A DNA stretch of 64,000 nucleotides from Acidimicrobiia bacterium (GTDB taxonomy: Bacteria; Actinomycetota; Acidimicrobiia; Acidimicrobiales; Aldehydirespiratoraceae), in the NCBI GenBank assembly GCA_022820805.1, contig JAJEEV010000014.1, positions 1 through 64,000 of the forward strand. The letters are read 5' to 3'. Made by a program: the position numbers and the translations under genes. Below, piece by piece: positions 1 through 64,000 of this stretch. Within the stretch, counting starts at the first letter, position 1. Each line of letters begins with the position of its first letter. The notes below the pieces were generated by a model. That model had not been told where the DNA came from. It saw nothing but the letters and a program-made list of their open reading frames with translations, and did not search any database.

Positions 1-66
1 AGCGGCGTCCGCGTGGGTTCGCCCCTCCACAACAACAGCGGTGATCACCAGACGAGCCTTCGACAT
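1..66 (-). CDS. IS481-type transposase, N-terminal fragment (runs off window)
   Basis: An ATG on the reverse strand at 66-64 opens a frame reading MSKARLVITAVVVEGRTHAD up to the window edge. This N-terminus is typical of IS481/IS3-type DDE transposases, where it precedes the first helix-turn-helix used for binding the terminal repeats. Only 22 codons are visible, so neither the DDE catalytic domain nor intactness can be judged. The short direct repeats just upstream (91-126) fit the end of such an element. The assignment rests on remembered family resemblance of a short segment. Confidence 0.6.
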   Translation of the reverse strand, partial: MSKARLVITAVVVEGRTHADAA

Positions 67-90
67 GGCCCCACCCTGAAGGCGCTGCGA

Positions 91-126
91 AGGTTCCTAT
101 GTCTTGCACCATCAGGTTCCTATGTC
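91..126. repeat. Direct repeat upstream of the transposase (likely IS end)
   Basis: The 13-mer aggttcctatgtc occurs at 91-103 and again at 114-126, a 23-bp period, just upstream of the transposase start. Tandem copies close to an IS end are commonly transposase-binding sites. The exact outer end of the element is not resolvable; it probably lies at about 130-160. The reverse complement of the same 13-mer recurs at 24405-24417. Confidence 0.45.
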
Positions 127-179
127 CTGAACCAGCACACTGCCGGGGGCACCCGTTGTTGAGCGGCCTCGGGCGGCCG

Positions 180-1136
180 TCAGGACGGCTCGGTCGGTGT
201 GAGCGTGAAGGAGATCCGGTCGTAGTACAGGCGAGTGAGGCCCTCGAAGCCCGAGTCGGTGCCCACGATCAGCCACGCGCCGCCGGAGTCGTCCGCCTTC
301 ACGACGACGGGGCTGTCCATGCTGTCGAGGGTCTTGAGGCGGAACTCGTTGCCCACGATGTCGGGATGGCCCACCTTGCCGAGCACCGCCATCTGTGAGC
401 CGCCCCGGGACTGGTTGCCCTTGTCGATGTTCATCCGGAGATGCCCGATGCGGTCCGGCGCCGCCTCGGGCTCCGCGGTGGAGGCGCCCGCCTTCACGAA
501 CACGCTCGAGCCGGGGGAGCCGCCGATCCCGATCGACGCCAGCGCGGCATTGGTGGCTAGCTCCACGGTCGCCGACACGGTGTAGGAAGCCGCCGGGGTC
601 AGGCCGTTCACCCGCCGCTTCAGGTACATGAACAGATCGTCGCTGCGGTTGTGGCCCTGGACGTAGATGCCGGCGCCGTCGAGGCCGTCGGGCAGGGCCC
701 GGTGCCCGCCGTCGAGTTCGAAGATCGACTGGTCGTACTCCTCTGGCAGGTCGGCGAAATCGACTACCCAACCATCGGCGTCGGTCTCGAACGAGAAGTC
801 GAACTCGACCGGGTCCGAGCCGGGCTCGGGATCCTCGTTGCTCCCATCGGGCGCCTCCAGTTCTGATTCCTCCGGCTCGGTGGTGGTTGGTTCGGGTGTC
901 TCGGGCTCGGGATCGGGCGTCTCGGGTGTCTCGGGCTCGGGTGTCTCGGGATCGGTCACGGTCGGCTCGGTGGTGGTTGGCTCGGGCGCGTTTGGCTCGG
1001 TGATGGCTGGCTCGGACATGTCTGGAACGGTCGGTGCATCGCTGGTCGTGCAGCCCACGATGGCGATTGCCACGAATGCGGTCATCAGCCGCGGCCATCG
1101 TCTCGGACGCTGAGAAAGCAGGGATCCTCGCGTCAC
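180..1136 (-). CDS. Exported lipoprotein with Pro/Thr/Glu linker and jelly-roll-like domain
   Basis: 318 aa from a GTG at 1136; a later ATG at 1085 is the alternative start. The N-terminus has Arg residues, a hydrophobic stretch and a lipobox ending AIVGC, so it should be lipid-anchored outside the membrane. Next comes a low-complexity linker rich in EP, ET and TTTEP units (roughly residues 35-95), then a domain of about 210 residues beginning near FDFSFETDADGW. That domain has alternating beta-strand character and resembles carbohydrate-binding or jelly-roll modules, but I recognise no catalytic residues and no named family. The linker is encoded by short tandem repeats prone to length change. 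It is divergent from the flavin oxidoreductase gene on the right. Function is unknown; surface binding is a guess. Confidence 0.75.
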   Translation of the reverse strand: MTRGSLLSQRPRRWPRLMTAFVAIAIVGCTTSDAPTVPDMSEPAITEPNAPEPTTTEPTVTDPETPEPETPETPDPEPETPEPTTTEPEESELEAPDGSNEDPEPGSDPVEFDFSFETDADGWVVDFADLPEEYDQSIFELDGGHRALPDGLDGAGIYVQGHNRSDDLFMYLKRRVNGLTPAASYTVSATVELATNAALASIGIGGSPGSSVFVKAGASTAEPEAAPDRIGHLRMNIDKGNQSRGGSQMAVLGKVGHPDIVGNEFRLKTLDSMDSPVVVKADDSGGAWLIVGTDSGFEGLTRLYYDRISFTLTPTEPS

Positions 1137-1310
1137 CGACACCACAGGAACTGCACCGTACCGGTGGAAGCTGCCTCCTAGACCGGAACCCCGACGCCGG
1201 CGGCCGCTCCGATGGCCACGCCCGACAGCGCATAGGCCGCTCCGTTCCGCCGGCGGCGTATCTTGCCGGTGTGAGCCGCAGCCATCCGAGCCCGCACTGA
1301 GGCCGGGCCG

Positions 1311-2510
1311 GTGACCTCCATAGACCCCTTCGCGCCGGCACGGCTCGGGCCGGTGACGCTTCGCAACCGGATCATCAAGGCGGCCACCTTCGAGGGAGTG
1401 ATGCCCGAAGCGCTGGCAACCCCCGAGCTCGTCGAGTACCACCGGACGGTGGCCGCCGGCGGCGCGGGCATGTCCACCGTCGCCTACCTGGCCGTGGCCC
1501 CCGAGGGGCGCACCCACGCCGAGTGCATCTGGCTCCGACCCGAGGCCGTGGCCGGACTGCGCCGCCTCACCGACGCCATCCACGCCGAGGGCGCCGCCGC
1601 CAGCGCCCAGATCGGCCACGCCGGCCCGGTCGCCAACTCCCGCTCCAACAAGGCAACCTCCATCGCCCCCAGCAAACGCTTCAACCCCCTCGCCCTCCGC
1701 ATCATCCGGGCCGCCACCGACACCGACATCGCCCGCATCACCGACGACTACGCCCGGGCCGCCCGCCTCGTCGCCGACAGCGGCTTCGACGCCATCGAGA
1801 TCCACCTCGGGCACAACTACCTGCTCAGCGCTTTCCTCAGCCCCGGCCTCAACCAGCGCACCGACTCCTGGGGCGGCACCCTCGCCAACCGGGCCCGCTT
1901 CGGTCGCCAAGCCGTGCAGGCCGTGAGGGCCGCGGTGGGCGACAAACTGGCCGTGATCGCCAAGATCAACATGAACGACGGCATGCCCGGCGGCCTCAAG
2001 GACGACGAGAGCCTCGAAGTGGCCCGCATGCTCCAGGACGACGGCGCGCTCGACGCCCTCGAACTCACCGGCGGCAGCTCCTTCGGCAACCCCATGTACC
2101 TGTTCCGGGGCGACGCCCCCCGCGACGAGTTCGCGGCCACCCTCCCGCCCCACGCCCGGCTCGGGTTCAAGCTGGCCGGGGCCAAGCTCATGCCCGACTA
2201 CCCCTTCGAGGAGGCCTACTTCCTGCCCAAGGCCCGCCGCTTCCTCGAAGCCCTCGACATGCCGCTGATCCTGCTCGGTGGCATCAACCGGCTCGACACC
2301 GTTCAGTCCGCCCTCGACGAGGGGTTCGCCTACGTGGCCATGGCCCGGGCCCTGCTGCGCCAACCCGACCTGATCACCCAGTGGCAGGCCGGCACCGCCC
2401 ACGAGAGCAACTGCATCCACTGCAACCGCTGCATGCCCACCATCTACAGCGGCACCCGCTGCGTCCTCGACCACCCCGAGCCCCTGGCCGTCGGCCGCCC
2501 CATCATCTGA
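1311..2510 (+). CDS. Old Yellow Enzyme-family NADH:flavin oxidoreductase
   Basis: 399 aa, GTG start. It is an FMN TIM barrel of the OYE/2,4-dienoyl-CoA reductase family: N-terminal LGPVTLRNRII, a QIGHAG segment on the FMN/substrate side, the IHLGHNYLLSAFLSPGLNQR segment and a C-terminal LLGGIN phosphate-binding strand. Close to the end is a cysteine set CIHCNRCM followed by Cys about ten residues on, the pattern that binds a 4Fe-4S cluster in dienoyl-CoA reductase and trimethylamine dehydrogenase. The large C-terminal FAD/NAD domains of those enzymes are absent, so an external electron donor is likely. Expected role is reduction of an activated C=C bond or a related flavin reaction; the substrate is unknown. 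Stands alone between a lipoprotein gene and mshC. Confidence 0.85.
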   Translation: MTSIDPFAPARLGPVTLRNRIIKAATFEGVMPEALATPELVEYHRTVAAGGAGMSTVAYLAVAPEGRTHAECIWLRPEAVAGLRRLTDAIHAEGAAASAQIGHAGPVANSRSNKATSIAPSKRFNPLALRIIRAATDTDIARITDDYARAARLVADSGFDAIEIHLGHNYLLSAFLSPGLNQRTDSWGGTLANRARFGRQAVQAVRAAVGDKLAVIAKINMNDGMPGGLKDDESLEVARMLQDDGALDALELTGGSSFGNPMYLFRGDAPRDEFAATLPPHARLGFKLAGAKLMPDYPFEEAYFLPKARRFLEALDMPLILLGGINRLDTVQSALDEGFAYVAMARALLRQPDLITQWQAGTAHESNCIHCNRCMPTIYSGTRCVLDHPEPLAVGRPII

Positions 2511-2539
2511 CCAGCACCCGGCCCATGAGCCGGGACGCA

Positions 2540-2580
2540 GATTTCTCGGGAGCGCAGCGTGTCGCCAGCGCACAGAAATC
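2540..2580. terminator. Imperfect inverted repeat downstream of the OYE gene
   Basis: GATTTCT at 2540-2546 is matched by AGAAATC at 2574-2580, with further GC-rich partial pairing inside. It lies 30 bp after the oxidoreductase stop and could act as a transcription terminator, but there is no clear T tract. Confidence 0.3.
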
Positions 2581-2673
2581 GCACCAAGAAATCCCGGGGA
2601 CCCGGTAGGGGCTGCTCCTGGACGTCTCCGGCGCCCTGTTCGCTCGGTGCTAGGGCTGTTGAGGGGCGAGCGG

Positions 2674-2688
2674 TAGCCTCGGATCGTG
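2674..2688 (+). promoter_or_regulatory. -10 box and leaderless start of mshC
   Basis: TAGCCT at 2674-2679 is followed after 6 nt by the GTG start at 2686. That spacing would put the transcription start at or next to the start codon. No good -35 hexamer is visible. Confidence 0.45.
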
Positions 2689-3963
2689 CGTCTGTACGAC
2701 ACCGCGCGGCGGGCTGTGGTGCCCTTCGAGCCGTCGCCGCCGCCCGCGGAGGTGCGCATCTACGTGTGCGGCATCACCCCCTACGACAGCACCCATCTCG
2801 GGCACGCCAACACCTATCTGGCCTACGACCTGCTGATCCGACGCCTTGAGGACCTCGGCCACCGGGTGCGCATGGTGCGCAACATCACCGACGTGGACGA
2901 CTCGATACTGCCCAAGGCCCGCGAGCTCGGGGTGGACTTCCTGGAGCTGGCCGCAGCCGAGACGGCCCGCTTCCACTGCGACATGGAGGACCTCAACACC
3001 CGGCCCGCCGCCGCTGAGCCTAAAGCCACCGAATGGGTGGCCGAGATGGTCGGGCTCATCGAGCAGCTGACCGCCGCGGGCCACACCTACACCGTCGAGG
3101 GCATCACCTGGTTCGACGTCTCCACCTGGGAGGACTTCGGTCGGCTCGGCGGCTACAGCGACGCCACCATGCGGGAGCTGTCCGCCGAGCGGGGCGGCAC
3201 CCCCAACGACCCCCGCCAGCGCAGCCCGCTCGACTTCGTGCTGTGGCAGCCCTCGGCCTCCGACGAGCCCTCGTGGGACTCGCCGTTCGGGCCTGGCCGC
3301 CCCGGCTGGCACATCGAGTGCAGCGCCATGGCGATGGGGCTGCTCGGCGCCACCATCGACATCCACGGCGGCGGCAGTGACCTGATCTTCCCCCACCACG
3401 AGTGCGAGATGGCCCAGAGCGAGGCCGCCACCGGCACGACGTTCGTCAGGCACTGGATGCACTGCGGGATGGTCGGCTACGAGGGCACCAAGATGTCGAA
3501 GTCGCTGGGGAACCTGGTGTTCGTCAGCGACCTCTGCAAGGACAGCGCCCCGGCTGCGGTGCGCCTCGCCCTCATGGGCCACCACTACCGCGACGACTGG
3601 GAATGGCAAGACGGCGACATCGCCGAGTCCGAGGTCCTGCTCGACACTCTCAACGAGGCCGTGCGCCACGGCACCCCGGGCCCTCGCACCCCGGGCGACG
3701 CGCCCCCAGCCCGGGCCGTGCGGACCAGCGGCGCCACAGGCCCCGGAGCCGCGGGCGGAGGCGGCCCGGCCCCCTACGCCCAGCGGCTGCGCGACGCGCT
3801 CGACGACGACCTCGACGCGCCCCGGGCCCGGGCCGTGCTGGCCGAGATAGCCGATGCCGTCCTCGCCGGTCAGCTCGACGACACCGCGCCGGGCGTGCTG
3901 GCCGAGCTGTGCGCCCTCTGCGGGATAGCCCTGGATCCAGACTCGTCGCCCGCCTCGCGGTGA
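2686..3963 (+). CDS. mshC: L-cysteine:1D-myo-inositol 2-amino-2-deoxy-glucopyranoside ligase (mycothiol biosynthesis)
   Basis: 425 aa, GTG start, near the usual length for MshC. The enzyme joins cysteine to GlcN-inositol with ATP, the third step of mycothiol synthesis in the actinobacterial cytosol. It is a CysRS paralogue. The diagnostic MshC version of the first motif is visible (YVCGITPYD with Cys28, then THLGHA at 36-41) in place of the CysRS CGPTVYD. Zinc-site residues Cys28, Cys212 in WHIEC and His237/238 in PHHE are present, and KMSKS lies at 269-273. The true CysRS follows immediately, which removes doubt about which paralogue is which. Its stop overlaps the start of a small duplicated frame (3960-4046). 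A Pro/Ala/Gly-rich insert at about residues 330-362 precedes the C-terminal helices. Confidence 0.93.
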   Translation: MRLYDTARRAVVPFEPSPPPAEVRIYVCGITPYDSTHLGHANTYLAYDLLIRRLEDLGHRVRMVRNITDVDDSILPKARELGVDFLELAAAETARFHCDMEDLNTRPAAAEPKATEWVAEMVGLIEQLTAAGHTYTVEGITWFDVSTWEDFGRLGGYSDATMRELSAERGGTPNDPRQRSPLDFVLWQPSASDEPSWDSPFGPGRPGWHIECSAMAMGLLGATIDIHGGGSDLIFPHHECEMAQSEAATGTTFVRHWMHCGMVGYEGTKMSKSLGNLVFVSDLCKDSAPAAVRLALMGHHYRDDWEWQDGDIAESEVLLDTLNEAVRHGTPGPRTPGDAPPARAVRTSGATGPGAAGGGGPAPYAQRLRDALDDDLDAPRARAVLAEIADAVLAGQLDDTAPGVLAELCALCGIALDPDSSPASR

Positions 3964-4046
3964 TCTCGCTGTACGACTCCCGCACGGGCCGCGGCTCGAT
4001 CGCTGTCGAATCCGCTGGGGTCCGCTGGGGCTCGGAGCTGCGGTGA
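3960..4046 (+). CDS. 28-codon mini-ORF made by duplication of the cysS start
   Basis: A GTG at 3960 overlaps the mshC stop (GTGA). It opens a frame starting ISLYDS, which copies the beginning of CysS (ISLYDT), and ends with TGA at 4044-4046, overlapping the true cysS GTG at 4043. The 20-nt block at 3958-3977 and that at 4041-4060 differ at one base. The copies are 83 bp apart, so they lie in different frames. The mini-ORF is thus coupled at both ends and could pass ribosomes from mshC to cysS. Whether the peptide itself matters is unknown; it may simply be a recent slippage product. Confidence 0.4.
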   Translation: MISLYDSRTGRGSIAVESAGVRWGSELR

Positions 4047-5440
4047 TCTCGCTCTACGACACCGTCACGGCCGAGGTGCGTCCCTTGGCGCTTCGAGAGC
4101 CGGGCAAGGTGTCGCTGTACGCCTGCGGGCCGACCGTGTACGACCATCCCCACCTGGGCCACGCCCGCTCCGCCCTCACCTACGACCTGCTGCGCCGCTA
4201 CCTGGAATGGCGGGGCCTCGACGTGCGCCACGTGGCCAACATCACCGACATCGACGACAACATCATCAACCGGGCACGGGACGAGGACCGCACCGAGGGC
4301 GAGGTGGCCGTCGAGTGGGAGGCCGTCTACGTCGACGCCATGGCGAGGCTCGACGTGCTCGACCCCCACGACCGGCCCCGAGCCACCGAATGGGTCACCG
4401 AGATGGTCGACTTCGTCGGCCGGATCATGGACGCCGGCGCGGCCTACACCACCCCCACCGGCGTGTACCTGAGGGTGCGGGACGTGGACGGCTACGGCGA
4501 CCTGGTGCACCGCGACCTCGACGACCTGCGGGCCTCGGCCGGAGCCAGGGTCGAGGTCGACGAGGCCAAGGAGGACCCCCTCGACTTCGCCCTGTGGAAG
4601 GCGGCCAAGCCCGACGAGCCGTCGTGGCCGTCGCCGTGGGGGCCGGGCCGCCCCGGCTGGCACATCGAGTGCGTGGCCATGAGCCTGGGCATCCTCGGCG
4701 ACGGCTTCGACATCCACGGCGGCGGCAACGACCTGGTGTTCCCGCACCACACCAACGAGCGGGCCGAGGCGCTGGCCGTGGGCCGGCCGTTCGCCCGCCA
4801 CTGGGTGCACAACGCCATGCTCAACATCGAGGGCACCAAGATGTCGAAGTCGCTGGGCAACTACCGCACCGTGGTGGAGATGCTCGACGAGCACCCGCTC
4901 AACGGCCGAGCCTTCCGCCTGCTGGTGCTGCAGACCCACTACCGCAAGACCATGGAGGTCAATCCCGAGCTGATGGCCTCGGCCCGGGCCGCCATACAGC
5001 GCCTCGACGCGCTAGCCCGCCGTGCCTCCGCCGCCGGCATCGCCGTCCAGACTGGTGCGGCTGCTGCAGACCCTCGAGCCGACGGGGGAGCGGTCGAGGC
5101 GTTCCGGGCGGCCATGGACGACGACCTGGGCACCCCCCAGGCTTTGGCGGTGGTCTTCGACACGCTGCATCGGGCCAACACGGCCCTCGACCGCGGCTCC
5201 ACCGATGCTCAGGCTCTGGCGGCCACCGTGTTCGAGCTGGCCGGGGCGCTCGGCGTGGCTGTGGACGCGGGCGGCCGCGGCGCCGATGAAGACGGTGCGA
5301 TCGAGGACCTGGTGGCGCGGCGGCAGGCGGCCAGGGACGCTCGGGACTGGGGCACGGCCGACGCTCTGCGCGACGAGCTGTCTGCCCTTGGTGTGGTGGT
5401 GGAAGACACGCCGGCCGGTCCGGTCTGGCACCGGAAGTGA
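4043..5440 (+). CDS. cysS: Cysteinyl-tRNA synthetase
   Basis: 465 aa, GTG start, normal CysRS length. It charges tRNA-Cys in the cytosol. Visible signatures are YACGPTVYD with zinc ligand Cys28, the HIGH-class HLGH at 37-40, WHIEC, the zinc-binding FPHHTNE segment and KMSKS at 266-270. The C-terminal half carries the helical DALR-type region and ends in EDTPAGPVWHRK, typical of CysRS. It directly follows mshC; this pairing of two cysteine-activating paralogues looks like a tandem duplication that diverged. Translation is probably coupled to the upstream mini-ORF by GTGA overlap. Confidence 0.95.
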   Translation: MISLYDTVTAEVRPLALREPGKVSLYACGPTVYDHPHLGHARSALTYDLLRRYLEWRGLDVRHVANITDIDDNIINRARDEDRTEGEVAVEWEAVYVDAMARLDVLDPHDRPRATEWVTEMVDFVGRIMDAGAAYTTPTGVYLRVRDVDGYGDLVHRDLDDLRASAGARVEVDEAKEDPLDFALWKAAKPDEPSWPSPWGPGRPGWHIECVAMSLGILGDGFDIHGGGNDLVFPHHTNERAEALAVGRPFARHWVHNAMLNIEGTKMSKSLGNYRTVVEMLDEHPLNGRAFRLLVLQTHYRKTMEVNPELMASARAAIQRLDALARRASAAGIAVQTGAAAADPRADGGAVEAFRAAMDDDLGTPQALAVVFDTLHRANTALDRGSTDAQALAATVFELAGALGVAVDAGGRGADEDGAIEDLVARRQAARDARDWGTADALRDELSALGVVVEDTPAGPVWHRK

Positions 5441-5533
5441 GCCCGCACGCCACGGCGAACGAGATTGGGGCAGAAATGGGTGTCCAGCATCCATTTGGTC
5501 GCCAATTGCGGGCAGGGAGAGGGTGAGGTTGGC

Positions 5534-7813
5534 GTGAGTGTGCTGGGCAACCGGGTGCTGCGCACCGAGGACCCGCGGATGCTCACCGAAGGCGCCCGCT
5601 ACGTGGCCGACCTCCGCCTCGACGCAGAGGCCCACGCCTGCTTTGTGCGCTCCACGGTCGCTCACGGGCGCCTGATCGGGGTGGACACCGCCGACGCCCG
5701 GACCAAGCCCGGAGTGCTCGGAGTGTTCACCGCGGCCGACCTGGACCTGCCCGACCTCAAGCCGATACCGATGGTCAACCAGCAGATGGCCCGCCCGGTG
5801 CTGGCCCGCGACACCGTCCGGTTCGTGGGCGAACCGGTGGCAGTGATCGTGGCCGAGACGCCCGCGGCAGCTGCCGACGCGGCCGAGCACGTGTTCGTCG
5901 ACATCGAGCCGCAGCCCGCCGCGGTGACGCTGGCCGACGCGGCCGCCGGCGACACGCTGGTCCACCCACCCGCCGGCACCAACATCGCCTTCGACATGCC
6001 GCCCACCAGCGACATGGAGGTCCCGCTGGACTTGTCGGGCTGCGATGTGGTGGTGACCGGGACGCTGGCCGACCAGCGGCTGGCCGCGGTGCCGCTGGAG
6101 CCCCGGTCGGCGGCGGTCGAATGGTCCGCCGACGGCGCCCGGCTCACGTTCCACGCCTCCACCCAGGCCCCGCACCGGGTGCGCGACACGCTGGCCGGCC
6201 TCTACGGGCTCGACAAGGACGCCGTGCGGGTGGTCACTGCCGACGTGGGCGGCGGATTCGGGGCCAAGGGCACCCCGTCGCCGGAGGAGCTCGTCCTGGC
6301 CGGACTGGCCCGGGCCGTTGCCCGGCCGGTGAAGTGGACCGAGTCCCGGGCCGAGAACCTCACCGCGTCGGTGCACGGCCGGGGCCAGACCCAGCGGTTC
6401 CGTCTCGGCGGCACCGGCAGCGGCCGCATCACCCACTACGAGATCGAGGTCGTCCAGGACGCGGGCGCCTACCCGATGATCGGCGCCTTCCTGCCGACCT
6501 ACACCCGCAAGGTGCTCACCGGCTGCTACGACATCGCCCACAGCGCCGCCAGCGGGCGCAGCTACGTCACCAACACCGCTCCCGTGACCGCCTACCGGGG
6601 TGCGGGCCGGCCCGAGGCCGTCTTCGCCATCGAGCGGGCCGTGGACCTCTATGCGGCCGAGATCGGCATGGATCCCGCCGAGGTGCGCCGCCGCAACTTC
6701 GTGGGCCCCGAGCGCTTCCCGTACACCAACCCCGTGGGCGCCATCTACGACTCCGGCGACTACGGGACCGCCCTCGAGCGGACGCTGGACACGGCCCGGT
6801 ACGACGACCTGCGAGCCGAGCAGGCCGCCCGTCGCGCCCGGACCGACGCCGGCGACGACCCGACGCTGCTCGGCATCGGCATCGCCTCGTTCGTGGAGAG
6901 CACCTCGAGCGGCCCCAGCGAGCTGGGGGAGGTCGAGCTCGCGGCCGACGGCAAGCTGATCGTGCGCAGCGGCGCCACCGCGTTCGGGCAGGGCCACGCC
7001 ACCTGCTGGGCCATGATCGCGGCCGACGCCACCGGCGTGCCGCTGGACCACATAGCCGTCATCTCCGGCGACACCGCCGAGATCGCCACCAGCGGGCTGA
7101 CGGCCGCCTCCCGCTCCGCCCAACTGGCCGGCTCGGCCGTGCTGACCGCGGCCCGGCACCTGGTGGACCTGGCCCGCGCCCAGGCCGCGACCCTATTGGA
7201 GGCCGCCGAAGCCGACGTGGTGCTCGACACGGCCGCGGGGGCCTTCCATGTGGTCGGCTCGCCCCGTCCCCGGGTCGGCTGGACCGACATCGCGGCCGAA
7301 GCGGCCGCGGCCGGCGGGGCCCCGCTCGCCGCAGCCTCGGACTTCGAGCAGCCCGACAACACGTACGCCTTCGGGTGCCATGTGGCCGCCGTCGAGGTGG
7401 ACTCGGTGACGGGCCGGACGACCCTGCGGAGCATCACCGCGTGCGATGACGCCGGCACGCTCATCAACCCGTTGATCGCAGAGGGCCAGATCCACGGCGG
7501 CATCGCCCAGGGCGCGGCCCAGGTGCTGCTCGAGGAGATCGTCTACGACGGCGATGGCAACCCGCTGGCCGCCAACCTCGTCGACTACCCGGCCGTGTCG
7601 GCCCCCGACCTGCCCAGCTTCGACCTCGTGACCATGGAGACCCCCACCCCGCTCAACCCCCTCGGCGCCAAGGGCATCGGCGAGTCGGGCACCATCGGCG
7701 CCGGCCCCGCCATCCTCAACGCCGTGTGCGACGCCCTCTCCCACCGAGGCGTCCACCACCTAGACATGCCCACCACCCCCCAAAGAATCTGGAGAGCCTT
7801 AACCCACCGCTGA
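5534..7813 (+). CDS. Molybdenum hydroxylase large subunit (xanthine/aldehyde/CO dehydrogenase family)
   Basis: 759 aa. I chose the GTG at 5534 because a strong ribosome site (gggagagggtgagg) precedes it. It belongs to the CoxL/XdhB family that holds the Mo-molybdopterin cytosine dinucleotide. GGGFGAK is the molybdopterin-contacting loop, AYRGAGR lies at 353-359, and GIGESG near the C-terminus carries the catalytic glutamate. The AYRGAGR loop lacks the Cys of true CO dehydrogenases (AYRCSFR), so this is an aldehyde, purine or aromatic-type hydroxylase. No FAD (CoxM) or 2Fe-2S (CoxS) subunit gene lies next to it, and no maturation genes are in the window, so partners must be encoded elsewhere. 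Confidence 0.88.
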
Positions 7814-7833
7814 CCCACGCCGTGGATGATCTT

Positions 7834-7850
7834 CATTCACACCATGAATG
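7834..7850. terminator. Short palindrome between convergent genes
   Basis: CATTCA at 7834-7839 pairs with TGAATG at 7845-7850 in a locally AT-rich stretch between the ends of two convergent genes. It may be a weak bidirectional terminator. Confidence 0.3.
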
Positions 7851-7866
7851 GATTACAGCTGTTGGG

Positions 7867-9525
7867 TTAGTGGAGGGCGTGGATGTAGCCGCCCTTGGTG
7901 CCTACCACTATTAGGCCGTCCCACACCGCGGGGGTCGACTCGATGCAGGCGCCCAGCGAGATGCTCCACAGCTGGGGCGGCTCCACGGTGGTGTCGCTCA
8001 CGTCGAAGGCGTAGAGCCCGCCGCCGCAGTCGCCCTGGATCCACACGTCGTCGACAATGACGGGGCTGGGCCAGGTGGGGCCCGGCAGCTTCTTGGTCCA
8101 GCGGGTCTCCCCGGTGGCGGTGTCCAACCCGTAGACGTGGCCGGTGTGGGTGGGCACGATCAGCAGGTCCCGGTGCAGCCCCGGCGTGGCCCACACCCCC
8201 GAGGCGTCCAGCGCGCCCCGCACGTGCACACCCCACACCAGTGGATCGTCGGGCCGGCTCGGGTCGAGCTTGATGATCTGGCCCACCTCGTGGGAGCGGG
8301 CCGTGCCCCTCTGGTACTCGACGCCGGCGTAGATCATGCCCTCGGCGTCGATCACCAGCGTGGCGTCGGTGTCGTCGCCGGTCCAGAAGCGGAACACCCG
8401 CTCGGGCACCGCGGCGGGGTCGGCCCGCAGCTCCGAGATGTCCCAGCCCTGCACCAGGCCGCCCGAGTTGGCGAAGTACAGGGTGTCGCCGCTGATGGCC
8501 ACCGAAGTCTCGATCGACAGCTCCCGGCCCACCGCGGCCAGCAGCTCGTCGTCCCAGCCGGGCGCATGGAACACCACCTGCGGATCGGCGGTCACCAGCC
8601 CGTCGTCGCCGTAGCCCCGGTTCAGCTTGACGATATGGATCCGGGAGTTCTCCCCGCCGACGAACAGGTAGTCGTCGATCACCAGCCCGGCGCTGTCCCA
8701 GTCGTCGTTCCACATGATCGGCGCGAGGTCGTAGGCGCCCAGCGACCAGAGCTCCCGGGGTGCTTCGCCGTCGAAGGCGATCACCCGGTAGCGGTTGTCG
8801 CGGCTGCCGACGTACACCAGCGGGTAGCCGTCCGGGTCGACGGTCACCGATCCCTTGATGATGTCGCCGGTGGCGAAGTCGGGCAGCAGGCGCTCGCCGG
8901 TGTCGGCGTCGAGGAAGTGGACGTTGCGGCTGAACGCGCCGACCACCACCCAGGTCCGGCCGTCACGCTCGAAGATGGCGGGCTGGCCCGTCCAGCCGGT
9001 GCCGCACCACTCGCGGGGCTCGCCGCCCACCGACGACAGCGAGCACATCTTCTCGCCGCGGGGGAAATGCCAGGCCTCCTGCGGAGCCGACGGCACCGGA
9101 CCCTTGCCGTAGTAGGTGCGCGTCGGGTTGCCCCTGAACGTGAGCAGCCCCTCCACGGTGTCGCCCCACGGCTGGCCGGAGGTCTCCGGGTCCACCCAGC
9201 CCTGGAACGGCGGAACCGTCGTGGTGGTAGTGGTCGTCGTGGTTGTGGTGGTTGTGGTCGTCGTTGTAGTGGTAGTCGTGGTGGTGGTGGACGCAGCGGT
9301 CTCCACCAGAGCCAGGTCGGTCTCGTCCGGTTCGGCCCGGTCCACCCCCGGGGCCCACCAGGCGACGATCAGCAGTGCCCCCAGCGCAGCCGCCGCGACC
9401 AGCAGCACCAGATGCGTCCTCCGCGACCCTTCAGGCACCGCTACAGGATGCCGACTGCGACGGGCAACGCCGTTGCCGAGCCTCGCCAACGCTGTCGCTG
9501 TGCCGTCAGTGGCCGGTCGTATCAT
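7867..9525 (-). CDS. Membrane-anchored PQQ-type beta-propeller protein with poly-Thr linker
   Basis: 552 aa from the ATG at 9525; a GTG at 9438 would shorten it by 29 residues. One N-terminal membrane segment ([21 protein letters not shown]) is followed by a short spacer and an uninterrupted run of 24 Thr, then about 440 residues of beta-propeller repeats outside the membrane. Blades show [19 protein letters not shown] and [17 protein letters not shown], typical of PQQ/pyrrolo-quinoline-like repeats, but PQQ ligands are not obvious and many such proteins bind no cofactor. The Thr run is a likely glycosylated, extended cell-wall spacer. It is divergent from the HAD gene with only 7 nt between starts. 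Role unknown; an extracellular sensor, scaffold or assembly factor is possible. Confidence 0.8.
9217..9288. repeat. 24-unit NGT/ACN triplet repeat
   Basis: These 72 bp are 24 consecutive triplets that read as threonine (ACN) codons on the reverse strand. All wobble bases are used, so the repeat is kept at the protein level as well as by slippage. Confidence 0.9.
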
Positions 9526-9532
9526 CGGAAGC

Positions 9533-10309
9533 GTGACCGCGGACGAGCACCAGCCGCTGACCGTCGCGTTCGACGCCGACGACACGCTGTGGCACAACGA
9601 GGACCTCTTCCAGGACGTGCACCGCGAGTACGAGGAGCTGCTCTCGCCCTGGGCCGCGCCCGCCGTCGTGGACGACAGCCTCCACGAGGTCCAGATGGCG
9701 AACCTGCCCCGCTTCGGCTACGGCGTGAAGTCCTTCACGCTGTCGATGATCGAGGCGGCCGTGCGCATCAGCGGGGGTGAGATCGATGGGGACCGGATCA
9801 CCGAGATCATCGGCTACGGCAAGCGCCTGCTCGACCGGCCCGTCGAGTTGATCGACGGGGTGGAGGAGGTGCTCGACGCCCTCGGCCACCACCGGCTGAT
9901 GGTCATCACCAAGGGCGACGTGCACGACCAGCTGGCCAAGGTGGCCGGCAGCGGCCTGGCCGAGAGGTTCTGGCGGGTGGAGGTCGTGGCCGACAAGGAC
10001 GCCGCCGTCTACGGCGAGCTGCTCGAGCGTCACGGGATCGATCCCTCCCGGTTCGTGATGGTCGGCAACTCGCTGCGCTCGGACGTGCTGCCGGTGCTGG
10101 AGCTGGGCGGGACCGCGGTGCACGTCCCGTACCACGTGACATGGCGCCACGAAGATGACCACGACGGCCACCAGTACGCGGTGCCGACCCTGGGGGCCCT
10201 GCGGGATCTGCCGCGACTGCTCACGAGCTGGACCGTCGACGGCGAGCTGGGTCCCGGCATGGCCGGGCCGGCCGGCACCGGCGGACGCTACGGCGTGCAC
10301 CCGGCATGA
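9533..10309 (+). CDS. HAD-superfamily hydrolase
   Basis: 258 aa from the GTG at 9533, which sits 7 nt after a TATCAT box and so may be leaderless. The HAD nucleophile motif FDADDTLW (Asp14, acid/base Asp16) is followed by a four-helix cap, then motif II VITKGD, a lysine near KDAAVYGELL and motif IV-like FVMVGNSLRSDVLPVLELG. This architecture fits small-molecule phosphatases of the YjjG/phosphoglycolate phosphatase type. The stop overlaps the next gene (ATGA), so the two are co-translated. The substrate cannot be read from the sequence. Confidence 0.88.
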   Translation: MTADEHQPLTVAFDADDTLWHNEDLFQDVHREYEELLSPWAAPAVVDDSLHEVQMANLPRFGYGVKSFTLSMIEAAVRISGGEIDGDRITEIIGYGKRLLDRPVELIDGVEEVLDALGHHRLMVITKGDVHDQLAKVAGSGLAERFWRVEVVADKDAAVYGELLERHGIDPSRFVMVGNSLRSDVLPVLELGGTAVHVPYHVTWRHEDDHDGHQYAVPTLGALRDLPRLLTSWTVDGELGPGMAGPAGTGGRYGVHPA

Positions 10310-10686
10310 GGCGGCTCAACCCGCAGGAGATCGCCGGCTACGACCTCGTGCCGGCCGAGATCGCCCGGCGCGCCCGGGTTCAGAAGGTGCCGGTGCTGTC
10401 GCCCGGCATGGACGGCATGACCCTCGGCCGCCTCATCCTCGTGCTACGCGACGACGACCGCTCCGGGTGCCGGGTCCTGCTCGCCCACGAGCTGGTGCAC
10501 GTCGAGCAGTACGCCCAGCTGGGCCCGGTGAGGTTCCTGTGGCGATATGTGCGGGAGTACCTCGGCCACCTCCGGCGCCTGCGCAACCACATGCAGGCCT
10601 ACAGGGCCATCTCGTTCGAGGTCGAGGCCCGGGCCGTCGCCGGACGCTGGGCCGAGCAGCGACGGCAGCGGTCTCAGTACTCGTAG
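10306..10686 (+). CDS. Small metallopeptidase-like protein (DUF4157-type, HELVH motif)
   Basis: 126 aa, start overlapping the stop of the HAD gene. It carries HELVHVEQ at 61-68, a zinc-peptidase HExxH core, with a glutamate-bearing helix EVEARAVA about 45 residues later that could supply the third ligand. Such short single-domain proteins resemble the DUF4157 group of putative metallopeptidases. No signal peptide is seen. Its 3' end overlaps the convergent dehydrogenase gene by 13 bp. Function beyond probable metal-dependent hydrolysis is unknown. Confidence 0.7.
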   Translation: MRRLNPQEIAGYDLVPAEIARRARVQKVPVLSPGMDGMTLGRLILVLRDDDRSGCRVLLAHELVHVEQYAQLGPVRFLWRYVREYLGHLRRLRNHMQAYRAISFEVEARAVAGRWAEQRRQRSQYS

Positions 10687-11525
10687 AAGCCGCGGCCGGT
10701 CTTCCGTCCCAGCCGGCCCGCGGCCACCATGCGGCGCAGCAGCGGCGGCGGTGCGTAGAAGCGCTCGGCGTACTCCGCGTACAGCGACTCGGCCGTGAAC
10801 AGGCACACGTCGAGCCCGATCAGGTCGGCCAGCGTCAGGGGCCCCATGGGATGCCCGGCCCCCAGCTTCATGGCGTCGTCGATGTCGCCGGCCGACGCGT
10901 GGCCCGACTCGTACATCTCGATGGCCTGGCAGATGTAGGGCACCAGCAGCTTGTTGACCACGAAGCCGGCCCGGTCCGGCGCGGGCACCACCCGCTTGCC
11001 GAGGGTGTCGGTGGCGAAGCGGGTGGCGGCCTCGGTGACCTCCGGCGCGGTGAGCTGGGTGCTGATCACCTCGACCAGCTTCATCACCGTGGCCGGGTTG
11101 AAGAAGTGCATGCCCAGCACCTGCTGGGGACGGGACGTGCCCATGGCCACGTCGATGATTGGGATCGACGACGTGTTGGTGGCCATGATGGCCGAGGGGT
11201 CCAGCACCCGGTCGAGCACGCCGAAGATCTCCAGCTTGAGCGGCAGGCTCTCGGGGACGGCCTCGAGCACCAGGTCGCAGCCGCCGAGGTCGGCCAGGTC
11301 GGTGGTCCAGGTCACCGCCGCGGACGCGGCGTCCCGAGCGGCCTCGTCGAGTTTGCCCCGGGCGACGCCGCGGTCCATTGACTTCTCCACCCGGCTGCGG
11401 CCGGCCTCCACCAACTCGGGCGTGGCCTCGCGGGCCACGACCTGCAGCCCGTTGCGGGCCGCGACCTCCACGATGCCGCTGCCCATCGTCCCGGCGCCGA
11501 TCACGCCTACTGTTCCGATCTCCAT
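10674..11525 (-). CDS. 3-hydroxyacyl-CoA (3-hydroxybutyryl-CoA) dehydrogenase
   Basis: 283 aa from the ATG at 11525, with caggag 9 nt upstream. It is an NAD-dependent oxidoreductase of the short FadB/Hbd type. The N-terminal Rossmann fingerprint is VGVIGAGTMGSGI, followed by TNTSSIPI, GMHFFNPATVMKLVEVI with the catalytic His, and a C-terminal helical domain with NKLLVPYICQAI, GAGHPMGPLTLADLIGLD and GRKTGRGFYEY. The complete 283-residue form matches stand-alone 3-hydroxybutyryl-CoA dehydrogenases, acting on (S)-3-hydroxyacyl-CoA in beta-oxidation or butyrate-type metabolism. It lies downstream of the cyclophilin gene on the same strand with an 80-bp gap. Confidence 0.92.
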   Translation of the reverse strand: MEIGTVGVIGAGTMGSGIVEVAARNGLQVVAREATPELVEAGRSRVEKSMDRGVARGKLDEAARDAASAAVTWTTDLADLGGCDLVLEAVPESLPLKLEIFGVLDRVLDPSAIMATNTSSIPIIDVAMGTSRPQQVLGMHFFNPATVMKLVEVISTQLTAPEVTEAATRFATDTLGKRVVPAPDRAGFVVNKLLVPYICQAIEMYESGHASAGDIDDAMKLGAGHPMGPLTLADLIGLDVCLFTAESLYAEYAERFYAPPPLLRRMVAAGRLGRKTGRGFYEY

Positions 11526-11605
11526 CTCGCGTGCTCCTGTTGCGTGCGCTCCACCCGCGGGTGCTGAGGCGCCCGAGGTGGCAGTCTGTGGAACTCCGAC
11601 GGTAC

Positions 11606-12166
11606 TCAGTCCGACTCGGTGATCGTCACTGAGTTGATGGTCACATCGGTGAGCGGCCGGTCGTTGCGGTCGGTCTCGACCCGCTGCATGGCGTCCACCA
11701 CGTCGAGCCCCTGCACGACCTTGCCGAACAGCGAGTACTGCGGGGGAAGCCCGGCCCCGTTCGGTCCGCTGATGAGGAAGAACTGGCTGCCGTTGGTGTT
11801 GGGTCCGGCGTTGGCCATGGCCAGCGAGCCGATCTCGTAGCGGCCCGGCTTGGGCAGCTCGTCGGCGAAGCGGTAGCCGGGACCGCCCCGGCCGGTGCCG
11901 GTGGGGTCGCCGCCCTGGCAGACGAAGCCGTTGATGATGCGATGGAAGATCACGCCGTCGTAGTAGTGGTACCGCGACAGCACCACGAAGTTGTTGACGG
12001 TCTGGGGCGCGGTGGCCGCATCGAGCGCGATGGTGAGCGTCCCCATCGAGGTCTCCATCGTCGCGGTGTACCGCTTCGAGGCGTCGATGCACATCGGCGG
12101 GGCCTGGCGGAACTCTTGGCGGACCGGGCTCGATCCATCCTCGGCGGGGCAGGGTGTGGCGGCCAC
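11606..12166 (-). CDS. Cyclophilin-type peptidyl-prolyl cis-trans isomerase
   Basis: 186 aa from a GTG at 12166, chosen because GAGGAG stands 6 nt before it. It catalyses proline isomerisation during protein folding. The cyclophilin core is clear: YDGVIFHRIINGFVCQGGDPTGTGRGGPGY contains the catalytic Phe-His-Arg and Gln-Gly-Gly-Asp segments, and NTNGSQFFL and LDGKHTVFG-equivalent YSLFGKVVQGLDVVD follow. About 35 residues precede the domain, including a few Cys, without a convincing export signal, so it is probably cytosolic. Such genes are common as single units. Confidence 0.93.
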   Translation of the reverse strand: MAATPCPAEDGSSPVRQEFRQAPPMCIDASKRYTATMETSMGTLTIALDAATAPQTVNNFVVLSRYHYYDGVIFHRIINGFVCQGGDPTGTGRGGPGYRFADELPKPGRYEIGSLAMANAGPNTNGSQFFLISGPNGAGLPPQYSLFGKVVQGLDVVDAMQRVETDRNDRPLTDVTINSVTITESD

Positions 12167-12271
12167 GGTTGACTCCTCGTGATCGAGCCGGCAAAGACCG
12201 AGCGACCCTACCGGCGCCGTCTCCAAACCCTGCCGGGGTGGGGATCATCCATCCGCGCGCGGCTGCACTCT

Positions 12272-12526
12272 ATGGTGACGCGCATGCGCCCGATAGTCGC
12301 ATTGCCGTCGCGTGCACTGGACCGTGCCCTCTCAGCCGCGCTGGATCGGCTGCTGCATCGCCGGCCCCTCCCGGACGAGCTGCCGGCGCTGCCCATCGGC
12401 GAGGGTCCCTACGCGCTGCGCTGCGAGAACTGCGACGTCATGTGGCGGGGGTCGTCGTCGGTGCCGTGCTGGTGCTGCGGCGCGCCCGGCGCCATCAGGG
12501 GCGAGGTGCGCATCCTGGCCGACTGA
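12272..12526 (+). CDS. Small zinc-ribbon protein
   Basis: 84 aa from the ATG at 12272; the frame is open from 12179, and another ATG at 12284 is possible. A basic helical N-terminus is followed by a C-terminal knuckle pair, CENCDVMW and PCWCCGAPG, four or more Cys that should hold one zinc ion. Divergent from the cyclophilin gene. I do not recognise a named family; nucleic-acid or protein binding is a general expectation for such ribbons, not something seen here. Confidence 0.6.
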   Translation: MVTRMRPIVALPSRALDRALSAALDRLLHRRPLPDELPALPIGEGPYALRCENCDVMWRGSSSVPCWCCGAPGAIRGEVRILAD

Positions 12527-12598
12527 GCGCCAGGAGGCTGCCGCCCCCCGTCGCAGTCGCCCGCTTCGCCGCCTGAGTGGTCCCGATAGGGTCGGGCC

Positions 12599-13207
12599 AT
12601 GACATTGCACTGGTCCGACACCGGGGTCGAGGTCCACAAGGTGGTGGTCGGTCCCGTCGAGAACAACGTCTTCGTGATCCGCTGCACAGCCACCGGCGAG
12701 GCGGTGCTGATCGACGCCGCCAACGAGCACGAGCGGCTGCTGGAGCTGTGCCGCGGGCTCGGGGTGCGCACCGTGCTGGAGACCCACGGCCACTGGGACC
12801 ACATCCAGGCCATCCCGGCCGTGCGGGACGCCGGCTACGAGGTGGGGGTGACCGCCGAGGACGCGGCCATGCTCCCCAGCTACGACTACCTGCTCGAGGA
12901 CGACACCGTCGTCGAGGTCGGCCGGCTGCGCCTGCGCACGCTGCACACGCCGGGCCACACGCCGGGCTCGATGTCCTTCCATGTGGAGGGGACGCCGCTG
13001 CTGTTCACCGGCGACACCCTGTTCCCCGGCGGCCCGGGCGCCACCCAGTACGAGGGCGGCGACTTCGGAACAATCATCCGCTCGATCGAGGATCGGATCT
13101 TCTCCCGATTCGACGGATCCACCATTGTGCTGCCCGGCCACGGCATCGACACCACTATCGGAGCGGAGTCCCCGCAGCTCGACGAGTGGGTCGCCCGGGG
13201 GTGGTGA
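12599..13207 (+). CDS. Metallo-beta-lactamase-fold hydrolase (glyoxalase II-like)
   Basis: 202 aa, ATG 6 nt after a TAGGGT box (12587-12592), so probably leaderless. The binuclear metal motif THGHWDH is at 62-68 (His63, His65, Asp67, His68), with later ligands in TPGHTPGSM, FTGDTLF and LPGHG. The full ligand set is present, so the protein should be active as a thioesterase or lactone hydrolase such as hydroxyacylglutathione hydrolase. In an organism that makes mycothiol a mycothiol-linked substrate is possible, which is inference. Single gene. Confidence 0.88.
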   Translation: MTLHWSDTGVEVHKVVVGPVENNVFVIRCTATGEAVLIDAANEHERLLELCRGLGVRTVLETHGHWDHIQAIPAVRDAGYEVGVTAEDAAMLPSYDYLLEDDTVVEVGRLRLRTLHTPGHTPGSMSFHVEGTPLLFTGDTLFPGGPGATQYEGGDFGTIIRSIEDRIFSRFDGSTIVLPGHGIDTTIGAESPQLDEWVARGW

Positions 13208-13292
13208 AATCCACCCGGACCCTCACCGGGGCTCGACTGTTGACCGGTAGCGTGACGAGCCGAGGTCGACAGCTCTCAGACCAGGAGGCTCC

Positions 13293-14225
13293 ATGAGCAG
13301 GCTTCTCGAAGGCAAGGTGGCGCTGGTCACCGGTGCAGGCCGCGGGATCGGGCGCGAGCACGCGCTGATGCTGGCCGAGCACGGGGCCAAGGTCGTGGTC
13401 AATGACCTGGGCGGCGACGAGTTCGGCGGGGGCGCCGACGTCACGCCGGCGGCCGAGGTCGTCGAGGCGATCACCTCCGGCGGCGGCGAGGCCGTCGTCA
13501 ACGGCGGCAGCGTGGCCAGCTTCGACGACGCCGGGGCCATGGTGCAACAGGCCATCGACACTTTCGGCGACATCAACATCGTGGTCAACAACGCCGGCAT
13601 CCTGCGGGACCGGATGGTGTTCTCGATGACCGAGAACGACTGGGACACGGTGATGGCCGTCCACCTCAAGGGAACGTTCGGCCCGTCGCATCACGCCGCC
13701 ACCTACTGGCGCAACCGGGCCAAGTCCGGCGAGGAGACCTACGGGCGGATCATCAATACGTCGTCGCCGTCGGGCATCTACGGCAACGTGGGCCAGACCA
13801 ACTACGGCGCGGCCAAGGCGGGCATCGCCGCGTTCACCGTGATCGCCGCCCAGGAGCTGGTCCGCTACGGGGTGACCGTCAACTGCCTGGCCCCCACGGC
13901 CTGGTCGCGGCTCACCGCCCCGCTGATGGGCGGCGACGAGGCGTCCGAGGAGTTCAAGGACAGCATCGACCCCCGCTGGATCGCGGTGATCACGGCATGG
14001 CTGGCCAGCCCCGAGGCGGCCAACGTGACCGGGCGGGTCTTCGACGTGCGGGGCCAGAACCTCGGCATCGCCGAGGGGTGGCACCTGGGCCCGGTGGAGG
14101 TCCAGCCCGACAACCCGGCCGAGCTGGGGCCGGTGGTGGCCAAGCTGATGGCCGCGGCCCGCCTCAACGCCAGCATGTACGGCCAGGACCACGAGGGACC
14201 GGGCTTCCCCGGCAAGTCCATCTAG
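13293..14225 (+). CDS. Short-chain dehydrogenase/reductase (FabG/HSD17B4-like)
   Basis: 310 aa with a strong aggagg site before the ATG. SDR signatures are TGAGRGIGREHALMLAEHGA for NAD(P) binding, NDLGGDEFGGG, NNAGIL, the catalytic Ser in NTSSPSG and YGAAK with catalytic Tyr and Lys. The NDLGG insert after the second strand and the longer C-terminus (to GFPGKSI) resemble the hydroxyacyl-CoA dehydrogenase part of peroxisomal-type multifunctional enzymes, so a 3-hydroxyacyl-CoA or steroid substrate is plausible. No clear operon partner; it converges on a kinase gene. Confidence 0.88.
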   Translation: MSRLLEGKVALVTGAGRGIGREHALMLAEHGAKVVVNDLGGDEFGGGADVTPAAEVVEAITSGGGEAVVNGGSVASFDDAGAMVQQAIDTFGDINIVVNNAGILRDRMVFSMTENDWDTVMAVHLKGTFGPSHHAATYWRNRAKSGEETYGRIINTSSPSGIYGNVGQTNYGAAKAGIAAFTVIAAQELVRYGVTVNCLAPTAWSRLTAPLMGGDEASEEFKDSIDPRWIAVITAWLASPEAANVTGRVFDVRGQNLGIAEGWHLGPVEVQPDNPAELGPVVAKLMAAARLNASMYGQDHEGPGFPGKSI

Positions 14226-14263
14226 CCGCCGGCGTCAGGGCCTCCGGCTGGAGCCCCCGGGAG

Positions 14264-15538
14264 TCAGGTCGCGTCGGGTCCGGACCGGCCGCCCGCCGGC
14301 AGCCGGATCGTCATCTCCGTGAACTCTCCGGGCTCGGACTCCGCGGTGATCGAGCCGCCGTACTGGCGGACCACGTCGCTGGAGAAGCTGAGGCCCAGCC
14401 CCACGCCCGTGCCCGACGGCTTCGTCGTGAAGAACGGGTTGAAGATCTTGTCCATGGAGCCGGCCGGGATGCCGGTCCCGTTGTCGCGGATGCGGATGAC
14501 GACCTCCCCGGCGGCCCGCTCCGTGCTGAGCGACAGGGCCGGCCGGTAGGAGCCCGAGTCACCGTCGGACTCCCGCCGCTTCTCGTCCATCGCGGAGCAG
14601 GCGTTGCCGACCAGGTTCAGGAACACCCGCCCCATCTCCTCGGGCACTACCTCCATCTCCCCCACGTCGGGATCGCAGTCGCTGCGGATGTCGATCTCGA
14701 ACTCCTCGTCGAGGGCCTGCGCGCTGTGGAAGGCGATCTTGGCCCGGTCGTTGAGCAGGTCGTTGATGTCGACGGGCTGCCGCTTGCCGCCCCCGCGCCC
14801 GATCATCACCATGTCGCGCACGATCCGGTCGGCGCGGTCGCCGTGGGTGCGGATCCGCTGCAGGTTCTCGGTCAGGTCGCGGGCCAGGTCCTCGATGGCG
14901 GCGCGCTGGTCGCCGGGAAGATCGGCCACCAGCGGCGCTATCGCCTCGCTCAGCTCTGCGGCGAGCTCCTCGGATGCCTCCGAGAAGTTCCTCATGAAGT
15001 TGAGGGGGTTCCTCATCTCGTGGGCCACGCCCGCGGTCAGCTCCCCGAGCTCCACCAGCTTCTGGCGCAGGATGATCTGATCCTGGGTCTGGCGCAGCTC
15101 CGACAACACCCCCTCCAGCTCGTCGTTCTTGGATTGCAGGTCCTCGGAGAGCTTGCGCACCAGGTCGAGCTGGAGCGCCTCTATCGACCGCTGCCGGAGA
15201 CGCTCCAGGGCGGCGGCTGCCTCGTTCACCTCGTCGTTGCCCGAAAGGTTCACCTGGTAGTCCAGGTTCCCCTCGCCCATCTGGCGAATCCACATCTCCA
15301 CGGCCACAACCCGAAGACCGGTGTGCACATGGCGGAAGTTGGCAAAAGCGACCAGGGCAAGGCACAGCGATGCCAGAACCACGAGAGTGGTGTGGCCGGC
15401 GGAGATTGCCTGCAACAGCAACACGATGCTCACGATGAGACCCAACAGCAGCGCGAGGGCCATCTGAATCGACTTGCGCCGAAGGCTGAACTGGGCGATC
15501 GGGCTCTCGTGGCTGCCGGCAGGCGACTCAGGGGCCAT
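14264..15538 (-). CDS. Membrane-bound sensor histidine kinase (orphan)
   Basis: 424 aa, ATG with GGAGCGGAG upstream. Two adjacent hydrophobic segments (about 26-46 and 50-68) anchor the protein with almost no extracellular loop. A HAMP-like linker and a coiled coil (KLSEDLQSKNDELEGVLSELRQ) lead to the phosphoacceptor box ELTAGVAHEMRNPLNFM with His173. The HATPase domain follows, with NLVGNACSAMDEK (N box), RDNGTGIPAGSMDKIFNPFFTTK and GVGLGLSFSSDVV. The tiny sensor loop suggests it reads the membrane or an internal signal. No response regulator lies beside it. It is divergent from the CoA-transferase gene of the catabolic region, but there is no evidence that it controls it. Confidence 0.92.
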   Translation of the reverse strand: MAPESPAGSHESPIAQFSLRRKSIQMALALLLGLIVSIVLLLQAISAGHTTLVVLASLCLALVAFANFRHVHTGLRVVAVEMWIRQMGEGNLDYQVNLSGNDEVNEAAAALERLRQRSIEALQLDLVRKLSEDLQSKNDELEGVLSELRQTQDQIILRQKLVELGELTAGVAHEMRNPLNFMRNFSEASEELAAELSEAIAPLVADLPGDQRAAIEDLARDLTENLQRIRTHGDRADRIVRDMVMIGRGGGKRQPVDINDLLNDRAKIAFHSAQALDEEFEIDIRSDCDPDVGEMEVVPEEMGRVFLNLVGNACSAMDEKRRESDGDSGSYRPALSLSTERAAGEVVIRIRDNGTGIPAGSMDKIFNPFFTTKPSGTGVGLGLSFSSDVVRQYGGSITAESEPGEFTEMTIRLPAGGRSGPDAT

Positions 15539-15701
15539 GTTCTCCGCTCCTTCGGCTTGCTGATCGGCGGCCGGCTGCGCAGCGGCTGATGCGGCTGACT
15601 CTACAAAGCCGGCTCATGCTCGGACGACTCAAGCGCCGCACCAGGATCGGCGGCTGTCTGATGGAGGAGACGGCGGGCGGCGGCCGGCTACGGCGCTCCC
15701 T

Positions 15702-15730
15702 TTGACCGTCAAATGTCTGAGGTTTACGCT
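15702..15730 (+). promoter_or_regulatory. Site A: promoter with GTCTGA palindrome operator, upstream of CoA-transferase
   Basis: TTGACC (15702-15707), 17-bp spacer, TACGCT (15725-15730). The spacer contains AAATGTCTGAGGTTTA at 15711-15726, a member of the palindrome family shared with 16971, 28701, 32697, 36276 and 41677. The GTG start at 15737 is 6 nt past the -10, so the transcript is probably leaderless. Confidence 0.75.
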
Positions 15731-15736
15731 CGCGGT

Positions 15737-16936
15737 GTGAGGCCTCTCGAGGACATCCGCATCGTGGCCGTGGAGCAGTACGGCGCCGGGCCCTTCGCCA
15801 CCATGCATCTTGCCGATCTCGGTGCCGAGGTGATCAAGATCGAGGATCCCAGCGCGGGCGGCGACGTGGCCCGCTACCTCCCGCCCTTCCAGCACGGCGA
15901 CTCCAGCCTGTTCTTCCAGACCTACAACCGCAACAAGCGCAGCGTGGCGCTCGACATCCGCAACGCCGCCGGCCGGGCCGTGTTCAACGACCTGGTGGCC
16001 TGCTCCGACGCGGTCTTCTCGAACCTGCGCGGCGACCTTCCGGCGGCTCTCGGCATCCGCTACGACGACCTCAAGTCCATCAACCCGCGGGTCGTCTGCT
16101 GCTCGCTCAGCGGTTTCGGGATGACCGGGCCGAGAGCGAGGCAGGGCGGCTACGACTACATCCTCCAGGGTCTCTGCGGGTGGATGGCCCTCACCGGGGA
16201 CCCGGACGGTCCACCCACCAAGTCCGGCCTGTCGATGGTGGACTTCTCCGGTGGCTTCGTGGCCGCGATCGCGCTGCTCACCGGCATCCACGCCGCCCGT
16301 CGCGACGGCGCCGGCATGGACTGCGACCTGAGCCTCCACGACACTGCCACCAGCCTGCTCGGCTATCTCGGCACCTGGCATCTCACCGGCGGGTTCGAGC
16401 CCGAGCGGGTGGCCGAGTCGGGGCACCCGTCGCTGGTCCCGTTCCAGATATTCGAGGCCGCCGACGCCTGGCTGGTGATCGGCTGCGCCAAGGAGAAGTT
16501 CTGGCGGAGGCTCACCGAGGTCCTGGGCATGCCGGAGTTGGCCGACGACGACAGGTTCGTGGACTTCGCGGCCCGCTACGCCAACAAGGACGAGCTGCTG
16601 GAGATCCTCAGGGAGGCGTTCCGCACCCGGCCCGCCTCGGAGTGGCTGGAGATGCTGGAGGAGGCCGGCGTGCCGTCCGGACCCATCCAGGACGTGCCCG
16701 CAGCGCTGCGCGATCCCCACACGGCGGCTCGCGGCGTGCTGGCCGAGACCGAGCACCCGCATCACGGCACGATCCGCCAACCGGTCACCCCGGTGCGGGT
16801 GGGTGAGCATCCGACCGCCGACTCGCTGTCGGCGGGTCCGGCGCTGGGGGCCGACGCGCCGTATGTGCTCAAGGAACTGCTGGACTACGACGACGACCGG
16901 ATCGACCGGCTCCGGTCCGACGGCGCCTTCGGCTGA
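15737..16936 (+). CDS. CaiB/BaiF (class III) CoA-transferase
   Basis: 399 aa. I took the GTG at 15737 rather than the upstream ATG at 15713, because the latter lies inside the promoter/operator. Family III enzymes move CoA between carboxylic acids through an aspartyl-CoA anhydride; the catalytic Asp is visible as Asp169 in SMVDFSGG. Other family features are the opening IRIVAVEQYGAGPFATMHLADLGAEVIKIE, NRNKRSVALD, SGFGMTGPRA and the small second domain ending RQPVTPVRV. It should activate the pathway substrate or an intermediate. First gene of a forward series running to 24.4 kb that also holds an acyl-CoA dehydrogenase. Confidence 0.92.
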   Translation: MRPLEDIRIVAVEQYGAGPFATMHLADLGAEVIKIEDPSAGGDVARYLPPFQHGDSSLFFQTYNRNKRSVALDIRNAAGRAVFNDLVACSDAVFSNLRGDLPAALGIRYDDLKSINPRVVCCSLSGFGMTGPRARQGGYDYILQGLCGWMALTGDPDGPPTKSGLSMVDFSGGFVAAIALLTGIHAARRDGAGMDCDLSLHDTATSLLGYLGTWHLTGGFEPERVAESGHPSLVPFQIFEAADAWLVIGCAKEKFWRRLTEVLGMPELADDDRFVDFAARYANKDELLEILREAFRTRPASEWLEMLEEAGVPSGPIQDVPAALRDPHTAARGVLAETEHPHHGTIRQPVTPVRVGEHPTADSLSAGPALGADAPYVLKELLDYDDDRIDRLRSDGAFG

Positions 16937-16961
16937 GCCGCCTCCGGCGCCGCTCCAGCGT

Positions 16962-16991
16962 TTGACCCCCAAAGTGTCCGACGTTTAGGCT
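16962..16991 (+). promoter_or_regulatory. Site B: promoter with GTCCGAC operator, upstream of amidinotransferase-like gene 1
   Basis: TTGACC (16962-16967), 18-bp spacer, TAGGCT (16986-16991). The palindrome variant AAAGTGTCCGACGTTTA occupies 16971-16987. A normal leader of about 45 nt with a gggagag site leads to the ATG at 17045. Confidence 0.75.
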
Positions 16992-17044
16992 CCGAGCGGG
17001 TATCGAGCCCTGCGAAGGGCCGGAAACGACACCTGGGAGAGCTC

Positions 17045-18199
17045 ATGGCTTCATCCGTTCCCAAGACCCCGCCCCTCCCGCAGGTTTGGGCCGACCGCAT
17101 CGCTGAGACCCAGGCAGAACTGGCGTCGGGTGGATTCACGCTGGAGGGCATGCCCGGCTACGTGCCCGGCCAGCCGCCCAGCATCGACACCTGGCACCAC
17201 ATGGACTACCTCGACATCTACTCGAAGATCTACGGCCGCGAGTGCGGCGCCAACGGCATCGGGCGGCTGCGCGAGGCAGCCCTGGTCAACATCACCGAGT
17301 CCGAGCGCTTCCCCCTCTACGACGACGACCCCGAGTACTTCCCGACGATGGGGCTCAGCCACGACGACCTCGACATAGGGCGGATGACGGATCAGAGCCT
17401 CGAGTACCAGGACAAGCTCGAGCAGGCCGGCGTGGTGGTGCATCGCATCGACTTCCCCCAGCCCGCCGTGGGTGCCTTCGGACCGATGCGGGGCACCTGG
17501 GCCGGCAACGAGCTGCTGGTCGTGCGGGGAGGCTCGATCGTCGAGAAGGTGGCGATCAGCCCGTTCGGCACCGGCCGTGCCGAGTACCTGGCGCTGTGGG
17601 CCTTCGCCTGCCTGGGCATACCGGTGGTGGCCACCATCACCGGCACCGGCGTGTGCGAGGCCGGGCCGTGCCACTGGCTGGCCGAGGACGTGTTCGTGGC
17701 CGGACGCGGCCTCGCCTACAACTCCTCGGGCCTGGAGCAGCTCGTCTCGGCGGTGGCCCGGTCCTCGGGGATGGACCCCGACGACATGACCACGCTGGCC
17801 ATCAACTTCCCCGGCAACATCTACTTCAATCCCCGCACCGGCCAGTCGCACCATCCCGACATGTCGGTGTGCGCGCTCGACGTCGACAAGGTGATCTGCT
17901 ACCCGCCCGGCCTCGACTTCCGGACCTACGAGTGGCTCCGCAAGCGGGGCTACAAGATCGTGACGGTCGACATCGAGGAGCAGCGGCTGTTCGCGCCGGC
18001 CAACGTGATGCTGATCGAGCCCGGCCTGGTGGTCATGCACTCCGAGGCGCCCGACGCGGTCGCGGCGGTGCGCAAGGCCGGCGTGGAGGTCATCGAGACG
18101 CCGTACTCGGAGTTCCTGCGCATCGGCGGCGGCCTGCACTGCTCCACCCTGCGGCTGCTGCGGGACAAGGGCCCCTACTCCACCGACCGGCCGTCATGA
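17045..18199 (+). CDS. Amidinotransferase/guanidino-modifying superfamily protein, paralogue 1
   Basis: 384 aa, ATG after gggagag. The C-terminal half matches the pentein fold of glycine amidinotransferase and arginine deiminase relatives: HHPDMSVCALD (His269/270), an ANVMLIEPGLVVM strand, then VIETPYSEFLRIGGGLHCSTLRLLR with the nucleophile Cys366. An acidic/His segment EAGPCHWLAEDVF stands where the family has its catalytic carboxylate. These enzymes act on guanidinium carbons through a Cys thiouronium intermediate. About 49% or more of positions look identical by eye to the second copy at 20143, which signals duplication. Substrate unknown; an amidine- or guanidine-bearing compound is the obvious guess. 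Confidence 0.72.
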   Translation: MASSVPKTPPLPQVWADRIAETQAELASGGFTLEGMPGYVPGQPPSIDTWHHMDYLDIYSKIYGRECGANGIGRLREAALVNITESERFPLYDDDPEYFPTMGLSHDDLDIGRMTDQSLEYQDKLEQAGVVVHRIDFPQPAVGAFGPMRGTWAGNELLVVRGGSIVEKVAISPFGTGRAEYLALWAFACLGIPVVATITGTGVCEAGPCHWLAEDVFVAGRGLAYNSSGLEQLVSAVARSSGMDPDDMTTLAINFPGNIYFNPRTGQSHHPDMSVCALDVDKVICYPPGLDFRTYEWLRKRGYKIVTVDIEEQRLFAPANVMLIEPGLVVMHSEAPDAVAAVRKAGVEVIETPYSEFLRIGGGLHCSTLRLLRDKGPYSTDRPS

Positions 18200-18272
18200 G
18201 CGCCACCCCGCGCGTCACTCCGATCCCGCCCACCACCATCACGCCCGCGACAACCCCCGGAAGGCCGCAACC

Positions 18273-19370
18273 ATGAAGTTCGCCGTGTTCAGCCACGTCG
18301 CGGAGAAGGAGACGGCCAGCCCCAAGCAGCGCCTCGACGAGTTCGCGGCCGAGGTGCGCCTCTGCGACGAGCTCGGCTACGACTACTTCTTCACCACCGA
18401 GCACCACTTCACCGGCCGGTTCTCGATGGCGCCGTCGCAGCCGGTCTCGCTGACGGTGGTGGCCCAGAACTCCGAGCGCATGCGCTTCGGCCCCATGGTG
18501 ATCCTGCTGCCCATCAGCCAGCCGCTGCGGGTGGTCGAGGAGATGATCATCCTCGACCACATGTCGGGCGGGCGCCTCGAGATCGGGCTCGGCCGGGGCA
18601 TCACCCCCCACGAGCACATCGCCTACGGCATCAACACCCACAGCGACGTGGCCCGGTTCAACGAGGGCCTCGAGATCGTGATCAAGGGGCTCAACGCCGA
18701 CGGCCCGTTCTCGTTCATGGGCGACTTCTGGCAGTACATCGACGTCGACCTGCCCTGGCGGCCGCTGCAACGCCCCCACCCGCCGATCTGGGTGCCCACC
18801 AACACCCCCGCCAAGGGCTACGAGTACGGGCAGCTCGGCTTCGGCATCGGCGGGTTCGGCGTGGTGGGGATGGACCTCTACGAGGTGGTGTTCCGCGAGT
18901 ACCACCGGGGCTGCGACGAGGCCGGCATCCCCACCGATCGCCGCCCGATCACCTACCTGGCCTCGACCCTGGTGGCCGAGACCGACGCCGAGGCCGAAGA
19001 GCTCATGTACGACCACTTCCTGCGCCAACTGGCGCTGTTCGAGGACGAGCGGCGGCGCTCCCGCCGGGCCGGCGACTCCGCGGTCAAGCAGGCCACCACC
19101 GCCTCGCTGGGCCGGCTGGCCGCCATCCGAGCCGACATGGACGGCTCCGCCGAGGGCCTCAAGTTCTTCCACGGCAGCCCCGACACCGTGGCGGCCAAGA
19201 TCAGGCACCTCCAGGAGCGTCTCGGGGTGAACGTGTTCCTCGGGGAGTTCGCGTTCGGCGAGCTCAGCTGGGAGCAGGTCCGCCGCTCCCACGAGCTGTT
19301 CATGGGCGAGGTCGTCCCCCAAGTCGTCGGAACCGAGGTCGTGGGCACCCAGGTCGCGGCCGCGGGATGA
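18273..19370 (+). CDS. Luciferase-like flavin monooxygenase (LLM 1)
   Basis: 365 aa, ATG after ggaagg. It has the bacterial-luciferase TIM barrel: MKFAVFSHV, YDYFFTTEHHF, RMRFGPMVILLPISQPLRVVEEMIILDHMSGGRLEIGLGRG and HPPIWVPTNTP. Members use FMNH2 or F420 to oxygenate or dehydrogenate organic substrates. The EHHF and GRG segments favour the FMN-type monooxygenases, but the cofactor is not certain. It sits between an amidinotransferase-like gene and an SDR whose start overlaps its stop (ATGA). Together with the RidA gene at 21343 it recalls the RutA-RutC pairing of pyrimidine ring opening. Confidence 0.85.
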   Translation: MKFAVFSHVAEKETASPKQRLDEFAAEVRLCDELGYDYFFTTEHHFTGRFSMAPSQPVSLTVVAQNSERMRFGPMVILLPISQPLRVVEEMIILDHMSGGRLEIGLGRGITPHEHIAYGINTHSDVARFNEGLEIVIKGLNADGPFSFMGDFWQYIDVDLPWRPLQRPHPPIWVPTNTPAKGYEYGQLGFGIGGFGVVGMDLYEVVFREYHRGCDEAGIPTDRRPITYLASTLVAETDAEAEELMYDHFLRQLALFEDERRRSRRAGDSAVKQATTASLGRLAAIRADMDGSAEGLKFFHGSPDTVAAKIRHLQERLGVNVFLGEFAFGELSWEQVRRSHELFMGEVVPQVVGTEVVGTQVAAAG

Positions 19371-20116
19371 GCCTCCTGGAGGGTCGCAACGCCGTGGTCA
19401 CCGGCGCGGGCGACATCGGCCGCGTCGTGGCCCGCAGGCTGCACGACCACGGCGCCGCCGTCGAGGTGTGGGACGCCTCCGCCGATGCGCTGTCGCGGGT
19501 CGAGGCCGGCGGGATCGGCGTGCGGGAGGTCGACGTCACCGACCGCGATGCGGTGACCGCCGCGGCCACCGACGCCGCCGCGGTGGGACCGGTGAACGTG
19601 CTGGCCAACACGGCCGCGGTGGCCCGCTTCGGCTCGGTCGCCGACCTCGACCCCGACCAGTGGCAGGAGACGCTCGACGTCAACCTCACCGGCGTCTACC
19701 TGTGCTGCAGGGCCTTCATCGGCCCGATGGCGGCCACCGGCGGGGGCAGCATCGTAAACATCTCGTCGATCGGGGGCCTCAAGGGCGAGCCCGACTTCGC
19801 CAGCTACTGCGCCTCCAAGTTCGGCGTGATCGGCCTCACCCAGTCGCTGGCCCGCGAGGTCGGACCGTCCAACATCAGGGTGAACGCGGTGTGCCCGGGC
19901 GCGGTCGAGTCGCAGATGAACACCGACACCATGGCCCGCGACGCCCGCCGCTACGGGATCACGCTCGAGGACGTCGAGCAGAGGATCCTGAGCCGCACCG
20001 CGCTGGGCCGTCTCGTGCAGCCCGGCGACGTCGCCGACGCGGTGGTGTTCCTGGCCTCGGACCTGTCGTCGTGCATCACCGCCGAGTCGCTCGCCGTGAC
20101 CGGCGGGATCTTCTAG
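19367..20116 (+). CDS. Short-chain dehydrogenase/reductase
   Basis: 249 aa, start overlapping the LLM stop. Classical SDR features: TGAGDIGRVVARRLHDHGA (one residue shorter than the usual TGxxxGxG loop), DVTDRDAV, ANTAAVARFG in place of NNAG, catalytic Ser in NISSIGG, YCASK and a C-terminal CITAESLAVTGG. It should oxidise or reduce a hydroxyl/keto intermediate with NAD(P). Part of the forward operon from promoter B. Confidence 0.88.
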   Translation: MSLLEGRNAVVTGAGDIGRVVARRLHDHGAAVEVWDASADALSRVEAGGIGVREVDVTDRDAVTAAATDAAAVGPVNVLANTAAVARFGSVADLDPDQWQETLDVNLTGVYLCCRAFIGPMAATGGGSIVNISSIGGLKGEPDFASYCASKFGVIGLTQSLAREVGPSNIRVNAVCPGAVESQMNTDTMARDARRYGITLEDVEQRILSRTALGRLVQPGDVADAVVFLASDLSSCITAESLAVTGGIF

Positions 20117-20142
20117 AGAACGGATCGAAGAAGGGAAGCCAA

Positions 20143-21303
20143 ATGACCATCGACGTAGTGGGGTCGGACGTGCCGACCATGCCGCCCATGGCGCCCGTCT
20201 ATGCGGACAGGATCGCCGACACCCAGCGCCGGCTGCGGGACGGCGAGTTCTCCCTGGAGCAGATGCCGGGCTACATCAAGGGCCAGCGGCCCACCACCGA
20301 CGTGTGGCACAACATCGACCATCTCGAGATCTACCCCAAGGTGTGGGGCCGCGAGTGCGGCAAGAACGGCATCGGCAAGCTGCGCGAGGTGGTGCTCACC
20401 GAGATCACCGAGGCCGAGAAGTTCGCCTACCAGGACCTGGACCCCGCCTACTTCCCGCAGATGGCCGACGCCTACTCCAGCATCGACATCGGAAAGATGA
20501 TCGACCAGAGCCTGGCCTATGAGGCCGCGCTGGAGGCCCACGGCGTGACCGTGCACCGCGTCGAGTTCCCCAAGCCGCCGGTCAGCGCGTTCGGTCCGGC
20601 CAAGAGCACCTGGGCCGCGGCCGAGCTGTTCGTGCTGCGGGGCGGGTCGGTGCTGCCCAAGCGGGGGGTCCAGCCCCTGGCCTACGGCCGGGCCGAGTAC
20701 CTGGCGCTGTGGGCGTGGACCCGTCTGGGCGTGCCCGTGCTGTGCGCGGTCACCGGCACCGGCATCTTCGAGATCGGGCCGTGCCACTTCCTGGCCGAGG
20801 ACGTGTTCGTCTCGGGCAACGGCATGGCGTTCAACGACGAGGGCCTGGAGCAGATGAAGCCGATCATCGCCCGCTCGGCCGGCCTCGACGTCGAGGACAT
20901 GACCTTCCTGCACATCGAGTTCCCCGGCTCCAAGTACTACGACGCGCCCAGCGGGGTGGGACACCATCCCGACCTGTACATCGCCCCGCTGGACCTGCGC
21001 AAGGTGGTCACCTACTCGCCGGGTCTGGACTTCGCCACGCTGGAGTGGTTGCGCAAGCGGGGCTACACCATCGTCGAGGTGGAGCACTCAGAGCAGGCCC
21101 AGTTCGCGCCGGCCAACATCCTGCCGCTCGAGCCCGGGCTGGTGGTGATGCACGCCGAGGCCACCGAGAGCATCGCCAAGGTGCGGGCCGCGGGCGTCGA
21201 GGTCGTCGAGGTTCCCTACTCGGAGTTCATGAAGGAGGGCGGCGGCCTGCACTGCTCCACCGGCCAGGTGTGGCGCGAGAAGGGCCCCTACTCCACCGAC
21301 TGA
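20143..21303 (+). CDS. Amidinotransferase/guanidino-modifying superfamily protein, paralogue 2
   Basis: 386 aa, ATG after aagggaag. Strongly similar along its length to the protein at 17045: shared YADRIADTQ/WADRIAETQ start, MPGY, the GRECGxNGIGxLRE block, FGPxxxTWA and RAEYLALWA. The family core is HHPDLYIAPLD (His274/275), FAPANILPLEPGLVVMHAEA and GGGLHCST with Cys371 as likely nucleophile. The FEIGPCHFLAEDVF segment is also kept, so both copies retain the same proposed active site. Two maintained paralogues in one operon suggest two subunits or two successive substrates. Confidence 0.72.
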   Translation: MTIDVVGSDVPTMPPMAPVYADRIADTQRRLRDGEFSLEQMPGYIKGQRPTTDVWHNIDHLEIYPKVWGRECGKNGIGKLREVVLTEITEAEKFAYQDLDPAYFPQMADAYSSIDIGKMIDQSLAYEAALEAHGVTVHRVEFPKPPVSAFGPAKSTWAAAELFVLRGGSVLPKRGVQPLAYGRAEYLALWAWTRLGVPVLCAVTGTGIFEIGPCHFLAEDVFVSGNGMAFNDEGLEQMKPIIARSAGLDVEDMTFLHIEFPGSKYYDAPSGVGHHPDLYIAPLDLRKVVTYSPGLDFATLEWLRKRGYTIVEVEHSEQAQFAPANILPLEPGLVVMHAEATESIAKVRAAGVEVVEVPYSEFMKEGGGLHCSTGQVWREKGPYSTD

Positions 21304-21342
21304 ACGCAACACACCATCCAGGCGCACCATCCAGGAGGAACC

Positions 21343-21741
21343 GTGCCCAAGGAAGTCATCAACCCCACCGGTATGTGGGACTCCAGCAACCGCAGCTACA
21401 GCCATGTGGTGAAGGTCACCAACCCGCAGAGCCTGATCTTCGTGGCCGGCATGGCCGCCGTCGGGCCCGACCTCAAGATCGTGTCCGACGACATCCGCGA
21501 GCAGACCCGGGTGTGCTTCCAGATAATCGAGAAGGAGCTGGAGGCGGCCGGCGCCACGCTCGACGACATCTGCGACATGACCGTGTACCTGCTCGACATC
21601 GACAACCACAAGTGGCCGGTGCGGGAGACGCGGAGCGAGTTCTTCACCGACGAGCGGCTGCCGGTGTCCACCATGATCGAAGTGAGCAACTTCGCCATCG
21701 AGGGCATGCTCATCGAGATCGACGTGATCGCGGCGACGTGA
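21343..21741 (+). CDS. RidA/YjgF/UK114-family protein 1
   Basis: 132 aa, GTG with aggagg 8 nt upstream. RidA proteins are small cytosolic trimers that hydrolyse reactive enamine/imine intermediates; in the Rut pathway the family member RutC acts after ring opening. Visible here are SYSHVVKVTNPQSLIFVAGMAAV, EQTRVCFQIIEKELEAAGATLDDICDMTVYL and the C-terminal MIEVSNFAIEGMLIEIDVIA. The catalytic Arg of RidA (usually in R...P near 105) is not at its usual place: VSTMIEVSNFAIEGMLIEID lacks it, so deaminase activity is uncertain. A second member is at 40106. Confidence 0.88.
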   Translation: MPKEVINPTGMWDSSNRSYSHVVKVTNPQSLIFVAGMAAVGPDLKIVSDDIREQTRVCFQIIEKELEAAGATLDDICDMTVYLLDIDNHKWPVRETRSEFFTDERLPVSTMIEVSNFAIEGMLIEIDVIAAT

Positions 21742-21789
21742 TGCCTGGTTCCGGGGTCGCGAGCCGCAGCCCCGAAGGGGGGTGCTGAG

Positions 21790-22950
21790 ATGGACTTCGA
21801 GCTGAACGACGAGCAGCAGATGTTCCAGGACGTGCTGCGCCAGTTCGTCGACACCGAGATCAGGCCGGTGGCCCGCGAGATGGAGCAGTCGGGCCAGTAC
21901 CCCACCGAGATCGTGGCCAAGATGGCCGAGCTGGGCCTGTTCGGCATCACCGTCGGCGCCGAGTACGGCGGGCTCGACCTCGACACCGTGTCGATGAGCC
22001 TGGTGTTCGAGGAGATCTCCATGGGGTGGATGGGCATCGCCGGAATCCTGGGAAGCCACTCGCTGAGCTGCCGGATGATCACCAACCACGGCACCGACGC
22101 GCAGAAGCGGCGCTGGCTGCCCGAGCTGGCCACCGGCGAGCGCCGCACCGCCATCGCCCTCACCGAGCCGGGCGCGGGAAGCGACCTTCAGGGCATCTCC
22201 ACCCGGGCGTGGCGCGACGGCGACGAGTACGTGATCAGGGGGACCAAGACCTGGATCACCAACGCCCGGTTCGCCAACCCGCTGCCGGTGCTGGTCAAGA
22301 CCGACCCCGATGCGGTGCCCCGCCACCGGGGCATGAGCGTGCTGATGGTGGAGGCCGGAACGCCCGGCCTGGAGGTGCTGCGCGACCTGGGAAAGCTCGG
22401 CTACAAGGGTCCGGAGTCGTGCGAGGTCGTGCTGGACGATGTGAGGGTTCCCGTCGGCAACCTGCTGGGCGGCACCGAGGGTGTGGGGTTCAAGCAGGTG
22501 ATGTCGGGCCTTGAGGTCGGCCGGATCAACATCGCGGCCCGGGGCGTGGGCGTGGCCCAGGCCGCCTTCGACGCCGCCCTCGCGTACTCCATGGAGCGCG
22601 AGGCCTTCGGCCAGCCCATCGGCGAGTTCCAGGCCATCCAGCTGAAGCTGGCCGACATGGCCACCGAGATCGAGGCGGCCCGGCTGCTGACCCGCTGGGC
22701 CGCCAACCGGATCGACGAGGGCCTGCGTGCCGACGTGGAAGCGGGTATGGCCAAGTACTTCGCCTCGGAGGCGGCCATCAAGGCGTCGATGGAGTCGATG
22801 CGGATCCACGGGAGCTACGGCTACTCGACCGAGCTGGAGATCGAGCGGCTCTACCGGGACGCGCCGCTGATGGCCATCGGGGAGGGCACCAACGAGATCC
22901 AGCGCACGATCATCGCCAAGGGCCTGATGAGACGGGCCCGGGGCGGCTGA
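21790..22950 (+). CDS. Acyl-CoA dehydrogenase
   Basis: 386 aa. An FAD enzyme that introduces the alpha,beta double bond into acyl-CoA and passes electrons to ETF. Signatures: MDFELNDEQQMFQDVLRQFV, ALTEPGAGSDLQGI for FAD/CoA binding, KTWITNA, GFKQVMSGLEVGRINIAARGVG, REAFGQPIGEFQAIQLKLADMA, and the catalytic base Glu365 in GEGTNEIQ near the end. Complete and normal in length. With the CoA-transferase at 15737 and MmgE/PrpD downstream it gives the operon a CoA-thioester stage. Confidence 0.94.
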   Translation: MDFELNDEQQMFQDVLRQFVDTEIRPVAREMEQSGQYPTEIVAKMAELGLFGITVGAEYGGLDLDTVSMSLVFEEISMGWMGIAGILGSHSLSCRMITNHGTDAQKRRWLPELATGERRTAIALTEPGAGSDLQGISTRAWRDGDEYVIRGTKTWITNARFANPLPVLVKTDPDAVPRHRGMSVLMVEAGTPGLEVLRDLGKLGYKGPESCEVVLDDVRVPVGNLLGGTEGVGFKQVMSGLEVGRINIAARGVGVAQAAFDAALAYSMEREAFGQPIGEFQAIQLKLADMATEIEAARLLTRWAANRIDEGLRADVEAGMAKYFASEAAIKASMESMRIHGSYGYSTELEIERLYRDAPLMAIGEGTNEIQRTIIAKGLMRRARGG

Positions 22951-22981
22951 TCGTCGCGATGCGACGAATGATCTGGACGGA

Positions 22982-23030
22982 TGGTCTGTAGGACGACTGG
23001 TCTGTAGGACGACTGGTCTGGGAGGACGAT
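22982..23030 (+). repeat. 16-bp tandem repeat in the leader of the MmgE/PrpD gene
   Basis: tggtctgtaggacgac at 22982-22997 is repeated exactly at 22998-23013, and a third diverged copy begins at 23014. The third copy contains the gggagg ribosome site and runs into the ATG at 23029. Whether it regulates translation or is neutral is unknown. Confidence 0.8.
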
Positions 23031-24411
23031 GATGAGCCGCACGAGAGAACTGGCCGAGGCTGTCAGCGGGATCGAGTTCGATGCGCTGGACGAGTCGGAG
23101 ATCGAGGCGGTACGCCGGCTGCTGCTCGACCATCTCGGGGTGGCCGCGGCCGGGTCGGTAACGGACTCCGCGATGGCGTTCCGCCGCACGATGGACCGCT
23201 TTGCCCACGACGCCAGCGCGGCGTTGCCCGTGATCGGCGCGGGCGTCACCGCGGCGCCGGTCCCGGCCGCCATGGCCAACGCGCTGGCCGGCCACTGCAT
23301 CGAGTACGACGACGTCCACAACTCGTCGTCCAGCCATCCCGGCGTGGTGATGTACCCCGCGGCCATGGCCGCCACCGCCCTGGCCGGCGGCGACGAGCAG
23401 GACCTGGTGCGGGCGGTCGTGATCGGCTTCGAGGTCATGTGCCGGGCCGGTCGGGCCGCCGACCCCGCGTCGCACTACGCCCGCCACTTCCATCCCACCG
23501 GCACCATCGGGACGCTGGGGGCGGCGGCCGCGGCCGCGGCCGCCCTCGGGCTGGACGCCGGCGGGATCAACTCCGCGATCGGGATCTCGGTCTCGATGGC
23601 CTCGGGCAGCATGGAGTTCCTCTGCGACGGAGCCTGGACCAAGCGCCTGCATCCGGCGCTGGCGGCCCGCAACGGTGTGGAGGCCGGGCTGCTCGCGGCC
23701 GACGGCTATGTCGGCACCGACGACGGCATCTGCGGCGAGCGGGGCTTCCTGGCCGCCCACAGCGACGCGCCCGAGCCGGAGCGGTTGCTGGAGGGTTGGG
23801 GCCAGTGGCCGCTGGAGGTGGTCTCCACCAGCATCAAGCGCCACACCTGCTGCCGCTACAACCAGGGCGCCATCGACGCGCTGCTGGCCATCGGCTCCGA
23901 CCACGGCGTGGGTGCCGGCGACGTCGAGTCGGTGGTGATCGGGATCCCGTCGGTGGCCGTCGACATTGTGGCCGAGCCCGCGGCGTCCAAGCGCCGGCCG
24001 GCCTCGGTGGTGGACGCCCAGTTCAGCCTGGCCTTCGGCGCGGCGGCGGCGTTGCTGTGGGGCCGGGCCGGGCTGGCCGAGTACGACGAGGCCCGCCTCG
24101 ACGATCCGGCCGCGCTGGCTCTCATGGACCGGGTGGACTACGAGGTCGACCCCGAGATCGACCGCGACTTCCCCGACAAGTGGCGGGCCTGGGCCCGGGT
24201 CACCACCCGCAGCGGCGACGTCCACACCCAGCGGGTCGACGATCCCAAGGGCGACCCCGGCAACCCGTTCACCGACGACGAGTGCCGAGAGAAGTTCGAC
24301 GACCTGGCCTCAGCCGTCTACGGCTCCGAGACCAGGGACGCAATCGCCGAGCACGCCCTGAGCATAGGAGCCCCCGGCTCCTGGAAGGCCCTCCTCGACA
24401 CCTTGACATAG
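23029..24411 (+). CDS. MmgE/PrpD-family protein
   Basis: 460 aa, ATG following gggaggacg. The family includes 2-methylcitrate dehydratase and cis-aconitate decarboxylase. Typical pieces are LLDHLGVAAAGS, ALAGHCIEYDDVHNSSSSHPG with the conserved Asp-Asp, HFHPTGTIGTLGAAAAAAAAL, WTKRLHPALAARNG, KRHTCCRYNQGAIDALLAI and DAQFSLAFGAAAALL. The product should add or remove water or CO2 on a carboxylate intermediate. Last gene of the forward operon. The stop codon falls inside a 13-bp match to the IS-end repeat at 91-126, so the C-terminus may have been altered by an insertion. Confidence 0.88.
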   Translation: MMSRTRELAEAVSGIEFDALDESEIEAVRRLLLDHLGVAAAGSVTDSAMAFRRTMDRFAHDASAALPVIGAGVTAAPVPAAMANALAGHCIEYDDVHNSSSSHPGVVMYPAAMAATALAGGDEQDLVRAVVIGFEVMCRAGRAADPASHYARHFHPTGTIGTLGAAAAAAAALGLDAGGINSAIGISVSMASGSMEFLCDGAWTKRLHPALAARNGVEAGLLAADGYVGTDDGICGERGFLAAHSDAPEPERLLEGWGQWPLEVVSTSIKRHTCCRYNQGAIDALLAIGSDHGVGAGDVESVVIGIPSVAVDIVAEPAASKRRPASVVDAQFSLAFGAAAALLWGRAGLAEYDEARLDDPAALALMDRVDYEVDPEIDRDFPDKWRAWARVTTRSGDVHTQRVDDPKGDPGNPFTDDECREKFDDLASAVYGSETRDAIAEHALSIGAPGSWKALLDTLT

Positions 24412-24417
24412 GAACCT
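24405..24417. repeat. Copy of the IS-end 13-mer at the MmgE/PrpD stop
   Basis: gacataggaacct is the exact reverse complement of the 13-mer repeated at 91-103 and 114-126. It may be a footprint of an element of the same IS, or chance. Confidence 0.3.
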
Positions 24418-24462
24418 CCCGGTGCGCGTCCGAAGCTGACGCGGGTAAGAACCGGGTGTGGG

Positions 24463-26256
24463 TCAGAAGCTGATTCGGGCTTTCAGGACGAAGCGGAGGA
24501 TCACCATCAGGAGCATGCCGGCCACCCACAGGCCCACCGAGATGGCGGCCACGAACGGCAGCCGGCCGTTGTTGTAGAAGCTGTACATGACGGTGGTGAT
24601 CACCTCGGTGCCCGAGCGGAACAGCAGCACCGACAGGGTGAACTCCCGCATGTAGGTGATGAACGCCAGGATCAGGCCCCCCAGCAGGGCGGGCCGCAGG
24701 ATGGGCAGCACGATCCGGCCCATGGTGGCCAGGTTGCCGGCGCCCGAGATGCGGCTGGCGTGCTCGAGGTCGGCCGACAGCTGCACCACCGGCCCGGTCA
24801 TCTGGCGCACCGCCACCGGCAGGAAGTACACGACGTAGGCCATGGCCATGATCCACAACGTGCCGTAGATCGAGAAGCCCCCCGGCAGGGTGAAGGTGAT
24901 GTAGGTGTAGAGCAGCGAGGTGGCCATCACCACGCCGGGGACCATCAGCGGCAGGCTGGCGCCGTAGTCGATCGTGCGGCTCCAGCGGCCCTTGAACCGC
25001 ACCACGCAGTAGGCCACCAGCGCGCCGAAGACCATCACGAACAGCCCCGACCCCAGAGACAGCGTGAGGCTGTTCTTGAGCGACCGCCACAGGATCGGGT
25101 TGTCGCTCAACTGGCGGTAGTTCTCCAGCGACGACTGGGCCAGCAGCTCGGTGTCGGGCCGGCCGATGTAGGGCAGCAGCGAGCCGACCACCACCGCGAT
25201 GAACGGCAGCACCATCGTCAGGAAGAAGAACCCGCAGCACGCCGCGAACACCACCCAGCGCCAGCGTCCCAGCCGGGTGGGGCTCTCCTGGCTGCCCTTG
25301 CCGCTGACGGTCACGTAGCGCTCGCTGTGGCGGATCGACCGCAGGTACGCGATCAGCACCACCAGCGACGCGGCCAGCAGCACCACGCCGGTGGCCGACG
25401 CCCGGCCGTGCTCGCGGGGCATGCGCACCCGCAGGGCATGGAAGATGTCGGTGGTGAAGACGTGCTCCTTGGCCGGGAACCCGAACAGCAGCGGAATCTC
25501 CATCGAGCCCAGCCCGATGATGAAGCACAGCACCGCGGCCGACAGCAGCGCGGGCCGGGACACCCCCAGAGTGATCTTGAAGAACACCGACAGCGGCGAC
25601 GCCCCATTGATCCGGGCGGCGTGCTCGTAGTCGGGCGACACGTTGCGCATGCTGGCCGCCACCACCAGGAACACCAGCGGAACCAGGTAGAGCGACTGCA
25701 CGAAGATCATGCCCGGCATGGAGTACACGTCGAAGCCGTCCCACGGGGTGACGGCCCGGATGATCTCGTTGAGCATGCCGTTGCGCCCGCCGAGCAGGAT
25801 GCTCCAGGCCGTGCCCGCCGCGAGCAGCGGGATGAAGTACAGGCCGATCGTGGAGAACTCCCACACGCCGCGCCACGGGACGTCGGTGCGGGTCACCACC
25901 CAGGCCAGCAGCACGCCGATCACCAGCGGCACCACCGTCTGGCCGATCGCGAACTCCAGGGTGTTGCCGATGATGTCGCTCGACTTGTCGAAGGTGTCCC
26001 GGTAGTTCTGCAGGGTCAGCGGGCCCCGCTCGGGCGGGCCGCCCTCCTGGAACGATCCCAGGATCAGCCGGTAGAACGGCAGCACCACCAGCGTGAACAC
26101 CGCCAGGCTCAGAACGACCCGCAGGCCGAACGGGAACGACAGCACCCTCTGGCGGGCCGCAGCCCACAGCGTGGCGCCGGCGGGGGCCGGGACCGCCTCG
26201 GGCGGCTGGTCGGCTGGAGGCGCTCCGGGCTCGGGCTCGGTAACGGTGCCGGTCAC
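24463..26256 (-). CDS. ABC importer permease, fused two-module type (Fe3+/phosphonate/polyamine class)
   Basis: 597 aa, GTG start overlapping the ATPase stop (GTGA). It has about 12 membrane segments in two halves. Each half carries an EAA coupling loop: EHAARINGASPLSVFFKITLG in the first and EHASRISGAGNLATMGRIVLP in the second. Fused dimers of this kind are typical of ThiP, iron(III) and 2-aminoethylphosphonate transporters. A Pro/Ala-rich cytoplasmic N-terminus of about 45 residues precedes the first helix. Encoded with its ATPase and binding lipoprotein, it should import a small solute driven by ATP. Confidence 0.92.
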   Translation of the reverse strand: MTGTVTEPEPGAPPADQPPEAVPAPAGATLWAAARQRVLSFPFGLRVVLSLAVFTLVVLPFYRLILGSFQEGGPPERGPLTLQNYRDTFDKSSDIIGNTLEFAIGQTVVPLVIGVLLAWVVTRTDVPWRGVWEFSTIGLYFIPLLAAGTAWSILLGGRNGMLNEIIRAVTPWDGFDVYSMPGMIFVQSLYLVPLVFLVVAASMRNVSPDYEHAARINGASPLSVFFKITLGVSRPALLSAAVLCFIIGLGSMEIPLLFGFPAKEHVFTTDIFHALRVRMPREHGRASATGVVLLAASLVVLIAYLRSIRHSERYVTVSGKGSQESPTRLGRWRWVVFAACCGFFFLTMVLPFIAVVVGSLLPYIGRPDTELLAQSSLENYRQLSDNPILWRSLKNSLTLSLGSGLFVMVFGALVAYCVVRFKGRWSRTIDYGASLPLMVPGVVMATSLLYTYITFTLPGGFSIYGTLWIMAMAYVVYFLPVAVRQMTGPVVQLSADLEHASRISGAGNLATMGRIVLPILRPALLGGLILAFITYMREFTLSVLLFRSGTEVITTVMYSFYNNGRLPFVAAISVGLWVAGMLLMVILRFVLKARISF

Positions 26257-27347
26257 GTGACGGTTTCGTCAGCCGGGAAGGCGATGACCGCCTCGGGGTC
26301 GATCGACAGGTCCACGGTGTCGCCCCGTTCCCCGAGCCGCTGGGGGGACTGGGCGATGACCATGGTCCCGCCCGCGTCGATCTCGTGCTCGTAGGCCCCG
26401 CCCAGGAACTGGGCCAGCCTGATCTCGCCCGAGATGCTGGGCCGCGACGATCCCTCCTCGGCCAGGCTGAACCCGTCGGGGCGGATCGCCACCGCGACAG
26501 CGGCGCCGGAAGCCATGGGCTCGGCGAGGGTGGCGGGCAGGGACCCTCCCAAGGCCTCGACCACGCTGCCGCCGGCCACCGTCCCGGCGACGATGTTCTT
26601 CACGCCCAGGAACCGGGCCACCGTCAGCGACTCCGGAGACCGGTAGACCTCCTCGGGGGTGCCCTCCTGGAGCACCAGCCCGTGGTCCATCACCAGGATC
26701 CGGTCCGACATGGCCAGCGCCTCGGACTGGTCGTGGGTCACGTACAGCATGGTCAGCCCCAGCTGCAGGTGGAGCCGCTTCAGCTCGACCCGCATGTCCT
26801 CGCGCAGGCGGGCGTCGAGGTTCGACAGGGGCTCGTCGAGCAGCAGCAGAGCGGGATGGCCCACGATCGAGCGGGCCACCGCCACCCGCTGCTGCTGCCC
26901 GCCCGAGAGCTGGTGCGGGAAGCGGTCGACGTACTCCTCCATGCGGACGGCCCGCAGGGCCTCGGTGACCCGGCCGCGGCGCTCGCTGCGGGGCACCTTG
27001 CGGTAACGCAGCGGGAAGGCGACGTTGGCGGCCACGCTCATGTGGGGCCACACCGCGTACGACTGAAACACCATGGACAGGTCGCGCCGCTCGGGCTGGA
27101 CCAGTATCCGGCGCTCGGTGTCGTTGACGACCTTGCCGCCGATGGCCACCGCGCCGCGGGTCGGCGTCTCGATCCCTGCGAGGATCCGCAGGATTGTCGA
27201 TTTGCCGCAGCCGCTCGGCCCCAGGAGGGTTACGAACTCTCCCGTGCGGATCGAGAAGCTGACTCCCGCCAGCGCGGTGACCGCGCCGAACTTCTTGTGG
27301 AGGCCGTCGGCCCGCAGGGCGAGCTGATCCTCCACCGGTGATGTCAC
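26253..27347 (-). CDS. ABC importer ATPase (PotA/FbpC type)
   Basis: 364 aa from the GTG at 27347, which overlaps the binding-protein stop (GTGA); a start at 27386 is less likely. Walker A LLGPSGCGKST, Q-loop MVFQSYAVWPHMSV, signature LSGGQQQRVAVAR, Walker B LLLLDEPLSNLDA and switch His in YVTHDQ are all intact. A C-terminal regulatory TOBE/OB-type region follows from about residue 240, as in spermidine, iron and phosphonate importers. It powers the fused permease encoded next. The set is read from the reverse strand from promoter site C. Confidence 0.94.
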   Translation of the reverse strand: MTSPVEDQLALRADGLHKKFGAVTALAGVSFSIRTGEFVTLLGPSGCGKSTILRILAGIETPTRGAVAIGGKVVNDTERRILVQPERRDLSMVFQSYAVWPHMSVAANVAFPLRYRKVPRSERRGRVTEALRAVRMEEYVDRFPHQLSGGQQQRVAVARSIVGHPALLLLDEPLSNLDARLREDMRVELKRLHLQLGLTMLYVTHDQSEALAMSDRILVMDHGLVLQEGTPEEVYRSPESLTVARFLGVKNIVAGTVAGGSVVEALGGSLPATLAEPMASGAAVAVAIRPDGFSLAEEGSSRPSISGEIRLAQFLGGAYEHEIDAGGTMVIAQSPQRLGERGDTVDLSIDPEAVIAFPADETVT

Positions 27348-28633
27348 CTCAGGTCGAACCATTCCTTGGCTCGCTCGACGTACCACTCGGCGTTGTTGTT
27401 GTACTCAGCCTCAGCCTTGGGCGTGCCCAGGGCGAGGATCGTCGGCTTGCCCGCCGCGGCCAGGGCCGCCTGGGGATAGGGAGCGTCGGGCCATGCCGGC
27501 ACCTGGCCGACGATGTTGGCCACCGCGGCCTGGCCTTCCTCGCTGATGATGTAGTTGACGAAGGCCTCGGCGTTCTCCTTGTTGTCGGAGGTGGCCGGGA
27601 TGTTCACGGTGAAGCCCACCGTGATCACGAACTCCGGAGCCACCCACACGACCGGGGCGCCCTGGTCGATGGAGGGCTGCACGAAGTCGAGGTAGCACAG
27701 ACCGAGCACCGCGAAGTTGCCCTGCACCAGCTGCTGCTGGGCCGCGGTGTAGTCGGGCTGGAACACGACGTTGTTGGCGCCGTAGCCCGCCCAGAACTCC
27801 TCCCAGGTGTTCTCGTCCCACATCACCCGGGTCTCGATCATCATGTCGTGGGCGCCGCTGCCCACCTTGAGGATGTCCTGCATGACGATCTCGTCGCGGT
27901 ACTGCGGATCGGCGAGGTCTCCCCAGGTCTCCAGCGGGTCGAGGCCCAGCTCCTCGATGCGCTCGGTGTTGTAGCAGATGCCCTCGAGCAGGGTCCCGTA
28001 GGTGTACCAGGCGCCGGATGCGGCCCTCAGGTCAGACGGGATGTTGCCCTTGTTGGGAGAGTCGAAGGCGTGCAGGTAGCCGAGGCTCTCCCAGATGCGG
28101 GAGAAGCCGTCCCAGCCGATGATCGCGATGTCGGCGTCGATGGTGCCCGCCTCGGACTCGGTCATGAAGCGGTCGAACATCTCGGCGTCGTCGGAGCGGG
28201 TGTACTCCACCTGGATGCCCGGGTGGACCTCGTTGAAGGCGTCGATGAAGGCCTCGGTCTGCTCGATGGTCCAGTCCGACCACCAGACCAGCTCGCCGGA
28301 CAGCTCCGGCATGGCCTCCTCCATCGGCTCCTCGGCCGCAGCCATCGCATCGGCGAGGGCCGCCTCGGCTTCGGCGGCCGCGGCGACGGCCGCCTCGACC
28401 TCGGCGGCGGCCGCGTAGGCGTCGGCGAGGGCGGCGTCGGCCTCGGCTCGGGCCGCGTCGGCGTCCGCTTGCGCCTGAGCGACGGCCGCGTCGGCGTCTG
28501 CTTGCGCCTGGGCAACGGCGGCGTCCGCGTCAGCGGTGTCCGGCTCGTCGTCGCCGCATGCTGCGGCCACGAGTCCGAGCGCGAGAAGAACCGCTAGCAG
28601 CCGGAGGCCCAGTCGGAACTGTCGTGATCTCAT
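27344..28633 (-). CDS. ABC importer substrate-binding lipoprotein with Ala-rich repeat linker
   Basis: 429 aa from the ATG at 28633, preferred because ggggga stands just upstream; an ATG at 28645 is in frame. The signal peptide ends in VAAAC, so Cys26 should be lipidated. Residues about 30-95 form an unusual Ala/Asp/Glu/Gln repeat (ADADAAVAQAQ units) likely to be a long helix or coiled coil that lifts the domain from the membrane. The binding domain starts near LSGELVWWSDWTIEQTEAFIDAF, with type-II PotD/iron-binding character (GICYNTERIEELGL, WGDLADPQYRDEIVM, FTVNIPATSDNKENAEAFVNYI). The ligand cannot be named. Confidence 0.9.
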   Translation of the reverse strand: MRSRQFRLGLRLLAVLLALGLVAAACGDDEPDTADADAAVAQAQADADAAVAQAQADADAARAEADAALADAYAAAAEVEAAVAAAAEAEAALADAMAAAEEPMEEAMPELSGELVWWSDWTIEQTEAFIDAFNEVHPGIQVEYTRSDDAEMFDRFMTESEAGTIDADIAIIGWDGFSRIWESLGYLHAFDSPNKGNIPSDLRAASGAWYTYGTLLEGICYNTERIEELGLDPLETWGDLADPQYRDEIVMQDILKVGSGAHDMMIETRVMWDENTWEEFWAGYGANNVVFQPDYTAAQQQLVQGNFAVLGLCYLDFVQPSIDQGAPVVWVAPEFVITVGFTVNIPATSDNKENAEAFVNYIISEEGQAAVANIVGQVPAWPDAPYPQAALAAAGKPTILALGTPKAEAEYNNNAEWYVERAKEWFDLR

Positions 28634-28696
28634 CGTTTCCCCCATCGGGATCGCTTCAACGGCGCCGGGCGACGCCGCTGTCCGGAATCTTCGTCG

Positions 28697-28725
28697 ATGC
28701 TAAACGTCAGACACTTACTAGTCAA
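28697..28725 (-). promoter_or_regulatory. Site C: promoter with GTCTGAC operator for the ABC importer
   Basis: On the reverse strand: TTGACT (28725-28720), 17-bp spacer, TAGCAT (28702-28697). The operator reads AAGTGTCTGACGTTTA on that strand (28716-28701) and is the clearest copy of the shared palindrome. Confidence 0.78.
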
Positions 28726-28811
28726 TCCGAGCCGACACGGCATCCGGCGGTGCGGGCATGCGTGGTTGTGGCAAGCTGCTCCGATGGCAGCCGGCGACCA
28801 GGAGCGCATCG

Positions 28812-29750
28812 ATGGGCGCAGCGTCTGAGACGCTCGAGGAGGGGGTGGCCGGACTGCTCGAGTTGCTCGGCGGCCCCAGCGGTCCGCCCAGCCTGGAGAC
28901 GATGCGGACCCGCCCGCCCGCCATCGCTGAGCTGAAGGGGCCACCCGAACCCGTCGACCACGTTGCTGATCTCTCCATCGACGGTCCCGGCGGCGATCTC
29001 GGGCTGCGCCTCTACCGGCCCCGGTGCGCCGAGCCGCCCCCGCTGCTGGTGTACCTGCACGGCGGCGGCTGGGTGATCGGCGACCTCGACACCCAGGACG
29101 GGCTCTGCCGCGCTCTCGCCAACCGCACCGGCTGCGCGCTGCTGTCGGTCGACTACCGCCTAGCCCCCGAGCATCCGTTCCCGGCCGCAGTCGAGGACAC
29201 CTGGGCCGCCCTGGAATGGGCCGCCGCCAACCGCGCCGAGCTGGACGTCGACCGCCGGCGGCTGGGGATCGCCGGTGACAGCGCCGGGGGGAACCTGGCC
29301 GCGGTCGGCGCCCTCAGGGCCCGGGATCGGGGGAGTCCCAGGCTCGGCGTGTGCGCGATGCTGTGCCCGATCACCGACTGCCGCACCGACGACCGGTCGA
29401 TGATCGAGATGGCCGAGGGTTACTTCCTCACCCGCGAGCGTATGGAGTGGTACTGGGACCAGTACGCCGCCGCCGGTGTCGACCGCGCCGGACCCGAACT
29501 CAGCCCGCTGCGGGCCGACCTGTCGGGCCTGGCCCCCGCGGTGGTGGTCACCGCGGGGCTCGACCCGCTCAGGGACCAGGGGGTCGACTTCGCGCGGGCC
29601 TGCTCCGCGGCGGGGGTCGACACGGTGCTGCTTCATCAGGCCGGGACCATCCACGGGTTCCTGGGGTTCCAGGCTGCGCTGCCCCACTCCCGGGGCACGC
29701 TCGACGAGGTGGCCGGCGCGATCGCTCGCCGCCTCGGCGCCGGCGGCTGA
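28812..29750 (+). CDS. Alpha/beta hydrolase, hormone-sensitive-lipase type
   Basis: 312 aa from the ATG at 28812, which has aggag 9 nt upstream (frame open from 28758). HSL-family esterase: oxyanion motif HGGGW, VDYRLAPEHPFPAAVED, nucleophile elbow GDSAGG, catalytic Asp in GLDPLRDQG and His in IHGFLGF. It hydrolyses carboxyl esters or lactones of modest size in the cytosol. It is divergent from the ABC importer and shares the intergenic space with site C, so it may be co-regulated. Confidence 0.9.
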   Translation: MGAASETLEEGVAGLLELLGGPSGPPSLETMRTRPPAIAELKGPPEPVDHVADLSIDGPGGDLGLRLYRPRCAEPPPLLVYLHGGGWVIGDLDTQDGLCRALANRTGCALLSVDYRLAPEHPFPAAVEDTWAALEWAAANRAELDVDRRRLGIAGDSAGGNLAAVGALRARDRGSPRLGVCAMLCPITDCRTDDRSMIEMAEGYFLTRERMEWYWDQYAAAGVDRAGPELSPLRADLSGLAPAVVVTAGLDPLRDQGVDFARACSAAGVDTVLLHQAGTIHGFLGFQAALPHSRGTLDEVAGAIARRLGAGG

Positions 29751-29754
29751 CTCT

Positions 29755-29793
29755 CTTTGCGAATTCTGGCGATATCCGCAAGAAATCGCAAAG
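29755..29793. terminator. Perfect 8-bp inverted repeat between convergent genes
   Basis: CTTTGCGA (29755-29762) and TCGCAAAG (29786-29793) enclose a 23-nt loop just after the esterase stop and 50 bp before the Rieske gene stop. Probable bidirectional terminator; no long T tract. Confidence 0.45.
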
Positions 29794-29841
29794 ATTGCCG
29801 TCGGGCGAGCGTCCGAGTCTCCGAGAGCCGTCGGGCGGACC

Positions 29842-30987
29842 TCAGCAGTCGCCGCGGTTGACCGCGTCGGCCAGCATCGTCATCAGGCGCTGCTGGAAGC
29901 CCCGGATGCGCAGTTCGAGGTAGTGCTGGGGTCCCGGCTGGTAGAACCGGGACCGCAGGCCTCTCTGCACCTTCTCGCAGATGGCGTAGTCCTCGGCCTG
30001 CACCATCTTGAGCATCTCGAAGTCGGAGCGGAGGTCCGCGTCGGTATCGGGGGAGTAGTTCCACACCCGGGCCCGGCTGCGGCCCAGGCTGATCGGGTTC
30101 CACCACATGAGCGAGCAGCCGCCGTTGGGGAAGGCCGCGATGAACCAGTTGGGGAACACCGAGTAGGCGACGGCCCCGGAGGCCTCGTTGCCGGAGAGGT
30201 GGGGCAGCACGTTGGTGGTTGCCAGCTGCTCGGCGCTCCAGCGGGTCATGAGCCGCCCCGTGTACTCCCAGATGTCCTCCTGGAGCGAGGCGGGGTCGGC
30301 GTAGCGGCCCAGGGAGTTGGCATGGACGAACTCGAGGTGATAGTCGCAGAACGCGTTGTCCATCATCACCTTCCAGTTGGCTTCCACCTCGTCGTCGAGC
30401 ACGTAGGTCCTCGTCGCCGCCTCCAGGTGGTGGCCGCCGAGCTGGTCGGGCAGGGGGTGCATCCATTCGAGCAGCGGGGGAGCGTCACCGGACACGTTGA
30501 CGAACACGAACTGCGACCACACGTCCACGGCAATCTCCTGCAGGCCGTGGGCGTCGCGGTCCACTGCCGCGTCGAAGCCTCGCTGGTGGGGTACGGCGAC
30601 GAGCCGGCCGTCCAGTTCGAAGGTCCATCCGTGGTAGGGGCACACGAGGCGCCGCCCGCAGTTGCCCGAGCCCTCCACCAGCGTGCTGGCCCGATGGGGG
30701 CACACGTTGGTGAAGGCCCTCAGCCCGCCGTCGCGGCCCCGGACCACGACCACCGGCTCGTGGCCGACGGTCTCGGTGACGTAGTCGCCCGGCTCACGGA
30801 GCTGGGAAAGGTCGCCCACGAACACCCACGACTTCCCGAAGGCCACCCGCATCTCCAGGTCGAACAGCGGCTGGGAGAAGTAGCCGGCCGGGTCCATGAA
30901 GGAGTCGTCAGCGGGAGGCTCGAGGACGATGCCGTCGAAGACGGCGCGCGGTGGCCGCCCGATGTCGGTTGTGGGCAGCGCGACCAT
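29842..30987 (-). CDS. Rieske non-haem iron oxygenase, alpha subunit 1
   Basis: 381 aa from the ATG at 30987 (aggagg 6 nt before it); a TTG at 30993 is less likely. The N-terminal Rieske domain binds 2Fe-2S through CPHRA and CPYHGW. The C-terminal catalytic domain has DNAFCDYHLEFVHANSLG, the usual E/D-x2-H-x4-5-H iron site. Such oxygenases hydroxylate or demethylate substrates and need a reductase, which is not in this cluster. A second, shorter Rieske oxygenase is at 36338; the two share the CPHRAS...GNCGRRLVCPYHGW block. First gene downstream in the 32.7-29.8 kb reverse operon is the SDR, and this is the last. Confidence 0.92.
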   Translation of the reverse strand: MVALPTTDIGRPPRAVFDGIVLEPPADDSFMDPAGYFSQPLFDLEMRVAFGKSWVFVGDLSQLREPGDYVTETVGHEPVVVVRGRDGGLRAFTNVCPHRASTLVEGSGNCGRRLVCPYHGWTFELDGRLVAVPHQRGFDAAVDRDAHGLQEIAVDVWSQFVFVNVSGDAPPLLEWMHPLPDQLGGHHLEAATRTYVLDDEVEANWKVMMDNAFCDYHLEFVHANSLGRYADPASLQEDIWEYTGRLMTRWSAEQLATTNVLPHLSGNEASGAVAYSVFPNWFIAAFPNGGCSLMWWNPISLGRSRARVWNYSPDTDADLRSDFEMLKMVQAEDYAICEKVQRGLRSRFYQPGPQHYLELRIRGFQQRLMTMLADAVNRGDC

Positions 30988-31009
30988 GGTCAACCTCCTC
31001 CTGTTGCGG

Positions 31010-31879
31010 TCACTCGCTGAAGTGTGTGCGTAACAGTCCCAGCTGGGGCGACTCGATCTCGACGACGTCCCCGTCGCCGAGGAACTCCGGCGGCTCGCGC
31101 CAGTGCCCGACGCCCGAGGCCGTTCCCGAGAGAATTATGTCTCCTGGCAGCAGCGAGCACCCGAGGCTGACCCTGGCGATCAGCCGGGCGACCGAGTTGA
31201 CCATGTAGGCGGCCCCGAACGACTGCTTCTGCACGCCGTTCACCCGCAACTCGACGGTGATGTCGCGGTAGTCGCCCACCTCGGGCGCCGTCACGATGCT
31301 GGGGCCCATGGGGCAGAAGCCGTCGAGCGACTTGCCCTTGTACCACTGCCCGAACTGGCCGTGCTGGAGCTGGAGGTCGCGGGCGCTCACGTCGTTGGAA
31401 AGGGTGTAGCCGAAAACGTGGTCCATGGCGTCGTCGACCGCGATGTTCCGGCCGCCCCGGCCGACGACCACCGCGATCTCCGCCTCCCAGTCCACCCGGC
31501 TGCTGGCGGTGCGGTCGAGTTCCACGGTGGCGTCGTGGCCCACCAGGCAGGTCCACGGTTTGGTGAACAGCACCGGCGCGTCGGGGATCTTCGATCCCTC
31601 GGGCCGCTTCCCCTCGTCGAAGTGGTCCCCGTAGTTGAGCCCGACACAGAACATGTTGCGGGGCGTCCTCGGCAGCGGCGGCAGCAGAACAGCCTTCTCG
31701 ATCCGCTGGGATCCGCTGCCGGAGGCGAGCGACTCGGCCTCGGCCCAGGCGTCGGGACCGCTCTCGATCAACCCGATGACCGAGTCGTGGCCGGCCTCGG
31801 CCAGCGGCGTGACGGTGCCGTCGGGGTGGAGGATCCCGGCGGTCCCGCCGGTGGGGGACTGGATGGTGACAAGGCGCAT
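31010..31879 (-). CDS. Fumarylacetoacetate hydrolase-family protein
   Basis: 289 aa, ATG with gggagag upstream. C-terminal FAH domain: FCVGLNYGDHFDEGKRP, PVLFTKPWTCLVGHDATVEL, VDWEAEIAVVVGRGGRNI with metal-binding acidic residues, GYTLSNDVSARDLQ, KSLDGFCPMGPSIV and ILSGTASGVG. The family hydrolyses or decarboxylates acyl-pyruvate-type intermediates produced in aromatic and other catabolic routes. The position between a Rieske oxygenase and an SDR fits a downstream C-C cleavage step. Complete and standard length. Confidence 0.92.
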   Translation of the reverse strand: MRLVTIQSPTGGTAGILHPDGTVTPLAEAGHDSVIGLIESGPDAWAEAESLASGSGSQRIEKAVLLPPLPRTPRNMFCVGLNYGDHFDEGKRPEGSKIPDAPVLFTKPWTCLVGHDATVELDRTASSRVDWEAEIAVVVGRGGRNIAVDDAMDHVFGYTLSNDVSARDLQLQHGQFGQWYKGKSLDGFCPMGPSIVTAPEVGDYRDITVELRVNGVQKQSFGAAYMVNSVARLIARVSLGCSLLPGDIILSGTASGVGHWREPPEFLGDGDVVEIESPQLGLLRTHFSE

Positions 31880-31898
31880 TCTTGGACTCTCCCAGTTG

Positions 31899-32666
31899 TT
31901 AGTCGCCGAGGAGGTGACAGTACGTGAACCCGCCGTTGGGGCTGATGATCTGGCCCGTCAGGTAGGCGGCCTCGTCCGACGCCAGGTACACGGCCAGCGC
32001 GCCGATCTCTGACGGGAGCCCGAACCGCCCGGCCGGGGTGCTCTCGGTGAGGGCCTCGATCCGTCCGGGCGGGGCCATGTCGTTGAGGGGCGACTCGGTG
32101 TACCCGGGCGCGATGGCGTTGACGGTGACGCCGTCGGCGGCGACCTCGCGGCTGAACGACCGCACCAGGGCGTCGACACCGCCCTTTCCTGCCGCGTAGT
32201 GGGCCTGGCGGGCGACACCCTGGAGCGACGCGACCGACGAGAAGCAGATCACCCGCCCCCAGCCCCGCTCGATCATGGGGTTGACGGTGTGGCGGATCCC
32301 CAGGAAGGTGCCGTCGAGGTGGATGGCCAGCATGTGGCGCCACTGCTGGAAGCTCATGGAGGCGATCGGCTGCAACTCGCCGATGCCGGCCAGCAACACC
32401 GCAATGTCGGGCGAGCCGACCGCGGCGGTGGCCTCAGCGACGCCGGAAACGACGCTCGCCTCGTCGGTGACGTCCATGGCCAGCCCGGCGAAGGCCTGGT
32501 CCGGGTGGCGCTGCGCCAGCTCGTCGGCCAGGCCCTCGGCGACGTCGGGGCGCAGGTCGGCGATGGCCACCGACGCGCCCTGCTCGGCGAGGGCGGCGGC
32601 AACGCCTCGCCCGAGACCGCCCGCTCCGCCGGCCAATAGCGCCGTTCGACCCTGAAGAGAGAACAC
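31899..32666 (-). CDS. Short-chain dehydrogenase/reductase
   Basis: 255 aa, GTG with an aggagg site. SDR features: AGGAGGLGRGVAAALAEQGA, DVTDEASV, LLAGIG in place of NNAG, catalytic Ser in CFSSVAS, YAAGK and PGYTESPLND. Probably NAD-dependent oxidation of a hydroxyl intermediate. First gene of the three-gene reverse operon (SDR, FAH-like, Rieske) and transcribed from site D, 27 bp upstream of its start. Confidence 0.88.
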   Translation of the reverse strand: MFSLQGRTALLAGGAGGLGRGVAAALAEQGASVAIADLRPDVAEGLADELAQRHPDQAFAGLAMDVTDEASVVSGVAEATAAVGSPDIAVLLAGIGELQPIASMSFQQWRHMLAIHLDGTFLGIRHTVNPMIERGWGRVICFSSVASLQGVARQAHYAAGKGGVDALVRSFSREVAADGVTVNAIAPGYTESPLNDMAPPGRIEALTESTPAGRFGLPSEIGALAVYLASDEAAYLTGQIISPNGGFTYCHLLGD

Positions 32667-32692
32667 CGCTTCCTCCTGTGCCGGGTACGGCC

Positions 32693-32721
32693 AGCGTAAA
32701 GGTCAGACACTTGAGGGTCAA
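32693..32721 (-). promoter_or_regulatory. Site D: promoter with GTCTGAC operator for SDR-FAH-Rieske operon
   Basis: On the reverse strand: TTGACC (32721-32716), 17-bp spacer, TACGCT (32698-32693). The spacer holds CAAGTGTCTGACCTTTA (32713-32697). The same promoter layout as sites A-C. Confidence 0.78.
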
Positions 32722-32883
32722 AACGCGCCGCTGCCCGGCGGGGATGGACGGGCCGCGCGGGTAGGTGAGCGCTGGTCGCGGTGTGGCGGTGTCGTTCCCG
32801 CTCTTGTTCGCTGCGCTCACGGGCCGTTCGGACCACGGCCTCGCCCGTACGGACCGGACTCGCCTGCCTGTCCGCTCGGCCTC

Positions 32884-32923
32884 TAGCATCGCCGCCGTGA
32901 CTGGGCCGGCGCCGGGGCGCTGA
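32884..32923 (+). promoter_or_regulatory. -10 box and 8-codon leaderless uORF before the GntR gene
   Basis: TAGCAT (32884-32889) is followed 7 nt later by GTG at 32897, opening an eight-codon frame VTGPAPGR that ends with TGA at 32921-32923. The regulator's GTG follows one base later at 32925. Re-initiation after the short frame could set the level of the regulator, which has no ribosome site of its own. Confidence 0.4.
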
Positions 32924-32924
32924 C

Positions 32925-33716
32925 GTGCAGACCGAAACCGAATCGACGCAATCAGGGACGCTCGACGAGCAGTCGGGCCTGCCGGTCAGCCGGGTGCTGC
33001 CCGCCTACCAGCAGGTCGCCAACCAGCTGCAGGAGCTGATCATGAAGGGAACGCTCGCAGTGGGCGAGCGCCTCCCGGCCGAGGGTGAGATGGCCGTGCA
33101 GTTCGGGGTCAGCCGCAGCACGGTCCGCGAGGCCCTGCGAGGCCTGTCGTCGCAGAGCCTGGTCCAGACCAAGCGGGGCGTGAACGGCGGGACGTTCGTC
33201 GCGGAACCCTCGGCAGAGCACGTCCAGACCTACCTGGAGACCACCATCGGGCTCCTGTCGGGCGCCGATGTGGTGTCGGTCGACGAGATCCTCGAGGCTC
33301 GGGAGTTGATCGAGGTGCCCTCGGCTCGGCTGGCCGCCCTGCGGGGCGACGGCGAGCAGGTCCAGCGCCTGAAGGCCACTCTGGACACGGGCGCCGAGGT
33401 CGATCTGGCCGCGGACTTCGAGGGACACCGAGACTTCCACGTAGCGGTCATGGAGGCTTCGGGCAACCGGCTGCTGGAGGTGATCGCCCGCCCGATGTTC
33501 AGCGTGCTCCGGACCCGTTTCGTGCGGGATCGGGCCTCGCCGGAGTTCTGGTCCGCAGTCGATGTCGATCATCGGGACATCTGCGACGCCATCGCGGCCG
33601 GCGACGCGGAGGGCTCAGCCAGGCTGATGCACAACCACCTCGAGCGGCTGCGGTCCATGTACGAGCGCACCGACCGGGTCGCCCCTCCCGAGATCGATGG
33701 AGGGACCGCCCGCTAG
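32925..33716 (+). CDS. GntR-family transcriptional regulator, FadR subfamily
   Basis: 263 aa, GTG start. The N-terminal winged helix (about 25-100) shows VANQLQELIMKGTLAVGERLPAEGEMAVQFGVSRSTVREALRGL with the recognition helix SRSTVREALR. The C-terminal all-helical FCD domain has DFHVAVMEASGN, VDHRDICDAIAAGD and MHNHLERL, whose Asp and His residues usually bind a metal and a carboxylate effector. FadR-type proteins bind palindromes with a GTNNNAC core. GTCTGAC, the core found at six sites in this window, fits that rule, so this is the leading candidate for the local regulator. No other DNA-binding regulator is seen in the catabolic region. Confidence 0.92.
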   Translation: MQTETESTQSGTLDEQSGLPVSRVLPAYQQVANQLQELIMKGTLAVGERLPAEGEMAVQFGVSRSTVREALRGLSSQSLVQTKRGVNGGTFVAEPSAEHVQTYLETTIGLLSGADVVSVDEILEARELIEVPSARLAALRGDGEQVQRLKATLDTGAEVDLAADFEGHRDFHVAVMEASGNRLLEVIARPMFSVLRTRFVRDRASPEFWSAVDVDHRDICDAIAAGDAEGSARLMHNHLERLRSMYERTDRVAPPEIDGGTAR

Positions 33717-33766
33717 GAGGCCGAGTTCCGCTGCCAGCTTCGTGAGGCGGGCGGCGGTCGAGCCGC

Positions 33767-34588
33767 TCAGGGCCGGGCGGTGCGGTCCAGGAAGTCGAGC
33801 AGGATCCGGTTGAACTCCTCGGGCTGCTCGTAGTAGGGCGCGTGCGACGCCGCGTCGATCACGGCCAGCTCCGAGGTGGCCAGCAGCTCGTGGGCGGCCA
33901 GCCCGGTCTCCAGCGGCACGGCCCGCTCCTGCCGCCCCCAGATCAGCTGGATCGGCGGTCCGTTCTCCAGCGCCGCCAGCCTGGGTCCGATGACGTCGTC
34001 GTCGATGTGGTCGGCGACGTAGTCCGAGATCTGGCGGAACGACTCGGCCGCGCCGGGGGAGTTGTTGATGAGGCACTCCTCGGCGAGCCACTCGTCGGTG
34101 ACCATGGCCTCATCGTGAAGAAGCAGTCGCAGCTTGCGCTCGGTGCCCTCGCGGGAGGCGTCCCTCAGCCGCCCGCGGGTGCCGGCCCGACGCTCGGCGC
34201 CCCAGGGGATCATCCCGATGCTGCCGACGAGCACCAGCGCCCGTACCCGCTCCGGGCGCTCGCAGGCGAGGGTGGCCACCGCGTGGCCGCCCAGCGACGT
34301 TCCCACCAGCACCGCGGTCCCGGCGCCGATCACGTCGAGGAAGCCGTCGAGGAAGCGGGCGTAACCGGGCACCGTGTAGTCCGGCCCGTCGCCCTTCTGG
34401 GCCAGTCCGTGGCCGGGCAGGTCCACCGCATGCACATGCCAGCCCGCGGCGGCCAGGGGATCGACGTTGCGCTGCCAGCGGTCGGCGCGGGCCCCGACAC
34501 CGTGGACCAGCACCAGGTGGTCGTCACCGCCGCCCGCGGCGAGCACGCGGGTGAGCACCCCGCCGGCCTCAACCGGATACTGGATCAA
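33767..34588 (-). CDS. Alpha/beta hydrolase (MhpC-like) 2
   Basis: 273 aa from a TTG at 34588; a downstream GTG in VEAGG is an alternative. Fold signatures: LVLVHGVGARADRW for the oxyanion hole, VDLPGHGLAQK, nucleophile elbow GTSLGG, an acidic residue after LIWGRQERAVP and catalytic His in DAASHAPYYEQPEEF. The family covers meta-cleavage-product hydrolases, esterases and haloperoxidase-like enzymes. It lies convergent to the GntR gene and divergent from a second hydrolase at 34639, both inside the proposed regulon. Confidence 0.86.
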   Translation of the reverse strand: MIQYPVEAGGVLTRVLAAGGGDDHLVLVHGVGARADRWQRNVDPLAAAGWHVHAVDLPGHGLAQKGDGPDYTVPGYARFLDGFLDVIGAGTAVLVGTSLGGHAVATLACERPERVRALVLVGSIGMIPWGAERRAGTRGRLRDASREGTERKLRLLLHDEAMVTDEWLAEECLINNSPGAAESFRQISDYVADHIDDDVIGPRLAALENGPPIQLIWGRQERAVPLETGLAAHELLATSELAVIDAASHAPYYEQPEEFNRILLDFLDRTARP

Positions 34589-34638
34589 GCCCTGGTTCCC
34601 TCCGCTGGCCGGGTCAAGGCCGCTACTGTACGCCGCCT

Positions 34639-35478
34639 ATGACGGCAGCCTTCAACACCAGGTTCATACGGGCGGGCGGGTTCCGCACCCGCCTGATCGA
34701 GGCCGGGGAGCCGGGCCGGCCCGCGGTGGTGCTGGTCCACGACGGGGCCTACGGCACCGACGCCGCGCTGTGCTGGGACGGGGTCATCGACCAGCTCGCC
34801 ACCGACCACCACGTGATCGCCCCCGACCTCATCGGCTGGGGCGGGACCGACAAGGTCTGCTACTTCGACCGGTCGCCCTACGACTACCGCCTCGAGCATC
34901 TGGCCGCGATGTGCGAGGTCCTCGGGCTCGACGAGCCGGTGTTCTTCGCGGGGAGCTCCTTCGGGGCCGAGATCGTGGCGCGGGGGACGGCGGAGCCCCG
35001 ATGGGGGTGGAACGTGAGGGCCGCGGTGGCCATTGCCGGCACCGGCGGCCGCCTCTACCGGGTGCCGGGCGGGATCGAGCGCCTCAGCGACTACTCGCCC
35101 AGCCTCGATGCCGCCGCCCGGCTCACCGCCATGCTGGTCAGCAGGGCCGACGGCATGGACGACCACTTCCAGCGCCGCTTCGACAACAGCATGATCCCCG
35201 GCCACTGGGAGGCCCTCAGCGCCCTGCACGTCCGCAATCCTGCTGCAGGGCCCCGCACCAGCACCGACGACTGGCCCGAGCCGCTGCGGCACTGCTCGAC
35301 GCCGATCCTGTGGGTGGAGGGAGCCGACGATCCGCTGCTCGAGAAGGGGTGGGCCGCCAACATGGCCGAGTTGGGCGACTCGTTCTCGTCGACGGTGGTT
35401 CCCGGGGGCCACGAACCCAACCTCGAGCATCCCGTCGAGGTCGGCCGGCTGATCCGGGACTACTTCGCTCGTAACTGA
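34639..35478 (+). CDS. Alpha/beta hydrolase 3
   Basis: 279 aa, ATG start about 9 nt after a TACTGT box. It has VVLVHDGAYG in place of the usual HG oxyanion motif, APDLIGWGGTD, nucleophile elbow GSSFGAE (Gly-x-Ser-x-Gly), ILWVEGADDPL and the terminal catalytic His in VPGGHEPNLEHPVEV. The unusual HD instead of HG is worth noting, because it could change the oxyanion hole. It lies back to back with hydrolase 2 across 50 bp and tail to tail with the haem-oxygenase-fold gene. Confidence 0.84.
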   Translation: MTAAFNTRFIRAGGFRTRLIEAGEPGRPAVVLVHDGAYGTDAALCWDGVIDQLATDHHVIAPDLIGWGGTDKVCYFDRSPYDYRLEHLAAMCEVLGLDEPVFFAGSSFGAEIVARGTAEPRWGWNVRAAVAIAGTGGRLYRVPGGIERLSDYSPSLDAAARLTAMLVSRADGMDDHFQRRFDNSMIPGHWEALSALHVRNPAAGPRTSTDDWPEPLRHCSTPILWVEGADDPLLEKGWAANMAELGDSFSSTVVPGGHEPNLEHPVEVGRLIRDYFARN

Positions 35479-35497
35479 CGCCCGCTCGGGCCGTGGC

Positions 35498-36235
35498 TCA
35501 GCGCCAGCGCTCGTAGGCGGGGTCCTCCAGGAAGAAGGCCCGGTGCATGCCGTCGAAGGCCAGCCACTGCAGGTCGATGCTGGTGACCACCGCGTCCAGC
35601 ACCGACTCCTGGGTGTGGGCGTCGTTGGCGTAGCGGCTCACCACCACCGCACCGATGTCGCCGTGGCCCTCCTCGATCTCGGAGGCGTGCAGCTCCCAGA
35701 AGAGCAGGTCGGACGCACCCCGCTCGAAGCCGTAGTGCTCCAGCAGCCCCTCGATGATGATGTCGTTGCGGCGGGCCGAAGCGCCCTCGATGAAGGCGAT
35801 GCCCGCGATCGCCGCGAGCCAGTCGCCCTTGTAGGCGAGGTGGTAGCGCCAGTGAACGAACGCCTTGCACTCGGGGATGGTCGGGTTGTTGTCGAGGTCG
35901 TCCTGGGTGAGTCCGAAGGCCTGGGCGTGCTCGAGGAAGACGTTGAGGTGGCGCTCGGTGCCCGACTCGGTGCCGGCTCCCTCCTCCAGGATCACGTCCT
36001 CGAACAGGTGGTGGAAGATGTCGGGGTCCTCGGGGCACTTGGCGAAGATCGCGCAGTCGGCCTGGGGCGAGGGCCGGGGGCCGATCTGGTAGAAGTTCCT
36101 CAGGAACCCGGCGATGGCAGCCCGCGACGCCCTCCCCGAACGGATCTCGTCGACGAGCGGGTGCTCCTTGATGTGGCGGGCCTCGACGATCTCGTTGATC
36201 TCGTCAACCAGTTCCAGGGCGGTCCGGTTGGTCAT
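35498..36235 (-). CDS. Haem-oxygenase-fold (PqqC/TenA/HDO-like) protein
   Basis: 245 aa. An all-helical protein of the PqqC/TenA/CADD type. Candidate metal ligands in order are Glu85 (EEGAGTE), His96 (ERHLNVF), Glu150 (AFIEGAS), His183, Glu188 and His191 (ELHASEIEEGH). That is the Glu-His-Glu-His-acid-His order of haem-oxygenase-like di-iron oxidases, though the His183-to-acid spacing is one residue off the common H-x3-D-x2-H. If metal-bound it would oxidise C-N or C-C bonds with O2. Alternatives are a cofactorless PqqC-like oxidase or a structural TenA relative. Divergent from the second Rieske gene; site F lies between them. Confidence 0.72.
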   Translation of the reverse strand: MTNRTALELVDEINEIVEARHIKEHPLVDEIRSGRASRAAIAGFLRNFYQIGPRPSPQADCAIFAKCPEDPDIFHHLFEDVILEEGAGTESGTERHLNVFLEHAQAFGLTQDDLDNNPTIPECKAFVHWRYHLAYKGDWLAAIAGIAFIEGASARRNDIIIEGLLEHYGFERGASDLLFWELHASEIEEGHGDIGAVVVSRYANDAHTQESVLDAVVTSIDLQWLAFDGMHRAFFLEDPAYERWR

Positions 36236-36274
36236 GGCTCCCTCCGTTTCAGGGACAGGTCAGGGACTCGGCGG

Positions 36275-36331
36275 ACAATACATCAGACGTATAGCCGGCG
36301 TTTGACGGACCCCTCGGTCCGTTCCTACCCT
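36275..36331. promoter_or_regulatory. Site F: divergent promoter region with operator, HDO-like gene / Rieske 2
   Basis: The palindrome variant CAATACATCAGACGTAT is at 36276-36292. To the right, TTGACG (36302-36307), 18 bp and TACCCT (36326-36331) form a promoter whose -10 ends 6 nt before the GTG at 36338, so this transcript is probably leaderless. On the reverse strand TATTGT (36280-36275) abuts the palindrome, as at site E. Confidence 0.65.
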
Positions 36332-36337
36332 GCAAGC

Positions 36338-37450
36338 GTGTTCGAGGTGGGCCCGACCGGCTTGATGGACCCCGCGGTGTACCGGTCCGAGGCCTTCTAT
36401 GCGGCCGAACTGGAGTGGGTGTTCGGCGGTAGCTGGATGTTCGTCGCTCACGAGCGCTGGCTCCCCGAGCCGGGAGACTTCGTGGCCGAGACGATCGGGT
36501 TGGAGCCGGTCGTGGTGGTGAGAGGCGCCGACGGCGGCCTGCGGGCCTTCGCCAACGTGTGCCCGCACCGGGCGAGCCTGCTGGTCGAGGGGCGGGGCAA
36601 CTGCGGCCGGCGCCTGGTGTGCCCCTACCACGGCTGGACCTACGAGCTCGACGGCCGGCTAACCGGGATCCCCCGCCGGAGCCTGTTCGCCACACCGCTG
36701 GACCCCTCGCAGCTGGGGCTCACCGAGCTGCGGCTCGACGCCTGGGAGGGCCTGGTCTTCGTAAACGTCAGCGGCGACGCGCCCGAACTGCTCGACTACC
36801 TCGAGGACATCCCCGAGCTGCTCGGCGGCCACGACATCGCCGGCATGGGGCTCGGCGCGTCGCTCGACGATCCGATCGCGGCCAACTGGAAGCTGGTGAT
36901 GGACAACGCCATCTGCGACTATCACCTGTCCATCGTCCACGAGGGCTCGATCGCGGCGCTGGTCGACCTCGACGGGCTCACCGAGCAGGCCGGGGTCACC
37001 ACCGCCGTGGCTGCCGTTCCCTGGAGGGAGTCCGAGCTGCCGGCCGAGCCCCGCCCCGGTCTGGCGGGGAAGGCGGCCCGGGGCTCGCTGGGCTGCTACG
37101 TCTTCCCGAATCTGCACGTGATCGGCTTCCCCACCGGCGGGGCCACCGTCATGTGGTGGACCCCGACCAGCCACACCACCACCCGGGCTCGGGTGCTGAG
37201 CCTCTCACATGATGCCGACGACGACGTGCGGGCCGGAACCGAGCTGCTGTCGAGGGTCCAGCGCGAGGACTTCGACGTGTGCGAGAGGATGCAGCGGGGC
37301 GTGCAGTCGGCCCACTACCGGCCCGGTCCCCGCCACGATGCCGAGCTGCGGGTGACCGTGTTCCAGCGCCGGCTGCTGGAGATGGTGGGCTCGGTGCTGG
37401 CGCCTGCCGACCCGTCCGGCGCCTCGGAGCTGACCGGTGTGGCGCGGTGA
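36338..37450 (+). CDS. Rieske non-haem iron oxygenase, alpha subunit 2
   Basis: 370 aa from the GTG at 36338. Rieske ligands CPHRAS and CPYHGWTYEL are intact; the catalytic domain has NWKLVMDNAICDYHLSIVHEGS with the mononuclear-iron His residues. The C-terminal part matches Rieske 1 (MWWTPTSHTTTRARVLS, VQREDFDVCERMQRGVQS, FQRRLLEMV), so the two are paralogues within one regulon. The stop overlaps the MaoC start (GTGA). Electron-transfer partners are not in the window. Confidence 0.92.
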   Translation: MFEVGPTGLMDPAVYRSEAFYAAELEWVFGGSWMFVAHERWLPEPGDFVAETIGLEPVVVVRGADGGLRAFANVCPHRASLLVEGRGNCGRRLVCPYHGWTYELDGRLTGIPRRSLFATPLDPSQLGLTELRLDAWEGLVFVNVSGDAPELLDYLEDIPELLGGHDIAGMGLGASLDDPIAANWKLVMDNAICDYHLSIVHEGSIAALVDLDGLTEQAGVTTAVAAVPWRESELPAEPRPGLAGKAARGSLGCYVFPNLHVIGFPTGGATVMWWTPTSHTTTRARVLSLSHDADDDVRAGTELLSRVQREDFDVCERMQRGVQSAHYRPGPRHDAELRVTVFQRRLLEMVGSVLAPADPSGASELTGVAR

Positions 37451-37971
37451 CCGTGAAACCGGGCTGGGAGGGCCGCTACTTCGAGGACTTCGAGGTGGGC
37501 GACATCTACCGGCATCCGCTGGGCCGAACGATCAGCGAGGTGGACAACACCTGGTTCACGCTGCTGACCTGCAACACCAACATGATGCACTTCAACCGCC
37601 ACTACGCCGAGGGGTCCGAGTTCGGGAAGCTGCTGGTCAACTCGGGGCTGACTCTGGCCCTGGTGCTGGGCCAGTCGGTGTCCGACGTGAGCCAGCAGGC
37701 CATGGCCAACCTCGGCTTCGACGAGGTGCGCTTCACCCATCCCGTCTTCGTGGGCGACACGCTCTACGCCGAGAGCATCGTGCTGGCGGTGCGCGAGTCG
37801 GCGTCCCGGCCCCACGCCGGCATAGTCAAGGTGCGCACACGGGGCCTCAACCAGGACGGCGACGAGTGCCTCAGCTACGTCCGCAGCGCCCTCGTCTACA
37901 AGCGCGGCTGCTCCCACGACGCGCAGCTGTTCCCCGAGGCGGCCCGACCGCTCACCGTCGACGAGGACTGA
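37447..37971 (+). CDS. MaoC-like enoyl-CoA hydratase
   Basis: 174 aa, GTG overlapping the Rieske stop. Hot-dog fold hydratase of the mesaconyl-CoA/beta-methylmalyl type: GRYFEDFEVGDIYRHPLGRTISEVDNTWFTLLTCNTNMMHFNRHYA contains the conserved Asp/Asn and His of the active site, and NSGLTLALVLGQSV, FTHPVFVGDTLYAES follow. It hydrates an alpha,beta-unsaturated CoA thioester, fitting the acyl-CoA dehydrogenase upstream in the region. Its end overlaps the convergent LLM gene by 20 bp. Confidence 0.9.
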   Translation: MTVKPGWEGRYFEDFEVGDIYRHPLGRTISEVDNTWFTLLTCNTNMMHFNRHYAEGSEFGKLLVNSGLTLALVLGQSVSDVSQQAMANLGFDEVRFTHPVFVGDTLYAESIVLAVRESASRPHAGIVKVRTRGLNQDGDECLSYVRSALVYKRGCSHDAQLFPEAARPLTVDED

Positions 37972-39040
37972 GAGCGTCGGCGAAGGCGTCTATCAGCCGG
38001 GACACGTGGCTGCGGTAGGCCGCGGCGGGGTCGCCGGAGGCCCTCGCGCCGGGGTCCGACATCAGCATCGACGGTGTGTGCAGGATCAGCGTGTCGCAGT
38101 CGGCTGCATCGAGCCGCTCGCCGATCCGGGTCTTCACCAGCCCTGCGGGCCCGGCCACCGACAGGCGGTCGATCATCGGGTCGGGCACGGCGGCGGCGGC
38201 CGCCTCCCAGTCGCCATGGCCGACCGCGTCACGGATCGAGGTCGAGGCTCCGACCAGTCCGTAGTGGTCCATCAGCGGCGCATAGGCCGGGTGCTGCGCA
38301 TAGAACGCGATCTGGGAGGCCGCGTTCCGGCGAGCCTGTTCCTCGTCGTCGTCGACCACGACGATCACCATGGCCGCGACCGCTGGAGCGGTGGCCCGCC
38401 CCGCTGAGGCGGCGGCCGCCTCCAGCGTTGGCCGCACCAGCTCGCGCAAGGCCGGCCCGTCGACTATGGGGTGCGCGATGAGGCCGTCTGCGACCGCGCC
38501 GGCCACCTGGAGCATCCTCTGGTTGACGGCCGCCAGCAGGATGGGCACCTCCCGGCGGCGCGGCGGGTAGGCGCTCGGGGTGGCCTCGACGTCCACCCGC
38601 ACATGGCGGCCGCGGTAGCTCACCGGATCCGGCCCCAGCCTCCACAGCGCCCGCACCGACTCGATGACCTCTGCGACCTGGGCGGGAACATCGGTGGGAT
38701 CGGCGCCGAGCCATCGGCGGATCCGAGCGGGCTGCGCGCTGCCCAACCCCAGGATCAGGCGCCCGTCGCTGAGCTCGTCGATGTCGCGGGCCTCGGCCGC
38801 CAGGATCGCGGGGCTGCGACCCAGTGCGTAGGCGATGGCCGACCCGATAGCGACTCGATCGGTGGCGGCGGCGATGGCGGCCATCGGCACGGTGGCCGAG
38901 CGCCAGCTGAACTCGGTGGTCCAGACGCTGTCGAACCCGGCCCGCTCGGCCTCGACGGCGAGGGCCACCGCATCGGAGGGGCCGCACGCCAGGGCCACGC
39001 CGAGACGCGGCCCCGGCCCGCGGCGGGCTGGTTCAGGCAA
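37952..39040 (-). CDS. Luciferase-like monooxygenase/F420-dependent oxidoreductase (LLM 2)
   Basis: 362 aa. LLM barrel: GVALACGPSDAVALAVEAERAGFDSVWTTEFSW, RVAIGSAIAYALGRSPAILAAEARDIDELSDGRLILGLGSA and VPILLAAVNQRMLQVAGAVADGLI, the layout of F420-dependent glucose-6-phosphate dehydrogenase/mer-type oxidoreductases. F420 versus FMN cannot be decided by eye. Its start overlaps the stop of LLM 3 by 8 bp; both belong to a four-gene reverse operon starting at 41656. Confidence 0.86.
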   Translation of the reverse strand: MPEPARRGPGPRLGVALACGPSDAVALAVEAERAGFDSVWTTEFSWRSATVPMAAIAAATDRVAIGSAIAYALGRSPAILAAEARDIDELSDGRLILGLGSAQPARIRRWLGADPTDVPAQVAEVIESVRALWRLGPDPVSYRGRHVRVDVEATPSAYPPRRREVPILLAAVNQRMLQVAGAVADGLIAHPIVDGPALRELVRPTLEAAAASAGRATAPAVAAMVIVVVDDDEEQARRNAASQIAFYAQHPAYAPLMDHYGLVGASTSIRDAVGHGDWEAAAAAVPDPMIDRLSVAGPAGLVKTRIGERLDAADCDTLILHTPSMLMSDPGARASGDPAAAYRSHVSRLIDAFADALSPRRR

Positions 39041-40067
39041 CGCCCAGCAGGGGCATGACGCCCTCGCATATCAGTCGGAGCTGGTTCATCCGGTCGCTCT
39101 CGCTGCGACCCACATAGAACATCCAGCGGTCCAATCCCTGCGACTCCAGCTCCCGCAGCCGGCGGGCCACGTCGGCGGGAGTGCCCCACAGCCCCGGCGC
39201 CCTGGCCACCAGCCACTCGTACAGCCCCAGCTCCCGGGCTCGGGCGATCAGCGCCCGCTCGCGGTTCTCGTCCTGGTACTCCGAGCCCAGGTTGTGGGTG
39301 TCCTCGTTGAACTGCACCAGCGCCGCCCTGAGGTGCTCGGGGATCTGCTTGCCCTCCAGCGTGCCCATGGTCAGCCACTCGGTGCCCACGCCCATGCCCC
39401 GGCCGAGGGCCTCGGTGACGCTGTCGCCGAAGACGATCTCGGAGTTCCACCACAGCTCCAGCTCGCCCGGGTCGCGGCCCGCTGCCTCGCAGCCCTGTTC
39501 GACCAGGCCCTTCACGTAGTCGACGTTGTGGGGCCCGAAGCCCATCGACAGCAGCATCCCGTCGGACACCTCGCAGGCCATGCGCAGCACCCTGGGGCCC
39601 GACACGGGCACGACCACCGGGATGTCCGCGGGGACCGGCAGGTCGGACCACTGCATGCGGAATCTCCGGCCCTGGTAGTCGGCCTCCTCGCCCCGCAGCA
39701 GCGCCTTGAGGGCCAGGATGTAGTCGCGCAACTGGGCCACGGTGGCCGGTCGCAGTCCCACGCCCCACAGGGCGCTGTCGCCGGTGCCGATGCCGCAGGC
39801 GATCCGGCCGGGCGCGATCTCCTCCAGCGACAGCAATGAGGCCGCGGTCACCGAGTGATCCCGCGACAGCGGGTTGGTGACCGAGGTCATGATCCGGGCT
39901 CGCGAGGTCTGGTGGGCGCACAGCGCGGCCACCACGTAGAGCTCGCGGACCAGGGCGGGCGAGTCGGGCAGGCCGATCACGTCCACCCCGGCGTCGTCGC
40001 ACAGCCTCCACCACTCGGGCCCGTCGGAGACGGGACCCTGCTGGAGGACGTTGAGGGCGATCTTCAT
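39033..40067 (-). CDS. Luciferase-like monooxygenase/F420-dependent oxidoreductase (LLM 3)
   Basis: 344 aa, ATG start. Barrel pieces: MKIALNVLQQGPVSDGPEWWRLCDDAGVDVIGLPDSPALVRE, MTSVTNPLSRDHSVTAASLLSLEEIAPGRIACGIGTGDSA and IPVVVPVSGPRVLRMACEVSDGMLLSMGF, as in methylenetetrahydromethanopterin-reductase-like LLM proteins. A longer helical insert follows (QFNEDTHNLGSEYQDENRERALIARARELGLYEW). Encoded between RidA 2 and LLM 2; substrate not predictable. Confidence 0.87.
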   Translation of the reverse strand: MKIALNVLQQGPVSDGPEWWRLCDDAGVDVIGLPDSPALVRELYVVAALCAHQTSRARIMTSVTNPLSRDHSVTAASLLSLEEIAPGRIACGIGTGDSALWGVGLRPATVAQLRDYILALKALLRGEEADYQGRRFRMQWSDLPVPADIPVVVPVSGPRVLRMACEVSDGMLLSMGFGPHNVDYVKGLVEQGCEAAGRDPGELELWWNSEIVFGDSVTEALGRGMGVGTEWLTMGTLEGKQIPEHLRAALVQFNEDTHNLGSEYQDENRERALIARARELGLYEWLVARAPGLWGTPADVARRLRELESQGLDRWMFYVGRSESDRMNQLRLICEGVMPLLGVA

Positions 40068-40105
40068 GCTCGACCGGTGATCGCGGGCGCCTCGGCTGTC
40101 GCCGG

Positions 40106-40555
40106 CTACTTCCTGGAGATCACGGCATCGGCGTCGATCTCGATCATCGCGTCGGGCCGCGCCAGTGCGTGGACCACCACCAGCGTGCTGGCCGGGTAGT
40201 GGTCCTTGTTGAAGAACTCGGCCCGGGCGTCGTGGATCTGGCCGAACTTCTCCTTGGTGAAGGGGGGCGTCATGTACACCCGCACCCGGACGATGTCGTC
40301 GATGGTGCCGCCGAGCGGCTCCAGCGCCGACAGCAGGTTGCGTATGACCTGGCGGGTCTGCTCCTTGATGTCGCCCACGCCCACGACGACGTCGCTGTCG
40401 CCGTCGGTGGCGGTCCGGCCCGACAGGTAGACGAACGTGAGGTCGCCGGCCTCCACCACGACACCTCCGGAGTGGACGAGCTCCCCCACGTCGGAGGTCT
40501 CGAGCGCGCTCCAGCCGGCGCCGATGTTCGGGTTGATGATGGTCTTGTCCACCAT
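40106..40555 (-). CDS. RidA/YjgF-family protein 2
   Basis: 149 aa, ATG with aaggag 10 nt upstream. RidA fold: VYLSGRTATDGD, EQTRQVIRNLLSALEPLGGTIDDIVRVRVYMTPPF, FNKDHYPASTLVVVHALARPDAMIEIDADAVI. Here the segment has Arg in LARPD near the family's catalytic Arg position, so imine/enamine hydrolysis is plausible. It lies between two LLM genes, repeating the LLM-RidA association seen at 18-21 kb. A sequence resembling the operator (ACATCAGACAT, 40550-40562) overlaps its start and is of doubtful meaning. Confidence 0.9.
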   Translation of the reverse strand: MVDKTIINPNIGAGWSALETSDVGELVHSGGVVVEAGDLTFVYLSGRTATDGDSDVVVGVGDIKEQTRQVIRNLLSALEPLGGTIDDIVRVRVYMTPPFTKEKFGQIHDARAEFFNKDHYPASTLVVVHALARPDAMIEIDADAVISRK

Positions 40556-40609
40556 GTCTGATGTTCTCCTTTGCAGGGTCGTCGGGATGACTCGGGGCGG
40601 CGCGAGTAA

Positions 40610-41656
40610 TCAGGTCGCTCGCAGCACGGGAACAACCTCGCGGTCGAGCAGGTCGATGGACTGTAGGGCGACCTCCGCGGGCATGCCCACCCAGTCGGTG
40701 CGGAGGATGAAGTGGTCCACGCCGAGCTCGTCACGCCACGGGAGCAGCCTCTCGAGGCAGTCGTCGGGGGTGCCGACGATGAACCTGCCCCTGGACAGCT
40801 CGTCGAATCGGGCCCGGAAGTCCTCGTCGCCGGGGAGGGCCTTGTGCTGGCCCCAGTCGGCGTAGTGCCGGTACTTCTTCAGCAGGTAGGGCGCGGCCCG
40901 CTCCACGGCCAGGGCCCGGGTGGGGGCGCAGTAGATCTCCCGCATCGCCGGCGTGGTCGTGGCCGGAGGCAAGCCTGCGTCCCGGCGGGTGGCCCGGAAC
41001 AGGTCCGCCTGCTCGGCGATCGTGGTGGTGGTGGCGTGAGGGTTGATCATCCAGGCATCGCCCATCCGGGCGGCCCGCTCAACCGCCCGGTGGGCGTTGG
41101 CCGCGATCCAGATCGGCGGCCGGGGCTTCTGGACCGGCTTGATGTTGAGCGTCGCCGACTCGAGGCGGCACCATTCGAGGTCGGAGTCCACGTTGTCGGT
41201 GGTCCAGAGCCGCTTGACCAGGTCGAGGTTGGCCTCGAATCGCCGCACCTTCGACCTCGGGTCGAGACCGAAGCCCTGGTACTCCACCTCGCGGTAGCCC
41301 AGTCCCACTCCGAAGGTGAGCCGCCCACCGCACAGGACGTCGATCGACGCCCACGTCTCAGCCACGTCCAGCGGGTTGTGGAGGGCGAGCAGCAGTATCC
41401 CGATCCCGACCTCCATGGATCCGCATTCGGCGGTGATGCGGCTAACGAAGGGCACGCACTGCGGCATGGCCATGCCGTCGGGCAGGTAGTGCTGCCCGGC
41501 CCAGATCGAGTCCCAGCCGCGGTCGCGCACCGCTCTGACCATCCGGAGCTGGTCGTCCATCCCCGCCACCAGGTCCGCGCCCAGGGGGTGCTGGTTGGTG
41601 AGGAACAGGCCGATCTTGACGTCTCCGGCAGGCGCCACCGCCGCTCCTTCCGTCAT
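40610..41656 (-). CDS. Luciferase-like monooxygenase (LLM 4)
   Basis: 348 aa from the ATG at 41656, the first start after promoter/operator E. LLM barrel: VKIGLFLTNQHPLGADL, WDSIWAGQHYLPD, VGIGILLLALHNPLDVAETWASIDVLCGGRLTFGVGLGYREVEYQGFGLD, PPIWIAANAHRAVERAARMGDAWMINPHA. The GLGYRxxEYxxFG segment is characteristic of the SsuD/LLM subgroup. First gene of the reverse operon LLM 4, RidA 2, LLM 3, LLM 2. Confidence 0.88.
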   Translation of the reverse strand: MTEGAAVAPAGDVKIGLFLTNQHPLGADLVAGMDDQLRMVRAVRDRGWDSIWAGQHYLPDGMAMPQCVPFVSRITAECGSMEVGIGILLLALHNPLDVAETWASIDVLCGGRLTFGVGLGYREVEYQGFGLDPRSKVRRFEANLDLVKRLWTTDNVDSDLEWCRLESATLNIKPVQKPRPPIWIAANAHRAVERAARMGDAWMINPHATTTTIAEQADLFRATRRDAGLPPATTTPAMREIYCAPTRALAVERAAPYLLKKYRHYADWGQHKALPGDEDFRARFDELSRGRFIVGTPDDCLERLLPWRDELGVDHFILRTDWVGMPAEVALQSIDLLDREVVPVLRAT

Positions 41657-41675
41657 CGTTTCCGCGGCCCGGTGA

Positions 41676-41721
41676 ACAATAGTCAGACATTTGACGCAAG
41701 GGTCTGGTCGCGGCGCATAAT
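41676..41721. promoter_or_regulatory. Site E: divergent promoter region with GTCTGAC operator, LLM 4 / amidohydrolase
   Basis: The palindrome is CAATAGTCAGACATTTG at 41677-41693 (reverse strand CAAATGTCTGACTATTG). TATTGT on the reverse strand (41681-41676) is a plausible -10 for LLM 4. On the forward strand TTGACG (41691-41696), 19 bp and CATAAT (41716-41721) can serve the amidohydrolase, so one bound regulator could shut both. Confidence 0.65.
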
Positions 41722-41756
41722 GCTGGGGAGTCCGGTTAGCGATAGGGGAGGCAGCT

Positions 41757-43175
41757 ATGGCGTCTTGGATCCTGATCAGCGGCGGATCGGTGATCGACGG
41801 CACGGGAGCGGAGCCGGTCGCGGACTGCCCGGTGCTGGTGCGCGACGACGAGATAGTCGCGGTGGGCGTCGATGTCGGCGACGACCCGATCCCGAGGGGT
41901 GAGCCCGTCACCCGCATCGACGCCACCGGCAAGACAGTCATGCCGGGCCTCATCGACGCCCACTGCCACACGTCCTTCGGCGAGGCCCGGATGCAGGAGG
42001 AGCAGGACCTCTACACCAGCCACGAGCTTCGCACCCTGCGCTCCGCGTGGAACGTCACCAAGGTGCTGCGATCGGGCGTGACCGGGACATCCGATCCCGG
42101 CGGCAGCTACTTCATCGGGGTGGGCATCCGCGAGGGCATCGCCGAGGGCTTGATCCAGGGGCCCCGCATGACGACCGCGGGCCGGTTCCTCTCCACCAGC
42201 AACGGCATCAGCGACTTCTACCCGTCGTCGGTGGGGGTGCCGGACTCCAGCATCGGCAAGGTGGTCAACACCGCCGACGAGATGGTCACCGAGGTCCGCC
42301 ACCAGGTCAAGAACGGCGTCGACCTGATCAAGATCGGCGACAGTCCCCTGGGCGACTACGAGGCCTTCTCGCGCGATGAGATCAAGGCGATGTCCGATGC
42401 CGCCCACCGGCTCAACAAGCGCATCACCATGCACGCCCGGGGCTCCAACAACGTGGACTCGGCGGTGGCGGCCGAGCTCGACTGGATCATGCACGGCAAC
42501 ACGATGCGCGACGACACCATCGAGCGGCTGGCCGACTCGGGGATCCCGCTGGCGCCGGCACTGCTGCTGTTGGGCAACCTCAGCGAGTTCGGAGAGGCCG
42601 TCGGTGTGCCGGCCCGCAAGCGCGGCATCTACTCGCGGGTGCTGGACGCCACCGCCGAGTCGTTGAACAAGGCGCGGGAGGCGGGCGTCACCCTGATCAC
42701 CGGCACCGACACCGGCTTCGCATGCACCCCCTACGGCGAGTGGCACGCACGCGAGCTCGAACTGCTGATGCGCTATGCCGGCATGACCGCGCTGGAGGCC
42801 ATCAAGGCGGCCACCCACGACTGCGCCATCGTGCTGGGCGAGGAGAACGACGTGGGCTCGCTGGTAGCCGGCAAGGGCGCCGACATCATCGTCGTCGACG
42901 GCGACCCGCTCGCCGACATCCGCGTGCTCCAGCAGAAGGAGCGCATCGAGACGGTGATCCTGCGCGGCCAGGTCCAGACCTTCGACGAGGACGTGCTGGC
43001 CCAGCGACGTCCCTACAACCAGGCCCAGCACATCTCGCCGGCCGACATCACCTACGACCTGGTGTACAACGGGGGTCCCGGCGAGCAGCCCGATGTGCGC
43101 GATTTCGCCTCCGGCGGTGAGCGTGAACTGCTCGACGGACTCGGGGAGCTGCCGGTCACCGCCAGCAGCACCTAG
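41757..43175 (+). CDS. Metal-dependent amidohydrolase (imidazolonepropionase/prolidase-like)
   Basis: 472 aa, ATG after ggggagg. Amidohydrolase TIM barrel with the HxH motif DAHCHT (His69, His71), LIKIGD lysine for carbamate bridging, metal His in TMHARG and IMHGNT and the catalytic Asp in GTDTG. The flanking beta-sandwich strands (LISGGSVIDGTG at the start, GKGADIIVVDGDPLADI near the end) are typical. The enzyme should hydrolyse a cyclic or linear amide or amidine. The C-terminal tail of about 60 residues after VQTFDEDVL is longer than usual. Divergent from the LLM operon and likely co-regulated. Confidence 0.9.
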   Translation: MASWILISGGSVIDGTGAEPVADCPVLVRDDEIVAVGVDVGDDPIPRGEPVTRIDATGKTVMPGLIDAHCHTSFGEARMQEEQDLYTSHELRTLRSAWNVTKVLRSGVTGTSDPGGSYFIGVGIREGIAEGLIQGPRMTTAGRFLSTSNGISDFYPSSVGVPDSSIGKVVNTADEMVTEVRHQVKNGVDLIKIGDSPLGDYEAFSRDEIKAMSDAAHRLNKRITMHARGSNNVDSAVAAELDWIMHGNTMRDDTIERLADSGIPLAPALLLLGNLSEFGEAVGVPARKRGIYSRVLDATAESLNKAREAGVTLITGTDTGFACTPYGEWHARELELLMRYAGMTALEAIKAATHDCAIVLGEENDVGSLVAGKGADIIVVDGDPLADIRVLQQKERIETVILRGQVQTFDEDVLAQRRPYNQAQHISPADITYDLVYNGGPGEQPDVRDFASGGERELLDGLGELPVTASST

Positions 43176-43212
43176 ACGGCGACGCGGTCCCCGCTCGCGT
43201 AGCTTTGAGACG

Positions 43213-44049
43213 ATGCTCGCAGCCGCCGATGAGGCCAGGTTCCACGCTGACGGGTTCGTCACCGTCGATTCGCTGATCGGCGCCGAGCTGATCGGTCCGC
43301 TGAGGGAGCGGTTCGAGCGGCTGTTCCGGGGCGACTTCGAGACCGGCACCGCTCCCGATGAGGTCAACTGGCAGGAGGGCAGCAGCGATCCGACGCTCTC
43401 GCGCCAGATATGCAACGGCTGGAAGGCCGACCGCCTGATCGCGTCGGTAGTGCTAGACGCCGGCCTCGGCGAGGCCGTTGCCCGGCTGGCGGGCTGGCCC
43501 GGCGCCCGCATCGTCCAGGACAACGTCATCTGGAAGCCGCCCGGCGCCCGCTCGCTGGGCTTTCACCGCGACAACGCCTACCTGTCCTGGTACACGCCCA
43601 CCGAGATGTTCTCATGCTGGATCGCCCTCGATGACACCACCGCCGCCGGCGGCACCATGGAACTCGCCCGTGGGTCGCATCGCTGGCCCGCCGGAGATGA
43701 TGCGATAGGCCAGTTCCATGCCCCCGACGACTACCGGGCCACCGTGGCGGCGGCTGCGGGGAGTCTGGGCGTCGAGTTGGACATCGCCCCGGTGGAGGTG
43801 GCCGCCGGTGGTGGCTCGTTCCATCACGGATGGGCATGGCACGGCTCGGGTCCCAACCGTTCCGGCCGGCACCGCCGGTCGCTGGTGCTGCACTGCGCCA
43901 GCAGCGAGGCCCGATTCGACCGGGCCGGATTCGGTGAGGGCAACGGACCGATCTACTCCCGCTACGCGAGGCTCACCGACGACGAGATGGACGAGAACCA
44001 CTTCCCGATCCTGTGGCGGTCCGACGGCTACCGGACGCCGGGCATCTAG
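43213..44049 (+). CDS. Phytanoyl-CoA dioxygenase (PhyH)-family protein
   Basis: 278 aa from the ATG at 43213, 7 nt after TAGCTT, so probably leaderless. Fe(II)/2-oxoglutarate oxygenase fold: iron ligands His118 and Asp120 in GFHRDNAY, distal His210 in GWAWHGSGPN and Arg in the RRSLVLH strand for 2-oxoglutarate. WIALDDTTAAGGTMELARGSHRW is typical of PhyH proteins. It should hydroxylate a small substrate. It follows the amidohydrolase by 37 bp and may be read from either its own or the site E promoter. Confidence 0.9.
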   Translation: MLAAADEARFHADGFVTVDSLIGAELIGPLRERFERLFRGDFETGTAPDEVNWQEGSSDPTLSRQICNGWKADRLIASVVLDAGLGEAVARLAGWPGARIVQDNVIWKPPGARSLGFHRDNAYLSWYTPTEMFSCWIALDDTTAAGGTMELARGSHRWPAGDDAIGQFHAPDDYRATVAAAAGSLGVELDIAPVEVAAGGGSFHHGWAWHGSGPNRSGRHRRSLVLHCASSEARFDRAGFGEGNGPIYSRYARLTDDEMDENHFPILWRSDGYRTPGI

Positions 44050-44071
44050 CCCCGGGCATCTAGGGCCGGAC

Positions 44072-44086
44072 GCCCGGCCGCCGGGC
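44072..44086. terminator. GC hairpin after the PhyH gene
   Basis: GCCCGG (44072-44077), CCG loop, CCGGGC (44081-44086): a perfect 6-bp stem 22 bp after the PhyH stop, at the boundary with the Mau-like cluster. No T tract. The stop region itself is a small tandem duplication (ccgggcatctag twice). Confidence 0.4.
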
Positions 44087-44135
44087 CGGGTACACGACTA
44101 GCCGAGATTTGGGCCGGTCGGTAGCCTCGCCAGTC

Positions 44136-44738
44136 GTGTCGGTGGTTTCGGCTCTTCACGCCTCCGCGGCCGTGCTGCTGGTGGTTGCGGGCGCGACCAA
44201 GCTGTCGCGGCCCGCGGCCGGTCCCGCGAGCCTGTTCGGGTTCCGGACCCGGTCTGGCGTGGTGCGCCTCATCGGAGCGCTTGAGGCAGCGGCCGGGATG
44301 GCCGCGCTGCTCGCCGGCGGAGCGGCCGCGTGGGTCGTGGGCCTCCTCTACGCGGCGTTCGCGCTGGTCGTGCTGCGAGCCGTCGTCGCGGGCGCCGACT
44401 CCTGTGGGTGCTTCGGGCGCCTAGACGCCCCACCGTCGCTGATCCACGTCGCCGGCAACCTGGCGCTGGCCGCGGTGTCGTTCGCCGCCGCTGCCGCCGG
44501 CGCGGCCTCCGCGCCGTTCGCCGGGCTGGTGCAGTCGGTGGAGGAGAGCCCCGCCACCGGCGTCGGGCTGGCCGCCGCGATCGTGCTGGTGGCCGGGCTG
44601 GTGCTGGTGTCCTTGACGGCCCTGCCCGAGGCGCTCGCGGCCCGGTCGGCCCGTCCGGGCGGAGCGGGCCTGTTCCGGGCCCTGCCCTCGCCGGCCACCA
44701 CGAGCGCCCCGTCGCTCAACGGGAGCGGGAGATCGTGA
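44136..44738 (+). CDS. MauE/DoxX-like integral membrane protein
   Basis: 200 aa from the GTG at 44136, 8 nt after TAGCCT (likely leaderless). Four to five membrane helices; the pair of Cys in the DSCGCFG motif at the end of the second pair is characteristic of MauE, a membrane redox protein needed for methylamine dehydrogenase light-chain maturation, probably through disulfide exchange. ATKLSRP near the N-terminus also matches the MauE/DoxX fold. The stop overlaps the start of the Cys-rich protein (GTGA), exactly the partner expected. Confidence 0.82.
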   Translation: MSVVSALHASAAVLLVVAGATKLSRPAAGPASLFGFRTRSGVVRLIGALEAAAGMAALLAGGAAAWVVGLLYAAFALVVLRAVVAGADSCGCFGRLDAPPSLIHVAGNLALAAVSFAAAAAGAASAPFAGLVQSVEESPATGVGLAAAIVLVAGLVLVSLTALPEALAARSARPGGAGLFRALPSPATTSAPSLNGSGRS

Positions 44739-45952
44739 GCCGCAGGCTGGTCGAGCGGGTGTCCCGGGTGGTGGACCGCCGCGCCGGCCGCCGGGGCTTC
44801 CTGCGCTCTTCCGCGATGGCGGCCACCGCCGTGGCGGTTGCTCCCGTGGCCTACGCCCTGCGGCCCACCACCGCCGAGGCGGCCATCGTGTTGTGCAAGG
44901 GGTGGGAGTGCAGGCCCGGCGCGCTCTGCTGTGACAACTGGAGCGAGTTCTGCTGCAAGATCACCGGTGAGAACCTGTGCCCGCCGGGCACGATCGTGGC
45001 CGGCTGGTGGAAGGCCGACGGCTCCGGGTTCTGCGACCTCAACGGCCCGCGCCCCCGCTACTACCTCGACTGCAATTTCACATGCGACGAGGGCTGCCGC
45101 TGCGCCAGCGACGGAATGTGCGCCAAGAGTTGCACGCCGGCCGTGTGCAAGTGCCACGGTGGCTGCGACACCCGCAAGTCCGAGTGCATCCGCTTCCGCT
45201 ACGGCCAGTGCAACCAGGAGGTCTGCGTCGGCCAGCTCAAGTGCCGCATCGTCACCTGCGTCCCGCCATGGAAATGGGACCCGGCGTGCGCGACGTCCCC
45301 GGTGCTGACCAGCCAGAGCACCCGCTGGCACGACCGTCCCTGCCTGCACGAGGGCTTCACCGACATCCCGCCCCAGGCCTTCTACGCCGACGCGGTGGCG
45401 TGGATGGCGGCCGAGGGCATCACCACCGGGTTCACCGACGACCTGTTCGGCCCCGACGAGCTGGTCACCCGGGGCCAGTTCGCCGCCTTCCTCTGGCGCT
45501 ACCAGGGCGAGCCCGAACCCGCTTCGGGCGAGGGCTTCTTCGACGTGAGTTCGCACGCCTACTACGCGGATGCGGTGTCTTGGATGGTCGAGAAGCAGAT
45601 CACCACCGGCCGGTCGCCGGGCCGGTTCGACCCCGACAGCAACGTGAACCGAGCGCAGGCGATCGTGTTCCTGCATCGCCTGGCCGGAAAGCCCGACGCC
45701 GAGGCCGGGATCGACTTCTCAGACGTGGGCGAGGGCGAGTGGTTCGTGGACGCCCTCAAGTGGGCGCTGGCCCGCGACATCGTGTGGTGGACCGACCTCG
45801 ACGACTTCGGTGGGGCCCTTCCGGCCAGCCGCTCCGACGTGGCCCTGCTGCTGCACCGCTACCACCTTCGGGAACCAGAGCCGGAGCCGGAACCGGAACC
45901 AGAGCCAGAGCCGGAGACACCGGCGTCCGAGGCCGGACGGGTGGCGGTATGA
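44735..45952 (+). CDS. Tat-exported Cys-rich protein, methylamine dehydrogenase light-chain-like, fused to three SLH domains
   Basis: 405 aa, GTG start. RRGFLR (19-24) plus a hydrophobic stretch is a twin-arginine signal, with cleavage likely after Ala49, so the protein is exported folded. Residues 54-203 hold 24 Cys. The order CPPGT (82-86), Trp91/92, Cys100, YYLDC (109-113) and a late PPWKWDPACATSPV (177-190) parallels the MauA light chain, where two Trp form the tryptophan tryptophylquinone cofactor; Trp91/92 and Trp179/181 are the candidates. After residue 205 come three S-layer homology repeats (FTDIPPQAFYADAVAW, FFDVSSHAYYADAVSW, FSDVGEGEWFVDALKW), then an EP-repeat tail. No heavy chain or MauG is nearby. 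Cofactor formation is inference. Confidence 0.75.
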   Translation: MSRRLVERVSRVVDRRAGRRGFLRSSAMAATAVAVAPVAYALRPTTAEAAIVLCKGWECRPGALCCDNWSEFCCKITGENLCPPGTIVAGWWKADGSGFCDLNGPRPRYYLDCNFTCDEGCRCASDGMCAKSCTPAVCKCHGGCDTRKSECIRFRYGQCNQEVCVGQLKCRIVTCVPPWKWDPACATSPVLTSQSTRWHDRPCLHEGFTDIPPQAFYADAVAWMAAEGITTGFTDDLFGPDELVTRGQFAAFLWRYQGEPEPASGEGFFDVSSHAYYADAVSWMVEKQITTGRSPGRFDPDSNVNRAQAIVFLHRLAGKPDAEAGIDFSDVGEGEWFVDALKWALARDIVWWTDLDDFGGALPASRSDVALLLHRYHLREPEPEPEPEPEPEPETPASEAGRVAV

Positions 45953-46758
45953 CCGTGGTGGTCGTGCTTCTGGCCGTCGCGGTCGGCCTGCTGGCCCTGC
46001 TGGTGTTCGGGCTGCTGAGAACCCACGCCCAGATCCTGAGGGCACTCGACCGGGCCGGCATCAGCCTCGACGACGAAACCGGTGGCTCGGTGGCGACCGG
46101 ACCGGCGGCCGGGATCGAGGACCGGGCTCCCGTCGAGCAGGGGGCGGCACACGACATCGTCGGCTCTGTTCCGGCCGGAGGCCCGACCAAGGTGGCCGTC
46201 ACCGGCGTCCCGCATCTCACGCTGCTCGCGTTCCTGTCATCGGGGTGCCGCACCTGCAAGCGCTTCTGGGAGGCGTTCGCCGATCCCGGGCTGGAACTGC
46301 CCGGGGGGAGCACCCGCCTGGTGATCGTCGGCCAGGATCCGGCCCACGACTCGGAGTCGGCTCTGGCGGAACTGGTACCCAGCGGCGTCAAGGCCGTGCT
46401 GTCGTCGGCCGCGTGGGAGGATTACGACGTCCCGGGCTCGCCGTACTTCGCGCTGGTCGACGGCGCCGGGGGTCGGGTCGTGGGCGCGGGCAGCGCGCTG
46501 GAGTGGGGTCAGCTGCGGAACCTCCTCCAGCAGGCCCTGGATGATGCTGGTCTGGCCGCGGAGCCGGGGTCGCCGGTGCGAGGATCGGCGCACCGTCCGG
46601 CCACCGCACGCCGCCGCAGCGCCGACGAGACCCTGCTGTCGGCGGGCATCGGCCCGGGCCACCCGAGCCTCTATCCCGACGGATCCAGTCCCACCGACGA
46701 GCATTCCAGCAACGGTGAGCATCGTGGCGACTCCGCGGAAGCCGGCGCCGATCGATGA
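45949..46758 (+). CDS. MauD-like membrane-anchored thioredoxin-fold protein
   Basis: 269 aa, ATG overlapping the previous stop. One N-terminal membrane helix (VVVVLLAVAVGLLALLVFGLL) is followed by an outward thioredoxin-fold domain with SSGCRTCKRFW (Cys100, Cys103) and the cis-Pro region VPGSPYFALVDG. MauD is the disulfide-handling partner of MauE in methylamine dehydrogenase assembly, and the order MauE-like, light-chain-like, MauD-like here supports that role. The C-terminal 70 residues (HRPATARRRSADETLLSAG onward) are low in order and not part of the fold. Expected job: formation or shuffling of the many disulfides in the Cys-rich protein. Confidence 0.78.
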   Translation: MTVVVVLLAVAVGLLALLVFGLLRTHAQILRALDRAGISLDDETGGSVATGPAAGIEDRAPVEQGAAHDIVGSVPAGGPTKVAVTGVPHLTLLAFLSSGCRTCKRFWEAFADPGLELPGGSTRLVIVGQDPAHDSESALAELVPSGVKAVLSSAAWEDYDVPGSPYFALVDGAGGRVVGAGSALEWGQLRNLLQQALDDAGLAAEPGSPVRGSAHRPATARRRSADETLLSAGIGPGHPSLYPDGSSPTDEHSSNGEHRGDSAEAGADR

Positions 46759-46835
46759 CCACGGTCGCGGCCATCGGCGTGGCAGCCGCACTGGCCGCCG
46801 GGGCTCGATCGTCGTGGTCTCCTTGAGGCATCTCG

Positions 46836-47423
46836 ATGCTCACCAGCATCAGCCCGCTCGGTGAGCGGGCCCGGGGCAACCGATGGTGGCTGACGGTGGG
46901 TTGGCTGGCGCTCGGCGCGGTGCTGGGCGGGGCCGCCGTCGGTGCCGCTCTGGGCGCGCTCGGGCAGGCGCTGGCGGGCTCGTCCGGCGACCGGGCCCGG
47001 CTTGTCGTGCTGGCTGGGGCCGGGTTGGCGGCCGCGTTTTGGGACATGTCGGGCCTGCGCCTGCCGGGCCGGCGCCAGGTCAACGAGGACTGGCTGGTCG
47101 CCTACCGGTCGTGGGTCTACGGGGCGGGTTTCGGCCTGCAGCTCGGCGCGGCGGTGGCCACGGTGGTCAACACCGCGCTGGTGCCGCTCTTCATGCTGGC
47201 CGCGCTGCTGGCGGGCGGCACGGCCTCGGGCCTGGTGATCGGAGCGGCCTTCGGCGCAGCCCGGGCCGCGAGCATGGCTCTGGGCGTCCGGGTACGCACC
47301 ACCGACGACCTGCGACTGCTGCACCGCCGCATGGACCGCCACGCCGACCGGGCCCGCCGCGTGGGCGCGGGTGCGGCGGCCGGGCTCGGCTGCGCGGCGG
47401 CAGTGAGCGGGCTGACCCTGTGA
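46836..47423 (+). CDS. Polytopic membrane protein of the Mau-like cluster
   Basis: 195 aa, ATG start. Hydrophobic segments at about 18-45, 56-70, 92-140 (two helices) and 172-193 give four to five membrane helices, with a conserved-looking cytoplasmic or loop part WDMSGLRLPGRRQVNEDWLVAYRSWVYG. It has only one Cys, so it is not a thiol carrier. I do not recognise a characterised family; position and orientation suggest it is part of the same export/redox unit. A 77-bp gap separates it from the MauD-like gene. Confidence 0.65.
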   Translation: MLTSISPLGERARGNRWWLTVGWLALGAVLGGAAVGAALGALGQALAGSSGDRARLVVLAGAGLAAAFWDMSGLRLPGRRQVNEDWLVAYRSWVYGAGFGLQLGAAVATVVNTALVPLFMLAALLAGGTASGLVIGAAFGAARAASMALGVRVRTTDDLRLLHRRMDRHADRARRVGAGAAAGLGCAAAVSGLTL

Positions 47424-47478
47424 GGGGGACGAGCGTGCGATCCCGGCGCGGCGTTCGCGGCCATTCCGGCGGTGTGGC

Positions 47479-47952
47479 GTGAGCAGGCTGGCCGCCCACG
47501 GCGTGAGCATCGACGTGCCGGCGGGCTGGGAGGCGGAGCTGTCCCTCCAGCCCGACCCGTCGACGCTGGACCCGGCTGCGGAGCCCCTGGCCGCGCCCCT
47601 GGTGGTGTTGCATGCGGCCAACTTCTCGCTGCCCGCGGAGCGGGACGACTACGGGTCGGGGGCGGTCGAGACCATGGACCGAAACGGGATCTTCGCCGCC
47701 CTTGTCGAGTTCGACGCGGCGTCGGCCTCGACCATGCTCTTCGCGTCCGAGGGCGTGCCGGGCCGGCTGGCCGCCGGCGACTTCGCGGCCGACCAGCTCC
47801 AGGTGTCGATCCCGGGCCACGCCGGCCAGCAGCAGTTCTTCCATGTGGGGGCGCGGGCGTTCTGCCTCTACGCGGTGATCGGGTCGTACTCGCGGCGGGG
47901 GGTGCTGGTGCCCGAGCTCAACCGCGTCCTGTCGGACCTGAGCATCGACTGA
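47479..47952 (+). CDS. Small soluble protein of the Mau-like cluster, unknown function
   Basis: 157 aa, GTG start. The predicted protein opens GVSIDVPAGWEAEL, followed by a segment VVLHAANFSLPAERDDYGSGAVETM and a C-terminal QQQFFHVGARAFCLYAVIGSYSRRGVLVPELNRVLSDL. Mostly beta with one short helix at the end, no signal peptide, one Cys. It looks like the cytosolic member of the five-gene cluster. I know no function for it. It converges on the nitrilase gene across 21 bp. Confidence 0.65.
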   Translation: MSRLAAHGVSIDVPAGWEAELSLQPDPSTLDPAAEPLAAPLVVLHAANFSLPAERDDYGSGAVETMDRNGIFAALVEFDAASASTMLFASEGVPGRLAAGDFAADQLQVSIPGHAGQQQFFHVGARAFCLYAVIGSYSRRGVLVPELNRVLSDLSID

Positions 47953-47973
47953 GCCGGCGCCCCTGCGAGGCCT

Positions 47974-48819
47974 CTAGAGCGAGTCGCCCTCGTGCAGGAT
48001 GCCGTAGACGTCGGTGCGGCGGTCCGTGCGGGGCTGGATGAGGGGGCTGCGGGCCTGGGCCCGCTTGGCCTCGGACAGATCGACCTCGACGACCTCCAGC
48101 TGCTCGCGGACTGTCGACAGCGGCCCGCCCGCCACCCGGCCGTACGGGTCGGCCAGGACCGATGACCCCAGGCACTCGACACCGTCGCCGGCCCCGACCT
48201 GCGACGAGCAGGCGATGAACACCTGGCTCAGGTTGGCCTGCACCAGCGCTCCCTCGGCGTGGGGGATCAGCTCGCCCTCGGCGTACTGGCGCCGGTCGAA
48301 GCCGCGGACCCAGGCGGTCGGGACGCAGATCAGGTCTGCGCCCCGCAGCGCCAGCACCCGCACAACCTCCACGAAGCGCAGGTCGTAGCAGACGCACATG
48401 CCGATCACGCCCCACGGCGTCTCGGTGACGGTCAACCCGAGGTCGCCGGGCGCGAAGCAGTGCTTCTCCACGTCGAAGAGGTGGAGCTTGCGGTAATGGG
48501 ACAGCACCCCGTCGGAGCTGACGGCCACCGCGGTGTTGAAGATGTCGTCGCCCGACCGCTCGCACAACCCGCCCACGATCAGGCCTCCGTGGCGGGCCGC
48601 CGCGGCCTGCCAGCCGGAGACGGTCGGGCCGTCGAGCGGCTCGGCCAGCGGGGCCAGCGACTCCCGGTCGGTGCTGTACCACGGCACCGTCATCTCGGGA
48701 AGCACGACGACGTCGGCCCCCTGCTCGAACAGCGAGGCGGCCGCGTCGACGCCGGCCTTGCGGTTGGCCTCGGCCGCTCCGGGTCGGCTGAGAATCTGGG
48801 CCAGACCGATACGAGTCAC
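47974..48819 (-). CDS. Carbon-nitrogen hydrolase (nitrilase/N-carbamoylputrescine amidase-like)
   Basis: 281 aa, GTG start. The Glu-Lys-Cys triad is visible: Glu42 in VVLPEMT, Lys111 in YRKLHLFD, Cys144 in CVCYDLRF. The 281-residue length and the YRKLHLFDVE and CYDLRFVEV blocks match the Nit/omega-amidase and carbamoylputrescine amidase branch rather than true nitrilases. It hydrolyses an amide or carbamoyl group in the cytosol. Single gene downstream of tRNA-Ala on the same strand. Confidence 0.9.
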   Translation of the reverse strand: MTRIGLAQILSRPGAAEANRKAGVDAAASLFEQGADVVVLPEMTVPWYSTDRESLAPLAEPLDGPTVSGWQAAAARHGGLIVGGLCERSGDDIFNTAVAVSSDGVLSHYRKLHLFDVEKHCFAPGDLGLTVTETPWGVIGMCVCYDLRFVEVVRVLALRGADLICVPTAWVRGFDRRQYAEGELIPHAEGALVQANLSQVFIACSSQVGAGDGVECLGSSVLADPYGRVAGGPLSTVREQLEVVEVDLSEAKRAQARSPLIQPRTDRRTDVYGILHEGDSL

Positions 48820-48872
48820 TGGATCACGCCCCTGGGGTTGCGGCCGTCTCCGCCGTGCAGGCTTGCACTGGG

Positions 48873-48946
48873 TGGAGCTGATCGGACTCGAACCGACGAC
48901 CCCCTGCTTGCAAAGCAGGTGCTCTAGCCAACTGAGCTACAGCCCC
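48873..48946 (-). tRNA. tRNA-Ala (anticodon TGC)
   Basis: A 74-nt cloverleaf on the reverse strand: acceptor GGGGCTG pairing with CAGCTCC and containing the alanine identity pair G3-U70, D arm GCTCAGTTGGCTAGAGC, anticodon loop CTTTGCAAG with TGC at 48912-48910, variable loop, T arm with GGTTCGAGTCC. Discriminator A follows; CCA is not encoded. Confidence 0.96.
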
Positions 48947-48977
48947 GTAGCCGCCGAGCGTATCGGCGCACGGATCG

Positions 48978-50009
48978 TCAGGAGGCGAGGGGGCGGCCGA
49001 AGGGGAGCTCGTCCTGCCAGGTGGACAGGAAGGACTCGGCGGTGTAGCAGGCGCCCAGGAAGGGGCCGTCGTCGGAGCTGAGGGCGTCGGCCATCAGGGC
49101 CGTGACCGTCTCGGTGATCTCGGCGCGGACCTCGTCGTCGCTGGTGTCGGGACTGCTCCAGGCTGCGATGGTCGATCCGGCCAAGGCCACGAAGTCGGGC
49201 ACCGCGGCCACCCCGCTGCGGCGGCAGACGGCCAGTGCCTTGGACGTGAACGCCAGGCGCCCGCCGGGCACCAGGGCCCGGCACCCGAGACCCTCGGCCA
49301 CACCGTGGTTGACGATTCCCATCTTCGATCCGGCGAACACGACATCGGCGCCGAGGCCCCACAGCTCGCCAGGCTTGCCCAACCCGTCGTCGCTGCCGGC
49401 CAGCGCTCCCAGTGCCTTGTCGCCATGCTCGGCCCAGGCCTCGGCCAGAGCTGCCGGATCGAAACCGTCGCCGGCGGCCAGCGAGCCCTCGGCGGTGGCC
49501 AGGCCCACCACCCGTCCGCCCCTGCCGGCCACCGCCTCGGCCAGTGCGGGGCCGGTCGCAGCGAAGCCCTCGATCACGGCAGTGCGGCCGTCGAGGCCCA
49601 CCGCCGCGTCGGCGGCCACGGCGGCGGACAGGCCGTCGCACGCCGCCGCGAAGGCGCCCAGCCGGTCCACGGTGCGGGGGTCGGCGTCCCTCAGGGGGAC
49701 CAGATCGGTGTCAGCGACGCCCTTGGCCGCGTCGGGCAGGTAGGTGCCGTCGGGCACCAGCGCAGCCGCCTCAGCCACGAACGCGGCCACCGCCTCGGCC
49801 CGTGCCGGCGCTTCAGCGCTGATGCCGGCCGAGGCGCCGCTGCGGCGCATCTGCAGCGCCGCGTAGGTGTAGGTCTGGGAGCGGGCCAGGTCCTTGGCCC
49901 CGCCCTGCAGCACCTTGCGGGCCCAGCGCACCGGCCCCGACCCCGCCTCGGCTCCGGCCAGGTCCAGGGCCACGAACGCGTCCACATCCTTGAACTTGTG
50001 CAGCCTCAC
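48978..50009 (-). CDS. Divergent glutamate/leucine dehydrogenase-family protein
   Basis: 343 aa, ATG start. The C-terminal Rossmann part follows the Glu/Leu/Phe/Val dehydrogenase plan: TAVIEGFAATGPALAEAVAGRGGRVVGLATAEGSL in place of VAVQGFGNVG, VVFAGSKMGIVNHGVAEGLGCRALVPGG and VPDFVALAGSTIAAWS matching IPDxxANAGG. The N-terminal half includes QTYTYAALQMRRSGASAGI, where the family has its GGAKGGI substrate motif with catalytic Lys; the Lys/Gly pattern is not conserved here. It is therefore probably inactive on classical amino acids or changed in substrate. Position after tRNA-Ala gives no clue. Confidence 0.75.
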   Translation of the reverse strand: MRLHKFKDVDAFVALDLAGAEAGSGPVRWARKVLQGGAKDLARSQTYTYAALQMRRSGASAGISAEAPARAEAVAAFVAEAAALVPDGTYLPDAAKGVADTDLVPLRDADPRTVDRLGAFAAACDGLSAAVAADAAVGLDGRTAVIEGFAATGPALAEAVAGRGGRVVGLATAEGSLAAGDGFDPAALAEAWAEHGDKALGALAGSDDGLGKPGELWGLGADVVFAGSKMGIVNHGVAEGLGCRALVPGGRLAFTSKALAVCRRSGVAAVPDFVALAGSTIAAWSSPDTSDDEVRAEITETVTALMADALSSDDGPFLGACYTAESFLSTWQDELPFGRPLAS

Positions 50010-50075
50010 GTGTTCTCCAGCTGACTCGAGCCGGGCGCGAAGCCGCGACCGGAAATCTCGTGGTGGTCTGTGTGC

Positions 50076-51389
50076 CTATACGACAGGGTTCTCTCCCGAG
50101 ATTCTGGTGGCGGCGCTGTTGAGGATGCGCACTGGCAGCTCCCGCGGGCCGCGTATCTGGCCTGTCGACCATCTCACGCCTTCGGGGTCGGCCAGCTCGA
50201 AGTCCGGGACCCGGGCCATCCACTCCTCCAGAGCCACCGTCAGCTCCATGCGGGCCAGGTTCGAGCCCAGGCACCGGTGGATGCCGAGCCCGAAGGCCAC
50301 ATGGCGGTTGCGCATGCGGTCGATCACGAACTCCCCGGCGTCCTCGAAGGCCTCCGGATCGCGGTTGGCGGCCGGGAACGGCAGCAGCACCCAGTCGTTG
50401 GCCCGCATCGAGTGGCCCGCGAACTCGGCGTCCTCGGCCACGATCCGGGCCATGGTCACCGGCGCGTAGAAGCGCAGGAACTCCTCCACCGCGAAGGGCC
50501 GCACATCGGGGTCCTCCACCCAGCGCCGGCGGTCGGCGGGATGCTGGGCCATGTGCCACAGCGAGGCGCCGATGGCCGACCAGGTGGTGTCCACCCCGGC
50601 GACGATCAGCAGCGCGCAGGTGCCCCGCACATGCTCGTGCTCCAGGGGCTGCCCGGCGATGGTGGCGTGGGTCATGTGGCTGATCAGGTCGTCCTGTGGT
50701 TGCTCGGCTCGCTCCGCGATCAGCTTGTCGAGATAGAAGTCGATCGAGTCCTCGTACTCGACCTTCAGTTCGGCGCCGGGCTGCTCCATGATCCGGTGGA
50801 TGAACACCCGGAACTGGTCGCCGTCGGAGCGGGGAACGCCCAGCATGTCGGCGATCACCCTCACCGGGATGTGCTGGGTGTAGCCCAGCGCGGCGTCCAC
50901 GATGTCGGTGCGGCCCGCCTCCACGCCGGTCAGCAGGTCGTCGAGCAGCTCCCGGCAGGTCTCGCGGGTCGACTCGCGCTTGGCCTCTATCGGCTTGGGG
51001 GCGAACGCCGGCAGCAGGAACTCCCGGGCGATCCTATGGAACGGCGGGTCGCTGGTGATCGGCGGGGCGAACCCGACCGGGGGAGGGATCTCGGGCCGGC
51101 CGTCGTGCACCACCACGCCGTTGGAGCTGAACGTGTCGGTGTCCTTGGCGATGGCGCACACGTCGGTGTGCCGCACCGGCAGCCACGTGCCGCCGTAGCG
51201 CTCGCTGCGGGCCACCGGGCACTCTTGGCGCAACTCGTCCCAGATCTCGGGCGCCCGGGCCGCGTAGCCGGGGTCGACGTGGTCGAAGTCGGTGGCCCAG
51301 TCGGTTACCGGCGCCCGGGGCGTGGGACCCGCATGGTCGGCGCCCGGGTCGGTCGCTTCGCTGGTCGAGGTGTCCGCGGTGTAGGTCAT
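50076..51389 (-). CDS. Cytochrome P450
   Basis: 437 aa, ATG start, soluble bacterial class. Haem-binding loop FGLGIHRCLGSN with the thiolate Cys373, I-helix oxygen-activation motif AGVDTTWS, ExxR in EEFLRFYAP. It hydroxylates a hydrophobic substrate using a ferredoxin/reductase pair not encoded nearby. The N-terminal 30 residues are acidic and disordered. Start overlaps the sulfatase stop by 4 nt, so the two are one operon; sulfated steroid or aromatic substrates could link them, as a guess. Confidence 0.94.
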   Translation of the reverse strand: MTYTADTSTSEATDPGADHAGPTPRAPVTDWATDFDHVDPGYAARAPEIWDELRQECPVARSERYGGTWLPVRHTDVCAIAKDTDTFSSNGVVVHDGRPEIPPPVGFAPPITSDPPFHRIAREFLLPAFAPKPIEAKRESTRETCRELLDDLLTGVEAGRTDIVDAALGYTQHIPVRVIADMLGVPRSDGDQFRVFIHRIMEQPGAELKVEYEDSIDFYLDKLIAERAEQPQDDLISHMTHATIAGQPLEHEHVRGTCALLIVAGVDTTWSAIGASLWHMAQHPADRRRWVEDPDVRPFAVEEFLRFYAPVTMARIVAEDAEFAGHSMRANDWVLLPFPAANRDPEAFEDAGEFVIDRMRNRHVAFGLGIHRCLGSNLARMELTVALEEWMARVPDFELADPEGVRWSTGQIRGPRELPVRILNSAATRISGENPVV

Positions 51390-52873
51390 GGCGTCAAGGT
51401 CAGCTCCTGGGCTTCATAGTCCAGCAGACGGCGGAACAGGTCGCGCAGCTCGTTGCGCCGGCCCCGGTCGCCGGCCAGGTTGACCAGCTCGTGGGGGTCC
51501 TCGGCGGTCTGGTACCACTCGTGGTCGTGGTCGTCGAAGTCGGCGTCCACATCGAAGAGCTTGCCACTCTCCGCGGCATTCCCGTCGCGCTGGACGCCGC
51601 CGCCGATCCCGTAGTAGCGGGCGTACTTGGTGTCGCCGTCGAAGAACCCCCGCACCGCGTAGCGGGTGCTGCGGATCAGGTCCGACTGGGCCGAGTCCTG
51701 GGAGAACAGCACATAGTCGCGCACCGACGCGCCGGGGTCGGCCAGCACCGGCGACAGGTCCCGGCCCGACAGGGTGGGGGTATCGGCGGGGTCCACGCCG
51801 CCCAGCGCGGCGATGGTGGCGGCCAGGTCGACGTGGGTGGCCAGCGCGCCGGTGCGGGCGCCGGCCGGAACGCCGGGGCCCTTCACGATCAGCGGCACCC
51901 CCATCACCTCGTCGTACACGCACGGCAGCTTGGCCCGCAGCCCGTGGGATCCGCAGGCGTCGCCGTGGTCGGAGGTGTAGGCGATCACGGTGTCGTCGTA
52001 GAGGCCGAGATCGTCGAGGGCGGCCAGCAGGCGGGTCAGGCTGGCGTCGAGCTCGACGTGCAGCCAGGCGTAGTAGTCGAGGCCCCGCAGCCAGGTGTCG
52101 TGGTCGGCGGCGTCGATGCGGCCCACCATGTGCTCGGCGTTGCGCACGTGGCGCCAGGCCCGCTGCACCTCGGGCTTGGTGTGGAGGTCGTCGCCGAAGT
52201 TCTCCGGCAGCCGATCGAACAGGCGGGGGTAGTCCTCCGGCGGCGGGGTCACCGGCAGGTCGCCGAGGCGCATCCTCACCACCGCGTTGAAGAACTCGGC
52301 GAACTTGGGGTGGTCGGCCTGGTAGCTGAGATGGTCGGCCGGGAACCACATGATGTCGTGGGGGTTGACCAGCGCCACGGTCAGGAACCACGGCTGGCTG
52401 CTGTCACCGGCTCGGCCTCTGAGCCAGTCGATGGCCTGGTCGACGATGATCGGGTCGAAGTAGCGGCCGGTGTGGGCGCTGCCCATGAAGTGGACGTCGT
52501 TGCCCTCCCAGTCGAGGTATCCGTGGGCGGCCATGTCGGGCGACTCGGTGTGGCCGAGATGCCACTTGCCCAGGTAGCTCGACCGGTAGCCGCGTTCCGC
52601 CAGCAGGCTGCCGATGGTGGGGATGGCCGGGTCGAGGGCGGTGTGGGTGGGGAAGGTGACGTTGTCGACCACGCCGTGCTCGGCCAGGTAGCGCCCGGTG
52701 TAGAGGCTGGCCCTCGACGGCGAGCACGGCGAGGAGTGGGTGAAGTAGCGGTCGAAGCTCAGCCCGTCGGCTCGCAGGCGCTCGTGGGCGGGAAGGTCCA
52801 CGACGCCGTCGAGCCAGTCGTTGCGGCGCTCCTCGTCCGAGACGATCAGCAGGACATTGGGCCGCTCAGCCAC
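51386..52873 (-). CDS. Type I sulfatase (alkaline-phosphatase superfamily)
   Basis: 495 aa, ATG start. The formylglycine motif CSPSR is at 50-54 (Cys50 to be oxidised), preceded by metal-ligand Asp13 in LLIVSDEE, where the second Asp of the usual DD is Glu. TGRYLAEHGV, GYRSSYLGKWHLGH, and the second metal site TSDHGDACGSHG follow. No signal peptide, so cytosolic. It cleaves sulfate esters, or phosphonate/phosphate esters as in relatives. Translationally coupled to the P450 gene. Confidence 0.93.
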   Translation of the reverse strand: MAERPNVLLIVSDEERRNDWLDGVVDLPAHERLRADGLSFDRYFTHSSPCSPSRASLYTGRYLAEHGVVDNVTFPTHTALDPAIPTIGSLLAERGYRSSYLGKWHLGHTESPDMAAHGYLDWEGNDVHFMGSAHTGRYFDPIIVDQAIDWLRGRAGDSSQPWFLTVALVNPHDIMWFPADHLSYQADHPKFAEFFNAVVRMRLGDLPVTPPPEDYPRLFDRLPENFGDDLHTKPEVQRAWRHVRNAEHMVGRIDAADHDTWLRGLDYYAWLHVELDASLTRLLAALDDLGLYDDTVIAYTSDHGDACGSHGLRAKLPCVYDEVMGVPLIVKGPGVPAGARTGALATHVDLAATIAALGGVDPADTPTLSGRDLSPVLADPGASVRDYVLFSQDSAQSDLIRSTRYAVRGFFDGDTKYARYYGIGGGVQRDGNAAESGKLFDVDADFDDHDHEWYQTAEDPHELVNLAGDRGRRNELRDLFRRLLDYEAQELTLTP

Positions 52874-52907
52874 AACGGGGACGCTACCGGCGCGGCGCGC
52901 CCGGCCG

Positions 52908-54524
<1,617 letters not shown>

Positions 54525-54599
54525 CTCCTCAGTGTGGCCCGTGCAGCCATCGCTGCGTCGCGGCCGCCGGAACGGCGTCGCCGGCGGAGCATGGCTGGC

Positions 54600-54630
54600 T
54601 TCGATCCGCTCTTGGGAGACGGTATACAAT
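54600..54630 (+). promoter_or_regulatory. Promoter of the carboxylase-like operon
   Basis: TTCGAT (54600-54605), 17-bp spacer, TATACAAT (54623-54630). A leader of about 30 nt with gggggag leads to the ATG at 54665. No copy of the GTCTGAC palindrome is present, so this operon is separate from the regulon. Confidence 0.55.
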
Positions 54631-54664
54631 CCGGCCACGAGAGGCGGCGGGGGAGAACAGCTGC

Positions 54665-55000
54665 ATGGCCACGGACTCCGGCGCTGAGCGGCGGCGCATC
54701 ACCGAGGCGCTGGACCTCGATGTGGGCTCCCGCCGCTGGGTGTGCAACCGGTGCGGGCACGACCTCGGGCCGGCGGAGCGCAACTACAAGGAGGGCTGCC
54801 TGGTCTACGACCGCGACCCCCGCGAGATCCACATCCCGTTCGACCCGCCCACCGAGTTCGGGTTCAGCCCCCATCCGGAGTGGTGCCGGATCGTCGAGTT
54901 CTACTGCGGTGGCTGCGCGGTCATGTTCGACGTGGAGTACCTGCCGCCCGGCCATCCCATCACCCACGACATAGAGCTCGACCTCGATGCCATCAGTTGA
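54665..55000 (+). CDS. Small zinc-type subunit, acetone/acetophenone carboxylase gamma-like
   Basis: 111 aa, ATG after gggggag. It opens near RRRITEALDLDVGSRRWVCNRCGHDLG and later has a second Cys pair, EFYCGGCAVMFDVEYLPPG, which together should bind a zinc ion; WCRIVEFYCxxC is typical of the small subunit of acetone and acetophenone carboxylases. The gene begins the operon with HyuA and HyuB, the usual partners. Its end overlaps the HyuA start by 14 bp. Role: structural/metal-binding subunit of a large carboxylase complex. Confidence 0.8.
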   Translation: MATDSGAERRRITEALDLDVGSRRWVCNRCGHDLGPAERNYKEGCLVYDRDPREIHIPFDPPTEFGFSPHPEWCRIVEFYCGGCAVMFDVEYLPPGHPITHDIELDLDAIS

Positions 55001-57167
55001 AGCAGCGGAGGCGGCCCAGGCCGGCACCGGCGGGCCGGGCCTGCTCGACGTGGACATCGGCGGGACCTTCACCGACGCCTTCGTGGTGCTGGGCGGGCGT
55101 CAGGCCACCGGCAAGTCGCTCACCACCCACGCCGACCTGTCCGACGGGATGATCGCCGCCGTCGGCGAGGCGGCCCGCGAGCTCGGCTGCGATCCGGCCG
55201 ACGCCTTCGCGGCCGCCGACGCGGTCAAGTACTCCACCACCGTGGGCACCAACGCGCTCATCGAGCGCACCGGCCCCAAGGTGGGGCTCATCACCACCGC
55301 GGGCCAGGAGGACACTGTGCACGTGGCCCGGTCCCGCTCGTGGGCCGACGGCATGCCCCTGGAGGTGCAGATCGACCGCACCCGGGCCCAACGGCCCGAC
55401 GATCTTGTGCCCCGGCAGCTGCGGGTGGGGGTGCGGGAGCGCATCGACTGCTTCGGCGAGGTGCTGATGCCGTTGCGGACCGACGACGTGCTGGCCGCGG
55501 TCGACCACCTGGTCCGCCAGGGCGTGCGAGCCATCGCGGTGTGCCTGGCCTGGTCGTTCATGAACCCGACCCACGAGCAGCAGGTGGCCGAGATCGTGCG
55601 GCGGGAGTACCCCGACTCGGTGCTGGGCCGCTGCCCGGTGCTGTTGTCGTCGGAGGTGGCTCCCCGCCTCGACGAGTACCGGCGCAGCGTCACCACCATC
55701 CTCAGCGCCTTCCTGGCCCCCGACACCGAGGAGCACGTCATCGACCTCGGCGACCGGCTGCGGGCCCTGGGATGCCGCAAGCCGCTGCTGGTGGCCCGCA
55801 ACATCGGCGGGGTGGCCTCGCCCAGCCGCACCACCGCCCTGCACCTGCTGGGCAGCGGGCCCGTCGCCGGTCTCGCCGGTGCGGCCACGATGGCCCGCGA
55901 TTACGGGCTCGACCGGGTGATCACCGCCGACATGGGCGGCACCAGCTTCGATGTGGGCCTCGTGATCGACGGCCAGGACCGCAACTACGAGTTCGACCCG
56001 GTGATCGACCGCTGGCGGGTGCACCTGCCGGTGATCGCCAACTACTCCATCGGCGCGGGGGGCGGGTCGATCGCGCACCTCACCGACACCGGCGAGCTGC
56101 GAGTGGGCCCCCGCAGCGCCGGTTCCATGCCCGGGCCCGCCTGCTACTCCCAGGGCGGCACCGAGCCGACCGTCACCGACGCCGACGTCGTCCTGGGCTT
56201 CATCGATCCCGACCGGTTCCTGGGAGGGGCCATGCCGTTGAGCCGGCGCCGGGCCGAGCGGGCCCTGAGCCGCCGCATCGCCGATCCCCTCGGCATCAAC
56301 GTCACCGAGGCGGCCGTGAGGGTGCGGCGCCTGATCGACGGGGTGATGGGCCAGGAGATCTACCGCCAGACCGCCCTCGAGGGCCACGATCCCCGCGACT
56401 TCACCATGTTCGCCTTCGGCGGGGCCGGACCGGTGCACGCCGCGGCGGTGGCCGGCTACGCCGACGTGCACCGCGTGGCCACCTTCCCCCACGGCAGCGA
56501 GTTCAACGCCTACGGGGTGGCGACCATGCCGGTGATGCAAACCTATGAGCGCACCCGCATGGTCCAGCTGTTCGACGGGGACGACTACACCGACTCGGTC
56601 GGCGCCTTCAACGAGGTCGTTCGAGGCCTGGTCGCGCTGGCAGAGCGGGACATGGCCGAGGAGGGCTTCGGGCTCGACGTGGTGAGCCTGCGCCTGGAGC
56701 TGGACATGAACTACGGGGGCCAGCACCACACCGTGCGCCTGGAGGCGCCCCGGCTGATGTTGGAGGGCCCCGCCGATGTGGTGGCCGTGTGCGACGCCTT
56801 CAACGAGGTGTTCGCGGCGGCCTACGGGGCCGGATCGATCCATCCCTACGGCGGGATCCTGGTGCAGCTGTTCCGGCTGGTGGCCGGCGCCTCCGGCTAC
56901 CGGCTGGAGGCCCGGCCCCGCACTGTCGGCGCGGCCGCGGGCAATGGGGAGTCGCCCGGTGGCGCGATCCGGGAGGTCTGCTGGCCCGGGGTCGGCGCCG
57001 TCGACACTCCCGTCCACGACCGGGCCGGCCTGCACGACGGGTTCTCGGTCGAGGGCCCGGCCCTGATGGAGGACGTCGACACCACCGTGGCGGTGCCGCC
57101 CGGCTGGAGCTACGCCCTCGACGAGCAGCGCACCGGCTGGCTCACGGCGCCGGAGGCCGGCCCGTGA
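54987..57167 (+). CDS. Hydantoinase A/oxoprolinase-family subunit (ketone carboxylase ATPase-type)
   Basis: 726 aa, ATG within the previous gene. HyuA fold with ASKHA ATPase features: DVDIGGTFTDAFVV phosphate loop, TTVGTNALIERTG, GPVAGLAGAATMA, ITADMGGTSFDVGLV and GGAGPVHAAAVA. In acetone and acetophenone carboxylases this subunit phosphorylates the substrate with ATP. Alternatives are N-methylhydantoinase or 5-oxoprolinase, which share both subunits, but the presence of the small gamma-like subunit points to ketone carboxylation. Stop and next start overlap as GTGA. Confidence 0.86.
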   Translation: MPSVEAAEAAQAGTGGPGLLDVDIGGTFTDAFVVLGGRQATGKSLTTHADLSDGMIAAVGEAARELGCDPADAFAAADAVKYSTTVGTNALIERTGPKVGLITTAGQEDTVHVARSRSWADGMPLEVQIDRTRAQRPDDLVPRQLRVGVRERIDCFGEVLMPLRTDDVLAAVDHLVRQGVRAIAVCLAWSFMNPTHEQQVAEIVRREYPDSVLGRCPVLLSSEVAPRLDEYRRSVTTILSAFLAPDTEEHVIDLGDRLRALGCRKPLLVARNIGGVASPSRTTALHLLGSGPVAGLAGAATMARDYGLDRVITADMGGTSFDVGLVIDGQDRNYEFDPVIDRWRVHLPVIANYSIGAGGGSIAHLTDTGELRVGPRSAGSMPGPACYSQGGTEPTVTDADVVLGFIDPDRFLGGAMPLSRRRAERALSRRIADPLGINVTEAAVRVRRLIDGVMGQEIYRQTALEGHDPRDFTMFAFGGAGPVHAAAVAGYADVHRVATFPHGSEFNAYGVATMPVMQTYERTRMVQLFDGDDYTDSVGAFNEVVRGLVALAERDMAEEGFGLDVVSLRLELDMNYGGQHHTVRLEAPRLMLEGPADVVAVCDAFNEVFAAAYGAGSIHPYGGILVQLFRLVAGASGYRLEARPRTVGAAAGNGESPGGAIREVCWPGVGAVDTPVHDRAGLHDGFSVEGPALMEDVDTTVAVPPGWSYALDEQRTGWLTAPEAGP

Positions 57168-59359
57168 CCGTCACACCGGCATCGGCGGCCCGGATGCTGG
57201 ATGTGGCCGCCATGAGCCTCGACGAGCGGGTGGCCCGCTTCGGGCGCCCCCTCATGAAGCCCGGGCCCGGCCTCGACCCCGAGGTGCTGCACCGCGAGGT
57301 GCTGGAGCCGCCCAGCGAGCTCGAGCTGGCCGGGGAGGGGAGCCTCGACCCCGTCGACCTCGAGATCTTCCTGCACAAGCTCGACTCGATCATCGACGAC
57401 GGCCGGGACGTCTGCAAGTACCTGAGCATGGCCGAGATGCTGCAGGCCGGGGACCTGGGGGTGGGCATCTTCACCGCCGGGGGCGACCTGGCCGGCATGT
57501 CCACCGGCGTGATCCTGCACGCCCTGCTGCACTACGGCCCGGTCAAGTACGTGCTCAAGCACTACGTCCACGACCCCACCGTGGGGCTGGCCGACGGCGA
57601 CATCTTCTTCTTCAACGACCCCGACGCCGGCGGGGTGCACACCTACGACCACTTCCTGATGATGCCGGTCTTCGCCGGCGGCGAGCTGATCGCCTGGGTG
57701 GCCTGCGGCGGGCACCAGGGCGAGACCGGCTCGCGCTCGCCCGGCGGCTGGTCGCCCGAGATCGGCACCCGCTACGAGGAGGGGCTCCACATCACCCCGC
57801 TGCGGGTGGGCACCGACTTCCGGTTCCACACCGACCACCTCGAGTTCCTGCTCAACTCGGTGCGCACCCCCCGCCAGAACTCCCTGGACATGAAGGCCCG
57901 CCTGGCGGTGTGCGTGCGGCTGCGCCAGCAGCTGCTGCGGGAGGTGGAGCGCCGGGGCGCGCCGTTCGTGGCGGCCGGGCTGCGCCAGTCGATCAAGACC
58001 TCGGCCGAGCTGGCCCGCCGCCGCATCGCCGGCTTCAACGACGGCGTCTACCGGTCGGTGGTGTTCCTCGACACCATCGGCATCTCCGACGGCATCATCC
58101 GCCTGCCCATCGAGCTGCACAAGCGGGGCGACGAGCTGCTGATCGACATGGCCGGCGCCTCGCCCGAACCCCGCATCGGGCCGTTCCATTTGCGCTGGCA
58201 CCTGGCCCGGGCCGCCTCGGCGGCGGCGCTGTTCCCGACTGTGTTCCGGGGCCTGCGCTGGTCGATCGGCCTGTTCGACCCGATCAAGCTCACCGCCCCG
58301 CCCAGCATCGTCAACGCCCCCAGCCGCGACTCGGGCACCGGCTCGGGCAGCCACACCGGCCGGGTGGTGGTGCAGGGCCTGCTGCTGGCGGCCATGCGGA
58401 TGCTGCACGACAGCCCGCACCGGGCCGGGGTGACCGCGCCGTTCGCGGAGAACCTGCTGCTGATCCAGTTCGGGGGCACCGGCCAGTACGGCAACCAGAT
58501 CGCGGGCGGGCCCGCCAACGGCAACGCCACCGGCCAGGGGGCCCGATTCGACCTCGACGGCGAGCACAGCGCCGGGTTCTTCTGGGCCATGGTGGTGGAC
58601 TGCCCCGGCCCCGAGGAGCAGGAGCGCAAGTTCCCGTGGGTGTATCTGTTCCGCAACCGCTTCGACCGGGACGTGTGCGGGGTGGGCCGCTACCGGGGCG
58701 GGGTGGGCCTCACCGACTGCTTCGTGATCCACGGCACTGCGGGGCTGAACACCAACTCCGTGGGCACCGGCAGCCGGTTCACCAAGAACTACGGGCTGTT
58801 CGGGGGCTACTCGGGCGCGGCCCAGCCCCGCATCATCATCCGGGGCTCCGACGCCAAGGAGTTGATGGCGGCTGGGGCCGACGACCTGCCCATGAGCGTG
58901 CGGGAGCTGGCCGACCGGCGCCGCATCTCGGGCGACTACGCCTTCGGGCACACCAACTCCGAGGGCGAGACGGTCAGCGACGGCGACGTGGTGGTGCTGG
59001 CCCGGGGCTGCGGGGGCGGCTACGGCGACGTGCTGGAACGCGACCCCGAGGCGGTGCTGGGCGACATCGCCGACGGGATCACCTCCCCCGAGCTGGCCGA
59101 GCGGCTCTACGGGGTGGTGTTGACCGCCGGCGGCGACCGGGTGGACGCCGAGGCCACCGAGGCCCGCCGGGCCGGGATCCGGGCCGAGCGCAAGAGCCAG
59201 GGACGGCCCTACGCCGAGTTCGTGGCCGAATGGTCCCAGCGCCGGCCGCCTGCCGACGCGCTGCGCCACTACGGCGAGTTCCCGGTGCCGCAGCAGCTGA
59301 TCGACGACCGCGAGTTCCCGTCGGAACCCATCGAAGACACCGGCTCATGGCACCGGTGA
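57164..59359 (+). CDS. Hydantoinase B/oxoprolinase-family subunit (ketone carboxylase)
   Basis: 731 aa, GTG start. Long HyuB type: DPVDLEIFLHKLDSIIDDGRDVCKYLSMAEML, HALLHYGPVKYVLKHY, DGDIFFFNDPDAGGVHTYDH, VACGGHQGETGSRSPGGWSPE. The C-terminal GRYRGGVGLTDCFVIHG and GEGVSDGDVV-like TVSDGDVVVLARGCGGGYGDVLERDPEAV are family hallmarks. The residues DVCKYLSMAEM and the extended length resemble acetone/acetophenone carboxylase rather than 5-oxoprolinase. Forms the core with HyuA; predicted to carboxylate an activated enol. Confidence 0.86.
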   Translation: MTVTPASAARMLDVAAMSLDERVARFGRPLMKPGPGLDPEVLHREVLEPPSELELAGEGSLDPVDLEIFLHKLDSIIDDGRDVCKYLSMAEMLQAGDLGVGIFTAGGDLAGMSTGVILHALLHYGPVKYVLKHYVHDPTVGLADGDIFFFNDPDAGGVHTYDHFLMMPVFAGGELIAWVACGGHQGETGSRSPGGWSPEIGTRYEEGLHITPLRVGTDFRFHTDHLEFLLNSVRTPRQNSLDMKARLAVCVRLRQQLLREVERRGAPFVAAGLRQSIKTSAELARRRIAGFNDGVYRSVVFLDTIGISDGIIRLPIELHKRGDELLIDMAGASPEPRIGPFHLRWHLARAASAAALFPTVFRGLRWSIGLFDPIKLTAPPSIVNAPSRDSGTGSGSHTGRVVVQGLLLAAMRMLHDSPHRAGVTAPFAENLLLIQFGGTGQYGNQIAGGPANGNATGQGARFDLDGEHSAGFFWAMVVDCPGPEEQERKFPWVYLFRNRFDRDVCGVGRYRGGVGLTDCFVIHGTAGLNTNSVGTGSRFTKNYGLFGGYSGAAQPRIIIRGSDAKELMAAGADDLPMSVRELADRRRISGDYAFGHTNSEGETVSDGDVVVLARGCGGGYGDVLERDPEAVLGDIADGITSPELAERLYGVVLTAGGDRVDAEATEARRAGIRAERKSQGRPYAEFVAEWSQRRPPADALRHYGEFPVPQQLIDDREFPSEPIEDTGSWHR

Positions 59360-60081
59360 CCCGGTTGACAGCCATGGTGCCGCCGCAGGTCTGCGCGGCC
59401 GCGCTGGGCTGGGCCTGGCCGGAGGGCGTCGACAGCCAGGTCCGCGGCATCGATGAGGGGTCGAGGGCCCTGGGGCTTGCCTGGTGCTGTGCGCCGACAC
59501 CCGACGAGGTCGCCGATGCCGACGCGGTGACGGCCGGTCTGGTGGCGACCCCGGGAGCGCTTCCCGTGCTCGGAGTAGTGCGGGGACCGCTGGCCGCGAG
59601 CGCCATGCATGGCCTCGCTGGCAGCGCTGACGACCTTGACGACCGCCTGGACGACGCCTCGGACGCCGCCGTCGACAGGATCAGGGTGCTGAGCGACTGC
59701 GGGGTGGGCAGGATCGCGGTCGTGGAGGACGGCGGCCCGCCGCCGGTCGGCGACGACGACGCGGCCGAGTCGCACCGTCCGCTCCTCAACGCGGCCGCGC
59801 ACCTGCGGATCGACCTGGTGCTCGTCGCCGGCGGCCTCGATGGGGTGGAGTCGCTGGGCTACGGACAGTGGGCGTCCGGCCGGGGCTGCTCGGCGGGCTT
59901 GGGCTTCCTGCCGGCCGAGGCGTTCGACTCGGCCGCGGTGCTGGATCACTGGCTGGACCGGGTCCGGGCCGCCGCCGGCGATCCCGGTGAGGTCCTCACC
60001 GCACCCCTCGCCACCGGCGTGGTCCCCGACGTGGTCCGGCACGGGGCGCGTGCGCTGGCCCAGATGGCGGTCCGCCCGTGA
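59356..60081 (+). CDS. UroD/methyltransferase-like TIM-barrel protein (tentative)
   Basis: 241 aa from the GTG at 59356, which overlaps the HyuB stop; an ATG at 59347 is in frame. The VLGVVRGPLAASAMHGLAG, DRIRVLSDCGVGRIAVVEDGGPP and terminal helices recall uroporphyrinogen-decarboxylase/MtaA or methionine-synthase-like barrels, but it is shorter than those (usually about 340) and no metal ligands are clear. It may be a reduced relative serving the carboxylase operon. Function not assigned. Confidence 0.45.
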   Translation: MTRLTAMVPPQVCAAALGWAWPEGVDSQVRGIDEGSRALGLAWCCAPTPDEVADADAVTAGLVATPGALPVLGVVRGPLAASAMHGLAGSADDLDDRLDDASDAAVDRIRVLSDCGVGRIAVVEDGGPPPVGDDDAAESHRPLLNAAAHLRIDLVLVAGGLDGVESLGYGQWASGRGCSAGLGFLPAEAFDSAAVLDHWLDRVRAAAGDPGEVLTAPLATGVVPDVVRHGARALAQMAVRP

Positions 60082-61676
60082 CCTACTCGGTGGGCATCGA
60101 CATGGGCGGGACCTTCACCGACGGGTACTTCTCCGACGGTCAGCGGACGGTGGCGGCCAAGGTCCCCACCACCCACTTCGACCTGACCCGCTCGGTGACG
60201 GCGTGCCTGGCCGCGGGGGCCGAAGCCTTCGACGCGTCCCTGGAGGACTTCCTGAGCGGGATCGGCCTGTTCCGGCTGGCCACCACCATCGGCACCAACG
60301 CGGTGGTCACCGGCACCGGCGACCCGGTGGGGCTGATGGTCGAGGCGGGGGCCGAGAAGTCCCTGTACGGGCCGGGCGAGCCCGCCCCTGCGGTGGGCGT
60401 GTTCGTGCGGGCCGACCATGTGGTCGGCGTCGACCCCGAGGCCGCGGCCGAGGACGTGCTGGGGCTGTGCCGAGACCTCGTCCAGCAGGGCGTGCGCCAC
60501 ACGGTGGTGAGCCTGCGGGGCCCGCATCGACAGACCGAGGCGGAGTTGCGCGAGCTGGTGCGGGACCGGTACCCGGTCCACTACCTGCGGTCGATGCCCC
60601 TGACGCTCGGATGGGAGATCGCCGACGTCGACGACGACGAGCTGCGGGCAAGCACCGCCGTCCTCAACGCCTACTTGAGCCGGCCCATGGCCAAGCTGCT
60701 GTACCGCACCGAGGGCATCCTCCAGCAGGCCGGGCTGGCGGTTCCGCTGCTGGCGGCCCGGTCCGACGGCACGCTCAGCCGGATGCCCCGCACCACCGCC
60801 ATAAGCACCTACAGCTCCGGTCCGGCCGCCGGGTTGGGCCTGGCCGCGGCCGAAGCCCGCCGTCACGGCGACGAAGTGGTGGTCGGCTTCGACATGGGCG
60901 GCACCACCCTCGACCTGGGCCTGGTGCGCGACGGGTCCTACGAGGTGGAGAAGGCACCGGAGATCCGGGGCGTGCGGGTCTGGCTGCCGGTGCCCGGGAT
61001 CGTGTCGGTCGGACTGGGCGGGTCGTCCATTGCCGCGGCGGGCGATTCGGGGACGGTCACGGTGGGCCCGGCCAGCGCCGGGGCGGTGCCAGGGCCGGCC
61101 GCGTTCGGCCGGGGCGGCGCCGAGCCGACCCTCACCGACGCCGACGTAGTGCTGGGCCTGCTGGCCGACGGGCAGTCGCTCCCCGGCGACATCGTGCTCG
61201 ACGCGGACCAGGCCGCCGCGGCGCTGGCCCCGCTGGCCGGCGGCGATCAGGCCGCCGCGGCCCGTCAGGTGCATGCGGCCGCCCACGCCAAGGCCGCCGA
61301 CGCCATCGGGGCGGTGCTGTCCGGCGCGGGCATCGACCCTGGCGAGGTGACCCTCTACGCGTTCGGCGGGGCCGGCGGACTGCACGCCGGCGCGGTGGCC
61401 GAGCAGGCCGGCATCGGCCGGGTCCGGTCGTTTGCGGCGGGCGGCGTCTTCAGCGCCCGCGGCGTGCTCGAAGCCGCGGCCGGTTCGGGCGACGACGTCT
61501 CGGATCGGCAGCCGGCCGCGCCGGCACCGGACCTGCCCGCGGCCAGTCCGGAACCGGACAGCGGGATCGTCGGTCCTGCGCTGGTCAACATCTCGGGTGC
61601 TGTCCATGCGATCCCCACCGGCTGGACGGCCCGGAACGTCGACGGCGACAGCCTGCTGTGGGAGCGGTCGCGGTGA
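60078..61676 (+). CDS. Second hydantoinase A/oxoprolinase-family subunit (short form)
   Basis: 532 aa, GTG overlapping the upstream stop. Same ASKHA features as the first HyuA: GIDMGGTFTDGYF, TTIGTNAVVTGTGDPVG, SGPAAGLGLAAAEA, VGFDMGGTTLDLGLV, FGGAGGLHAGAVA. It is about 190 residues shorter, losing much of the C-terminal region. Acetophenone-type carboxylases are also built from several HyuA/HyuB-like subunits, so this could be a second ATP-using subunit or an alternative for another substrate. The tail is Pro/Ala-rich (PAAPAPDLPAASPEPD). Confidence 0.82.
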   Translation: MTYSVGIDMGGTFTDGYFSDGQRTVAAKVPTTHFDLTRSVTACLAAGAEAFDASLEDFLSGIGLFRLATTIGTNAVVTGTGDPVGLMVEAGAEKSLYGPGEPAPAVGVFVRADHVVGVDPEAAAEDVLGLCRDLVQQGVRHTVVSLRGPHRQTEAELRELVRDRYPVHYLRSMPLTLGWEIADVDDDELRASTAVLNAYLSRPMAKLLYRTEGILQQAGLAVPLLAARSDGTLSRMPRTTAISTYSSGPAAGLGLAAAEARRHGDEVVVGFDMGGTTLDLGLVRDGSYEVEKAPEIRGVRVWLPVPGIVSVGLGGSSIAAAGDSGTVTVGPASAGAVPGPAAFGRGGAEPTLTDADVVLGLLADGQSLPGDIVLDADQAAAALAPLAGGDQAAAARQVHAAAHAKAADAIGAVLSGAGIDPGEVTLYAFGGAGGLHAGAVAEQAGIGRVRSFAAGGVFSARGVLEAAAGSGDDVSDRQPAAPAPDLPAASPEPDSGIVGPALVNISGAVHAIPTGWTARNVDGDSLLWERSR

Positions 61677-62833
61677 GCGTGCTGGACGGCATCGCCATCG
61701 TCGGTGTGGCCGAGACGGCCATCGGCAAGCTGCCGGGACGCAGCGCCATCAGCCTTCAGGCCGAGGCGGGTGTGGCCGCGGTGGCCGCGGCCGGGCTGGC
61801 CAAGGGCGACATCGACGGGGTGTTCTCGTTCCCGGGCTACTCCCAGGCGATGATGCTGCACGCCGCCCGGGTGGCCGAGCATCTGGGTCTGCGGCCCGAA
61901 CTGGCCGTGGTCACCGACGTGGGCGGCCCCGGCACCCACCACACCGCCCTGCTCAACGTGGCCGCCGCCATCGACGCCGGCATGTGCACCGCCGCGCTGT
62001 GCACCTACGGCGAGAACGGCATCTCGATCCGCCGCTCCGGCCGGGGACGGGCGCCGGGCACCCTCACCGGCGGCGAGGACTTCGAGGCGCCCTACGGCCA
62101 GATCGCCATGATCAGCGGCTACGCCCTCTTCGCGCAGCGCCACATGCACCTCTACGGCACCACCAGCGAGCAGTTGGGCGCGGTGGCGGTGACCTCCCGG
62201 CACCACGCCTCGCTCAACGACAACGCCCACAAGCGCGAGCCGATCACCCTGGCCGACCACCAATCGTCGCCCATGATCTCGTCGCCGCTGCGCCGGCTCG
62301 ACTGCTCGCTGATCTCCGACGCCGGCGGGGCCTTCGTGGTGACCTCCGTCGACCGGGCCCGCAGCCTCGGAGTGCCCTACGCCCGGGTCCTCGGCTTCGG
62401 CTCTGCGGCCACCCATCACACCGCCTCGCAAGCCCCCGACCTGCACGAGCTGGGCGGGCCGGTGGCCGCGGCCCGGGCCTTCGACCGGGCCGGCCTGACC
62501 GTCGCCGACGTCGACGCGGTCTACATCCACGACGCTTGCACCTTCAGCGTGGTGGCCGGGGTGGAGGCCCTCGGCCTCTGCGGCGAGGGCGAGGGCGGGC
62601 CCTACGCCGAGTCGGGGGCGCTGGCGCTGGGCTCGGACTGCCCGGTGAACCTCCACGGCGGGATGCTGTCGCACGGCCACGCCGGCGGCGTGTTCCACCT
62701 GCTCGACGCGGTGCGCCAGCTCCAGGGCTCGGCCGGCCGCCGCCAGGTGGACGGTGCCGAGGTGGTGGTGGCCCACGGCAACGGCGGGGTGTTCTCCACC
62801 TTCTCGACCATGGTGCTGGGGCGGGACCGGTGA
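61673..62833 (+). CDS. Thiolase-fold protein, SCP-x/Ltp2-like
   Basis: 386 aa, GTG overlapping the upstream stop. Thiolase superfamily, lipid-transfer-protein branch: IAIVGVAETAIGKLPGRSAISLQAEAG, DGVFSFPGYS, PGTHHTALLNVAAAIDAG, YIHDACTFSVVAGVEALG and GGMLSHGHAGGVFHLLDAVRQL with the conserved His of the GHP-like loop. The nucleophile position where classical thiolases have Cys reads as GPGTHHT, without Cys, as in the Ltp2 aldolases that pair with a DUF35 protein in steroid side-chain cleavage. Such a DUF35 gene follows. It should cleave a C-C bond of a 3-hydroxy- or 3-oxoacyl-CoA. Confidence 0.87.
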   Translation: MSVLDGIAIVGVAETAIGKLPGRSAISLQAEAGVAAVAAAGLAKGDIDGVFSFPGYSQAMMLHAARVAEHLGLRPELAVVTDVGGPGTHHTALLNVAAAIDAGMCTAALCTYGENGISIRRSGRGRAPGTLTGGEDFEAPYGQIAMISGYALFAQRHMHLYGTTSEQLGAVAVTSRHHASLNDNAHKREPITLADHQSSPMISSPLRRLDCSLISDAGGAFVVTSVDRARSLGVPYARVLGFGSAATHHTASQAPDLHELGGPVAAARAFDRAGLTVADVDAVYIHDACTFSVVAGVEALGLCGEGEGGPYAESGALALGSDCPVNLHGGMLSHGHAGGVFHLLDAVRQLQGSAGRRQVDGAEVVVAHGNGGVFSTFSTMVLGRDR

Positions 62834-63240
62834 CCGACAAGCCCCGGCCCGACCTCAACGACACGGCCACCGCGCCGTACTTCGAGGCCGCCGCCCGCCA
62901 CGAGCTGGTGCTGCCGTACTGCGATCGCTGCGGGCTGGTGTTCTTCCCGCCCCGGGAGCACTGCCCCGCCTGCTGGAGCCGCGACCTGTCGTGGCGACCG
63001 GTGAGCGGCACCGGAACGGTGTGGACGTTCACCGAGGTCCATGTGGCCTTCTACGACGACACCTGGGCCGACGACGTGCCCTACGTGGCGGCGGTCATCG
63101 AGTTGGACGAGGGCCCCAGGCTGCTGGCCAACATCGTGGAGTCCGACACCGGCAGCCTCGCCATCGGCGACCGGGTCGAGGTGACCTTCGAAGACAGGTC
63201 CGAGGACCTGACCCTGCCCATGTTCCGGGTCGTGGCGTGA
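62830..63240 (+). CDS. DUF35 zinc-ribbon/OB-fold protein (thiolase/aldolase partner)
   Basis: 136 aa, GTG overlapping the upstream stop. Zinc ribbon CDRCGLVFFPPREHCPAC (four Cys) followed by an OB-fold: SGTGTVWTFTEVHVAF, PYVAAVIELDEGPRLLANIVE, GDRVEVTFEDRSEDLTLPMFRVV. Proteins of this type form a complex with a thiolase-like partner, as ChsH2 does with Ltp2. Tandem placement after 61673 makes that pairing the best reading. Confidence 0.93.
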   Translation: MTDKPRPDLNDTATAPYFEAAARHELVLPYCDRCGLVFFPPREHCPACWSRDLSWRPVSGTGTVWTFTEVHVAFYDDTWADDVPYVAAVIELDEGPRLLANIVESDTGSLAIGDRVEVTFEDRSEDLTLPMFRVVA

Positions 63241-64000
63241 CCGGCTCCGGGCATACGGACCTGTGGTCTGTGTGCCAGGGGCGGATCAGCGAGCATCCCG
63301 ACCGGGTGGTGCTCGACTTCGACGGCGACCGGTGGAGTTGGGCTGAGCTGATCGAGGCGGCCGAAGCCTTGGCCGGCGGGCTGGCCGCGGCCGACGTGGT
63401 CCGGGGTGAGGTGGTCTGCCACATGTCGCCCAACCATCCCGAGGCGGTGGTCACCATGCTGGCCCTGCTGCGCCTCGGCGCGGTGGAGTGCCCGGTCAAC
63501 GCCGGCCTGCGAGGAGCACAGCTCGCCCACGTGCTCGACCACTCCGGCGCCGGGACGCTGATCGTCGACAGCTCGCTGGCCGACCGGGTGTCCGAGCAAC
63601 TGCCGGCCGCGCCCGCGGTGCAGACGGTCGTGATGCGGGGTGAGGCGCCGCCGCTGGAGGGTGCAACCGTCCTCGACTACGCCGAGCTTCGACGGTCCGG
63701 TCACACACCGCCGCCGTTCAGGCCGCCGGGGCCGGGGGATCCGATGAACATCATCTACACCTCGGGCACCACCGGGCCGGCCAAGGGCGCGGTGCTGCCC
63801 CAGGCGTTCCCCATAGAGCAGGCCCGCATCAAGATCGAGCAGTGGGGGCTCGGAGCCGACGACGTGATGTTCTCGGCGCTGCCCCTGTACCACGTGAACG
63901 CCCGGTTCTCCTCGCTGGGGACCGCGCTGGTGATGGGCGGCCGGGTGGCGCTGGTGTCGCGGTTCTCGGCCAGCACCTTCTGGGACCAGGTGCGCCGCTC
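63237..64000 (+). CDS. Acyl-CoA synthetase (AMP-binding), 5' part, cut by the window end
   Basis: 254 codons visible from a GTG overlapping the DUF35 stop. ANL superfamily: the P-loop-like IIYTSGTTGPAKGAV phosphate motif, WSWAELIEAAEALAGGLAAADV, MSPNHPEAVVTMLALLRLGAVECPVNAGLRGAQLAHVLDHSGA, and ALPLYHVNARFSSLGTALVMGGRVALV near the window edge. It should activate a carboxylic acid to an acyl-CoA, in this context possibly the product of the carboxylase. The C-terminal domain is outside the window. Confidence 0.92.
   Translation, partial: MTGSGHTDLWSVCQGRISEHPDRVVLDFDGDRWSWAELIEAAEALAGGLAAADVVRGEVVCHMSPNHPEAVVTMLALLRLGAVECPVNAGLRGAQLAHVLDHSGAGTLIVDSSLADRVSEQLPAAPAVQTVVMRGEAPPLEGATVLDYAELRRSGHTPPPFRPPGPGDPMNIIYTSGTTGPAKGAVLPQAFPIEQARIKIEQWGLGADDVMFSALPLYHVNARFSSLGTALVMGGRVALVSRFSASTFWDQVRR

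Follow-up and report, generated by a model that had tools for sequence, protein, structure and literature searches.

A closely packed cluster of five open reading frames, all on the forward strand, was found at positions 44136-47952 of a 64,000-nucleotide stretch of DNA (hereafter the window; positions 1-64,000, forward strand, of contig JAJEEV010000014.1, assembly GCA_022820805.1). The source is an Acidimicrobiia bacterium (GTDB lineage Bacteria; Actinomycetota; Acidimicrobiia; Acidimicrobiales; Aldehydirespiratoraceae) whose genome measures 3.4 Mb and is 94.8% complete. An ORF check of the window placed each gene where an earlier reading, made from the DNA letters alone (the sequence-only reading), had put it, and the cluster was conserved in relatives. 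Overlaps of 4 bases join gene 1 to gene 2 and gene 2 to gene 3 (Table 1).

Table 1. Features of the five-gene cluster, in positions of the window
Feature	Position	Strand	Basis
mauE-like gene (gene 1), membrane protein with conserved Cys-Gly-Cys	44136..44738	+	PF07291, hhalign
Gene 2, exported Cys-rich protein with SLH end, 405 aa	44735..45952	+	ORF, Pfam, family survey
Tat-type leader (RRGFL) of gene 2	44735..44881	+	end set by eye
Cys-rich MauA-like domain, residues 45-205, 24 Cys	44867..45349	+	alignments of 33 and 62 members
Trp91-Trp92, invariant	45005..45010	+	62/62 members
Asp112 in RYYLDC, invariant	45068..45070	+	62/62 members
Trp179 of CVPPW, frequent, not invariant	45269..45271	+	57/62 members
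S-layer homology region	45356..45862	+	PF00395, 2 stretches; third repeat by eye, degenerate
mauD-like gene (gene 3), N-terminal membrane anchor (by eye), thioredoxin-like domain, Cys100-x-x-Cys103	45949..46758	+	hhalign
mauF-like gene (gene D)	46836..47423	+	BLASTP and hhalign
Gene E, signal peptide not seen (by eye)	47479..47952	+	weakly PsbP/Mog1-like model

The MauE-like protein bears the DSCGCFG motif that had been pointed out, and it matched PF07291 over the cut-off in Pfam (34.9 bits, cut-off 27). Its family aligned with six MauE at E 1.2e-9 (hhalign), and both cysteines of Cys-Gly-Cys were kept in all 47 members gathered at E < 1e-20. As a single sequence, gene 3 had no Pfam match; its profile aligned with six MauD over 175 columns (hhalign, Prob 98.6, E 8.8e-16), in agreement with the proposed MauD-like thioredoxin, and the two Cys of Cys-x-x-Cys (counted by eye in the window protein) were present in 45/45 members. 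Genes D and E had been described together as two unfamiliar proteins, a description that did not hold for gene D. Gene D matched MauF of P. denitrificans in BLASTP (E 1e-5) and MauF in hhalign (E 2e-11 over 155 columns with 19 members; E 2.7e-13 with 48 members), and three mismatched helper pairs that served as hhalign controls gave E 0.23-0.68. In P. denitrificans MauF the aligned part begins at residue 99, and the window protein lacks the SPCG segment that three MauF carry near the N terminus. These alignments identify gene D as a MauF homologue, and its reading as an unfamiliar membrane protein of some general kind was rejected. Given the MauF homology of gene D and the MauD-like profile of gene 3, the case for a borrowed Mau maturation logic became stronger than originally claimed. 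The structural model of the gene E product was confident (pLDDT 93.8) and, when tested for a PsbP/Mog1/Eag-like fold, gave only weak matches to PsbP/Mog1-like folds.

Gene 2 encodes a protein whose 24 Cys, correctly counted before, all lie between residues 54 and 203, with Trp91, Trp92, Trp179 and Trp181 among its other residues. The Cys-rich domain (hereafter the head) had no Pfam match and no sequence match in the PDB. Across the family the head is approximately 135-170 aa long and contains 16-28 Cys. Trp91, Trp92 and Asp112 were invariant; residue 179 was otherwise Cys (3 members), Tyr (1) or Ser (1), and residue 181 was Trp in 39 of the 62 members. By eye, the CPPGT-x5-W spacing places Trp92 on Trp57 of MauA, and Asp112 is placed like the Asp of the MauA Y-x-D-C-C motif. 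The motif RR-x-[FLVW]-hydrophobic was present in 59/62 leaders, being absent from L069 and L070 and masked in L066, and the Tat model TIGR01409 scored 12.3 bits on the gene 2 leader, under its cut-off of 16.7.

The fusion of S-layer homology (SLH) domains to the Cys-rich part was confirmed by PF00395 (89.5 bits, cut-off 20.8), but Pfam counted two stretches over threshold rather than the three domains first read, the third being degenerate by eye. C-terminal parts were surveyed in 54 members, after eight of the 62 had been left out because of a short or missing C-terminal part (L027, L066, L068, L069, L070), a cut by a contig end (L034, L051) or a sequence identical to that of L039 (L054). LGFP was found 24 times, SLH 18 times and CWB2 4 times, which makes 46 family counts over 54 parts, where one part could score twice; an FG-GAP end also occurred among relatives. 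LGFP, SLH and CWB2 are families that bind the cell wall. Several exchangeable modules, SLH among them, can thus form this end of the protein, which rules SLH out as the defining feature of the family. The S-layer anchor that had been assigned to a redox protein thus stands as a match over cut-off, but as one exchangeable end that is missing, like any other C-terminal part, from four stand-alone members.

The Cys-rich domain was detected in 31 of 396 Actinomycetota genomes, one match (G008; E 2e-4, two stops) being noise, and the family was found in 32 GTDB loci. Gene E likewise occurred in 31 of the 396 genomes, 30 of which were common to both (hypergeometric 9e-43, a value that ignores relatedness), and a MauF-like gene was present in all 31 gene-E genomes. 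In a neighbourhood survey, in which many rows end at contig or stretch limits, the genes lay on one strand in 64/64 rows and all five were present in 29/64; two rows hold the Cys gene alone, and three are repeat views of a listed genome. By tblastn, the five genes recurred in 22-32 of 32 loci and seven flanking genes of the window in 2-6, short contigs concealing some flanks. Two main gene orders were recognized, from which L030, L037, L047 and L048 deviate. L013 had no MauD-like gene, the stretch being masked, and some rows had no MauF gene nearby; both genomes checked among these (G374 and G134) carry MauF elsewhere. In further genomes, MauF-like genes adjoin other Cys-rich exported proteins. 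The five genes therefore co-occur in other genomes, as one-strand clusters, so that the refuting condition of genes that do not co-occur does not apply.

The reported lack of a MauB heavy chain and of MauG at the locus extended to the source genome, in which neither PF06433 (heavy chain) nor PF03150 (MauG) was found at 94.8% completeness. The PF06433 search detects the heavy chain in two mau/amine dehydrogenase records, in both over cut-off, and gave no match in 14 control genomes or in the Nakamurella genome (L030). PF03150 was over cut-off in 2 of the 14 control genomes.

The HMM check against the methylamine dehydrogenase light chain family (PF02975) turned out negative for the Cys-rich domain: the model gave 0 matches at E 10 in the source genome, matched 0/33 members of the Cys-rich family and matched nothing over cut-off in the 396 genomes, where four sub-threshold matches lay elsewhere. 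Two Thermomicrobium proteins match PF02975 over cut-off. Against these two, the four stand-alone members, which were picked after inspection of their sequences and include two (L069, L070) without the RR-x-F motif, gave E 5.7e-8 with 0/60 Cys-fixed shuffles as good, and the whole family gave E 0.013 with 2/60 shuffles as good. Direct comparison with MauA was weak for the family profile (E 0.065; in a second comparison, against six MauA, E 0.038, 2/60 shuffles as good), and the stand-alone members gave E 0.12 against MauA, with 11/60 shuffles as good. Pairwise scores of 16 of the 62 members against six MauA were mostly inside the shuffle range, with L047 exceptional (z 2.8-4.4). When the 396 genomes were searched with the Thermomicrobium protein P0006 at E up to 0.05, 34 of them gave a match, in no case at a locus of the Cys-rich family; only in G256 and G287 did the match adjoin a MauF-like gene, which led to a further class. 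Proteins of a second class scored z -1.4 to 2.6 against MauA and z 1.1-4.6 against P0006, only L092 having 0/100 shuffles as good in the latter, and gave E 0.074 against MauA and E 0.0058 against the two Thermomicrobium proteins in hhalign. The AlphaFold2 model of the Cys-rich domain was too poor for comparison with the MauA fold (pLDDT 41, pTM 0.30). Thus the MauA-like order that had been noticed in the head gained a link through the Thermomicrobium PF02975 proteins and the stand-alone members, but direct comparison with MauA was weak; shared descent of the head with the light chain family is supported but not proved.

We consider the locus, with a probability of about two in three, to be an operon that matures the disulfides of a MauA-like, Cys-rich protein anchored to the wall, and to be related, though it has no heavy chain gene, to the mauFEDA part of the mau operon. 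Its gene content, the homology of the three helpers, and the conservation and co-occurrence of the genes are as given above. The gene 2 protein would be exported with its Cys-rich head by means of the Tat leader, and two membrane proteins, one MauE-like (Cys-x-Cys) and one MauF-like, together with the membrane-tethered, MauD-like thioredoxin (Cys-x-x-Cys), would form the disulfides of the head outside the cytoplasm. The SLH end, or LGFP, CWB2 or FG-GAP in relatives, would fasten the protein to the wall, and the gene E product probably acts as a partner in the cytosol, perhaps as a chaperone keeping the protein before export. A role of MauE in disulfide formation of the beta subunit is a published speculation (PMC7794033, citing van der Palen 1997).

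Two proposals for the task of the head are compatible with such maturation. The head may have no more than a structural or adhesive role, in a wall protein whose conserved Trp and Asp only hold a disulfide knot; this possible though doubtful role would fit the wall-binding families counted among the C-terminal parts and the even Cys number in 51/62 members. Against it, conservation is much higher in the head (mean column identity 63%) than in the changing tail (13%), which suggests a specific task. The other proposal is a single-Trp or Trp-Cys cofactor, or an oxidised Trp near copper (kynurenine, as in MopE/CorA), at the invariant Trp91/92 and Asp112. In its favour, PMC7876137 describes the partner enzyme of methylamine dehydrogenase TTQ and of LodA/GoxA CTQ as acting on a Trp that already carries the first hydroxyl, and surface copper proteins with an oxidised Trp are described in PMC3912023. 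We nevertheless regard this cofactor as improbable: an oxidising partner was not found, MauG being missing from the genome search, the flanking P450-like and PhyH-type oxygenase genes (assigned by eye) recur in only 3/32 and 6/32 loci, and an invariant Trp can be structural. Similarly improbable is the broader idea that a Trp-derived redox or metal group at Trp91-Trp92/Asp112, formed without MauG or a Trp-Trp cross-link, represents an ancestral or alternative, surface-exposed TTQ path, whose portable MauF-E-D kit would be coupled, in several Actinomycetota lineages, to different Cys-rich exported proteins.

Release of the head by cleavage, as in a peptide natural product system, has a parallel in the Streptomyces MauE candidate RiPP clusters, for which it was proposed; decRiPPter yielded three families in which a mauE homologue, joined in one of them by mauD, accompanies precursors that contain 8 or more Cys (PMC7794033). 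The head here, at its length of approximately 135-170 aa, is mostly fused to wall-binding ends, and Pfam found no protease or RiPP enzyme among the five genes, of which genes 3, 4 and 5 were without a match over cut-off, making this the least probable of the readings. Hardly more probable is a surface-anchored TTQ enzyme that would oxidise amines with a Trp92-Trp179 cross-link as in methylamine dehydrogenase. The TTQ residues of the light chain of that enzyme, which we take to be Trp57 and Trp108, are represented by one invariant counterpart of Trp57 (Trp91 or Trp92), with Asp112 also invariant and the MauF-, MauE- and MauD-like helpers at hand. No second Trp is kept in all 62 members, however. 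The TTQ-like Trp pair that had been suggested was not borne out: Trp179 is lost in five members and Trp181 is variable, and since neither is invariant, a TTQ of the methylamine dehydrogenase type is unlikely from the alignment. In addition, neither heavy chain nor MauG was found in the genome, and the Trp108-Cys motif common to MauA and the two Thermomicrobium proteins has no invariant counterpart.

Work on MauF, MauE and MauD has dealt with them as helpers of TTQ amine dehydrogenases. Because the conserved operon pairs all three with a Cys-rich wall protein instead of methylamine dehydrogenase, our analysis suggests that the Mau maturation kit has clients of more than a single type. Its occurrence in about 30 of 396 sampled actinobacterial genomes, together with the MauF-like genes that adjoin other Cys-rich exported proteins in further genomes, would recast MauF/E/D as a kit by which disulfide-rich exported proteins are matured, and operons without heavy chain or MauG would allow the role of MauF-E-D to be tested alone. 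With conserved Trp and Asp and no strictly conserved second Trp, the first Trp oxidation step may also become testable in a simpler setting.

No description of this operon was recognized in the open PMC literature. It shares with mauFBEDA of Paracoccus and Methylobacterium the MauF, MauE and MauD homologues and, next to them, an exported protein rich in Cys that has CPPGT-x5-W, D-C and a leader similar by eye, whereas MauB and MauG were not found here, the second TTQ Trp is not conserved, a wall anchor is fused and gene E is added. The mauE-mauD-light chain order of the aau operon (aralkylamine dehydrogenase) equals the second gene order of the family, although gene E and often MauF lie between in the latter; aau includes cytochromes as well as a heavy chain, and MauF is not annotated in the aau stretch examined. 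The Streptomyces candidate RiPP clusters, set against the operon by description only, also place MauE/MauD homologues next to products rich in Cys while the remainder of the mau cluster is absent, and the part of PMC7794033 that describes them mentions no MauF, Tat leader or wall anchor. A cluster on the Thermomicrobium roseum megaplasmid (L076) differs in that both TTQ Trp are present, its large proteins give only sub-threshold propeller matches and no PF06433 match, and its 14-kb stretch contains no gene E. Like the operon described here, it combines a MauE domain with MauD-like and MauF-like genes, and its two PF02975 proteins resemble the stand-alone members of the Cys-rich family.

Five open reading frames encoded a MauE-like protein, a Cys-rich protein bearing S-layer homology (SLH) domains, a MauD-like thioredoxin, and the products of genes D and E. 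Four-base overlaps between genes 1 and 2 and between genes 2 and 3 suggest that the translation of each pair is coupled. Searching GTDB genomes for the Cys-rich domain yielded 32 loci, the closest named record being an Acidimicrobiaceae MAG (90% identity across the domain). When the window was added (33 loci, early-ending contigs counted in), profiles from the window proteins located the partners of the Cys domain: thioredoxin at 31 loci, the MauE-like protein at 30, gene E at 28, and gene D at 23; seven flanking window genes tested were present in just 2–6 of the 32 loci. In a wider set of 64 rows, three of them repeat views of a genome already in the set, every gene found lay on the same strand. 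All five genes occurred as MauE-Cys-MauD-MauF-E in 19 rows, as MauE-MauD-MauF-E-Cys in 8, and in other orders in two (L030, L037); the remaining rows lacked some genes, frequently where a contig or stretch ended.

The Cys domain and gene E each gave hits in 31 of 396 Actinomycetota genomes, the Cys-domain hit in G008 being spurious. The MauF-like gene was present in 59, including all 31 gene-E genomes. The Cys domain and gene E were common to 30 genomes (hypergeometric 9e-43, relatedness ignored). The sole gene-E genome without the domain (G326) had its copies on a contig of 4,278 bases, which stops ~300 bases past gene E. The five genes are one unit. In genomes G374 and G134 (L097, L099), the MauF-like gene was separate from the rest of the operon.

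Coordinates of the window operon and of Cys-rich leader genes in two further loci
Feature	Position	Strand
Five ORFs	44136-47952	+
Third-class Cys-rich leader protein	L104:5064-5495	-
Third-class Cys-rich leader protein	L105:598-1029	+

Gene D, called unfamiliar in a sequence-only reading that recognised the right object and missed MauF, matched P. denitrificans MauF by BLASTP (E 1e-5); a profile of 19 D proteins matched three MauF (E 2e-11, 155 columns), so that gene D is MauF-like. Profile comparisons also matched the MauD-like thioredoxin to MauD (E 8.8e-16) and the MauE-like protein to MauE (E 1.2e-9), with E 0.23–0.68 for three mismatched control pairs. Cys-x-x-Cys of the MauD-like protein and Cys-x-Cys of the MauE-like protein were conserved in 45/45 and 47/47 collected members, respectively. 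The window operon is a mau-type operon without a heavy chain.

Among the C-terminal parts (n=54), matches were to LGFP (24), SLH (18), CWB2 (4), FG-GAP (4), and DUF4214 (2); LGFP, SLH, and CWB2 are wall-binding modules. The Cys-rich head is the constant part and the tail is exchangeable. SLH-type matches occurred at 17 places in the window genome (L002-L008), including the window's own, some sharing one ORF. In the likeliest working, to which we give odds of about two in three, Tat would export the Cys-rich precursor, the membrane MauE-, MauD-, and MauF-like proteins would form its disulfides, and the tail would fasten it to the wall. Disulfide building fits the even Cys number in 51/62 domains, related rows not being independent and domain ends being set by the profile. 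A role for MauE in disulfide formation of methylamine dehydrogenase (MADH) is presented as speculation in a passage of PMC7794033, citing van der Palen 1997. The head may eventually serve redox chemistry, metal binding, or structure.

A MauA-like Trp pair, perhaps yielding a Trp-derived cofactor, had also been proposed. Across 62 members (61 distinct), Trp91, Trp92, and Asp112 were invariant. Either Trp92 or Trp91 may correspond to MauA Trp57: spacing from CPPGT favours Trp92, and the distance to the following Cys in the stand-alone proteins favours Trp91. Asp112 is positioned as the Asp of MauA YRDCC (Asp76), a residue important for TTQ formation. Position 179 was Trp in 57 members (Cys 3, Tyr 1, Ser 1) and position 181 in 39. 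Neither MauG nor a heavy chain was found in the window's genome (3.4 Mb, 53 contigs, completeness 94.8%); the heavy-chain search works on known records. Since Trp179 and Trp181 are not invariant and neither MauG nor a heavy chain was found, a MADH-type TTQ is unlikely, and the proposed pair overreached.

Eleven loci from the 28 other MauF-like genomes were inspected. A second class comprised L086-L090 and L092-L094, eight of the nine loci examined first (L091 was the exception): a different Tat-leader protein with [GA]W-x-RCC-x-GR-x-R-x-x-x-DCC (GGGWxRCC...DCC) adjoined the MauF-like gene, with a thioredoxin and a MauE-like match nearby in 7/8 (weak in L094); L086 was truncated at a contig end. 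Five of these thioredoxins matched MauD (E 1.2e-38) and six MauF-like proteins matched MauF (E 1e-16); comparison of the Tat-leader protein with MauA did not establish homology. In L087, L089, and L090, a single ORF of ~380 aa held both MauF and MauE matches. In a third class, the remaining two loci (L104 and L105, from G256 and G287), the MauF-like gene adjoined one for a Cys-rich leader protein whose sequence contains CP[DE]G...WGCC...CRDC. By eye, neither class kept a second Trp at the MauA place.

PF02975 matched nothing in the window's own genome, none of 33 Cys-rich family members, and nothing above cut-off across the 396 genomes; by this Pfam model, the Cys-rich protein is not a MauA. 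The family profile matched six MauA weakly (E 0.065; a second comparison gave E 0.038, equalled by 2/60 shuffles). Two Thermomicrobium roseum proteins exceeded the PF02975 cut-off. Four stand-alone members without a C-terminal part (L066, L068, L069, L070), picked once their sequences had been seen, matched these two at E 5.7e-8 (67 columns; 0/60 shuffles with Cys columns held fixed); the same four gave E 0.12 against six MauA (11/60 shuffles equal), and the whole family gave E 0.013 against the two Thermomicrobium proteins (2/60). Pairwise tests covered 16/62 members. With one Thermomicrobium protein (P0006), z was 9.5 for L069, 8.4 for L070, 7.0 for L068, and 5.4 for L066 (0/200 Cys-fixed shuffles equal each) and 2.9 for the window protein (3/200); the second gave z 3.2 with the window protein (0/200). 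The link spans the first half of the domain, from CPxxT to the D-C region plus the Cys cluster beyond; the second half, with the MauA Trp108 region, did not align.

The Thermomicrobium roseum cluster (L076:1717-10349) held the two PF02975 proteins and several large proteins whose propeller matches fell below threshold; one of these large proteins ends in a MauE domain. An apparent third MauA-like copy with a seemingly disturbed reading frame was seen by eye (L076:4772-5599), and the heavy-chain model PF06433 had no match in this record. Besides its PF02975 proteins and MauE domain, the cluster also includes a thioredoxin resembling MauD and a MauF-like protein.
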